Positions 1 through 37,604 of a stretch of 37,604 nt of DNA are shown here, piece after piece (the first letter of the stretch is position 1; each line of letters starts with the position of its first letter). Origin of the DNA: an uncultured Gammaproteobacteria bacterium (GTDB lineage Bacteria > Pseudomonadota > Gammaproteobacteria > GCA-002705445 > GCA-002716945); assembly GCA_913048065.1 (NCBI GenBank), contig CAJWVG010000008.1, positions 1-37,604 of the forward strand, written 5' to 3'. The notes below the pieces were generated by a model. The model worked only from the letters and a program-made list of their open reading frames with translations, did not search any database and was not told where the DNA came from. The translations under genes and the position numbers were made by a program.

Positions 1-2
1 CT

Positions 3-491
3 CTAGGTGGGTGGATGGCCTCGGGCGGAAAATTAACTACTGATAATACTATTTTCGAAAGATCTACCTTCACCCCATCACCCCGGGATGAAATGCATGT
101 TCAGATTAAGGAAGTTGAAGATGCACAATATAAAATGGATAAATTAATTATTGATGCTAGATCTAAAGAAAGATATCTAGGTATTAAAGACCCTGTTGAC
201 CCAGTTGCTGGCCATATCCCCGGAGCGATATCTAGCCCTCTAGGACAGAATTTAGACAAAAAGGGGCATTTCAAATCGGCGGAGGAATTGAAACATAATT
301 TCAACAAAGTTATAGGAGAAACGTCTTCTTCAGATATTATATCCATGTGTGGTTCTGGAATAACTGCTTGTCATAATATATTAGCTTTAGAATTAGCAGG
401 CATTTCTGATGTTAAATTATACGTTGGTTCATGGAGTGAGTGGATTACCGATAAAAGCAGACCAATTGCCACAATTGATAGTGATAGCTAG
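3..491 (+). CDS. sseA: 3-mercaptopyruvate/thiosulfate sulfurtransferase, C-terminal part (5' truncated by window edge)
   Basis: This is the C-terminal rhodanese domain of a two-domain sulfurtransferase, which moves sulfur from 3-mercaptopyruvate or thiosulfate to a thiophilic acceptor. The frame is open from base 3, and the residues before the first Met (LGGW) match the usual end of the first rhodanese domain, so the true start lies outside the window. Visible marks are the substrate-entry segment DARSKERYLG, the GHIPGAI segment typical of tandem rhodaneses, and the active-site loop MCGSGITACHN with its catalytic Cys. CGSG-T is the loop of mercaptopyruvate-type enzymes, whereas many thiosulfate-type rhodaneses have CRKG. 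The stop overlaps the stop of the convergent ispG. The family call is sure; the preferred substrate is inferred from the loop. Confidence 0.9.
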   Translation, partial: LGGWMASGGKLTTDNTIFERSTFTPSPRDEMHVQIKEVEDAQYKMDKLIIDARSKERYLGIKDPVDPVAGHIPGAISSPLGQNLDKKGHFKSAEELKHNFNKVIGETSSSDIISMCGSGITACHNILALELAGISDVKLYVGSWSEWITDKSRPIATIDSDS

Positions 492-1714
492 CTATAGGTA
501 TCTTCTATATATGATTGTAATATATCAATAAAATCTTGTTCGATATTATCGCCATGTAGCGTTTTATATTTTTTTCCATCCACATATACTGGCGCTGCCG
601 GGTCCTCATTATTTCCCGGTAAACTAATTCCTATATTTGCATGCTTAGATTCGCCAGGGCCATTTACAATACAGCCCATAACCGCAATCCCCATATTTTC
701 AACCCCTGGAAATTTTTTCTTCCATAAGGGCATTTGATTATTTATATGCGATTTGATCGATTTAGATAACTTCACGAAGTAATCGTTGGTAGTTCTGCCA
801 CAGCCCGGACAAGATATAACACGCGGTTTATAATTTCTAATTCCTAGTGAAGATAAAATCTGCTGGCAAACTTCTACTTCTTCCGTTCTTAAACTTGAGT
901 CATCTGGTGTCAACGATACTCTTATCGTGTCACCAATTCCATCGTTAATTAGCACAGAAAGAGCTGCGACAGATGAGATAATTGCATCTCTCCCGAGGCC
1001 AGCTTCTGTTAACCCAAGATGTAATGGATACTTGCATTTATCAGATAATTCCTTATAGACATCGATTAGATCATTAACATTGCTTGTTTTACATGAAATG
1101 ATAATTTTTTCCTTATCTAAGCCAAGTGATATTGCTTTAGCTGCAGAATTTAGAACAGAATCAATAAGACATTTTTTCATTAAATTTGAATAACTTATAG
1201 AGCTATTATTAGAATCTTTCTGACTAATAAGATGATCCATCATTCTTTTGTCGAGACTCCCCCAGTTACCGCCAATCCTGATTGGCTTATCATTTTCTAT
1301 GGCAATTCGGATAATTTGTTCAAAATTATCATCAAACTTGTCTTTAGGCCCTATATTGCCGGGGTTGATTCTATACTTGTCTAAAGAGCTGGCTGCCCCT
1401 GGATATTTGGACAGCAGTCTATGTCCATTAAAATGAAAGTCTCCAACTATTGGTACACTGTAGTTATTTTGCAAGAGTATAGATTTAATTTTTTCTACGC
1501 TTTTTGCAGATTTTTCGTCATTTACTGTAACTCTTACAAGTTCTGAGCCCGCATCACTCAGTTGCATGATTTGATTCACGGTTTTATCTACATCTGAGGT
1601 ATCAGTATTAGTCATAGATTGGACTCTAATTGGATGTTTTGATCCAATTTTTATGTTTCCAATCTCAACGCTATATGTATCTTTACGTTTATTCATGGAT
1701 TTATTATATTGCAT
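488..1714 (-). CDS. ispG: IspG, 4-hydroxy-3-methylbut-2-enyl diphosphate synthase
   Basis: IspG (GcpE) is the [4Fe-4S] enzyme of the MEP isoprenoid pathway that reduces 2-C-methyl-D-erythritol 2,4-cyclodiphosphate to HMBPP. The N-terminal TIM-barrel signature PIRVQSMTNTDT is present, followed by VGDFHFNGHRLL and RINPGNIG. The C-terminal iron-sulfur domain carries CPGCGRTT and MGCIVNGPGES, which supply the cluster cysteines. At 408 residues it is longer than the 372-residue E. coli enzyme. The FHFNGHRLL and CPGCGRTT forms resemble the longer IspG of Xanthomonadales and alpha/betaproteobacteria. An alternative ATG at 1696 gives 402 residues and starts just before the conserved RKDT; neither start has a clear Shine-Dalgarno sequence. 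The gene is divergent from grpE, with 53 bases between the starts. Identification is secure; the start is not. Confidence 0.97.
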   Translation of the reverse strand: MQYNKSMNKRKDTYSVEIGNIKIGSKHPIRVQSMTNTDTSDVDKTVNQIMQLSDAGSELVRVTVNDEKSAKSVEKIKSILLQNNYSVPIVGDFHFNGHRLLSKYPGAASSLDKYRINPGNIGPKDKFDDNFEQIIRIAIENDKPIRIGGNWGSLDKRMMDHLISQKDSNNSSISYSNLMKKCLIDSVLNSAAKAISLGLDKEKIIISCKTSNVNDLIDVYKELSDKCKYPLHLGLTEAGLGRDAIISSVAALSVLINDGIGDTIRVSLTPDDSSLRTEEVEVCQQILSSLGIRNYKPRVISCPGCGRTTNDYFVKLSKSIKSHINNQMPLWKKKFPGVENMGIAVMGCIVNGPGESKHANIGISLPGNNEDPAAPVYVDGKKYKTLHGDNIEQDFIDILQSYIEDTYS

Positions 1715-1767
1715 AACAGGGTTTTATATATAGAATATTGATGTGTAATTAGAAAGAGAGCGTACTA

Positions 1768-2319
1768 ATGAGTTCAGTAGATGATAAAAATCAGGATAAT
1801 GAAGACAAGTCAACAGATCAAGTTGACGAGACTCAGAGCAATGCTGATAAACCTGAAAAGGAGCTTAGCGAACTTGAATTGGCACAAAAACAAGCCGATG
1901 ACAATTATGAATTGCTGTTAAGAGCTAAAGCAGAAGTAGAAAACATAAAAAAACGTACTTCTAAAGAGGTCGAAAATGCTTTTAAATATTCGACAGAATC
2001 TTTACTTCAAGAAATTATACCTATTTACGATAGTTTAAGTCTCAGTTGCGAACTTAGCGGGGACAAAACAACTAAAGAACAGCTTGATGAAGGCAACAAA
2101 CTTCTTTTGTCAATGTTCAAGCAATTGTTTGAAAAGAACAATATACAGGAAATTAATCCAAAAAATGAAGTATTTAACCCTGAACTACACCAAGCAGTCA
2201 GCACCATAGAAGATAAGAAAAAGAAAAACGATATTGTCGCCGAGGTTGTGCAAAAAGGATATCTTTTAAACAATAGGGCTATAAAACCCGCACTAGTAAT
2301 AGTCGTAAAAAATTCATAA
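1768..2319 (+). CDS. grpE: GrpE nucleotide exchange factor
   Basis: GrpE releases ADP from DnaK and so drives substrate release in the Hsp70 cycle. The N-terminal 40 or so residues are acidic and probably disordered, as is usual. They are followed by a long helix (about residues 40-100, including the segment LLLRAKAEVENIKKRTSKEV) that forms the dimer. The C-terminal beta domain contains the family motif around FNPELHQAVS and ends with NNRAIKPALVIVVK. The 183 residues are a normal length. An AGAGAG stretch lies 5-10 bases before the ATG. It sits directly upstream of dnaK and dnaJ, so the whole DnaK machine is encoded together. Confidence 0.97.
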   Translation: MSSVDDKNQDNEDKSTDQVDETQSNADKPEKELSELELAQKQADDNYELLLRAKAEVENIKKRTSKEVENAFKYSTESLLQEIIPIYDSLSLSCELSGDKTTKEQLDEGNKLLLSMFKQLFEKNNIQEINPKNEVFNPELHQAVSTIEDKKKKNDIVAEVVQKGYLLNNRAIKPALVIVVKNS

Positions 2320-2325
2320 ATTACT

Positions 2326-2353
2326 CTTGAAAAATTAATTATAGTCCACATCT
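2326..2353 (+). promoter_or_regulatory. Heat-shock (sigma-32 type) promoter before dnaK
   Basis: In the 65-base gap between grpE and dnaK there is CTTGAAA (2326-2332), a 13-base spacer, then CCACATCT (2346-2353). The E. coli sigma-32 consensus is CTTGAAA, 11-16 bases, CCCCATnT, so the -35 is perfect and the -10 differs at one defined position. It would place the transcript start about 25 bases before the dnaK ATG at 2385, leaving room for the AGGAG at 2374-2378. This suggests dnaK and dnaJ have their own heat-inducible promoter in addition to read-through from grpE. Confidence 0.75.
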
Positions 2354-2384
2354 TGACTGTAGAAACAATTTATAGGAGTAAGTA

Positions 2385-4325
2385 ATGGCGAAAATAATAG
2401 GTATAGATTTAGGTACTACAAATTCATGTGTATCGGTCATGGATGGCGATACGCCAAAAGTAATCGAAAACAGTGAAGGAGACAGAACAACACCATCGTT
2501 TGTAGCATATACTGACGATAGTACGTTAGTGGGGCAACCTGCTAAACGTCAAGCTGTGATGAACCCAAACGACACCCTGTATGCCATTAAAAGACTGATA
2601 GGCAGGAAATTTGATGAAGACGCGGTTAAAAAAGATCAAGATATTGTTCCTTACAAGATAATTAAGGCAGACAATGGTGATGCTTGGGTTGAAGCTAAAG
2701 GCAAAAAACTATCGCCTCCTGAAATTTCAGCAAAAATTCTCCAAAAAATGAAGAGTACGGCTGAAGATTTTCTTGGAACTAAGGTTACAGAAGCCGTTAT
2801 TACAGTGCCAGCATACTTCAATGACTCTCAAAGGCAAGCGACAAAAGACGCGGGCAAAATTGCTGGTTTAGATGTAAAGCGTATAATTAGTGAGCCAACA
2901 GCCGCAGCTTTAGCATATGGTTTAGATAAGAAAAAAGCCGAACAAAAAATCGTTGTTTATGATTTAGGCGGTGGAACATTTGATGTTTCTATAATAGAAA
3001 TTTCTAATGTTGATGGAGAACAATCTTTCGATGTGCTATCAACAAGTGGTGACACGTTTCTTGGAGGAGAAGATTTTGATTTAAGATTAATTGATTATCT
3101 TGTTGATGAATTTAAAAAAGACCAAGGCGTTGATTTAAGAAATGATCCATCTGCAATACAAAGATTAAAAGAAGCTGCAGAAAAAGCAAAAATTGAATTA
3201 TCCTCAAGTACTCAGACAGACATTAACTTACCTTATGTCACGGCTGATGCGTCTGGACCAAAACATTTAAACATGAAATTAACAAGAGCCAAGCTAGAAT
3301 CTTTGGTTGAAGACTTGGTCAACAAAACATTAGAGCCTTGCAAGATCGCTCTTAAAGAAGCTGGTTTAAGCACAAAAGATTTAAACGAAGTTATTCTTGT
3401 TGGTGGTCAAACTAGAATGCCTAAAGTACAGGAAGCTGTCGAGGCATTTTTTAAAAAAGAACCTAAGAAAGAAGTTAACCCTGATGAAGCAGTCGCAATG
3501 GGCGCAGCAATACAAGCTGGTGTACTAGGCGGCGATGTAAAAGATGTTCTTTTATTAGATGTCACTCCTTTAACATTGGGAATAGAAACAATGGGTGGTG
3601 TTAGAACACCTTTGATTGAAAAAAATACAACAATACCTACAAAAAAATCACAAACATTCTCTACGGCGGAAGATAATCAACCAGCTGTAACAGTACACGT
3701 GTTACAGGGTGAAAGAGAGATGGCTGCAGGAAATAAATCATTAGGAAGATTTGATTTGACTGATATACCTCCTGCGCCTAGAGGAACACCTCAAATAGAA
3801 GTAACTTTCGATATTGATGCAAACGGTATACTTAATGTATCTGCAAAAGATAAAGCTACAGGTAAAGAGCAATCTATTGTCATTAAAGATTCAAGCGGTT
3901 TATCAGAAGATGAAATTAATAAGATGGTTAAAGATGCAGAAGCACATGCCGAAGAAGATAAGAAAGCTAAAGCGCTTGTTGATGCAAAAAATCAGGCTGA
4001 AGCTATGATACTTGGATCAGAAAAATCTATCAAAGATTTAGGAGATAAAGCCGATAAATCTGAAGTAGAAAAAGTTAATAATGCAATTAAAGATCTTAAA
4101 GAAGAACTTAAAAATGATGATGCAGAAAAAATAAGCGAAAAAACAATGAAGTTAACAGAAGCTGCTGGTAAGATTGCAGAACAAGCTTACAAGGAAGAAG
4201 CTGCTAAACAACAAGGCGCGGCAACTTCAGCTGAAGCAGAATCAAAAAACAACGATAATGTAGTGGACGCTGATTTTACTGAAGTTAAAGAAGAAAGCGA
4301 AGAATCTAAGGCTGAAAATAAATAA
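2385..4325 (+). CDS. dnaK: DnaK, Hsp70 chaperone
   Basis: DnaK is the ATP-driven Hsp70 chaperone of the cytosol. The nucleotide-binding domain begins with [12 protein letters not shown] and contains [13 protein letters not shown] (about residues 195-207) and the third Hsp70 signature around [14 protein letters not shown]. The linker is [10 protein letters not shown] (about 386-395), followed by the substrate-binding beta domain and a helical lid. The tail is acidic and ends in a [10 protein letters not shown]-type segment, as in other proteobacterial DnaK proteins. Its 646 residues are standard. A strong AGGAG lies six bases before the ATG. DnaJ follows after two bases. Confidence 0.99.
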
Positions 4326-4327
4326 TA

Positions 4328-5443
4328 ATGGCTAAACAAGATTATTATCAAACACTCGGTGTTAGCCGAGATGCATCACCCGCAGAACTTAAAAAAGCAT
4401 ATAAAAAACTTGCCATGAAACATCATCCAGATCGTAATCAGGGTGACAAAGCCTCTGAAAGCAAGTTTAAAGAACTTTCAGAAGCTTATGAAGTATTGAG
4501 CGATACAAATAAAAGACAAACTTATGATCAGTTTGGCCATGACGGTCTAGACTCAAGGTTTGGTGGAGCTGGTGGTGGTTATTCTGCTGGCGGTTCTTTC
4601 AATGATATTTTTGGTGATGTCTTTGGAGATATTTTTGGAGGTGGCGGAAGAAGTCAAACAAGAAGAGGAAGTGATTTAGAATATCAAATTGAATTATCTT
4701 TAGAAGATGCAATTAGCGGCAAAAAAGTAAAAATGAAAATCCCTAGCACAATTAATTGTGTTGATTGTGATGGAACTGGAGCCAAAGATGGAACTGCATT
4801 TACAACGTGTAGTCATTGCAATGGAACAGGTCAAGTAAGAATGAGCCAAGGTTTTTTCTCGGTTCAGCAAACATGTCCTAAATGCAATGGTACAGGAAAG
4901 ATGATTGAGATTCCTTGTGCTACATGTTCTGGAGTTGGAAGAATTAAAAAAACTAAAAATTTATCTGTTAGTATCCCAAGCGGCGTGGATAATGGTGATT
5001 CAATTCGCTTAACTGGAGAGGGTGAAGCAGGAGGACCAGGAGCCCCTCCCGGCGATCTTTATGTCTCAGTAAGAGTTAAGCCTCATGAAATATTTGAGAG
5101 ACAAGAAAATCATCTACTATGTGAAATACCAGTGAACTTTACCACTGCAACATTAGGGGATAAAGTGATTGTCCCGACTCTTGATGGGAAGGTAGAATTA
5201 AAAATTCCGCGTGGGACACAGTCTGGCAAACAGTTTAGAATTAAAAATAAAGGTGTTAAAAGCTTGAGGTCCAATTTCACCGGTGATCTTTATTGTAGAG
5301 TGCATGTTGAAACTCCAATAAATATAACAAAAGAACAAGAAGAGTTGCTTAGACAACTTGACAACTCTTTCAGAACAAGCAAATCTACACACATACCTAA
5401 AGAAAATAGATGGGTAGATAAAATTAAAGAATTTTTTGAGTAA
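4328..5443 (+). CDS. dnaJ: DnaJ, Hsp40 co-chaperone
   Basis: DnaJ delivers unfolded substrates to DnaK and stimulates its ATPase. The J domain (residues 1-70) has the essential HPD in KHHPDRNQ. A Gly/Phe-rich linker follows (about 75-115), then four zinc-binding CxxCxGxG repeats: [24 protein letters not shown] and CATCSGVG. The C-terminal beta domains contain the [12 protein letters not shown] segment. This is a complete type I DnaJ of 371 residues. The ATG is two bases after the dnaK stop, so the two are translationally close. It is followed at a gap of four bases by dapB. Confidence 0.98.
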
Positions 5444-5447
5444 TTAA

Positions 5448-6197
5448 ATGACTTGTAATATAGCTATTAATGGCTTCTTTGGAAGAATGGGGCAATCTAT
5501 CTTTGAGGCATCTATCAATCATCGTGATGTTAGGATTTCTGTTGGTTGTGATGTAGAGGAAAAAATAAGTTCTACCCAAAACACAAAAGACCTTATTCTC
5601 ACATCTCAACTACAACAACAAAGCGATATGTTTGATGTTGTGATAGACTTCACGCTTCCAGAATCATCGATAGAAGTAATTAAGCACTGTCTTGTTACAA
5701 ATAAACCTATAACAATAGGTACAACCGGTTTTACTCAAGAACAAAAAAAATTCATAAAAGAAGCTTCTAAAAAAATACCAATACTAATTGCCCCCAACAT
5801 GAGTCAAGGGGTTAATACAAGTTTAGATTCTTTGGCTTCAATGGCTAAATCCTTAAGAGATTATAGTGTGAACATAAAAGAGATACATCATGTCAATAAA
5901 ATAGATGCACCATCTGGCACAGCTATTAAAATGGCTGAAGTTATATGTAAAAGTCGAGGGATTGATTTGGGGGATGTAAAATCGGAAGCTTGCCCCATTA
6001 AGTTTGAGTCTATTCGTGAGCGTACAGAAATCGGTACACATGAAGTAATTTTTAAAAATAAATCAGATGAAATTCGCTTAATCCACATCGCAAAGGATAG
6101 ATCCATATTCGCAGATGGGGCGATAGAAACGGCTATGTGGGTTAAAAATCAAAAAGCCGGCCTTTATACTTATAATGATTATATGGTGTCGAAATAG
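5448..6197 (+). CDS. dapB: DapB, 4-hydroxy-tetrahydrodipicolinate reductase
   Basis: DapB reduces 4-hydroxy-tetrahydrodipicolinate with NAD(P)H in the diaminopimelate/lysine pathway. The Rossmann start is INGFFGRMGQ, a variant of the usual GAxGRMG. DFTLPE and ITIGTTGFT form the cofactor domain. The catalytic segment EIHHVNKIDAPSGTA contains the His pair and the Lys of the active site. At 249 residues it is slightly shorter than the usual 265-270 because of compact loops, not truncation. It lies just after dnaJ, a common gammaproteobacterial neighbour. Its TAG stop shares one base with the GTG start of fabD, whereas in many gammaproteobacteria carA follows instead. Confidence 0.96.
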   Translation: MTCNIAINGFFGRMGQSIFEASINHRDVRISVGCDVEEKISSTQNTKDLILTSQLQQQSDMFDVVIDFTLPESSIEVIKHCLVTNKPITIGTTGFTQEQKKFIKEASKKIPILIAPNMSQGVNTSLDSLASMAKSLRDYSVNIKEIHHVNKIDAPSGTAIKMAEVICKSRGIDLGDVKSEACPIKFESIRERTEIGTHEVIFKNKSDEIRLIHIAKDRSIFADGAIETAMWVKNQKAGLYTYNDYMVSK

Positions 6198-7123
6198 TGA
6201 GCAACTATTGTGTTTTATTTCCTGGGCAAGGCTCGCAAAATAGCGAAATGCTAGACTCATATTCTTCAAATAATGTATTCAATGATACTATTGCCGAAGC
6301 CTCAGCTATATTGGGCTATGACTTGTCTGAGATTATTAAAAATGAAGATAAACTTAATAATACATTATATACTCAGCCAATTATGGTGGCAGTGTCAATT
6401 GCGATATGGAGAGTTTGGCAGCAAAAAGTAGATAAATTACCCAGTTTTTCAGCAGGGCATAGTCTCGGTGAATACACAGCTCTGGTATCAAGTGGAATTA
6501 TTTCTTTCGAAGACTGTCTGAAACTAGTGAAAATCCGAGCTAAAGCTATGTCAGAAGCAATGAATAGTGTAGATGGTGGTATGGCAGCTGTAATAGGATT
6601 GAGTTCAGAGGAAATATCTGACGTTTGCAATGAATTATCTGATGATTCACAAGTCATACAGCCTGTGAATTTTAATTCAGAAAATCAAATTGTAGTAGGT
6701 GGACATATGAGTGTTTTGCAAAAGTCCATTGAAGCTTTCAAGAAAAAAGGAGCAAAAATTGTAAAAATACTGCCCGTTAGCATTGCCGCTCATACTTCAC
6801 TTATGAATAAATGTTCAGATATTTTATATAAAGAATTGATAAATATCGATTTAAAAGACAGTATATTTCCTCTTGTTCATAATATTGACGGTACTTCTAA
6901 AAGCAGTAAAGATGATATAATTGATGCAGTATGTAAACAAGTACATAGTCCGGTTATGTGGACGGATACCATTAATAACATTGGTAAATTAGATATCAGT
7001 GTTTTTATTGAAATTGGTCCCGGGAATGTGCTGACTGGTCTAAATAAAAGAATATTAAAAGAGATTCCTACTATATCGATATCGGATTTAAAGAATATAG
7101 ATCAAGCATTGGAGTTATTATAA
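6197..7123 (+). CDS. fabD: FabD, malonyl-CoA:ACP transacylase
   Basis: FabD loads malonyl groups from CoA onto acyl carrier protein for fatty-acid elongation. The sequence opens with the family motif PGQGSQ. It carries the nucleophile Ser in the elbow GHSLGEYTAL (about residue 90) and the catalytic His in AAHTSLM. The 308 residues are normal. The start is GTG at 6197, overlapping the dapB stop by one base. An ATG start would cut into the PGQGSQ motif, so GTG is the better choice. The fabG start overlaps its stop (TAATG), giving a coupled fabD-fabG pair. Confidence 0.97.
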   Translation: MSNYCVLFPGQGSQNSEMLDSYSSNNVFNDTIAEASAILGYDLSEIIKNEDKLNNTLYTQPIMVAVSIAIWRVWQQKVDKLPSFSAGHSLGEYTALVSSGIISFEDCLKLVKIRAKAMSEAMNSVDGGMAAVIGLSSEEISDVCNELSDDSQVIQPVNFNSENQIVVGGHMSVLQKSIEAFKKKGAKIVKILPVSIAAHTSLMNKCSDILYKELINIDLKDSIFPLVHNIDGTSKSSKDDIIDAVCKQVHSPVMWTDTINNIGKLDISVFIEIGPGNVLTGLNKRILKEIPTISISDLKNIDQALELL

Positions 7124-7860
7124 TGTCAGATACTAAAATTGCGCTTGTAACAGGAGCAAACAGGGGAATAGGCCATGAGATTTTAAAATCCTTAGCATCT
7201 CATGGTTATGTGGTTGTAGGAACATCAAGGTCAAGCGAGGGAGTCGATATCATTGAAAATACCATAAAAGATCATAAAACTGAGGGTTTCGGAGCTGTAT
7301 TTGATGTAAAAGACAAAGATGCATTATTAGATTTAAATAATAAAATAAAAGAAAAGTTCGGTGGCGTCTCTATTTTAGTGAATAATGCAGGCATCACAAA
7401 GGATAATCTTCTAATAAGAATGAGCGAAGAAGAATGGTCTGATGTGGTTGATACAAACCTAACCTCAATATATCGCATTACAAAAGAATTCGTTAAAGAT
7501 ATGATGAAAGCCCGATTTGGTAGAGTCATCAATATAGGTTCTGTTGTAGGTGTTAGCGGAAACGCTGGCCAAACAAACTATTCAGCAGCTAAATCTGGCC
7601 TGCTAGGGTTCAGCAAATCCCTTGCTAAAGAAGTAGCAAGTCGAAATATCACGGTAAATACCATATCACCTGGTTTTATTGATACCGATATGACAGAAAA
7701 ATTAAAAGATGAGCAAAAACAACAGTTAATAAATGCCATTCCGCTCGGAAGAATGGGATCTGCTGAAGAATTAGCAAAGGTTGTATGTTTTTTAGCGTCT
7801 GAAGATGCATCATATATAACCGGTGAAAATATTAATGTAAATGGTGGGTTATATATGTGA
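7123..7860 (+). CDS. fabG: FabG, 3-oxoacyl-ACP reductase
   Basis: FabG is the NADPH-dependent short-chain dehydrogenase that reduces 3-oxoacyl-ACP in fatty-acid synthesis. The glycine-rich cofactor loop is GANRGIGHEI, the NNAGI motif is present, and the catalytic Ser-Tyr-Lys are visible in NIGSVVG and YSAAKSG. The C-terminal GENINVNGGLYM is typical. The 245 residues are the standard length. Its start overlaps the fabD stop by one base. A 73-base gap to acpP follows, the longest gap in this rightward gene series. Confidence 0.97.
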   Translation: MSDTKIALVTGANRGIGHEILKSLASHGYVVVGTSRSSEGVDIIENTIKDHKTEGFGAVFDVKDKDALLDLNNKIKEKFGGVSILVNNAGITKDNLLIRMSEEEWSDVVDTNLTSIYRITKEFVKDMMKARFGRVINIGSVVGVSGNAGQTNYSAAKSGLLGFSKSLAKEVASRNITVNTISPGFIDTDMTEKLKDEQKQQLINAIPLGRMGSAEELAKVVCFLASEDASYITGENINVNGGLYM

Positions 7861-7933
7861 AAACACGTGATTTTCTTGTAGAATGTTTATAAAATATTTT
7901 GCAATATAACTTAGTCAAAAGGAGACAAAATAA

Positions 7934-8170
7934 ATGAGTAATATAGATGAACGAGTGAAAAGTATTGTTGTTAAACAGCTTGGAGTTAAAGAAGAGGATG
8001 TAAAGAATGAATCGAAGTTCATCGAAGACCTAGGAGCAGATTCTCTAGATACAGTTGAGCTTGTTATGGGGTTAGAAGAAGAGTTTGACACAGAAATCCC
8101 TGACGAAGAAGCAGAAAAAATTACGACCGTTCAGCAAGCTATTGATTATATTAACAATAACTTAAAGTAA
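7934..8170 (+). CDS. acpP: AcpP, acyl carrier protein
   Basis: This is the acyl carrier of type II fatty-acid synthesis. The 4'-phosphopantetheine attachment site is Ser37 in [11 protein letters not shown]. The protein is 78 residues and strongly acidic, as expected. A good AGGAG lies at 7920-7924, ten bases before the ATG. The 73 bases upstream are AT-rich and contain TATAAAAT (7888-7895) and TATAAC (7905-7910), which could serve as -10 elements, but I see no convincing -35 for either. A separate acpP promoter is therefore possible but unproven. Confidence 0.99.
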
Positions 8171-8177
8171 ATAAGCA

Positions 8178-9419
8178 ATGAGTAAAAGAAGAGTAGTTGT
8201 AACAGGGCTTGGTTGCATAACTCCGGTTGGCAATAATATAGATGATTTTTGGAATTCTTTGCTGTCTGGAAAATCTGGCGTCAGCAATATTGATGTTTTT
8301 GATGCATCTGAGATGTCGGTTAAGTTTTCAGCCTCAATTAACGACTTCAATGCTGAAAAATATTTTGATGTAAAAGAACAGCGCAAATTAGATTTATTTA
8401 TGCAATATGGCTTAGCTGCAGCAATTGATGCAGTTTCTGACTCTACAATTGATAATCCTGAATTAGATAAAGAAAGAATTGGTGTGTGCATAGGTTCCGG
8501 GATTGGAGGCCTCTCCAGCATAGAAAATACACATGATACTCTAAAGAAATCTGGACCTAGAAGGATATCACCATTTTTTATCCCGGCAACGATAATTAAT
8601 ATGATATCAGGTAACTTGTCAATTAAATATGGTTTTAAAGGTCCAAACTCGTCAATAGTTACCGCATGTACAACCGGAACGCATAATATCGGAGAAGGCT
8701 TTAGGCAAATACAATACTCTCATGCAGATATAATGCTTTGTGGTGGAGCAGAAATGGCTACAACGCCTCTAGGAATAGGTGGGTTTGCTGCTGCACGAGC
8801 TTTATCTACTAGAAATGATGCTCCTCAGCAGGCTAGTCGCCCTTGGGATACAGGACGAGATGGATTTGTTCTTGGTGATGGCGCGGGTGTTTTGGTACTA
8901 GAAGAATTAGAACATGCGAAAACAAGAGGTGCAAAAATATATGCTGAAGTTGTTGGATATGGTATGAGCGCTGACGCTTTCCACATGACGCTGCCATCAG
9001 AAACTGGAGAGGGCGCGCAGAGATGTATGAAAAATGCAATTAAAGATGCCGGTATTAATCGTGAAGACATCGGTTATATTAATGCTCATGGTACCTCAAC
9101 CCCGGCTGGCGATGTTGTAGAAGCAAAGGCTATAAAATCAATGTTCGGAGATCACTCTAAAAGCATAATAGTAAATTCAACTAAATCTATGATTGGACAT
9201 CTTTTAGGAGCTGCTGGAGGTGTAGAAGCAATTGCAACTGCGCTTTCACTAAAGAACCAAAAAATACATCAAACTATTAATGTAGACAATCAAGACCCAG
9301 AATGTGATTTAGATTTTAATATTTCTGGCAGCAAAGACGTGGACATCAAATATGCTTTAAGTAATTCATTTGGTTTTGGCGGTACAAATGGTTCTTTAAT
9401 ATTCTCAAAATATGATTAA
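8178..9419 (+). CDS. fabF: FabF, 3-oxoacyl-ACP synthase II
   Basis: FabF is the condensing enzyme that elongates acyl-ACP with malonyl-ACP. The catalytic triad is visible: Cys in [11 protein letters not shown] (about residue 164), His in [11 protein letters not shown] and His in GHLLGAAGG. The N terminus [15 protein letters not shown] is characteristic and the C terminus ends in the [11 protein letters not shown] motif. The 413 residues match FabF; FabB has a different surrounding of the active site. It starts seven bases after acpP, as is usual in bacteria, and pabC follows at eight bases. Confidence 0.98.
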
Positions 9420-9427
9420 AAAATAGA

Positions 9428-10243
9428 ATGTATAATTCTAAGTTTAATATATATCTTAATACAAAATCCGTCCCAGCACATGATAGAGGATTTAATTATG
9501 GAGATGGAATTTTTGAAACCATTCTTATTAAAGACAATGAGGCTTTATATTTAAAAGATCATATTGCTAGACTACATATCGGCTGTGATAAAATTTTCAT
9601 TAGAAAGCCATCTATAAAATTAATTAATGAAAATATTAAAAATGCAGTGGGTAGAACAAAAGATTGTATTATTAAAATATTATTAACTCGAGGGTCAACC
9701 GATTTTGGATATCAATTCCCTAAAAATCTAAAGCCAAATATATATTTCTTCAAAATTCCCTTAAAGCTAAATGTAAAAGATAAGCCAGTCAGATTGAGAT
9801 ATTCAAAATTTATGCCTGATATAGATAAAAATTTTTCTAGAATCAAACATTGTAATCGTTTACCTCAAGCAATTATCGCGAACGAACTAAATCAAGATAA
9901 GAACACAAATGATTTAATAGTAGTAAAAGATAAATTTATTATCGAAACGTTATCCGCTAACTTATTCTTTGTTAAAGAGTATAATGAATCATATACTTTT
10001 GAAACTCCGATAATTAGTAATTTTGGTATAGATGGGGTTTTGAAAGGAAAAGTCATCAATTATTTGCTCAAAGCTAAATTCAAGGTAAATAAAAAAAATA
10101 TCAAAATATCTGATATAAAAAAATACTCTTCGTGCTTTAAAGTTAACTCCATAAAGGGAGTTGTGTTCATAGATAGTATAGAAAAAAATAAATTTAAAAA
10201 ATCTGAGATGCTATATAATATATTGAAAAGCTTTATTTATTAA
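9428..10243 (+). CDS. pabC: PabC, aminodeoxychorismate lyase (class IV PLP enzyme)
   Basis: PabC eliminates pyruvate from 4-amino-4-deoxychorismate to give p-aminobenzoate for folate. The fold-type IV signature RGFNYGDGIFETI is near the start. The PLP-binding Lys is in RIKHCNRLPQA (about residue 140). The SANLFFV segment corresponds to the usual SNLF. Length (271) fits. The subtype is supported mostly by location: pabC sits between fabF and tmk in gammaproteobacteria. A branched-chain or D-amino-acid transaminase cannot be excluded from sequence alone. The protein is rich in Lys and Asn, in line with the AT-rich DNA. The mltG gene that commonly follows pabC is absent. Confidence 0.85.
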   Translation: MYNSKFNIYLNTKSVPAHDRGFNYGDGIFETILIKDNEALYLKDHIARLHIGCDKIFIRKPSIKLINENIKNAVGRTKDCIIKILLTRGSTDFGYQFPKNLKPNIYFFKIPLKLNVKDKPVRLRYSKFMPDIDKNFSRIKHCNRLPQAIIANELNQDKNTNDLIVVKDKFIIETLSANLFFVKEYNESYTFETPIISNFGIDGVLKGKVINYLLKAKFKVNKKNIKISDIKKYSSCFKVNSIKGVVFIDSIEKNKFKKSEMLYNILKSFIY

Positions 10244-10248
10244 GACTC

Positions 10249-10869
10249 ATGACATCAACTAAGTTTATTGTGTTTGAAGGAAACGAGGGAACCGGCAAGT
10301 CCACCCATATTCGATCTGTATCTGAATATCTGAAGGAGATAAACGTCGATCACATTGTCACTAGAGAGCCAGGCGGTACAGAGTTTGGTGAATCTGTGAG
10401 AGAAGTATTGTTAAATCAAAACTCTAATCTTGACCCGTTATCTGAAGCTATGCTTTTTTATTCTTCACGTATATTTAATTATAATCATATTATTCTTAAA
10501 GCACTTAATGAAGGAAAATTGGTTATATGTGACAGATTCCATTACTCTACACTTGTTTATCAGGGCCTAGCGGTAAAAAACAAGCAAGTCATAGAATTAC
10601 ATAATGTTCTTAATGAGTATTTTTCTAGAAAAATTTCCCTAATTATCCATTTGGATGCATCTATTAAAACCTGCTTATCAAGAATATCATCAAGAAAAGT
10701 TTCTGATAAATTTGAAAAACAAGGGGAAGATTTTCTAATCAAGGTAAAGGATTCATATATAAAAGCTTTTAAAGATAATGAGAAGGTCGCCACAATTATG
10801 ACAGATAATGACAAGAGTGTTGTTTGGAAAAATATCAAAAAACAAATAGATTCCTTATTAAATGACTAA
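10249..10869 (+). CDS. tmk: Tmk, thymidylate kinase
   Basis: Tmk phosphorylates dTMP to dTDP for DNA synthesis. The P-loop is EGNEGTGKSTH (about residues 9-19), followed by the TREPGGTEFGE motif that contacts dTMP. The CDRFHYSTLVYQG segment corresponds to the DR(Y/H) motif. A LID-like stretch is present near SRKVSDKFEKQGEDF. Its 206 residues are normal. The gene starts five bases after pabC and overlaps holB by eight bases, the usual tmk-holB pairing. Confidence 0.96.
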   Translation: MTSTKFIVFEGNEGTGKSTHIRSVSEYLKEINVDHIVTREPGGTEFGESVREVLLNQNSNLDPLSEAMLFYSSRIFNYNHIILKALNEGKLVICDRFHYSTLVYQGLAVKNKQVIELHNVLNEYFSRKISLIIHLDASIKTCLSRISSRKVSDKFEKQGEDFLIKVKDSYIKAFKDNEKVATIMTDNDKSVVWKNIKKQIDSLLND

Positions 10870-11842
10870 ATTAACTAAAAATCTTGATATCTTTTTTCAA
10901 AGTTATGATTTAACCAAAAGTAATTACAATATTATTATTCATTCGCCAAATGGTACTGGTAAATATGACTTTGTTATATCGTTAATTGGTGAATATTATA
11001 AAAATAATAAAATATCATTGTCAGATGATATTTTATCTTCTCCTGATATTTTATATATATCTCTGCCTTTGTTTGACAAGTCCTCAAAAAGAATTAGAGT
11101 TCTCAGCAATGATGAAAGACTAATCTATGAATTTGGATTTGAAGAGAAATTTGAAAACTGCAGAGTGGGTACACATATTTCAGTAGAACAAATAAGAGAG
11201 TTGAAAGATTTCACTTCTCTTACCTCTCACTATGGATTACATAAAATAATTATAATTAATAATTGTAATTATTTAAACAATCAGTCTGCAGCTGCATTAT
11301 TGAAAACCCTTGAAGAAACTAATACAAAATCAATATTTTTACTGCTCACATCTGAGATTAATTATGTTAAAGATACAATAAAAAGTAGATGTCATTCTTT
11401 TCCATATATATATGAGACAGAACATGAGAAAGCAAAAAACTTCCATGAATACTATATATCCAGCATTCCTAAAATCAAAGAAATTGCTTTGGAAAATAAT
11501 TATCTTGAAAGTTTTGATAAATTAGAGGATGAGATAGAGCAGCTATTCAAAAATAAAATTAATCCTTTAAGTATTTCAAATCAATGGATGGAGCGAGGAT
11601 CTATTATAATAGATTTTTTGATACAATTTTTTTCAATTATGATGAAAGGTCCTTACTTAAATGTAGAATCTTCTCAAAGAAATATTTATCATAAATTATA
11701 TGATAAAATATCTATATCTCCTGCTCGTTCAATAGAGATATTAAAATTGTTGATTAATAGTAAAAAAGAAGTAAGGCAAAATCTAAACAAGAAGATGTTT
11801 TACGACAACTTATTAATTGTTTTAAACGAAGAATTGTACTAA
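10862..11842 (+). CDS. holB: HolB, DNA polymerase III delta' subunit
   Basis: Delta' is a clamp-loader subunit of the replicative polymerase. The recognisable parts are the degenerate P-loop SPNGTGKYDF, the sequence VEQIRELKDF, the segment NNQSAAALLKTLEE that matches the AAA+ sensor region of delta' and gamma/tau, and the SRC motif in KSRCHSF. The length (326) is normal. The four-cysteine zinc module that E. coli delta' carries after the P-loop is not visible here. The position directly after tmk supports the call. Divergence is high, so this relies on the SRC region plus context. Confidence 0.88.
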   Translation: MTKLTKNLDIFFQSYDLTKSNYNIIIHSPNGTGKYDFVISLIGEYYKNNKISLSDDILSSPDILYISLPLFDKSSKRIRVLSNDERLIYEFGFEEKFENCRVGTHISVEQIRELKDFTSLTSHYGLHKIIIINNCNYLNNQSAAALLKTLEETNTKSIFLLLTSEINYVKDTIKSRCHSFPYIYETEHEKAKNFHEYYISSIPKIKEIALENNYLESFDKLEDEIEQLFKNKINPLSISNQWMERGSIIIDFLIQFFSIMMKGPYLNVESSQRNIYHKLYDKISISPARSIEILKLLINSKKEVRQNLNKKMFYDNLLIVLNEELY

Positions 11843-11852
11843 CATCGCTCAT

Positions 11853-13010
11853 ATGAAAACAAGTTCAGATAAAAATATTGTAGAAATGTTTAATAGCGGT
11901 AATTCATCAGCAAAAACGCTCTTGGTGAGTGATGCATTTGACATGATGCGTGGCGGACATTTACATGAATTAAGCCTTGCTTATGAAACATTCGGTAAAT
12001 TAAACAAAGAGCATAATAATGTTGTTGTGATATTCACTGGACTTTCTGCTAGTTCACACGTTACCTCTTCATCAAAAAATAAATCCCCGGGCTGGTGGGA
12101 ATCAATGGTAGGCTCTAAGAAAGCAATAGATACTGACAAATATTATGTTATTTGTATCAATAATCTTGGAAGTTGCTTTGGTTCTACAAGTCCTGTTTCG
12201 GTCAACAGTGTAACTGGCAAACCTTATAGGCTTACATTTCCTGAATTAGCTGTTGAGGATATGGCTAATGCCTCACATTTGTTATTGGAAAAATTAGGTG
12301 TAAGTACTATTAACATTCTCATTGGACCCTCTTTGGGCGGGATGAAAGCCTTAGCATATTCTATAATACATAATAAATTTGTTAAAAATTTGATTTTAAT
12401 ATCTACTGCTACACAAGCTCTGCCTTATGCGATTGCTTTGAGGTCATTACAAAGGGAAGTTATTAGGAAGGACCCATTATGGAATAATGGTTTTTATTCA
12501 TATGAGAATCCCCCGTTAAACGGAGTAAGGATTGCACGTAAAATTGGAATGACTTCATATAGGTCTGCATCGGAGTGGAGTCAGAGATTTGGAAGAAAGA
12601 AATCAGCTGATAGTAAATTAAATCAAAATACTTTTGGTATTGAGAATACTAGTTTTGAATATGAAATTGAATCTTATCTCGAGCATCAAGCTGTAAAATT
12701 CCAAAATATTTTTGATGCGAACTGTTATTTATATCTTTCAAGAGCTATGGATTGGTTTGATGTTGCTAATCATGGAGAATCTGCACTAGATGCTATTTCA
12801 AAAACTAATATTGAGAGAGCACTTGTATTAGGTGTTACTACCGATATATTATTCCCACCACAGCAGCAGAAAGAAATTGCTGAGCTTCTATCTTTGGCAA
12901 ATACTAAAGTAGAATATAAAGAGCTAAATTGTATACAAGGACATGATTCATTTTTAGTGGATACAGATACTTTTGCTAAAGAAGTTAAAGGTTTTATCTC
13001 TAATTTATGA
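11853..13010 (+). CDS. metX: MetX-family O-acyltransferase, probably serine or homoserine O-succinyltransferase
   Basis: This alpha/beta-hydrolase acyltransferase makes an O-acyl amino acid for sulfur assimilation. The nucleophile is Ser160 in IGPSLGGMKAL (normally GxSxGGM), with the acid in TTDILFPP and the catalytic His in GHDSFLVD. Other family marks are GWWESMVG, NNLGSCFGSTSP and YLSRAMDWFD. MetX proteins are usually called homoserine O-acetyltransferases. The GLSASSHV segment together with TATQALPYAIALRSLQRE is closer to the Xanthomonas/Stenotrophomonas type, which I recall as acting on serine with succinyl-CoA. The subtype is inferred from memory, not from a search. It starts ten bases after holB and its stop overlaps the next start (ATGA). 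Confidence 0.9.
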   Translation: MKTSSDKNIVEMFNSGNSSAKTLLVSDAFDMMRGGHLHELSLAYETFGKLNKEHNNVVVIFTGLSASSHVTSSSKNKSPGWWESMVGSKKAIDTDKYYVICINNLGSCFGSTSPVSVNSVTGKPYRLTFPELAVEDMANASHLLLEKLGVSTINILIGPSLGGMKALAYSIIHNKFVKNLILISTATQALPYAIALRSLQREVIRKDPLWNNGFYSYENPPLNGVRIARKIGMTSYRSASEWSQRFGRKKSADSKLNQNTFGIENTSFEYEIESYLEHQAVKFQNIFDANCYLYLSRAMDWFDVANHGESALDAISKTNIERALVLGVTTDILFPPQQQKEIAELLSLANTKVEYKELNCIQGHDSFLVDTDTFAKEVKGFISNL

Positions 13011-13498
13011 AGTTCATCATTAGATCACCCTTAATAATACTATTTTTAATTTTAGTTAGCCCTGTTACCGCTGACGAATATCGGGGTGTTGTGAGCAAAG
13101 TAGTTGATGGTGATACAATAGATGTCAAAGTAGATAATAAAATTATAAAAAGAGTTAGACTAAGATATATTGACGCACCAGAAAAAAATCAATCTTTTGG
13201 AAAAGAGGCTACTAGTTTTCTTAAAAAAGAATTGCTCGGAAAAACAGTTATTGTTAACACAGAATACAAGGGTAGATACAAAAGAGACATTGGGGATGTT
13301 TTTATCTATGATGATAATATTGCAATATATATAAATGCTAAACTTATAAAAAGTGGAAATGCCTGGGTTTATAAGACATATAGAAAAAATACCTACCTAA
13401 TGAATCTTGAAAATCATGCCAGAAGTAATATTATAGGATTATGGAAATCCTCAAATCCAATGAAACCATGGGTTTTTAGGCAGAAAAATAGGGAGTAA
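13007..13498 (+). CDS. Secreted thermonuclease-like (SNase) protein
   Basis: This is a staphylococcal-nuclease-fold protein with an N-terminal signal sequence (MKFIIRSPLIILFLILVSPVTA, with cleavage likely after TA-D at residue 22), so it probably acts in the periplasm or outside. The SNase core begins with GVVSKVVDGDTIDV. It contains RLRYIDAPE with the first catalytic Arg and the Asp/Glu region, and YKRDIGDVF with the second Arg. It ends in GLWKSSNPMKPWVFR. The 163 residues are a single SNase domain. It is translationally coupled to the upstream acyltransferase by ATGA. The natural substrate is unknown; nucleic-acid cleavage is the family expectation. Confidence 0.88.
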   Translation: MKFIIRSPLIILFLILVSPVTADEYRGVVSKVVDGDTIDVKVDNKIIKRVRLRYIDAPEKNQSFGKEATSFLKKELLGKTVIVNTEYKGRYKRDIGDVFIYDDNIAIYINAKLIKSGNAWVYKTYRKNTYLMNLENHARSNIIGLWKSSNPMKPWVFRQKNRE

Positions 13499-13499
13499 A

Positions 13500-13967
13500 A
13501 TGTCAAAAATACATAATAAATTTATAATTTATATTTTTGTAACAATATTTATATCATCATGCTCGACTCCCAAGGCAATGGATGTTGTGCAGGCAAATGA
13601 TCAGATGATGAGTTGTAATGAACTCAGGCTGGGTATAGAGAAAGCTAGTCTTAATGAGGATGTAGCTCACTCAAACAAAGGCGTTACTGATGAAAATATC
13701 TTGTCTGGTCTATTTTTTTTCCCAGCATACTTTGTTACTTATGGTACATCAATACATGCTCAATATAATGCTTCTGAGCGAAAAGAGCATCTGTTGGTTA
13801 TATACAATAAAAAAGGCTGTGCGAAGCCTAGAGGTCCTGAGTATCAAAAGATGATATCAGCTACTCTAAATCAGTTGGAGTCATTGAAAAGACAATATGT
13901 TAAGGGCTATCTTGATGAGGATGATTATATAATTGCAAGAGAACAATTATTGAAGGAATTTGATTAA
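13500..13967 (+). CDS. Small lipoprotein with SHOCT-like C terminus, function unknown
   Basis: The first 20 residues form a lipoprotein signal with lipobox ISSC, so Cys21 should be lipidated and the protein anchored to a membrane. After it come SCNELRLGIEKAS, a hydrophobic FFFPAYFVTYGT segment and a HLLVIYNKKGC segment. This pattern recurs in uncharacterised proteobacterial lipoproteins. The last 35 residues (LNQLESLKRQYVKGYLDEDD and onward) look like a SHOCT short C-terminal helix pair. GGGAG-like bases precede the ATG, which is one base after the thermonuclease stop. It is the last gene of the rightward series and ends four bases from the convergent DUF2256 gene. I do not assign a function. 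Confidence 0.75.
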   Translation: MSKIHNKFIIYIFVTIFISSCSTPKAMDVVQANDQMMSCNELRLGIEKASLNEDVAHSNKGVTDENILSGLFFFPAYFVTYGTSIHAQYNASERKEHLLVIYNKKGCAKPRGPEYQKMISATLNQLESLKRQYVKGYLDEDDYIIAREQLLKEFD

Positions 13968-13971
13968 TATT

Positions 13972-14112
13972 TTACAGTTTTTTGCCTGAGGAACATCTTT
14001 TAGAACAATACTTAACATCATCCCAATCTCTTTCCCATTTCTTTCTCCAGGTAAATCTTAGACCGCATGCTTGGCAAATCTTAGAAGGAAGGTTTTTTTT
14101 CTTATTTCTCAA
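13972..14112 (-). CDS. DUF2256 small zinc-ribbon-like protein
   Basis: This is a mini-protein of 46 residues if translation starts at the TTG at 14112. It has KKNLPSKICQACGLRFTWRK, then a KWERDWDDVKYCSKRC segment: two CxxC/CxxxC-type pairs that should bind zinc, spaced as in DUF2256. The only ATG in frame (14157) would add 15 residues that do not look like the family and would overlap the DUF393 gene by 56 bases. The TTG gives the usual family length with an 11-base overlap. No clear Shine-Dalgarno sequence is seen. As I recall, DUF2256 genes are often found next to photolyase/cryptochrome genes, and that is the arrangement here. The function is unknown. Confidence 0.85.
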   Translation of the reverse strand: MRNKKKNLPSKICQACGLRFTWRKKWERDWDDVKYCSKRCSSGKKL

Positions 14113-14461
14113 AATATTCCAGCTGATGTTTGTTTTTATGATATAAGAAAAATGCAATTAATTCATATAAAATATTAAACAACTGATAAATTATTGGTAA
14201 AGCAAAAATTTTTGATAACCATTTATAATTTGGAAGATATTGCCATAATAAAATAAAAGCAGCAGCTCCTGCATATAACTCATCGTCTTTAGCTACATGA
14301 AGCCTTCGAAGCAACTGTTCTGGTGTTTTGTTTAATTCGGAGACTAGTTTGTTATTCCCACTAATATCTATCCAGTTTATTCCTTCCACTTTCTTTTTTT
14401 TATAATGAGAGATTTCTATATTACAAACTTTACAGCTATTATTGTAATAAACATTTATCAT
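14102..14461 (-). CDS. DUF393 (DCC-family) thiol-oxidoreductase-like protein
   Basis: This is a 119-residue protein of the DCC/DUF393 family. The start is YYNNSCKVCNIEI, where the family has a YDGxCxxC thioredoxin-like motif near the N terminus; the acidic residue before the first Cys is replaced here by Asn/Ser. The later part contains LLRRLHVAKDDELYAGAAAF, the other conserved block of the family, and a C-terminal hydrophobic stretch (about 80-105) that may associate with the membrane. Its ATG overlaps the photolyase stop (ATGA), so the two are translationally coupled. The family is described as probable thiol-disulfide oxidoreductases, and no substrate is known. Confidence 0.85.
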   Translation of the reverse strand: MINVYYNNSCKVCNIEISHYKKKKVEGINWIDISGNNKLVSELNKTPEQLLRRLHVAKDDELYAGAAAFILLWQYLPNYKWLSKIFALPIIYQLFNILYELIAFFLYHKNKHQLEYFEK

Positions 14462-15936
14462 GTTTTTATTGTATTATAATTAATGAATTCTTCTGCTTTT
14501 TTAAATATTATTTTTTTTCTTTCACTTTTGATTTTTTTTAGCATTACAACCATCATCGATAATCTTGGATTACTTTTAAAAAAATCTTCATTGTTTTTTA
14601 TAAATCTCCAATATAGACCATCAAGAATATCACACCATGGACCTTTTTTAAAACTCATCATTTTTAGGAAATAGTTTGATCCGCATATATATGGTTTGGT
14701 AGCAAATATACCACCATCACTGAAAATACCCATTCCATAAACATTTGGAGACATAACCCACTCGGATGAATCAGAATACATTTCTAAAAACCAATTATAA
14801 ATTTCTTTTGGATTGATTTCGCATAAGTTCATTATATTTGCTTGTATCATTAATCTTTCAATATGACTTGACCATGATAATTTAATTGTTCTGTTAATTG
14901 AGAAATCCAATGGTTCTAAGCCTGTTTTTGCTGTATACCAGGTTTTTCCCATTTTTCTTTTATGGTTAAAATAATTTGTGGTTGATAATTTTTGGTCATA
15001 ATTTTGATATATACCCCTGATAAATTCTCTCCATCCTATAATTTGTCTTATGAATCCTTCTAGAGAATTGATAGGAATATTTTTCTTCTTCTTCACTTTG
15101 TCTATTACATCTTTAGGGGTCAATAATCCAATATTTAATAAAGGACTTATGGCGCTATGAAATAGAGTAGGGGATCTTGTGTCTACAGCATCTTCGTAAT
15201 CACCAAAAAACTTTAGCCTATCTTCGATAAAACAATCTAACCATTTGAGTGATTGGGCTCTTGTTGTTGGCAGCCAGTGTTCGGTTATATCACCAGGATG
15301 TTTTTTAAAGTGTGAAGCCACAAAGTTTGATAGATCTCGAGTATTTTTTGTCAATACAGGTGATTTTATCTTTGGAATTGTTATTTTTTTTGGTAGTTTT
15401 TTTCTATTATCTGTATCAAAGCTCCATTTTCCACCTAAAGGCTTATCATTATCTACTAATAACCCCAGTTTTTTTCTTTGTTGTACATAAAAAATCGACA
15501 TCTTGGGTTTTTTCATGTTATTTAACTCCCCCTTAAAATGATCCCTGGGCGTTAAAAACATAGGAGATTGAATACTTACGTATGACACGCCAATAGTTTT
15601 GAGGGATTTCATGAGTTTTTTCTCAAAAGATTTGTCCTCTATTTCAAAAGAAAGAAGCTTTTTAACATTATTTCTTTCTATAAATCTAATGAGCTTTTGG
15701 ATATATGGTATTGAAAAATCTACATTAATATCAAGGTAATTTACCTTATATTTTTCTTTTATCAGAATATCCCTATGAGATCTCATTGAGGAGAGAAAAA
15801 ATAATATTTTAAGTTTGTGTTGTTTTGGCTGTGTACACAATCCCTCATCCTCAGACATGTAGATTTGGTCAAACCTGAGTTTAGATATATATTTTGTAGG
15901 GAATAACTGATTTCCCATTATTAGAAATAAAGTCAT
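14458..15936 (-). CDS. Photolyase/cryptochrome-related flavoprotein (DPRP / FeS-BCP family)
   Basis: This 492-residue protein belongs to the deoxyribodipyrimidine-photolyase-related family. It opens with LFLIMGNQLF and has SEDEGL and an MRSHRD motif in the N-terminal alpha/beta domain. The C-terminal FAD domain has IRQIIGWREFIRG, SWSSHIERLMIQANI and WVMSPNVYGMGIFSDGG. Bacterial members repair (6-4) photoproducts or act as light sensors, using FAD and in the classical subgroup a [4Fe-4S] cluster. Here Cys372 and Cys435 are candidates for two cluster ligands. The CxxC pair expected after the KMS motif is replaced by MMSFKKGPWC, so the cluster may be absent. The start overlaps the upstream methyltransferase stop (TAATG). 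The family is sure; repair versus signalling is open. Confidence 0.92.
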   Translation of the reverse strand: MTLFLIMGNQLFPTKYISKLRFDQIYMSEDEGLCTQPKQHKLKILFFLSSMRSHRDILIKEKYKVNYLDINVDFSIPYIQKLIRFIERNNVKKLLSFEIEDKSFEKKLMKSLKTIGVSYVSIQSPMFLTPRDHFKGELNNMKKPKMSIFYVQQRKKLGLLVDNDKPLGGKWSFDTDNRKKLPKKITIPKIKSPVLTKNTRDLSNFVASHFKKHPGDITEHWLPTTRAQSLKWLDCFIEDRLKFFGDYEDAVDTRSPTLFHSAISPLLNIGLLTPKDVIDKVKKKKNIPINSLEGFIRQIIGWREFIRGIYQNYDQKLSTTNYFNHKRKMGKTWYTAKTGLEPLDFSINRTIKLSWSSHIERLMIQANIMNLCEINPKEIYNWFLEMYSDSSEWVMSPNVYGMGIFSDGGIFATKPYICGSNYFLKMMSFKKGPWCDILDGLYWRFIKNNEDFFKSNPRLSMMVVMLKKIKSERKKIIFKKAEEFINYNTIKT

Positions 15937-16691
15937 TATTTTTTGACAATCAATCTGCCAGTATAATCAATTCTATTTAACAGTGGTTTATTATCTTCTT
16001 TTTCAAAATATTCGTCTACAGCACGTTTTGCACCCTCAAAATGACCATAATCATCTATAATTATAATCCCACCATTCACGACATGAGGGTAGAGTTCTTC
16101 TAGTTCAGCTTTGGTTGATTCATACCAATCAGTATCAAGCCTTAGCAATGCAATTTTCTTAGGTTTTCTCTCTTTTAAGGTCTTTTCTACATTTCCAGTA
16201 ATATACTTAATATTATCAGTTGGATAACGTGTTTTTTTCATGTTATTTATTACAACTTCTTTTGGTGCATATGCCCACATATTATATTTATCTGTATTTT
16301 TATCTATGCCATCTAGTAGTTCTTTACCTTTTTTACCTGTTTCTATTTCAATATCATGATTTGTTGGCTCTGTCATTCCTTCAAACGTATCGTATAGCCA
16401 TATTTCTCTCGTTTTTTGCTCTAATTCCATTAGTTTTATGGCAACAGCCATACATGATCCGCCTTTCCAAACTCCACATTCAACTATTTCACCATCTATA
16501 TTATTTTCAGTTATATACACCACAGATTGCAGTAGGGCGTTTACTCTTTCTAAACTTGTTGCTGTATAGGGCTCTACCTCTTCATAGATCTTTATTGTTT
16601 CATTTGGAATATCTATTGGATATTTATCTTTTTTTATTTTTGATATGTTATATCCCAATATTTCGAAAATTTTTTTTAGAATTTTTCTCAT
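15936..16691 (-). CDS. TylF/macrocin-type O-methyltransferase family protein
   Basis: This is a class I SAM-dependent methyltransferase of the TylF/MycF family, members of which O-methylate sugars. The SAM-binding motif is EIVECGVWKGGSCMAVA (about residues 68-84). It is followed by the family mark LYDTFEGMTEP, and by LLRLDTDWYESTKAELE and GIIIIDDYGHF, whose Asp residues bind the divalent metal. The 251 residues are complete. It stands first in a four-gene leftward set, separated by 80 bases from the glycan operon upstream. It may methylate a sugar of that glycan, but this is inferred from proximity only. A strand-opposite frame within this gene is low-complexity and is not a gene. Confidence 0.88.
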   Translation of the reverse strand: MRKILKKIFEILGYNISKIKKDKYPIDIPNETIKIYEEVEPYTATSLERVNALLQSVVYITENNIDGEIVECGVWKGGSCMAVAIKLMELEQKTREIWLYDTFEGMTEPTNHDIEIETGKKGKELLDGIDKNTDKYNMWAYAPKEVVINNMKKTRYPTDNIKYITGNVEKTLKERKPKKIALLRLDTDWYESTKAELEELYPHVVNGGIIIIDDYGHFEGAKRAVDEYFEKEDNKPLLNRIDYTGRLIVKK

Positions 16692-16732
16692 ATATAATTA
16701 ACTGATAGAGTAGTTTAATGTATCAATGTTCG

Positions 16733-16764
16733 TATAATATATATTATGTCAGTAATATATTATA
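16733..16764. repeat. AT-only inverted repeat in the 80-base gap
   Basis: TATAATATAT (16733-16742) and ATATATTATA (16755-16764) are perfect 10-base inverted arms around a 12-base loop. They lie in the only sizeable gap of the leftward gene block, after the GT-C-like gene and before the methyltransferase. There is no T-run of the sort expected for an intrinsic terminator. On the minus strand the loop also carries TGACATAAT (16751-16743), which could be an extended -10 promoter element about 50 bases before the methyltransferase start. In AT-rich DNA such repeats arise easily, so the meaning is uncertain. Confidence 0.4.
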
Positions 16765-16771
16765 ATTAACG

Positions 16772-18715
16772 CTATTTATGTGAATTTCTCCAATAATTAA
16801 GAGATTTAGCTAAAAGCGCAATTGTAACTACATAATTATATATAATAAATGGCACTACAGGTAAAAGTAATCTTGAAAACTCAAATTGTGCAGCGAAAAC
16901 TATAAATGAACCGTAGTATAAGGGAATTAAGGCAATTAAGATGTTATTTCGCATCAATGTTAAATCTTTAATAAGAATAATAGATCCCAATATTGCAAGG
17001 AAAGCAAATAAATACCAGAGATTAAGTAGGACAAAATAGATAGTCTGGAAATGTACCGATATATATATGGGAATAATGGGCTCAGTATAGATTTGATTAC
17101 TAACCCCTATTCCAGTTTTTAAAGGTGAATAACCAGACATCCCAAGCAAAGTTAAGGCGCTTTGGCTAATATAAAGCGTAGGCATTGCAAGTGCGATCTC
17201 AGTGATAGAATCAATTTGGGGATGCTGAATGTATTTTTTGGTAGAATTATCAAATTTCCATACGAAAGGTAGCAAGAATCTTTTGTATGACCAATTGTCA
17301 GACTGTGACGACATATAACTTTCACCTATATTTCTTAGTTGATTTTCGACACACTTTGTTATAAATATCAGTTGTTTATCCTTGTTATTTGATGAATTTG
17401 ATAAGCATTTTATTTTGGTTTCGCCACTTAACCGATAAGAATCTAAAAGAAAAACATCGGTTAACAGGTTTGCAAGAAACTCGGTCAATTTTTTTTGATC
17501 ATTATTCTCAAGTTTTGAGTAGCTACTATGTAGTGTTTTCTCAAGTTGCTCGTATGTCATAGTATTATTAGAGTTACGGAGCTTAGATAGCAACATTTCT
17601 TTACTCTTATGAAAATCACCGGCATATGGTGTAAATGTGGATTTAAGTACAATGTTTTCAGTATCACTTCTAAAATGTGGTTTTAACCATGTTATTGATG
17701 TGAATAATTCAGATCTTTTATGAGGTGGTACACTTTTTATATATGATTTGTAAATATCATCATAAAGTTCTAGAGCATTTTCGCTTAACTTTCCCCTTAT
17801 GTTTTGTGACATGCTTTCATTAAAGTATCCATAATGAACTAAATTGTAAGCCATATGATAATTTTTTACCCTGGACTTCATGCCGTATTCTTTTAAATTA
17901 TAGGACGATATCAAAGAAGTTGTAATAATGACTACAAGAGACATACTTGCAATCGTTAAAAAACGATTCTCTTTGATAAATAAACCTATAAGAATAAATA
18001 AAGGCAGCATATATAAGGTGGATTCTCTACAAAGCGACAATAAGAATACAGAAATATTCAGTATAATTATATGTTTATAATTATTTGAACTCATTTGAGT
18101 AAATAAAGTATAGATAGTGTATACAAATAACACAATAAATAAAGAATCAACTCTTAACAGTAGTTGTATCATATTTAGTGGCATAAATAATAAAACAAGA
18201 AAAGATGTGATTAATGAAATTAGCTGATTTCTATTTATTAGATAAATAATTTTATATACATAGCCTACTGTCAAACTACCCAACAAGATATTAAAATATG
18301 TTAGAAATACATTATAATTATTCGTCAATAAAGTAACAAAGTAAGCCATGTATGAATATAATTTATATTGATTAAATTCGCCATTTACAAAGATTTGATT
18401 AATATAATCAGAAATATCCTCGGTGATAATATTAAATTTTAAAAGGAGAATTTTGTATATAAATGAGATCAATATAACATAATAAAATACTAAAATAGAA
18501 GAACTTTGATTTAGAGAACTATCTTTTTGAGCAAAATATTTTTGAATAATAGAATATATTATGATAGATATAATAAGAATACTAATAATGGAATATTTAT
18601 CAGTCTGTATCAAAAATAGCTGTCCAGCATAGAGCGAAGGAGCTGCAAAAAACTTATTTAATAATAATATTATGAATATGGATCCTAGACAAACTAATCC
18701 AAACAATAATGACAT
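16772..18715 (-). CDS. Large polytopic membrane protein, GT-C glycosyltransferase-like
   Basis: This 647-residue membrane protein has about 8-9 hydrophobic segments in its first 270 residues, a soluble region of about 250 residues (roughly 275-530), and further segments at the C terminus. The first outer loop contains KFNIITEDISDY, an acidic pair where GT-C transferases carry their catalytic Asp/Glu. An Arg-Glu pair (LCRESTLYMLPLF) is placed like the conserved RxE of GT39/ArnT-like proteins. These are resemblances of architecture, not a firm family match. It follows the DprE1-like, GtrA and UbiA genes. A good working guess is that it transfers the lipid-linked pentose onto a glycan in the periplasm. 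The 20-base gap to the DprE1-like gene supports co-transcription. Confidence 0.6.
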   Translation of the reverse strand: MSLLFGLVCLGSIFIILLLNKFFAAPSLYAGQLFLIQTDKYSIISILIISIIIYSIIQKYFAQKDSSLNQSSSILVFYYVILISFIYKILLLKFNIITEDISDYINQIFVNGEFNQYKLYSYMAYFVTLLTNNYNVFLTYFNILLGSLTVGYVYKIIYLINRNQLISLITSFLVLLFMPLNMIQLLLRVDSLFIVLFVYTIYTLFTQMSSNNYKHIIILNISVFLLSLCRESTLYMLPLFILIGLFIKENRFLTIASMSLVVIITTSLISSYNLKEYGMKSRVKNYHMAYNLVHYGYFNESMSQNIRGKLSENALELYDDIYKSYIKSVPPHKRSELFTSITWLKPHFRSDTENIVLKSTFTPYAGDFHKSKEMLLSKLRNSNNTMTYEQLEKTLHSSYSKLENNDQKKLTEFLANLLTDVFLLDSYRLSGETKIKCLSNSSNNKDKQLIFITKCVENQLRNIGESYMSSQSDNWSYKRFLLPFVWKFDNSTKKYIQHPQIDSITEIALAMPTLYISQSALTLLGMSGYSPLKTGIGVSNQIYTEPIIPIYISVHFQTIYFVLLNLWYLFAFLAILGSIILIKDLTLMRNNILIALIPLYYGSFIVFAAQFEFSRLLLPVVPFIIYNYVVTIALLAKSLNYWRNSHK

Positions 18716-18735
18716 TATTAGTTTTTTATTAATAA

Positions 18736-20028
18736 TTATATTTTTACTCTTTTTGATTGTAGAGATTGAAACTTCTTATTCATTTGATATTTTTCTCTAA
18801 TATTTCTGAATTGATTAATTTTGCTATAATTCATCTCAAAATCTTCTTTATTGATACGAACATCTTTACTTAAATATATTCTGCCTTTATATTTTAAAAC
18901 TATTTTATCAAGTTTTTTTAAAACATCATAAAGGCTCTTTGATAATTTGAAATCAATAGCGAGAGAATAACCTTTGAGAGGAAAAGAAAGATAATTCTCA
19001 TTTTCTTCACCATATAATTTTAAAACAGCAAGGAATGAAAATAATCCCTCTGATGCTATAAATTTCAATATTTCATTCATACCCTTATAACTTTGTTCTT
19101 TAGGTAGTATAAATTGATATTGAATGAATCCATTTTTTCCATATAAATTATTCCAATTGTTGAGCCCATCTAGTGGATAAAAAAATCGATCGAAGCTAAG
19201 CTTTGATTTTTTAATTTTTTTAAACTGTAAATTATAATATAAGAAATTAAATATCTTGACTGTGTATTTGTTAATTAACAGAGATGGCGTCCAACTTGGA
19301 ATACTGATCTTACTTGAGCATGGTACATAAGACAAATCTCCATCTGTTGAGAAATCTCCTATTGATACCAGCCCTCTTCCTATGTCAATATCTTGTGCAG
19401 ACGTATCTAACCATGCAACTGAGTATTTATACAATGCTTTACTCTCAAAGATATCGAAAGTTTCTTGTAGATTATTGGTTTTTATAGATATTGTATCTAT
19501 ATTTTTTGAATTAATTTTCATTAATGAGATTTTTGCGTCTAGAATCACTCCAGTTAACCCCATCCCACCACAAGAAGCTAGAAATAACTCATCTCTTTTT
19601 TTACAATTTTCAACTCTTCCATTAGATAGCATTAAATTAAAACTTAGGACAGATTCACTAAAACAACCATCAATGTGATGATTTTTGCCATGTACATCGC
19701 TTGCGATAGCTCCACCTAATGTAATATATTTGGAACCTGGGGTTACCTTCAGAAACCAGCCTTTTGGGACTATTATTTTAAGTATATCTTTCAATAATAT
19801 TCCTGACTGTGCTTCAAGTATCCCCTCCTCTTCATTGAATGAAATTACAGAATTATAATCTATAGATTTCACTATAGTTTTATTAATTCCACTATCGCCA
19901 TAACTCCTACCATTGCCATGTATTATAAATTCGTCAGTATCTAAAATAGTATTTTTTAGATCAGAAGAGCTTTTTAACTCAAGCTCATTACATTTAATAT
20001 TGGGATGAGAACCCCAGGAGTATTTCAT
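18736..20028 (-). CDS. DprE1-like FAD-dependent oxidase (polyprenylphosphoryl-ribose 2-oxidase family)
   Basis: In mycobacteria DprE1 oxidises decaprenylphosphoryl-ribose at C2, and DprE2 then reduces the ketone to the arabinose form. Here the FAD loop is HGNGRSYGDSG (Tyr43 matches Mtb Tyr60). The block VTPGSKYITLGGAIASDVHGKNHH follows in two parts, with His113 and Lys115 corresponding to Mtb His132 and Lys134. The C-terminal YLSKDVR contains Lys388, matching Mtb Lys418. The position of Mtb Cys387, the benzothiazinone target, appears as Ala357. Length (430) is slightly below the 461 of Mtb. It lies after gtrA and the UbiA-type gene. The identity is good; whether the product is ribose- or arabinose-type is unresolved because no DprE2 is visible. 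Confidence 0.88.
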   Translation of the reverse strand: MKYSWGSHPNIKCNELELKSSSDLKNTILDTDEFIIHGNGRSYGDSGINKTIVKSIDYNSVISFNEEEGILEAQSGILLKDILKIIVPKGWFLKVTPGSKYITLGGAIASDVHGKNHHIDGCFSESVLSFNLMLSNGRVENCKKRDELFLASCGGMGLTGVILDAKISLMKINSKNIDTISIKTNNLQETFDIFESKALYKYSVAWLDTSAQDIDIGRGLVSIGDFSTDGDLSYVPCSSKISIPSWTPSLLINKYTVKIFNFLYYNLQFKKIKKSKLSFDRFFYPLDGLNNWNNLYGKNGFIQYQFILPKEQSYKGMNEILKFIASEGLFSFLAVLKLYGEENENYLSFPLKGYSLAIDFKLSKSLYDVLKKLDKIVLKYKGRIYLSKDVRINKEDFEMNYSKINQFRNIREKYQMNKKFQSLQSKRVKI

Positions 20029-20034
20029 AGTATA

Positions 20035-20424
20035 TTACTTAAAAACAAACTTTTTATCTAAAACATACTTTACTGTATAGCCGATAGTAAGTCCAATTAT
20101 AGCACCTATGTATTTTGCTACATTATTATCAAATAAAATATAGAATGAATATTCAAAAATCCAGAATATCAATGTTGTAAAGATTCCAGTAAATGTATAT
20201 AAAGCAAAGTTTTTGCTATAGCCATAGATGTTATTTATATTATATTTAAAAATATATACCCTATCCAATGAATATTTTGAAATGAGTCCTAAGGTCGTTC
20301 CTACGAGTATTGCAACATATATGGTATACTCATTGTCATGTAATGAAAAAACCAGATACTGTGAAAATATATTAAGAGTCATCGCAATTAATGAAAAATA
20401 TATATATAAAAAAACTTTTTCCAT
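20035..20424 (-). CDS. GtrA family membrane protein
   Basis: GtrA proteins are small four-helix membrane proteins that help move or present polyprenyl-linked sugars; in mycobacteria one (Rv3789) accompanies DprE1. This one is 129 residues from the ATG at 20424, which overlaps the UbiA stop as TAATG; an upstream ATG at 20463 is less likely because it would overlap by 40 bases. Visible family marks are GTTLGLISKYSLDRVYIF and the C-terminal GYTVKYVLDKKFVF, repeats of the KY-D-x-F pattern. Four hydrophobic segments are present. It lies between the UbiA-type synthase and the DprE1-like oxidase, consistent with a lipid-linked pentose pathway. Confidence 0.9.
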   Translation of the reverse strand: MEKVFLYIYFSLIAMTLNIFSQYLVFSLHDNEYTIYVAILVGTTLGLISKYSLDRVYIFKYNINNIYGYSKNFALYTFTGIFTTLIFWIFEYSFYILFDNNVAKYIGAIIGLTIGYTVKYVLDKKFVFK

Positions 20425-21287
20425 TACATAGCCTTTGCTATATAGTAAAATGATAATAACCAAGCTATTATCGTTGTTTGTAAAATTCTATCTGTTAAAA
20501 AAATTTTTGTTGGATCTCCACTATGATTTTTTACTAGTGTTAAATATAAATATCTATACAAGCCTATAATAACAAATATTATAGTCATATAAATTTTATC
20601 AGTAAATTTTATTATGACCTCGGGAGATAAAGTAAATAATAGATAAATTAATATTATTAGAACAGATAGTAGTTTTAAACTTTGATTTAGTATTTCAATA
20701 TTATAAAATCTTATATTCCTTCGTGTCTCCTTACCATCCAATAATAACTGTATATCTTCTCTTCTCTTAGCTAGAGCTATAAATATAGAGAGGATAAATG
20801 TTAGCGCTATAATCCAATTGGTTATCATTTCATTTATTGCATATCCCCCGACAAAGAGTCTTAGAACAAAACCGAAGGCTATAATTATTATATCAATGAT
20901 AGGAATATATTTAAGCTTAGCTGAATAGAGAATATTAATAGAAAGATAAATTATTAGCACATAAAATATATTAATATTAAGGATATAACTCCCCATTAAG
21001 GCTATTATTGCTAGTAAAATCGATAGAAAATACGCGGTATTTGTAGTTATTAAATTACTTGCAATAGGCCGTATCTTCTTATTTGGGTGTAATACATCTT
21101 CCTTGACATCAAATATATCATTTAAAATATATACAGAACTTGCCATCAATGAAAATAATAAAAATGCAAGTAAAGCACTAATAAAATTTGTAAAAGTAAA
21201 CTGAAATGAGAAAAATAATGGTGCAAAAATAAAAAAATTCTTTATATATTGTTCTATTCTAAATAATTTTATAATATTTTTAATCAT
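20424..21287 (-). CDS. UbiA-family prenyltransferase, DPPR-synthase type (polyprenyl-phosphate phosphoribosyltransferase)
   Basis: This 287-residue polytopic enzyme matches the Rv3806c branch of the UbiA superfamily, which joins phosphoribosyl diphosphate to polyprenyl phosphate. The first Asp-rich motif is NDIFDVKEDVLHPNKKIRPIA (about residues 56-76 with N56, D57, D60 and D64). The HP-K-RPIA end distinguishes it from quinone or heme UbiA. A second motif region includes YSAKLKYIPIID, and AKRREDI follows. Eight or nine membrane helices are expected. Its start overlaps tupA by eight bases and its stop overlaps gtrA. With the DprE1-like gene it defines a lipid-linked pentose pathway. The family call is strong; the exact polyprenyl chain length is unknown. 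Confidence 0.87.
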   Translation of the reverse strand: MIKNIIKLFRIEQYIKNFFIFAPLFFSFQFTFTNFISALLAFLLFSLMASSVYILNDIFDVKEDVLHPNKKIRPIASNLITTNTAYFLSILLAIIALMGSYILNINIFYVLIIYLSINILYSAKLKYIPIIDIIIIAFGFVLRLFVGGYAINEMITNWIIALTFILSIFIALAKRREDIQLLLDGKETRRNIRFYNIEILNQSLKLLSVLIILIYLLFTLSPEVIIKFTDKIYMTIIFVIIGLYRYLYLTLVKNHSGDPTKIFLTDRILQTTIIAWLLSFYYIAKAM

Positions 21288-22098
21288 AACTAGTCTGATA
21301 ATTAGGGATGAATAATCTATCTCCCTTATAGTTGTACATGCCTATCAATGATTGACCTTCAGTGGACAAAATCCATTTATAAAAGTTATCGATATTAACA
21401 TTTTTGGCATTAGGACACTTTCTGGGATTAAGTCTAATCAAACCGTATTGATTAAACATTAAAGGGTCGCCTTCGAAGAGAATTTTATGATTTCCTTTAT
21501 TTTTAAATTTTAACCATGTTGCTCTATCAGTATATGTATATGCATTTTTTCCTATTGCTATGTTGATAGTAGAGCCCATACCTTGTCCTGATTCTAAGTA
21601 CCAAATTCCGCTATATTGTTTTGGCTCAATATTTATCATTTTCCATATATTCTTTTCCGATAGATCTGTTCCGCTACTATCGCCTCTAGAAATGAATAAA
21701 TTATTAGAGTTATTAAATTTTTGAAAAACATCTATTACTTTGTCATAAGATTCGATATTAGCAGGATCATTATATGGACCAATAATTACAAAATCATTAT
21801 ACATTAGATTGTAACGTGACTGACCATAGCCATCTTTTACAAACTTTTTTTCAAGCTTTGGAGCATGAGTTAATAAGATATCACCATCGCAATTTTTTGC
21901 AGCTTCAAGTGCATGACCAGTTCCAAGTGCTATCACATGTATTCGAATATTATATTTTTTTTCAAAGTTTGGTAATAAATATTCAAGTAAGCCAGAATCT
22001 CTTGTTGATGTTGTTGATAATAATCTTAGGCTAGTATTATCAGCACTAAACGATATATTGCAAAATAAAATAATTATTAAAAAAAACTTAAACTTCAT
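21280..22098 (-). CDS. tupA: TupA, tungstate ABC transporter substrate-binding protein
   Basis: This is a periplasmic binding protein of the TupA/WtpA-like group that captures tungstate. It has a signal peptide (MKFKFFLIIILFCNISFSA) and the family blocks STTSTRDSGLLEYLLP, VIALGTGHALEAA, DILLTHAP and YNDFVIIGPYNDPANI. Later blocks are RGDSSGTDLSEK, WYLESGQGMG and the TYTDRATWL segment. Length (272) fits. It is the third transporter gene in the order tupB, tupC, tupA, each start overlapping the previous stop (ATGA here). Oxyanion specificity (tungstate rather than molybdate) is predicted from the motifs, not tested. The embedding in a glycan operon is unusual. Confidence 0.93.
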   Translation of the reverse strand: MKFKFFLIIILFCNISFSADNTSLRLLSTTSTRDSGLLEYLLPNFEKKYNIRIHVIALGTGHALEAAKNCDGDILLTHAPKLEKKFVKDGYGQSRYNLMYNDFVIIGPYNDPANIESYDKVIDVFQKFNNSNNLFISRGDSSGTDLSEKNIWKMINIEPKQYSGIWYLESGQGMGSTINIAIGKNAYTYTDRATWLKFKNKGNHKILFEGDPLMFNQYGLIRLNPRKCPNAKNVNIDNFYKWILSTEGQSLIGMYNYKGDRLFIPNYQTSYD

Positions 22099-22724
22099 AT
22101 AATCATACCGTTCTGCATAAAAATTGGTGTGTCTGTAAATAACTTTATTTGTTTGTCACTTTGACATGTAATAATAATTTTTATATCTCTCGATATATCG
22201 AGTAAGATATCATTAATAAGTTTTTCATTTTTATAATCCAAATTACTCGTAGGTTCATCTAAAAAAAGTAATGATGGTTTTGTAATAATTGCTCTAATGA
22301 AAGCTATTAACTGCTGTTCACCCGATGATAGTTTCTTTGCAGGAGTTTCATAAAGATGTAGTATTTCTAATTTTCTTAAAAGTTCATTAGTGAGCAGCTC
22401 TTTCTTTTCTAGCTGTTCTTCTTGACTGTTTAAAGCGAAAAGGAGATTGTCCTTAACAGTCCGATTTAAGAATATTGGTTTTTGAAAAATAAAACTAGAA
22501 TTTGAGAGATAATTTTTTTCTGGATAAGTAATTTTGCCACTATCCGGGTGTGATATTCCAGCGATAATCTTCAATAATGTTGATTTACCGGCACCATTAT
22601 GCCCTGTTATAACGGATATCCCTTTTTTATATATCTCTAAATCAATATTATTTAATACATCCTTACCATTTATATTTTTAGAAACGTTATGAATAGATAT
22701 AATTTTACACATATTTTTCATCAC
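22095..22724 (-). CDS. tupC: TupC-like ABC transporter ATP-binding protein
   Basis: This is the ATPase of the tungstate transporter. The Walker A motif is GHNGAGKSTL (41-50), the signature is LSSGEQQ (132-138), and Walker B is SLLFLDEPTSNLD (151-163). The switch His normally found in a TH(D/E) motif about 25-30 residues later appears to be Cys187 in IIITCQSD, so the H-loop residue may be missing. At 209 residues it is short, lacking the C-terminal extensions of other importers. The gene overlaps tupB by 20 bases and tupA by four. Partners are fixed by this context. The function as an ATPase is inferred, with the switch-His loss as a caution. Confidence 0.88.
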   Translation of the reverse strand: MMKNMCKIISIHNVSKNINGKDVLNNIDLEIYKKGISVITGHNGAGKSTLLKIIAGISHPDSGKITYPEKNYLSNSSFIFQKPIFLNRTVKDNLLFALNSQEEQLEKKELLTNELLRKLEILHLYETPAKKLSSGEQQLIAFIRAIITKPSLLFLDEPTSNLDYKNEKLINDILLDISRDIKIIITCQSDKQIKLFTDTPIFMQNGMII

Positions 22725-23406
22725 CAGATATCTTTATCATATAAAGCAATATATTAATTATCAAAGCTATAAGAATTAATGTGATGCCAAGGCTAAGAGC
22801 CATTGCCAAGTTTCCGCGTGATGTCTCAAGTACAATACCAGTAGTCATTGTACGTGTAAGATGTGCAATATTTCCACCAACAATAATGATAGCACCAACT
22901 TCTGATAGTGCTCTACCAAACCCAACTAAGAAATTAATTATTAGTGAGTATCTAGCCTCCCAAACTAAAGTCATTAATCTTCTTGATATTGATAAATGCA
23001 TTGATGTTAGAAGGTCATTATATTCTGTATAATATTTATCCAAAGTTTCTTTTGATAATGCAATTAAAATAGGAGTTACGAGAATTGTCTGTGCAATTAT
23101 CATAGCATTAACTGAGTATAATAGATTGTATGATCCTAGAATTCCTTGATTAGATAGAATAATGTACAAAATCAAACCTACGGCAACAGGAGGTAATGCC
23201 ATTAATGTATTTACTAAGATAATTATAAAAGGTTTACCAAAAAATCTTTTAATAGATAGTATTGATGCAATTGGTATCGAGATAAAAAAAGATACGATGA
23301 TTGCAGTAATAGATACTTGTAGAGAAACTAACATAATATATAAGTATTCAGAGTTTAAATTATAAATATTATTTAATGATGAAATAAATATTGAATGGAT
23401 ATCCAT
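22705..23406 (-). CDS. tupB: TupB-like ABC transporter permease
   Basis: This is the membrane permease of the tungstate transporter. The 233 residues hold about five or six hydrophobic segments. The conserved ABC-importer loop is present in GFGRALSEVGAIIIVGGNI, which contacts the ATPase, and is followed by LTRTMTTGIVLETSRGN as in TupB/ModB-like permeases. It starts with ATG at 23406, overlapping the stop of the glycerophosphotransferase gene by one base (TAATG), so it is co-transcribed with the glycan genes. The specificity follows from the neighbouring binding protein. Confidence 0.92.
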   Translation of the reverse strand: MDIHSIFISSLNNIYNLNSEYLYIMLVSLQVSITAIIVSFFISIPIASILSIKRFFGKPFIIILVNTLMALPPVAVGLILYIILSNQGILGSYNLLYSVNAMIIAQTILVTPILIALSKETLDKYYTEYNDLLTSMHLSISRRLMTLVWEARYSLIINFLVGFGRALSEVGAIIIVGGNIAHLTRTMTTGIVLETSRGNLAMALSLGITLILIALIINILLYMIKISGDEKYV

Positions 23407-24608
23407 TATTTTAGCTTAGTTAGAATATAATTTTTAAACATTTCTCTTGAATCATTTTTCTTAATATCAGCATATTTTGATTGTAAGAGATCTATATTAT
23501 TTTTAAATTTATCAAGAAAAAGAGGCTGATTCATAATATATTTTATAATGGCTTCTTTTAAATCATTAAAGGTTGTAATTTCCTCACCTGGGAGCATGGG
23601 TTTTAAATCTTCAGCAAATCCTTTAGATTCATACACCTCTTTATAATCCGGCATAATAAATAATTGCGGTTTACTCATCAATGAAAAATCGGTCGCTAGA
23701 GTACTATAATCTCCTATCATCATGTCCGATTCAATCATCAATTCAAAATTATCAAATAACGGATACTCAGCATCAGAAACAAATTTTATACGTTTGGTAT
23801 TTTCAAATTGTTCAATAGAACTATTCATACTATGGAAACTATATATAAAATATATATCTTCTTTTTCAAGGAAAGCATCAAATTCTTCCACAGAAAAACC
23901 CGGCAAGCTTCTAATAGGTAGAGTTTTATAAGTTGTTCTATATGTTGGTGTATAGTATATTACTTTAGATTTATTAATATTATTTTTTTCATTTGTAATT
24001 GCTTTGACCCATTTACGCTTTTTATATGTTGAGTTAATATATTCATGATCATGCAATAGATCGTGTTTTGGCAATCCAAATAATCTAGTTTTATCTCGTG
24101 ACAATAATAATTGATTAATTCCTATTGTGACTCTTGAATATTCTGTACAAAAACTTACGCAATTAAAAGTATTTATTTTTTTTATTAGATTAAGAGTCTC
24201 TTCTATATTTTCTTTTCTTTCTACAGTAAGTTTTGGGCCACTACCATGCATTGTACTAATCTTTAATATATTGGGATTAGAGGAAAAATAATTAAATGGA
24301 TTATAATAGCCCGTACCTGAATCAATTATCACTTTGCATTTTAGAGTAACTATTAGTTTCTTAAATAGTTTTTTATTTGTTAAATATTTTAATCCTTTAC
24401 TTTTCAAATAATCTATTATCTCCATTGATTCTGTTAACCAATAAACTTGTAAATCTGTATTCATAGATAAATATTCATATAAATATTTTGTATTACCACC
24501 ATATCTATATCTACTATATGTTCCAATAATAACCATGTTCTCTTTTCTGATAAAAAGGCTTAAAAATTTTAAAATCAAGAGTACTACTATATTTAATATC
24601 TTTTTCAT
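23406..24608 (-). CDS. CDP-glycerol glycerophosphotransferase family protein (TagB/TagF-like)
   Basis: This 400-residue protein belongs to the family that transfers glycerol phosphate or similar polyol phosphates from CDP-glycerol to teichoic acids or capsules. It begins with an N-terminal hydrophobic segment (about 5-18) likely to anchor it to the inner membrane. The His of TMHGSGPK corresponds to the catalytic His of TagF (WHGTxxK). YTPTYRTTY and GDYSTLATDFSLMSKP match the C-terminal nucleotide-binding block (SDYSS-x-FD). It lies between GT2 and tupB. The operon has no visible CDP-glycerol synthase (TagD-like) in this window, so the donor is unclear. The likely product is a phosphate-bearing surface glycan. 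Confidence 0.85.
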   Translation of the reverse strand: MKKILNIVVLLILKFLSLFIRKENMVIIGTYSRYRYGGNTKYLYEYLSMNTDLQVYWLTESMEIIDYLKSKGLKYLTNKKLFKKLIVTLKCKVIIDSGTGYYNPFNYFSSNPNILKISTMHGSGPKLTVERKENIEETLNLIKKINTFNCVSFCTEYSRVTIGINQLLLSRDKTRLFGLPKHDLLHDHEYINSTYKKRKWVKAITNEKNNINKSKVIYYTPTYRTTYKTLPIRSLPGFSVEEFDAFLEKEDIYFIYSFHSMNSSIEQFENTKRIKFVSDAEYPLFDNFELMIESDMMIGDYSTLATDFSLMSKPQLFIMPDYKEVYESKGFAEDLKPMLPGEEITTFNDLKEAIIKYIMNQPLFLDKFKNNIDLLQSKYADIKKNDSREMFKNYILTKLK

Positions 24609-25504
24609 TTATATTTATTTTTTATGAATTTATATAATGAAGCAGGTACCAATGTAGATAAAATTAATATATAGATGCTTATATTCATATAGTTGTATTT
24701 AATAGATTTCAAATAAGCTCTAAATGATTCATAATTTGAATAATTTAGATAAAACTGTTTGCCCGCATTTTTCCAGCAATTAGCAAGAGCAATTTTTAAA
24801 AGGCGCTTATTATTACTTAAATGAGTATCAATTACAGATGCAATAGCTGTAGTGTTTCGCAATATATTGGAACTCTCCGAAGAATCATGAATCTGATAAT
24901 ATCCCAATGGTTTGTCTATGAACGCTAAATTTATATTTTGCTTTGTTAATTTGATCCACAAATCATAGTCTTCAGCCGTTATTGCATTAGTATTTTCCGA
25001 GAAAGAATCTACCTCTAGTATATTTCTTTTGTTGATGATTATTGCAGATAATGATACTGAATTTCCTCTTGTTAGTAGTTTTTCATAATTAAAGTACTCT
25101 CTAGGCCCATACTGTTTAACTATTTTATCATTTGATGGATATACCCAAAATTCAGCATGACAAACACCATCGTACTCTAAATTATTAGTTAATATATTTA
25201 CACATTCTTCAAGTTTATTATGTTCCCAGTAATCATCAGAATCTAAGAAAGCTAAAAAATCACCTTTTGCATGCTTGATACCTAAATTACGTGATTTCGC
25301 AATATTGCCATGATTTTCAATTTTAATTAGCTTAATTTTATTATCCTGATATGAAGAAACTAATTGTTTAGTGTTATCTATAGAATTATTATCAATAATA
25401 ATTAATTCCCAGTTTTCATATGTCTGATTAACAACAGAATTGATCGCTCTTGAGAGAAATAACTCTGCACGATTATATGTTGGTAATATAATTGAAATCT
25501 TCAT
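24605..25504 (-). CDS. Family 2 glycosyltransferase
   Basis: This is a GT-A fold glycosyltransferase that adds a sugar from a nucleotide donor on the cytoplasmic side. The start ISIILPTYNRAELFLSRAIN and the NQTYENWELIIIDNNSIDNT motif are typical. The Mg-binding motif is FLDSDDYW (about residue 92), and AEDYDLWIKL (about 190) provides the acceptor-side ED motif. A C-terminal hydrophobic segment (LILSTLVPASLY) may anchor it. The 299 residues are normal. The specific sugar cannot be read from sequence. The stop overlaps the next start (ATGA). Confidence 0.9.
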   Translation of the reverse strand: MKISIILPTYNRAELFLSRAINSVVNQTYENWELIIIDNNSIDNTKQLVSSYQDNKIKLIKIENHGNIAKSRNLGIKHAKGDFLAFLDSDDYWEHNKLEECVNILTNNLEYDGVCHAEFWVYPSNDKIVKQYGPREYFNYEKLLTRGNSVSLSAIIINKRNILEVDSFSENTNAITAEDYDLWIKLTKQNINLAFIDKPLGYYQIHDSSESSNILRNTTAIASVIDTHLSNNKRLLKIALANCWKNAGKQFYLNYSNYESFRAYLKSIKYNYMNISIYILILSTLVPASLYKFIKNKYK

Positions 25505-25519
25505 TTTTGCTTATTATAG

Positions 25520-26416
25520 TTATTGATAGTTTTTTTGGCAGTATTTTATCAACATATCAATTTCTTGATTATGATTGATTGATGGGGAGCAATTCACGGC
25601 ATTTAAATTATTTCGTATTTGGTATGCAGGGTATTTCTCTTGTCCATTAGACAGGACAAGTTGTACCTGTTTTTTGTATAAGATATATATCCTATCTATA
25701 AGATTATTAAGTATATTTTTAACCTTTTCAGTATTACCGGAAGTAACATTATACATCTGATATCTATGATTAAAATCAGCATTGATAAAATTGTTAATGG
25801 TCTCAATAACTGAGGAAATAGGTATAAAATCCTTGTATTCCTCTCCATTAGATCTGAGCACAATTTTGTTATCAATAAATGCCTGTTTGCACGCATACAT
25901 CACCACTAAACTCCAGCATTGTGATTCTCTTAAAACAGGATATCCATATCCATTTGATATTCGAAGCGAGCATGAAGATAAATCTGACGATGAAATTTCT
26001 TCTAAATAATCTTCAATTTCTTTTTTAACTAAAGAATAATTATCATCTATTGACAAGCTAGATTGTTCAGTAATATTTCTATTTGGACGACTGCCATATA
26101 CTCTAGTAGATGATGTGAAGATAAATTTTTTTACATTACACTCTATAGCATTTTCTATTAGTATTTTTGTATCATTCAAGTATTTCTCTCTAATTTTTTT
26201 ATCATCGCACTGTTTATCATTCGGGCTTGCGGTATGTATGATAATATCTTGAGAAAGCAGGTCTTTAGAATCTAGCTTATTAGCAGTGATTATTTTCACC
26301 TTCTCGATAGGGCTGATTTTTTTTCTGCTTGCCAAGGTTACGTTGCACATATTTTTAATATATAAAGCAAGACGACCTGCAATTAATCCACTGCCACCAG
26401 TAATAAGAACATTCAT
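25520..26416 (-). CDS. NAD-dependent epimerase/dehydratase (extended SDR), substrate unknown
   Basis: This nucleotide-sugar short-chain dehydrogenase has 298 residues. The glycine-rich loop is ITGGSGLIAGRLA. Ser/Thr of TSSTRVYGS and the Tyr-Lys pair of YSLVKKEIE form the catalytic site. RISNGYGYP and the later KDFIPISSVIE segments bind substrate as in this superfamily. It directly follows a WecA/WbpL-like transferase, and in Pseudomonas and Rhizobium an SDR reductase (WbpV/WreQ) sits beside the initiating transferase. A 4-keto-reductase role is therefore plausible. It could also act on the CDP-6-deoxyhexose made by the rfbF/rfbG products. No decisive motif separates these options. Confidence 0.85.
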   Translation of the reverse strand: MNVLITGGSGLIAGRLALYIKNMCNVTLASRKKISPIEKVKIITANKLDSKDLLSQDIIIHTASPNDKQCDDKKIREKYLNDTKILIENAIECNVKKFIFTSSTRVYGSRPNRNITEQSSLSIDDNYSLVKKEIEDYLEEISSSDLSSCSLRISNGYGYPVLRESQCWSLVVMYACKQAFIDNKIVLRSNGEEYKDFIPISSVIETINNFINADFNHRYQMYNVTSGNTEKVKNILNNLIDRIYILYKKQVQLVLSNGQEKYPAYQIRNNLNAVNCSPSINHNQEIDMLIKYCQKNYQ

Positions 26417-26418
26417 CG

Positions 26419-27375
26419 TTACTTTGGTAGCCCCGCTTGATTTTTATAACACCATATTATATATGGTATATAACTTGTCAACAATAATAGCAATGATACC
26501 AGTAGGCTCTGATTTTCGATAAATATTAAATAAGCGATTGGTAAACACCAAAAGATGTTATAAATCATTAGCATCACATTAACAATACTATGATTTTTAT
26601 ACTTCATAGTTAAGATTTGATAATTATGAGTGCGATGAGGTTCGGTTATATATGTTATAGATTGTAAAAGAGAATATTTTTTTTCTACAAATATATAAAT
26701 AAATCTTCGAATTAAAGTATAAGTAGAGTCTACAAGAAAAACTGTCAATAAAACTGCATACATCATAATTTCATTTAAATATTGAAAATCAAAACCCATA
26801 TTAAATAAATATGAAGCTAATAATGTTCCTAATAGGTAACTACCAGAATTACCCAGAAAAATTTTAGCAGGAGTAATATTAAAAAATAAAAAAGCAATTA
26901 TTGGTATAATCACCTCTGGGAAAAATCCAAATATTAAAGCAATTGAAGAAATAAAAAATATAGATTGTAATGATGCTAATGAATCTATTCCATCCATAAA
27001 ATTATATATATTTATGAAGTAAATAATAAATATTACCCAAAATATATTTATAAACGTCAATTCGAAATTTGACGAGATAATAAGTAGAGCTATAATCAGT
27101 TGTGATGAAAACCTAATTATTTTAGACAGGGAGTATTTATCATCAAGAAACCCCATTAGGGTGGCAAATAAAAGAGCTTGCATAATATTATTAGGAAATT
27201 GTTCTATAAAAACTAGTAATCCAATAAAAATGGCTATGCCTCCAGATGACGGCATTTTTATATCATGTAAGCCTCTATCATTAGGTATTGAAACAGATAG
27301 AGGTTTTTTGATTAATACAAATGTAACCATTGCAGTACATAAAAACGAAAATAAATAATTAATTAATATAAACAT
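26419..27375 (-). CDS. WecA/WbpL-type polyprenyl-phosphate sugar-1-phosphate transferase
   Basis: This is a polytopic member of the MraY/WecA family (318 residues, about ten helices) that starts glycan synthesis by moving a sugar-1-phosphate to undecaprenyl phosphate. Marks are PNDRGLHDIKMPSSGGIAI, the GFLDD pair (Asp78/79), NIYNFMDGIDSLA (Asp128 and Asp131) and the PHRTHNYQ end motif with His250. The usual GDxGS loop, whose Asp binds Mg in MraY, reads IFLGNSGSYLLG, so Asn176 stands in for the Asp. Lengths and other motifs are intact. It may still be active with a different metal arrangement, or be impaired. It overlaps the GT4 gene by 17 bases. Confidence 0.88.
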   Translation of the reverse strand: MFILINYLFSFLCTAMVTFVLIKKPLSVSIPNDRGLHDIKMPSSGGIAIFIGLLVFIEQFPNNIMQALLFATLMGFLDDKYSLSKIIRFSSQLIIALLIISSNFELTFINIFWVIFIIYFINIYNFMDGIDSLASLQSIFFISSIALIFGFFPEVIIPIIAFLFFNITPAKIFLGNSGSYLLGTLLASYLFNMGFDFQYLNEIMMYAVLLTVFLVDSTYTLIRRFIYIFVEKKYSLLQSITYITEPHRTHNYQILTMKYKNHSIVNVMLMIYNIFWCLPIAYLIFIENQSLLVSLLLLLTSYIPYIIWCYKNQAGLPK

Positions 27376-28489
27376 CTAATTCTTCGTATTTCTTTAAAAC
27401 AACATCTCTTGAAAAGTTTTTCTTAACATGATTATATGTTTTATTAGTCATTTTGTCCTTGTCTTCATCCTTTAACTCAAGAAATCTATCTACTGCTACT
27501 CTTAATGAATTAACAGATTTTGGTTTACATAAAAGACCATAGCTGTTATCTGGTATGATATCTATGCATCCAGGAGCAGAAGTAGTTATAATGGGTATTT
27601 TTATAGAAGCTGCCTCTAAGAGCACTGTTGACATCCCTTCTCTATATGATGGATGTATTAGACATGATGCATTACCTAATAATGGCATTATATCCTCCTG
27701 ATAATCAAGATAGCTCATAGAACCATTTTGAATATATTTATTAAGGAATTCTCTATCAATACCTTCTGGATCATCATCATTTAAAGCACCTAACAACATA
27801 AATTTAATATTTTCATTATTTTTATATGTCTCCGCAACTTTCAAAAATTCAATTACGCCTTTATATTTTAAAACTCTAGATATCATAAGAAACTTGATTT
27901 CTTTATCTTGTCTTAAGGATTTTTTATAATTGTTAAAACAAATCCCTGCCCCCGGAACAATTTTAGAAATAAAACTTTTATGAATTATTTTATTTTTAAT
28001 GAAGAGCTCTCTATCCATTTTGTTTGTAAACCATACTTCTTTGTTATTACTTAATGCAAATCGATAGAGTTTAATAATAATGTTTTTTAAAATTGATTTA
28101 TTTTTAAGAAATATGCGACCTATCCCTGTAATAAAAGAGATAGAATTAATATTTAAAAACTTACATACCATTGATCCATATATATTTGGTTTAATAGTGA
28201 AATGTATTGTCAGATCAGGTTTTATTTTTTTATAATATTGATATAGTTTTATTAAAGTCTTAATTTCAGATATTGGATTTAAACCTCTTTCATCTATAGG
28301 TAGATAGATTTTTTTTATCTGTGTATCATTAAACTTCTGATGATATAAATCTTTGCCAGCAATTAATATTACCTGATACCCTTTCTTTAAAAACATTTGT
28401 ATTACATCATATCTAAATTTATATAATGTCCAGTAATTATTTGACACTAAGGCAATAGATTTATTTTTATTATTTATGGCTTTTTCCAA
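27359..28489 (-). CDS. Family 4 glycosyltransferase (PglA/CapM-like)
   Basis: This is a GT-B retaining glycosyltransferase of 376 residues. N-terminal features include NYWTLYKFRYDVIQMFLK, and the PDLTIHFTIKPNIYGS segment resembles PglA/CapM enzymes that add the second sugar to an undecaprenyl-diphosphate sugar. The C-terminal donor domain has FLMISRVLKYKGV and the E-x7-E motif in SYREGMSTVLLEAAS. It overlaps rfbF (16 bases) and the WecA-like gene (17 bases), so it may act on the product of that initiating transferase. The donor sugar is unknown. Confidence 0.9.
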   Translation of the reverse strand: MEKAINNKNKSIALVSNNYWTLYKFRYDVIQMFLKKGYQVILIAGKDLYHQKFNDTQIKKIYLPIDERGLNPISEIKTLIKLYQYYKKIKPDLTIHFTIKPNIYGSMVCKFLNINSISFITGIGRIFLKNKSILKNIIIKLYRFALSNNKEVWFTNKMDRELFIKNKIIHKSFISKIVPGAGICFNNYKKSLRQDKEIKFLMISRVLKYKGVIEFLKVAETYKNNENIKFMLLGALNDDDPEGIDREFLNKYIQNGSMSYLDYQEDIMPLLGNASCLIHPSYREGMSTVLLEAASIKIPIITTSAPGCIDIIPDNSYGLLCKPKSVNSLRVAVDRFLELKDEDKDKMTNKTYNHVKKNFSRDVVLKKYEELDVYIN

Positions 28490-29175
28490 GGTGCCTTATT
28501 GCTCTTCCAAAGTTTCTCTAAAAGCTCATGATCTCTGCGTGTATCCATACATTGCCAAAAACCTTCATGTTTGAATGCATATAATTCTGAATCTATTGTA
28601 GCCTTTTCAATTGGTTCTCTTTCAAGCATAACTTCTGTGTTATTGATATAATCAAAAAAACCTGGTTCTACAACAAAGAATCCCCCATTAATCCAACCTT
28701 TTTGAAGTTGAGGTTTTTCTTTAAAGGATAAAACTTTGTTACCATCTAAGTTTAATTCACCAAATCTTGCACTTGGATGTACAGCTGTCACGGTAATCAG
28801 TTTTTGATTTTTTTTATGGAATTTCAGTAAATCATCTATATTGACATCCGAGAGACCATCACCATATGTTAAAAAAGTAGTTTCATTACCAATACTTTTG
28901 CTTACAATTTTACATCTACCGCCAGTCAATGTATCTAGACCTGTGTCAATCATATTAATATTCCATGGTAGATTTATGTTATTGAAATAATTTTTGATAA
29001 CGTTTGCTTTATAACCTAAAGCGATATAAAAATCCGTGTGCCCATATCGTGCATATAACTCCATAATATGAACTATAATTGGTTTGTCTCCAATTTTAAC
29101 CATTGGTTTCGGTATTAAATCTGTTACCTCTCCAAGTCTTGTACCATAACCACCTGCAAGAATTATTACTTTCAT
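28474..29175 (-). CDS. rfbF: RfbF, glucose-1-phosphate cytidylyltransferase
   Basis: RfbF (DdhA) makes CDP-glucose from glucose-1-phosphate and CTP. The nucleotidyltransferase start is LAGGYGTRLGE, with PKPMVKIGDKPI and a TYGDGLSDV motif that binds metal. HPSARFGELNLDG and WINGGFFVVEP are diagnostic of the CDP-glucose type. The length is 233, a little shorter than the 257 of Salmonella RfbF, mainly at the C terminus. It is part of an rfbG/epimerase/rfbF trio, which confirms a CDP-6-deoxyhexose pathway. Confidence 0.94.
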   Translation of the reverse strand: MKVIILAGGYGTRLGEVTDLIPKPMVKIGDKPIIVHIMELYARYGHTDFYIALGYKANVIKNYFNNINLPWNINMIDTGLDTLTGGRCKIVSKSIGNETTFLTYGDGLSDVNIDDLLKFHKKNQKLITVTAVHPSARFGELNLDGNKVLSFKEKPQLQKGWINGGFFVVEPGFFDYINNTEVMLEREPIEKATIDSELYAFKHEGFWQCMDTRRDHELLEKLWKSNKAPWKKP

Positions 29176-29178
29176 AAA

Positions 29179-29604
29179 TTATTTAAACTCATATTTATCG
29201 ATATCAATATTCACACATTCCTCATCATCATGAATTATGTCTGCGATATTTGAGATAATATTTGAACCCTTTTCTAATCCTTTGAAACCAAATAGGATCA
29301 TTGGTGGCACAGTAATTCTTTGATAATTTTCTTTAGATAATGTAATTTCAAACCTATCCTTGTATGTTGCAGAGCCTTCTCTTAGATCAATAAAGTTAAA
29401 TCTAATTGCTCCTATGGGAACTGTAAGATTGAGTGTCATATTTTTATGAAATTTCCAAGCTTTTATGGCTTTATATTCAATAAATGAAAAATATGACTCC
29501 CCAAAACCAACATAACCTTCGTCGTCAACACTAAGAGATTGGTATACAGACCCTTTTTCAGAAGGAAAAGTTTTTAATTTAGTCAAAATAAGCCCTTCAA
29601 TCAT
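29179..29604 (-). CDS. RmlC-like nucleotide-sugar epimerase (dTDP-4-dehydrorhamnose 3,5-epimerase family)
   Basis: This is a small cupin-fold protein of 141 residues. It has KGSVYQSLSVDDEG near the start, FIEYKAIKAWKFHK, then VPIGAIRFNFIDLREGSATY, VPPMILFGFKGL and a C-terminal DDEECV segment. These correspond to the RmlC blocks RGLHxQ, GxVxDVAVDLR and PPGFAHGF. The H of the last block is replaced by Phe. It sits between rfbG and rfbF, so the likely substrate is CDP-4-keto-6-deoxyglucose, with inversion at C3 and/or C5. A full 3,5-epimerase of the dTDP-rhamnose pathway is less likely because no rmlA/B/D is present. The substrate is inferred from context. Confidence 0.8.
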   Translation of the reverse strand: MIEGLILTKLKTFPSEKGSVYQSLSVDDEGYVGFGESYFSFIEYKAIKAWKFHKNMTLNLTVPIGAIRFNFIDLREGSATYKDRFEITLSKENYQRITVPPMILFGFKGLEKGSNIISNIADIIHDDEECVNIDIDKYEFK

Positions 29605-29606
29605 AT

Positions 29607-30671
29607 TTATAGATCTGAAAACTCCATTATTTGTTGTTCTGTATACTGCGAATGTTTTGCTGTAGGATTCTTGTAATACGATTCATACCATTTACTTGTC
29701 CATTCAGATGTTAAATTAAAGTCCAATTTTGTATTGAATTTCAATAATCTATAGGATTTATTACAATCTAAACTTAAAAGATTAGCTTCATGTAAATCAT
29801 TGCTAGTAGATTGAATCGACCATTTAGAACCATCAAAAAATGTAGAAAGTTGAGATACGAGGTTTTCAACTGTATAGGAGTTTGATTCTTTTGGTCCAAA
29901 ATTAAAAGATTCACCATTAATTTTTGGGTTTTCAGACAATTTTACGGCCAATCTTAGGTATCCATTAATTGGTTCTAATACATGCTGCCATGGTCTTGTT
30001 GCATATGGATTTCTAAGTATGACATTTTCCTTTTTAGCCCATGATTTCATACAGTCAGGAACTATTCTATCTATAGCCCAATCACCCCCTCCTATTACAT
30101 TCCCTGCGCGTGCTGAAGAAACTCTAATATTAGAAGCTTTTGTATTAAAAAATGCATTGCAATATCCTTTAAATATAAGTTCGGCCGAAGCTTTGGATGT
30201 ACTATATGGATCTATTCCACCGAGACGATCATTTTCTGAATAATTGACTTTTTTTTCAATGTTCTCATAGCATTTATCACTTGTAATAATTACCGCATTA
30301 CATTTATGATTTAGTATTTTTAAAGATTCAAGAATATTTAACGTCCCCACAGCATTAGACATATACGTTTTATATGGATCGGAGTAGGATTTTAATACTA
30401 ATGGTTGGGCAGCTAGATGAAAAAGATAATCAGGTTTGACTGATTTAAGTGATTGATAAACAGAGTCGAACGATGAAATGTCATATCGTTCATCTGATTT
30501 GAAATTAATATTTAATAACTCATAATGTGATGGATTGGTGGGTACATCAAGAGAAACACCATAGATATTAGCGCCAAGCAGAGATAACCATTTAGACAGC
30601 CATGAACCTTTAAAACCAGTATGACCAGTTATAAAAACATTTTTATTATTAAAATAGCTAGTATAGTCCAT
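29607..30671 (-). CDS. rfbG: RfbG, CDP-glucose 4,6-dehydratase
   Basis: RfbG (DdhB) converts CDP-glucose to CDP-4-keto-6-deoxyglucose with bound NAD. The start ITGHTGFKGSWLSKWL is the family mark, with FHLAAQPLV. TSDKCYEN carries the catalytic Thr and acid pair, and YSTSKASAE the Tyr-Lys. The RPWQHVLEP motif is conserved in this subgroup. The 354 residues match. Upstream is a PhyH gene whose stop overlaps the rfbG start (TAATG), and downstream the RmlC-like gene follows at two bases. No DdhC-type dehydratase for 3,6-dideoxy sugars is visible. Confidence 0.95.
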   Translation of the reverse strand: MDYTSYFNNKNVFITGHTGFKGSWLSKWLSLLGANIYGVSLDVPTNPSHYELLNINFKSDERYDISSFDSVYQSLKSVKPDYLFHLAAQPLVLKSYSDPYKTYMSNAVGTLNILESLKILNHKCNAVIITSDKCYENIEKKVNYSENDRLGGIDPYSTSKASAELIFKGYCNAFFNTKASNIRVSSARAGNVIGGGDWAIDRIVPDCMKSWAKKENVILRNPYATRPWQHVLEPINGYLRLAVKLSENPKINGESFNFGPKESNSYTVENLVSQLSTFFDGSKWSIQSTSNDLHEANLLSLDCNKSYRLLKFNTKLDFNLTSEWTSKWYESYYKNPTAKHSQYTEQQIMEFSDL

Positions 30672-31423
30672 TATTTATTCTTATTAAGAAATCTGTTAAG
30701 TTTATCTTTATATTTTTTTAATTTAATTTTATCAACTTTATCAAGACTAGATATTGAAAAATTAATCGCCCTTCTATTGGTGGATGAGGTATTATTTTCG
30801 CTCCCATGAATTACTAATGCATCGTGTATTACACAGTCGCCGGGTTTGACATCAATAAATATTTTTTTATATTTTTTTATTTTTTTTAAAAAACTTGTGG
30901 TTTGATCTATTGTCATAGATGCCCCTAGATTACCTTCAGGTATATGTTTTTGTAATCCTAATGCAGATGAGCCTTTGTAATAGAAAAGACTACCATTTTT
31001 TTTATTAGAAGCATCTATTGCAACCCAGCAGGTTAAAGCTTCTCCTTTTTTGAGATTAAAAAAAGCATTATCTTGATGAATCTTTGTCTTTAAACCATAT
31101 GCTTTAGGCTTCGCAAATAAAGAAGCATTAAAAATTCTTTTACTTCTCGAGCCATATCGTTTTAATATGATATTTTTTAATTCACATTCATTGATAAGAT
31201 TCTTGTAATACTCAGAGTATAAATGAATATTATGAATGCTGCTTAAAACTTTTTGATTCTTATTATCATAAACATAGTGTTTATCTCTTTTATTAAGATT
31301 CATTTTTTCAATTTTTTTTATTTCATGTTTAATTTCCTTTAGCGTATTTTGTGTAAAGAAATTTCTTATAATGACAAAATTATCATCTGTTAATTTTTTA
31401 ATGACTCTTGTATAATCTTTCAT
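30671..31423 (-). CDS. PhyH-family Fe(II)/2-oxoglutarate-dependent dioxygenase
   Basis: This non-heme iron oxygenase of the phytanoyl-CoA dioxygenase family has 250 residues. The facial triad is visible as the HQD of KIHQDNAFF and the distal His of VIHGSENNTS. The Arg for 2-oxoglutarate is in NRRAINFSIS. GSLFYYKGSSALG and VKPGDCVIHDALVIH are the other conserved blocks. It is coupled to the aminotransferase by ATGA and to rfbG by TAATG. Poly-T tracts of 7, 7 and 8 at 30862-30887 encode a Lys-rich segment. The substrate is unknown; a hydroxylation of a sugar or an amino-acid-derived substituent of the glycan is plausible, purely from location. Confidence 0.88.
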   Translation of the reverse strand: MKDYTRVIKKLTDDNFVIIRNFFTQNTLKEIKHEIKKIEKMNLNKRDKHYVYDNKNQKVLSSIHNIHLYSEYYKNLINECELKNIILKRYGSRSKRIFNASLFAKPKAYGLKTKIHQDNAFFNLKKGEALTCWVAIDASNKKNGSLFYYKGSSALGLQKHIPEGNLGASMTIDQTTSFLKKIKKYKKIFIDVKPGDCVIHDALVIHGSENNTSSTNRRAINFSISSLDKVDKIKLKKYKDKLNRFLNKNK

Positions 31424-32400
31424 TTAAATTTATATGGGGATATCTTATTCTTATTAATATTTTTTTTGACATCATTATCCCAATTTTTTATTTGCTCAAT
31501 TATGTCTACTCCCATATTTAATGACCATTGTTTTATCAATGATTTGTAATACTTCCCAGGCTTCCCATTTCCTATTGAAACACTATTTATAGATGTTACT
31601 GGAATCATACAAAATGGTGTTGCGCATATAAACGCCTCGTCTGCTTCATAAGCATCAAATAACTCAATATTCTTCTCTTTTACTGGTAAATCAATTTGTG
31701 GAGCCAATTCTTCCATGATATATTGACGCGTTATCCCTCTTAACATGTTTCTACCTTCTGGAGAAATTAATTCCCCATCTTTAATAATAAAAAAGTTATC
31801 CCCGCTTCCTTCGGCTATAAATCCATCTGGATCTAACATAAGAGCCCAATTATTATCCCCTTTAAAAAGAGATGCCTCTATATTAGCCATTAAATAAAAC
31901 AGCCTACTTCTATTTTTTATTTTAGGATCCATCAGATGTGATGGAATCACACGTTGCGATGTTACAACATTATTAATTCCATTTTTATATAATTTCGACA
32001 TTCCTTTAACTGTCCATCTTAAAGGAAAGTCAGCCACAATAATATTAGGCCCGATATGTATATCTTTAATGCCTTCATATATTCCCAGAACACCTCGCGA
32101 GATATCAATCATGAGTCTATGTTCATCATCTTTTTTAAATGCTGGTTCATTTAATCTAGCTGTCTCTATACAAATATCATACAGTTCTTCTTTGCTTATA
32201 GATAATTCATATCGTAAAATTTTCAGTCCTGTAAATAATCTATCTATATGCTCTTTTAATTTAAAATGTTCTTTATTAAAAGAACGTGTCATTTCAAAGA
32301 CCATGTCACCAAACATCAAAGCAGAGTCGAAAATTGAAATTTTTGCTTCTGACTCATCAACAAACTCACCATTCATATATATCTTTCTTTTATTAGCCAT
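31420..32400 (-). CDS. Class IV PLP aminotransferase
   Basis: This fold-type IV aminotransferase of 326 residues belongs to the branched-chain/D-amino-acid/aminodeoxychorismate family. Marks are SIFDSALMFGDMVFEMTR, the PLP Lys in PKIKNRSRLFYLMAN (about residue 162), GFIAEGSGDNFFI and LRGITRQYIMEEL. The length is above the usual 280-310. It is encoded in the glycan operon between the NeuA-like and PhyH genes instead of with amino-acid genes, so it may feed an amino acid or keto-acid derivative into the glycan. Sugar aminotransferases are normally fold-type I (DegT/DnrJ), so direct amination of a sugar would be unexpected. Confidence 0.88.
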   Translation of the reverse strand: MANKRKIYMNGEFVDESEAKISIFDSALMFGDMVFEMTRSFNKEHFKLKEHIDRLFTGLKILRYELSISKEELYDICIETARLNEPAFKKDDEHRLMIDISRGVLGIYEGIKDIHIGPNIIVADFPLRWTVKGMSKLYKNGINNVVTSQRVIPSHLMDPKIKNRSRLFYLMANIEASLFKGDNNWALMLDPDGFIAEGSGDNFFIIKDGELISPEGRNMLRGITRQYIMEELAPQIDLPVKEKNIELFDAYEADEAFICATPFCMIPVTSINSVSIGNGKPGKYYKSLIKQWSLNMGVDIIEQIKNWDNDVKKNINKNKISPYKFK

Positions 32401-32414
32401 AATTTACCCTATGT

Positions 32415-33116
32415 TTATGATTCATTAATTTTAACTAAATTTTTTATATTCATAAAATATTCGCATATACCTATATCTTCTTTATTATCTATTTCGTGAA
32501 TCTTCCAGGAGTCCATCAGATATATTCCTATATTACCACCGATTCTGTTCAAGTGCTTTCTGATAATTTCTGGTTTAAATATATAAATTGAGCCATTTTC
32601 ACCATATTGTTGCTGTATGTCTTGACGTCTTTGTCTTTTTTTATAGTCATAATTAACACTTTGTAATACATTATCAATATTTCTCCAAACCATTAAATCT
32701 TTTAAGTCACAAACAGAAAACAGTGAATCTAAATCATCTTTAATAAAAGTATCTATAGCTGAGTCTATATCATTTGAATCTCTCAAGGGTGACGTTCCTT
32801 GAAGAAATACAACTAAATCAATAGTCTCATCAGTATTTTTTTCGATTTGTGTTATCGCATGAATTAGCGCCTCCTCACTTGTAGATTCATCTCGAGCAAT
32901 ATCCTTAGGTCTTTCAATTAATTTTGACCCATATTGTTCAGAGATGGTTAATATTTCACTATTATCAGATGATACATATACATCTTTTATATAATGGCTA
33001 CCCAACGCCTGCTGAATCGTCCATGCTATCAATGGTTTTCCGCAGAAGTCTATAATATTTTTTCCAATAATTGCTTTGCTATCACCTCTGGCAGGAATAA
33101 TACATATTATATTCAT
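32415..33116 (-). CDS. NeuA-like CMP-nonulosonate (acylneuraminate) cytidylyltransferase
   Basis: This enzyme activates a nonulosonic acid with CTP to give the CMP sugar. The start ICIIPARGDSKAIIGKN is the CTP-binding loop of the CMP-NeuAc/CMP-legionaminate family. DVYVSSDNSEI, ERPKDIARDEST and FLQGTSPLRDSNDID (the metal-binding and sugar-binding blocks) follow. The 233 residues are typical of the single-domain type. It lies two bases... directly downstream of the NeuB-like fusion gene, a standard NeuB-NeuA pairing. The actual sugar (sialic, legionaminic, pseudaminic or other) is undetermined because the hexosamine-converting genes are not in the window. Confidence 0.92.
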   Translation of the reverse strand: MNIICIIPARGDSKAIIGKNIIDFCGKPLIAWTIQQALGSHYIKDVYVSSDNSEILTISEQYGSKLIERPKDIARDESTSEEALIHAITQIEKNTDETIDLVVFLQGTSPLRDSNDIDSAIDTFIKDDLDSLFSVCDLKDLMVWRNIDNVLQSVNYDYKKRQRRQDIQQQYGENGSIYIFKPEIIRKHLNRIGGNIGIYLMDSWKIHEIDNKEDIGICEYFMNIKNLVKINES

Positions 33117-33117
33117 G

Positions 33118-35013
33118 TTAAAGTTTACCTTCCAATTTCTCCAAGCTTATCCAAAAACCCTCACCATTATTAGTATGTCCTTGCCATACCTCAGGTATAA
33201 AAGAAATATCCTGTGAATACTTATTAATAATAGGCAATAATTCATTAAAATTAATATCACCCTCGCCTATTTGCAAGCCTTCCCCATCTACACCACTGCC
33301 GTCTGATATGTGATAATGAGCAGTGAATGGAGCGATCGATTCTGTATAGTTAGCATGATTCCAGTTATATTTATTACATGCTAGAAAAGAATGAGATATA
33401 TCATGACAAAATCTAACACCTGTTTTCTTGTGAAAATCAATAATTTCAGAAACATTCATAAATAAGTTTTGATATCTCTGTCCACCAAAATGCCAAGGGT
33501 ATGGAGCCATTGTTTGAGGCAGGATTTCAACATCATTTGCATCAAGGATATCAAATGAGTTTATCAGATTTTGATAATATTTAACTTTGAGTTCATCAGG
33601 TATAAAATTATCCTTAGAAAATCCTCCACAATTTACTATTATTTTTGGCTTTGATGTAGTAGGGAAATATTTTTTCAAACTTTTTGTTACATCAATTAGT
33701 TTTTGCATATGTGTAATCGATTTGTTTCTATAATCATTATTAGGTGTACACAAATCAAGCAAATGATCATTTTCAAACAACTCTGGCGCATGAACTAAAA
33801 AACCACAATCATATTTATCTGCTAAGAAATCTCCTGGCGATTCATCCAAATCATTAAAACTCATATGAAATTCAATCAAATCTGGATTAGTAACATTTAA
33901 TAGATTATTAATATCATGGTATCTTACTGGAATTGCCCATTTTCTTTTGAATTTATAATTTTTTTTAGCTTTAATAACACTCTCATAATCCGATTTAAAG
34001 ATAGGATCCCCTTTTTTGATACACTTAATTGCTTTTTTTCCAAGTATGTTTCTCAATTTATTTGGTTGAAGTCCTTGTCCGGGACTTCTAAATATAAACA
34101 TATTTTTTTTAAATATTTCATTTTTATCAATATGAACATTTGCATATATACTTTTTGATAAATTTTCCCTATTAATTAATTCACCTTGGGTAATAACTCT
34201 ATCTTTGTCACTCCCCATGGCTTTTTCAATATGACGGATACCTTTGATTAAATATTTGAAATCTTTTTTTTCAAGACTTGCAGAATGATCTGGACCTTCC
34301 ATATCTCTATTTAATGTGATATGTCTTTCTATGATAACTGCACCCAGAGCAACAGCAGCAAGTGTTACGGCAGTTCCCCTCTCATGTCCTGAATAGCCAA
34401 TTGGCACATTATACTTCATTAACTTTTTTATATAACTTAGATTTATATCTTTAAATGGCGCTGGATATGTTGAATTACAATGTAATAATGCAAAATTTAT
34501 TTTATTTTTTTTATTATTTATATATCTTACAACATCATCGATTTCTTCTTGTTTTGACATACCCGTAGAAAGTATTAAAGGTTTATTTTTTTCACAAAGA
34601 TAATCTATCAAAGCATAATTAGTCATATCAGCGGATGCAATCTTATAAGCAGGTACATCGAGTTTTTCCAATAGATCCACGCTTTTAATATCCCAAGGTG
34701 TACATAAGAAAAGTATATTTCTATCTTTGCAATAAAGAGATATTTTCCTATATTCATCAAATGTTAATTCAAATTTCTTTAATAAACCTAAAGTATATTG
34801 TGTAGATAAATCACCTTTTGATACTTTCAAAGCATCTTGTGAGTATAATTCATCTAAACATCTTATCTGAAATTTAACGCAGTCAGCACCAGCTTCAATG
34901 GCAATATCAATTAGTTTGATAGCATTATCATACACACCATTATGATTCATACCTATTTCCGCAATTACAAATCTTTTCTGATTATCACCTATAATATATT
35001 TATCAATTATCAT
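33118..35013 (-). CDS. NeuB-like nonulosonate synthase with SAF domain, fused to a TIM-barrel sugar isomerase domain
   Basis: This 631-residue protein has three domains. Residues about 1-280 are a NeuB PEP-condensing barrel: IAEIGMNHNG, ADCVKFQ, LCTPWDIKSVDLLE, LILSTGMSKQEE, LLHCNSTYPAP, GYSGHERG and ERHITLNRDMEGPDHSAS. Residues about 288-350 are the SAF/antifreeze-like domain (MFIFRSPGQGLQPN). Residues about 360-631 are a xylose-isomerase-like/AP-endonuclease-2 barrel with likely metal ligands Glu (VEILPQTMAP), Asp (CHDISHS), His (HYHISDGSG) and Glu (FIPEVWQGH). The synthase makes a nonulosonic acid from PEP and a six-carbon sugar; the second barrel may isomerise or epimerise its substrate or product. 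The ATG at 35013 overlaps the kinase stop (ATGA); an ATG at 35034 adds seven residues. Neither has a well-spaced ribosome site. Confidence 0.9.
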   Translation of the reverse strand: MIIDKYIIGDNQKRFVIAEIGMNHNGVYDNAIKLIDIAIEAGADCVKFQIRCLDELYSQDALKVSKGDLSTQYTLGLLKKFELTFDEYRKISLYCKDRNILFLCTPWDIKSVDLLEKLDVPAYKIASADMTNYALIDYLCEKNKPLILSTGMSKQEEIDDVVRYINNKKNKINFALLHCNSTYPAPFKDINLSYIKKLMKYNVPIGYSGHERGTAVTLAAVALGAVIIERHITLNRDMEGPDHSASLEKKDFKYLIKGIRHIEKAMGSDKDRVITQGELINRENLSKSIYANVHIDKNEIFKKNMFIFRSPGQGLQPNKLRNILGKKAIKCIKKGDPIFKSDYESVIKAKKNYKFKRKWAIPVRYHDINNLLNVTNPDLIEFHMSFNDLDESPGDFLADKYDCGFLVHAPELFENDHLLDLCTPNNDYRNKSITHMQKLIDVTKSLKKYFPTTSKPKIIVNCGGFSKDNFIPDELKVKYYQNLINSFDILDANDVEILPQTMAPYPWHFGGQRYQNLFMNVSEIIDFHKKTGVRFCHDISHSFLACNKYNWNHANYTESIAPFTAHYHISDGSGVDGEGLQIGEGDINFNELLPIINKYSQDISFIPEVWQGHTNNGEGFWISLEKLEGKL

Positions 35014-36371
35014 GCTTTTTTCTTTGTAATCCATCTCCTCAAACCGTTATTATCAAAAGTTATAGTTTCAATCTGTAGCCCTTTTTTAGCTAAAGCATTC
35101 ATTAATTTAATCTTACTATACGTGGGAACATAGAAGAGAAAGTAACCGCCTGATCCAGCACCCAGCAACTTACCACCCAAAGCACCATGTTTAAGGCCAT
35201 AATCATAAATACTATCAAGGAATTTATTAGAAATTTTTGATGAGAATTTCTTCTTAATCTCCCAAGCTTTTCCTAGTAATTGTCCAAAATTATCTATTTG
35301 GCCTTTTAGGAGCTTCGATTTCATTTCATGAGCTATATCTTTTGAAATTTCAGCATATTTTTTTTGTTTAAGATTATTCATTTTATTTTTCTGGTCATTA
35401 TGGATTTTTCCAGAATCATGATTGACACCTGTATAACATAGTATCAAAGAATCCTCTAATTCATTTTTAATATCATTGCTAATCCTTAATGGGTTAACAA
35501 TATTTTCATTATCTTTAAACTCGATATAATTAAAGCCACCAAATACAGTTGCATACTGATCTTGCCAACCACCTGACAGATTCATGACAACACGTTCAGC
35601 ATGGAACGCCAATTCAGCAATTTCATAGTCATTAAACTTATTTTCTTTGAAATTATTAAATGCACCAATAATGGCGCTTAAAAGAACTGCCGAGCCACCA
35701 AGTCCAGAGCCAGGCGGAACATCACTATAAGTTATTAAGTCAAACCCAAAATCAGGTTTTAAAATTTCTATAACTGATTTTATGAGGTCAAGCTCACCAT
35801 TTAATTTTATATCGCTTAACTGATTAAATTCTAATTTTATATTTAAGTCATTTGATAATATGGATATTTTTTTATCATTTCTTTTTTCTAATATTGCATG
35901 TGTAAATTTATTTATTGTAGTATTTAATACAACACCTTTTTCTTTATAAAAATATGTAGTCAAATCAGTACCGCCACCAGCGAAGCTAATTCTTACAGGT
36001 GATTTTGCTTTAGATATTACTTTCTCTTTTTCATTCCAAATGATATTCTTCTTTGAGACAACTGTAATGAGTTTTTTCTTTTTATTAAGAATTGGTATTA
36101 TCCTTATCCTAGTATCAAGAAGTTTTAATATATTTTCTTTTGTTGCATTTTCTTCATATAAAAAAACAAAATCTTTATTAATAAATTTACTTATTTTGAA
36201 ATTCAAGTTTTTTTCTTTTAAAAGTACTCTTCTAATATCTCCATCTGTTGCAACACCTATGACTACACCTTTATCTTCAACAAATACTGCTCCGATTTTA
36301 TTTCTATCAATCTGTTCTAGGACTGATTCAAGCTTTTCATTTTTATTTACTAAATATTTATTTGTTTTCAT
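35010..36371 (-). CDS. HddA-like GHMP sugar kinase with N-terminal CBS pair
   Basis: Residues 1-115 are a CBS pair with the GVATDGDIRRVLL mark of the CBS modules found on sugar nucleotidyltransferases such as PtmE. Residues about 120-453 are a GHMP kinase close to D-glycero-D-manno-heptose-7-phosphate kinase (HddA): PVRISFAGGGTDL, the ATP loop DVPPGSGLGGSAVLLSA (about 217-233) and GGWQDQYATVFGGFNYIEF. The kinase probably phosphorylates C1 of a sugar phosphate for the neighbouring HddC-like enzyme. The CBS pair may sense an adenosine nucleotide. No GmhA or GmhB is in the window, so a heptose substrate is not proven. It overlaps the nucleotidyltransferase gene by 14 bases. Confidence 0.88.
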   Translation of the reverse strand: MKTNKYLVNKNEKLESVLEQIDRNKIGAVFVEDKGVVIGVATDGDIRRVLLKEKNLNFKISKFINKDFVFLYEENATKENILKLLDTRIRIIPILNKKKKLITVVSKKNIIWNEKEKVISKAKSPVRISFAGGGTDLTTYFYKEKGVVLNTTINKFTHAILEKRNDKKISILSNDLNIKLEFNQLSDIKLNGELDLIKSVIEILKPDFGFDLITYSDVPPGSGLGGSAVLLSAIIGAFNNFKENKFNDYEIAELAFHAERVVMNLSGGWQDQYATVFGGFNYIEFKDNENIVNPLRISNDIKNELEDSLILCYTGVNHDSGKIHNDQKNKMNNLKQKKYAEISKDIAHEMKSKLLKGQIDNFGQLLGKAWEIKKKFSSKISNKFLDSIYDYGLKHGALGGKLLGAGSGGYFLFYVPTYSKIKLMNALAKKGLQIETITFDNNGLRRWITKKKA

Positions 36372-37053
36372 TATTATTTATGTACTCTTTCATTTTTTGG
36401 TAGTCCTCTGGAATGCCGATATCAATAAATATACCATCATATAAATATGTTCCAATGTTATTTAATTTACCATATTTTATAAATTCATCTTCAATCATAA
36501 AGTATTTGTTATTATTCTTAGTTATAAAGCTACTATTTCTTATATAATAACAACCAACACTTATCAATGAATTCCGTTTTCTTATTCCTTGTTTAGAAAA
36601 GTTTTTTATAACATTATTCTCAACTACTAGTGTGCTTGACCTTTCACATTCTTCTTGAAACATACTTATGATGTTCACATCATAGATAGATCGATTAATA
36701 AAAGTATCAAGTTCAGGCATCATGTATGTATCGCCATTAAATATAAGCAAATCATCATTTGAATGTAAATTGAGAACTCTTATAGCATTTTTAATTGCAC
36801 CACCTGTACCTAATGCATTATTTTCTTTGATAATATTAATATTATTATCATTTGAATAATAATCTTCTATTTTATCTGACAAGTGATGTGTTAGTAGATG
36901 AATCTTGTCTTTGCTAAAATATTTTCTGATTTCTGAAATTTGAAATTGCAAAAAAGGCTTATTATTAATGGGTGCTAAAGGCTTTGGTAAGTCATCAACT
37001 ATACCGTTTAGTCTTGTGCCATATCCTCCAGCTAAAATTAAAATGTTTGGCAC
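36358..37053 (-). CDS. HddC-like sugar-1-phosphate nucleotidyltransferase
   Basis: This 231-residue nucleotidyltransferase has LAGGYGTRLNG, DDLPKPLAPINNKPFL, NALGTGGAIKNA and FNGDTYM, the pattern of D-glycero-alpha-D-manno-heptose-1-phosphate guanylyltransferase (HddC). The C-terminal FIDIGIPEDYQKMK is also typical. The start codon is GTG at 37053; no ATG lies upstream of the LAGGYGTRL motif in this frame within reach. It is paired with the CBS-kinase, as hddA and hddC often are. GDP is the expected nucleotide for HddC, but the base specificity is not read directly here. It starts eight bases after the dehydratase stop. Confidence 0.88.
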   Translation of the reverse strand: MPNILILAGGYGTRLNGIVDDLPKPLAPINNKPFLQFQISEIRKYFSKDKIHLLTHHLSDKIEDYYSNDNNINIIKENNALGTGGAIKNAIRVLNLHSNDDLLIFNGDTYMMPELDTFINRSIYDVNIISMFQEECERSSTLVVENNVIKNFSKQGIRKRNSLISVGCYYIRNSSFITKNNNKYFMIEDEFIKYGKLNNIGTYLYDGIFIDIGIPEDYQKMKEYINNNENK

Positions 37054-37061
37054 TGTGAAAA

Positions 37062-37604
37062 TTATTTTTTTATACTGACAACATTGTTAGTCTTGAATGG
37101 TTTATAACCGCTAACTGCATCATAGAGAATTTCTTGAATATCTTGCAAAGATGATTTTGCATTTAATTTATTGAATTTATCGATGAAGTATAATATTTTT
37201 TCATGAGGTAATTTCTCTTCATTAGCAGACATTATATGATCATGAATAGTTTTGCTTACATTATCACCTATCAATAATTCTTCATAAAGTTTCTCGCCAT
37301 CTCTTAAGCCAGTAAATTTTATTTCTATATCTCCAGATAAATTATTTTCGTCTTTAATTTCTTTACCACTTAATTCAATCATTTCTTTTGCCAAGTCTAG
37401 TATTCCTATTGGTTCACCCATCTCTAATAAAAACACATCACCTCCTTTACTGAGCGATCCGGCTTGAATCACTAACTCAGTTGCTTCGCTTATTGTCATG
37501 AAATAGCGTATAACCCTCTTATCAGTTACTGTTACAGGTCCACCTGATTTTATTTGTTTTTTAAATAATGGAACTACACTTCCAGAAGTATCAAGTACAT
37601 TGCC
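37062..37604 (-). CDS. FlaA1/WbpM-type nucleotide-sugar 4,6-dehydratase, C-terminal end (5' truncated by window edge)
   Basis: The frame stays open to the right edge, so this is a partial gene of 180 residues lacking its start. The upstream residues [18 protein letters not shown] and the [18 protein letters not shown] segment are the conserved C-terminal block of polysaccharide biosynthesis proteins (CapD/WbpM/FlaA1), in which UDP-GlcNAc is dehydrated to a 4-keto-6-deoxy sugar. [21 protein letters not shown] and the [16 protein letters not shown] motif follow. The ATG at 37499 is internal. The last motif favours the large membrane-anchored type, but the N-terminal part lies outside the window. 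It is the most upstream gene of the visible glycan operon. Confidence 0.93.

Follow-up and report, generated by a model that had tools for sequence, protein, structure and literature searches.

Can a module for a lipid-linked pentose be complete when the reductase that should follow its oxidase is absent from the gene cluster? The question is raised by the window analyzed here, a stretch of 37,604 nucleotides from an uncultured gammaproteobacterium, which spans contig C8 in full; the genome comprises 1.04 Mb in 62 contigs and has an estimated completeness of 82.6%. The preliminary description had noticed consecutive genes for a UbiA-type enzyme, a GtrA-family protein, a DprE1-like oxidase, and a GT-C-like membrane protein, and these are confirmed on the minus strand, all four as intact open frames (Table 1). 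It had also seen no DprE2, and FabG is indeed the sole classical SDR found in the 37.6-kb contig; the two further SDR-like genes, described there as extended SDRs, encode an extended epimerase and a CDP-glucose 4,6-dehydratase. The site of DprE2 in relatives is represented in the window by a 20-nt gap, which leaves no room for a remnant. The lipid-linked pentose pathway also requires removal of a 5'-phosphate, and no 5'-phosphatase of the pathway was recognized in the window or beside the four genes, a point not raised in the preliminary description.

Table 1. Positions of the genes and loci discussed in the text and the basis of their assignment
Feature	Location	Strand	Basis
UbiA, DPPR-synthase type (polyprenyl-P phosphoribosyltransferase), unfused, without HAD domain	window 20424..21287	-	NF008977, PDB 8j8j, motif in translation
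GtrA-family membrane protein, proposed flippase/accessory for lipid-linked pentose	window 20035..20463	-	NF037976
DprE1-type FAD oxidase (predicted polyprenyl-P-ribose 2'-oxidase)	window 18736..20028	-	NF053785, PDB DprE1
20-nt gap, DprE1 stop to GT-C start	window 18716..18735		sequence
GT-C-like glycosyltransferase, proposed user of lipid-linked pentose outside the cytoplasmic membrane	window 16772..18715	-	AlphaFold model, fold matches
DprE2-type SDR	G000:C22:3004-3735	-	PDB, NCBIfam, tree
HAD-IB phosphatase, DFDGT motif, directly after the C22 SDR	C22 2415-3002	-	motif, homology
FabG	window 7123-7860		
Epimerase (extended SDR)	window 25520-26416		
CDP-glucose 4,6-dehydratase (extended SDR)	window 29607-30671		
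Tungstate-type ABC transporter (TupA/B/C-like)	window 21280-23406		
NeuB-type synthase + xylose-isomerase-like TIM barrel	window 33118-35034		
GHMP kinase + CBS domain	window 35010-37053		
Loci of GT-C homologues in G007, G021	L134:8455-11820, L137:9890-14718		
DprE1 + DprE2 as one ORF	L297:7977-9998:+ (673 aa), L311:7980-9986:+ (668 aa)		
Core DprE2-type SDR + HAD pair	L015:2415-3735:-, L133:6739-8080:-, L136:4379-5697:+		
DprE1 + class III aminotransferase	L250:5597-8488:+, L251:2844-5714:-, L249:5354-8130:+, L252:5535-8319:-		

The top three model matches of the window UbiA are all decaprenyl-phosphate phosphoribosyltransferase or its HAD-fused form, with 229.9 bits against NF008977 of NCBIfam, where the cut-off of 234 is missed by 4 bits. 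Among PDB entries, the DPPR synthase of Mycobacterium tuberculosis matches best (8j8j; E = 3.3e-36). The NDxxDxxxD motif, read from the translation as N56-D57-xx-D60-xxx-D64, has the same spacing as residues N247, D248, D251, and D255 of the Citrobacter enzyme, which were mutated by Kelly et al. (PMC11127046). By closest family and motif, the window enzyme is of the DPPR-synthase type, and its use of PRPP is predicted. The GtrA protein scores 138 bits against NF037976, above the curated cut-off of 50, and its gene has the same position in Sulfurimonas L265 and in G015 (L135), a genome of the same family and another genus.

The oxidase scores 348 bits against NF053785 and about 40 bits or less against every other FAD oxidase model; like all scored relatives, it does not reach the equivalog cut-off of 500. 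In the PDB, it strongly matched DprE1 structures only (E = 7e-66). Residues H132, K367, Q334, Q336, and K418 of M. tuberculosis DprE1 are conserved as H113, K337, Q303, Q305, and K388, and C387, the target cysteine of benzothiazinones, corresponds to A357. The DprE1 oxidase is a drug target in tuberculosis. When we checked whether the window protein might group with unrelated FAD oxidases, it grouped with DprE1 instead, and with FAD-binding and active-site residues kept, its sequence is that of a DprE1-type oxidase. It is highly improbable that the two enzymes, oxidase and UbiA, are unconnected with a lipid-linked pentose and are, for example, an aldonolactone oxidase and a quinone-type prenyltransferase. 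Both do score under the NCBIfam equivalog cut-offs, but the scores against models of unrelated enzymes are far lower, the general UbiA family is matched with much higher scores by the two further UbiA genes of the genome, the active-site residues are conserved, and the gene order is common to complete DprE1-DprE2 operons. Of the pentose chemistry proposed earlier for a DPPR-type UbiA and a DprE1-type oxidase, the family assignments hold by models, PDB matches, and motif, and the reactions themselves are predicted.

The fourth gene encodes a membrane protein of 647 aa that matched no family in Pfam or NCBIfam and, in a profile search, no PDB sequence. Its AlphaFold model (pTM 0.68, mean pLDDT 68.4) matched mostly GT-C folds in the PDB (PglB, STT3, PMT, ArnT, and EmbA), with probabilities of up to 1.00 and E values of 0.38 or worse; a fold search against viral proteins returned nothing useful. 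By its modeled fold, with these weak E values, the protein resembles GT-C enzymes. Within the sample of relatives, its homologues are confined to the same family. Those of G007 and G021 have a DPM-like GT2 and a TVP38-like membrane protein nearby but no DprE1, a setting in keeping with a family of transferases that use lipid-P-sugars.

A genome-wide DprE2 search, in which classical SDRs were collected via PF00106 (13 matches), gave one clear DprE2-type SDR, located on contig C22 and paired with a HAD phosphatase. No other such SDR was found in the assembled part of the genome. This pair supports an alternative already offered in the preliminary description, that DprE2 is encoded elsewhere. The best PDB match of the C22 SDR is M. 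tuberculosis DprE2 (21gq_C, from a DprE1-DprE2 entry; E = 9e-21, with the next match at 2e-12). In NCBIfam, the DprE2 model comes second with 128 bits, after the uncharacterized SDR model PRK07102 with 249 bits. Residues N107, S135, Y148, and K152 are invariant in the alignment. In the phylogenetic tree, the SDRs of the family group with the cluster DprE2 of G015 (one clade, support 100/99), and this clade lies within the DprE1-adjacent SDRs. Because of this nesting and the usual linkage of this SDR type with DprE1, we regard the C22 SDR, by its sequence, as DprE2 by descent, and the extended SDRs in the window operon are not needed as reductase. FabG, a pteridine-reductase-like SDR, the 4,6-dehydratases, and the CDP-glucose 4,6-dehydratase were rejected as DprE2, as were further SDRs with best models other than DprE2. 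There is no linkage of the C22 SDR to DprE1. The pair is on a separate contig in housekeeping-type chromosomal surroundings, and its other neighbors, judged from translations, are guaB, guaA, arsC-like, DsrC-like, lexA, and dinB-like genes. The HAD protein is homologous to HAD genes adjoining DprE1-SDR in G038, G215, G084, and many named genomes, and it fits a candidate phosphoribose phosphatase like the PRP domain described in PMC11127046.

We surveyed the linkage of these genes in 369 genomes of the class, counting DprE1 at E <= 1e-30. DprE1 was present in 69 genomes, and a C22 SDR homologue was found in 62 of these; it lies within 500 bp of DprE1 in 52 genomes, on the same contig in 6, and on other contigs in 4 (beside contig ends in 3). 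The 7 genomes without such a homologue have a diverged SDR beside DprE1 (n = 2), a contig end (n = 1), or a class III aminotransferase (n = 4). Among named genomes, the SDR was found at 78 of 80 DprE1 loci, and of the two loci lacking it, one is truncated by a contig end. Consecutive DprE1, SDR, and HAD genes are a common order, seen in G038, G084, G215, and the Campylobacterales locus L266, among others. HAD is encoded as a separate protein alongside 28 of 45 short UbiA proteins and none of 26 long ones; the two long UbiA proteins that were scanned are both HAD-UbiA fusions. Since a separate HAD goes with short and never with long UbiA, the C22 HAD would complement an unfused UbiA like that of the window. 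In G015, a run of Ns and the UbiA C terminus are followed by GtrA, DprE1, DprE2, and GT-C, so that DprE2 sits exactly at the 20-nt gap of the window and the rest of the gene order is the same. In two of the named-genome loci, L297 and L311, from a Flavobacteriales and a Sphingobacteriia genome, DprE1 and DprE2 form one ORF. Such a fusion was also suspected in G160 (L234, 675 aa) but was dropped, as the N-terminal part was not recognizable as DprE1.

The place of this SDR type beside DprE1, the common DprE1-SDR-HAD order, and the DprE2 of G015 at the gap make polyprenyl-P-arabinofuranose the likeliest product. We consider it fairly probable, judging from the genes, that it comes from a split module in which the window carries the accessory half of the pentofuranose pathway and the C22 DprE2 and phosphatase act in trans; the lipid-linked pentose module is probably complete and split in two. 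UbiA would transfer phosphoribose from PRPP to polyprenyl phosphate, the C22 HAD phosphatase would remove the 5'-phosphate, DprE1 would oxidize polyprenyl-P-ribose at C2, and the C22 SDR would convert the 2'-keto intermediate to polyprenyl-P-D-arabinofuranose. GtrA may help the lipid-linked arabinofuranose to cross the membrane, and on the outer side of the cytoplasmic membrane the GT-C protein would attach arabinofuranose to a surface glycan. The family identity of UbiA, GtrA, DprE1, the C22 SDR, and the HAD protein, together with the usual linkage of SDR and HAD with DprE1 and UbiA, is established at the sequence level; from these we infer the substrates, the direction, the acceptor, and the service of the C22 pair to the window module. 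Arabinose on the surface glycan is plausible. A split module would mean that unlinked genes can provide a step that an operon lacks, and it would extend the DprE1/DprE2-type pentofuranose pathway to a lineage whose genomes measure about 1 Mb.

The C22 pair is also found where DprE1 is not. The SDR is present with an adjoining HAD in 5 of 6 other members of the genus and also in most of genus g6, and G015 retains this core pair in addition to its cluster DprE2. In the relatives carrying the core pair, G015 excepted, neither DprE1 nor DPPR synthase was found, and one of these genomes is 99% complete and consists of 3 contigs. The other FAD_binding_4 proteins of these relatives have a length of about 280 to 290 aa, which is the size of MurB, and their one or two UbiA proteins are of a different, higher-scoring kind. 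The dN/dS values of the core SDR and HAD are about 0.1 to 0.15, indicating purifying selection, also in genomes without DprE1 and DPPR synthase. The conservation of a core pair under such selection argues for some function independent of DprE1. An orphan DprE2-phosphatase pair is thus revealed, and its role without DprE1 is now testable. A PGxxxTxMT loop is typical of DprE1-linked SDRs, with T183, M185, and T186 in 90 to 100% of them, and is kept in the cluster copy of G015. The C22 SDR keeps P178 and G179 and has T183 changed to S, M185 to K, and T186 to G; M185 is absent from the commonest residues of the 13 core copies. Because of this departure from the loop, we call the C22 SDR a DprE2 descendant.

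With its changed loop, the pair may serve another job, and the window module would then be without a reductase. A second, dedicated DprE2 could in that case lie in the unassembled ~17% of the genome, an arrangement we regard as quite improbable. G015, with its core and cluster copies, is an example of it, the genome is just 82.6% complete, and the loop of the core copies has diverged; but a dedicated copy is mostly beside DprE1, the corresponding site in the window is empty within an unbroken contig, and the assembled part yields the one SDR only. It is also doubtful that the module has no functioning DprE2, with the 2'-keto-pentose used directly or by another enzyme, the module decaying, or ribose being transferred. 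Use of the 2-keto product is conceivable because the loop of the C22 SDR has diverged and the SDR is kept in relatives without DprE1, and DprE1 lineages without DprE2 do exist, namely the four class genomes with a fused or adjacent class III aminotransferase. Against this, the four window genes are intact, and a search for an aminotransferase that could partner the window DprE1 found none in the cluster, the best match in the genome being only 34% identical and on another contig. A further reading, unlikely in our estimate, is that the DprE2-phosphatase pair of the family, its substrate loop remodeled, has turned into a core function that needs neither DprE1 nor DPPR synthase. The window DprE1 module, without its own reductase, would then have recruited this altered enzyme to make some pentose different from D-arabinose, or it would use the 2'-keto sugar as it is. 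Use of the C22 SDR as DprE2 in this species appears likely, and a split arabinofuranose module is the reading we prefer.

The kind of system is already known, and the window would be a member of the pentofuranose three-component systems, one whose genes are distributed in an unusual way. Extracytoplasmic pentofuranose addition was described by Kelly et al. (2024; PMC11127046) and involves a polyprenyl-P-ribose synthase together with a flippase and a GT-C enzyme; the arabinofuranose loci carry DprE1/E2 homologues, and the epimerase genes decide the pentose. Candidates for lipid-P-ribose synthase, flippase, and GT-C are all present in the window at the gene level. The module is like the Citrobacter youngae O1/O2 systems in having candidates for a UbiA-family, PRPP-dependent polyprenyl-P-ribose synthase, a phosphatase, a flippase, and a GT-C enzyme. 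It differs in that UbiA and the phosphatase are separate proteins, GtrA takes the place of MATE as candidate flippase, the GT-C-like protein is outside any Pfam or NCBIfam family, and DprE2 and phosphatase are unlinked. With the mycobacterial decaprenylphosphoryl-arabinose pathway (Rv3806c, DprE1, and DprE2), in which the keto intermediate is reduced with NADH or NADPH (PMC9993113), it shares relatives of DPPR synthase and DprE1 and a DprE2-type SDR. However, the phosphatase candidate here is of the HAD type, C387 of DprE1 is replaced by alanine, and the C22 SDR does not have the N-terminal docking residues of M. tuberculosis DprE2, which are likewise missing from Pseudomonas aeruginosa DprE2 (PMC9993113). 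In rhizobia, Nod factors are arabinosylated through noeCHOP, and noeC, noeH, and noeO have been described as relatives of mycobacterial arabinose-donor genes (PMC2443382, PMC5080398). Compared by description, mycobacterial-type donor genes and a separate transferase, noeP, are common features, whereas the noe operon is linked and its acceptor is the Nod factor. In P. paraeruginosa, pilins are arabinosylated. The nearest named DprE1 is that of Sulfurimonas sp. L265, where UbiA, GtrA, and DprE1 have the same order (49, 45, and 58% identical), but DprE2 follows directly after DprE1, and then a PMT/ArnT-like GT-C and HAD, in one operon. Since the window DprE1 has a higher identity with the Sulfurimonas protein than with the one from G015 (50%), its sequence suggests that the module was acquired separately from that of G015 and lost DprE2 later.

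In the four class genomes without a DprE2-type SDR, a class III PLP aminotransferase is fused to DprE1 (963 and 956 aa) or adjacent to it, and a DPPR-type UbiA is nearby in two of the four. This combination suggests the formation of a lipid-linked 2-amino-2-deoxy-pentofuranose from the keto product of DprE1. Our literature search on DprE1 paired with an aminotransferase found no paper.

Other genes of the window have features of their own. A tungstate-type ABC transporter lies within the run of glycan genes, and its last gene overlaps the start of UbiA by 8 bases. A NeuB-type sialic-acid-like synthase and a xylose-isomerase-like TIM barrel are joined in one protein, and a heptose-7-phosphate-kinase-like GHMP kinase is fused to a CBS domain, with an HddC-like nucleotidyltransferase adjoining.
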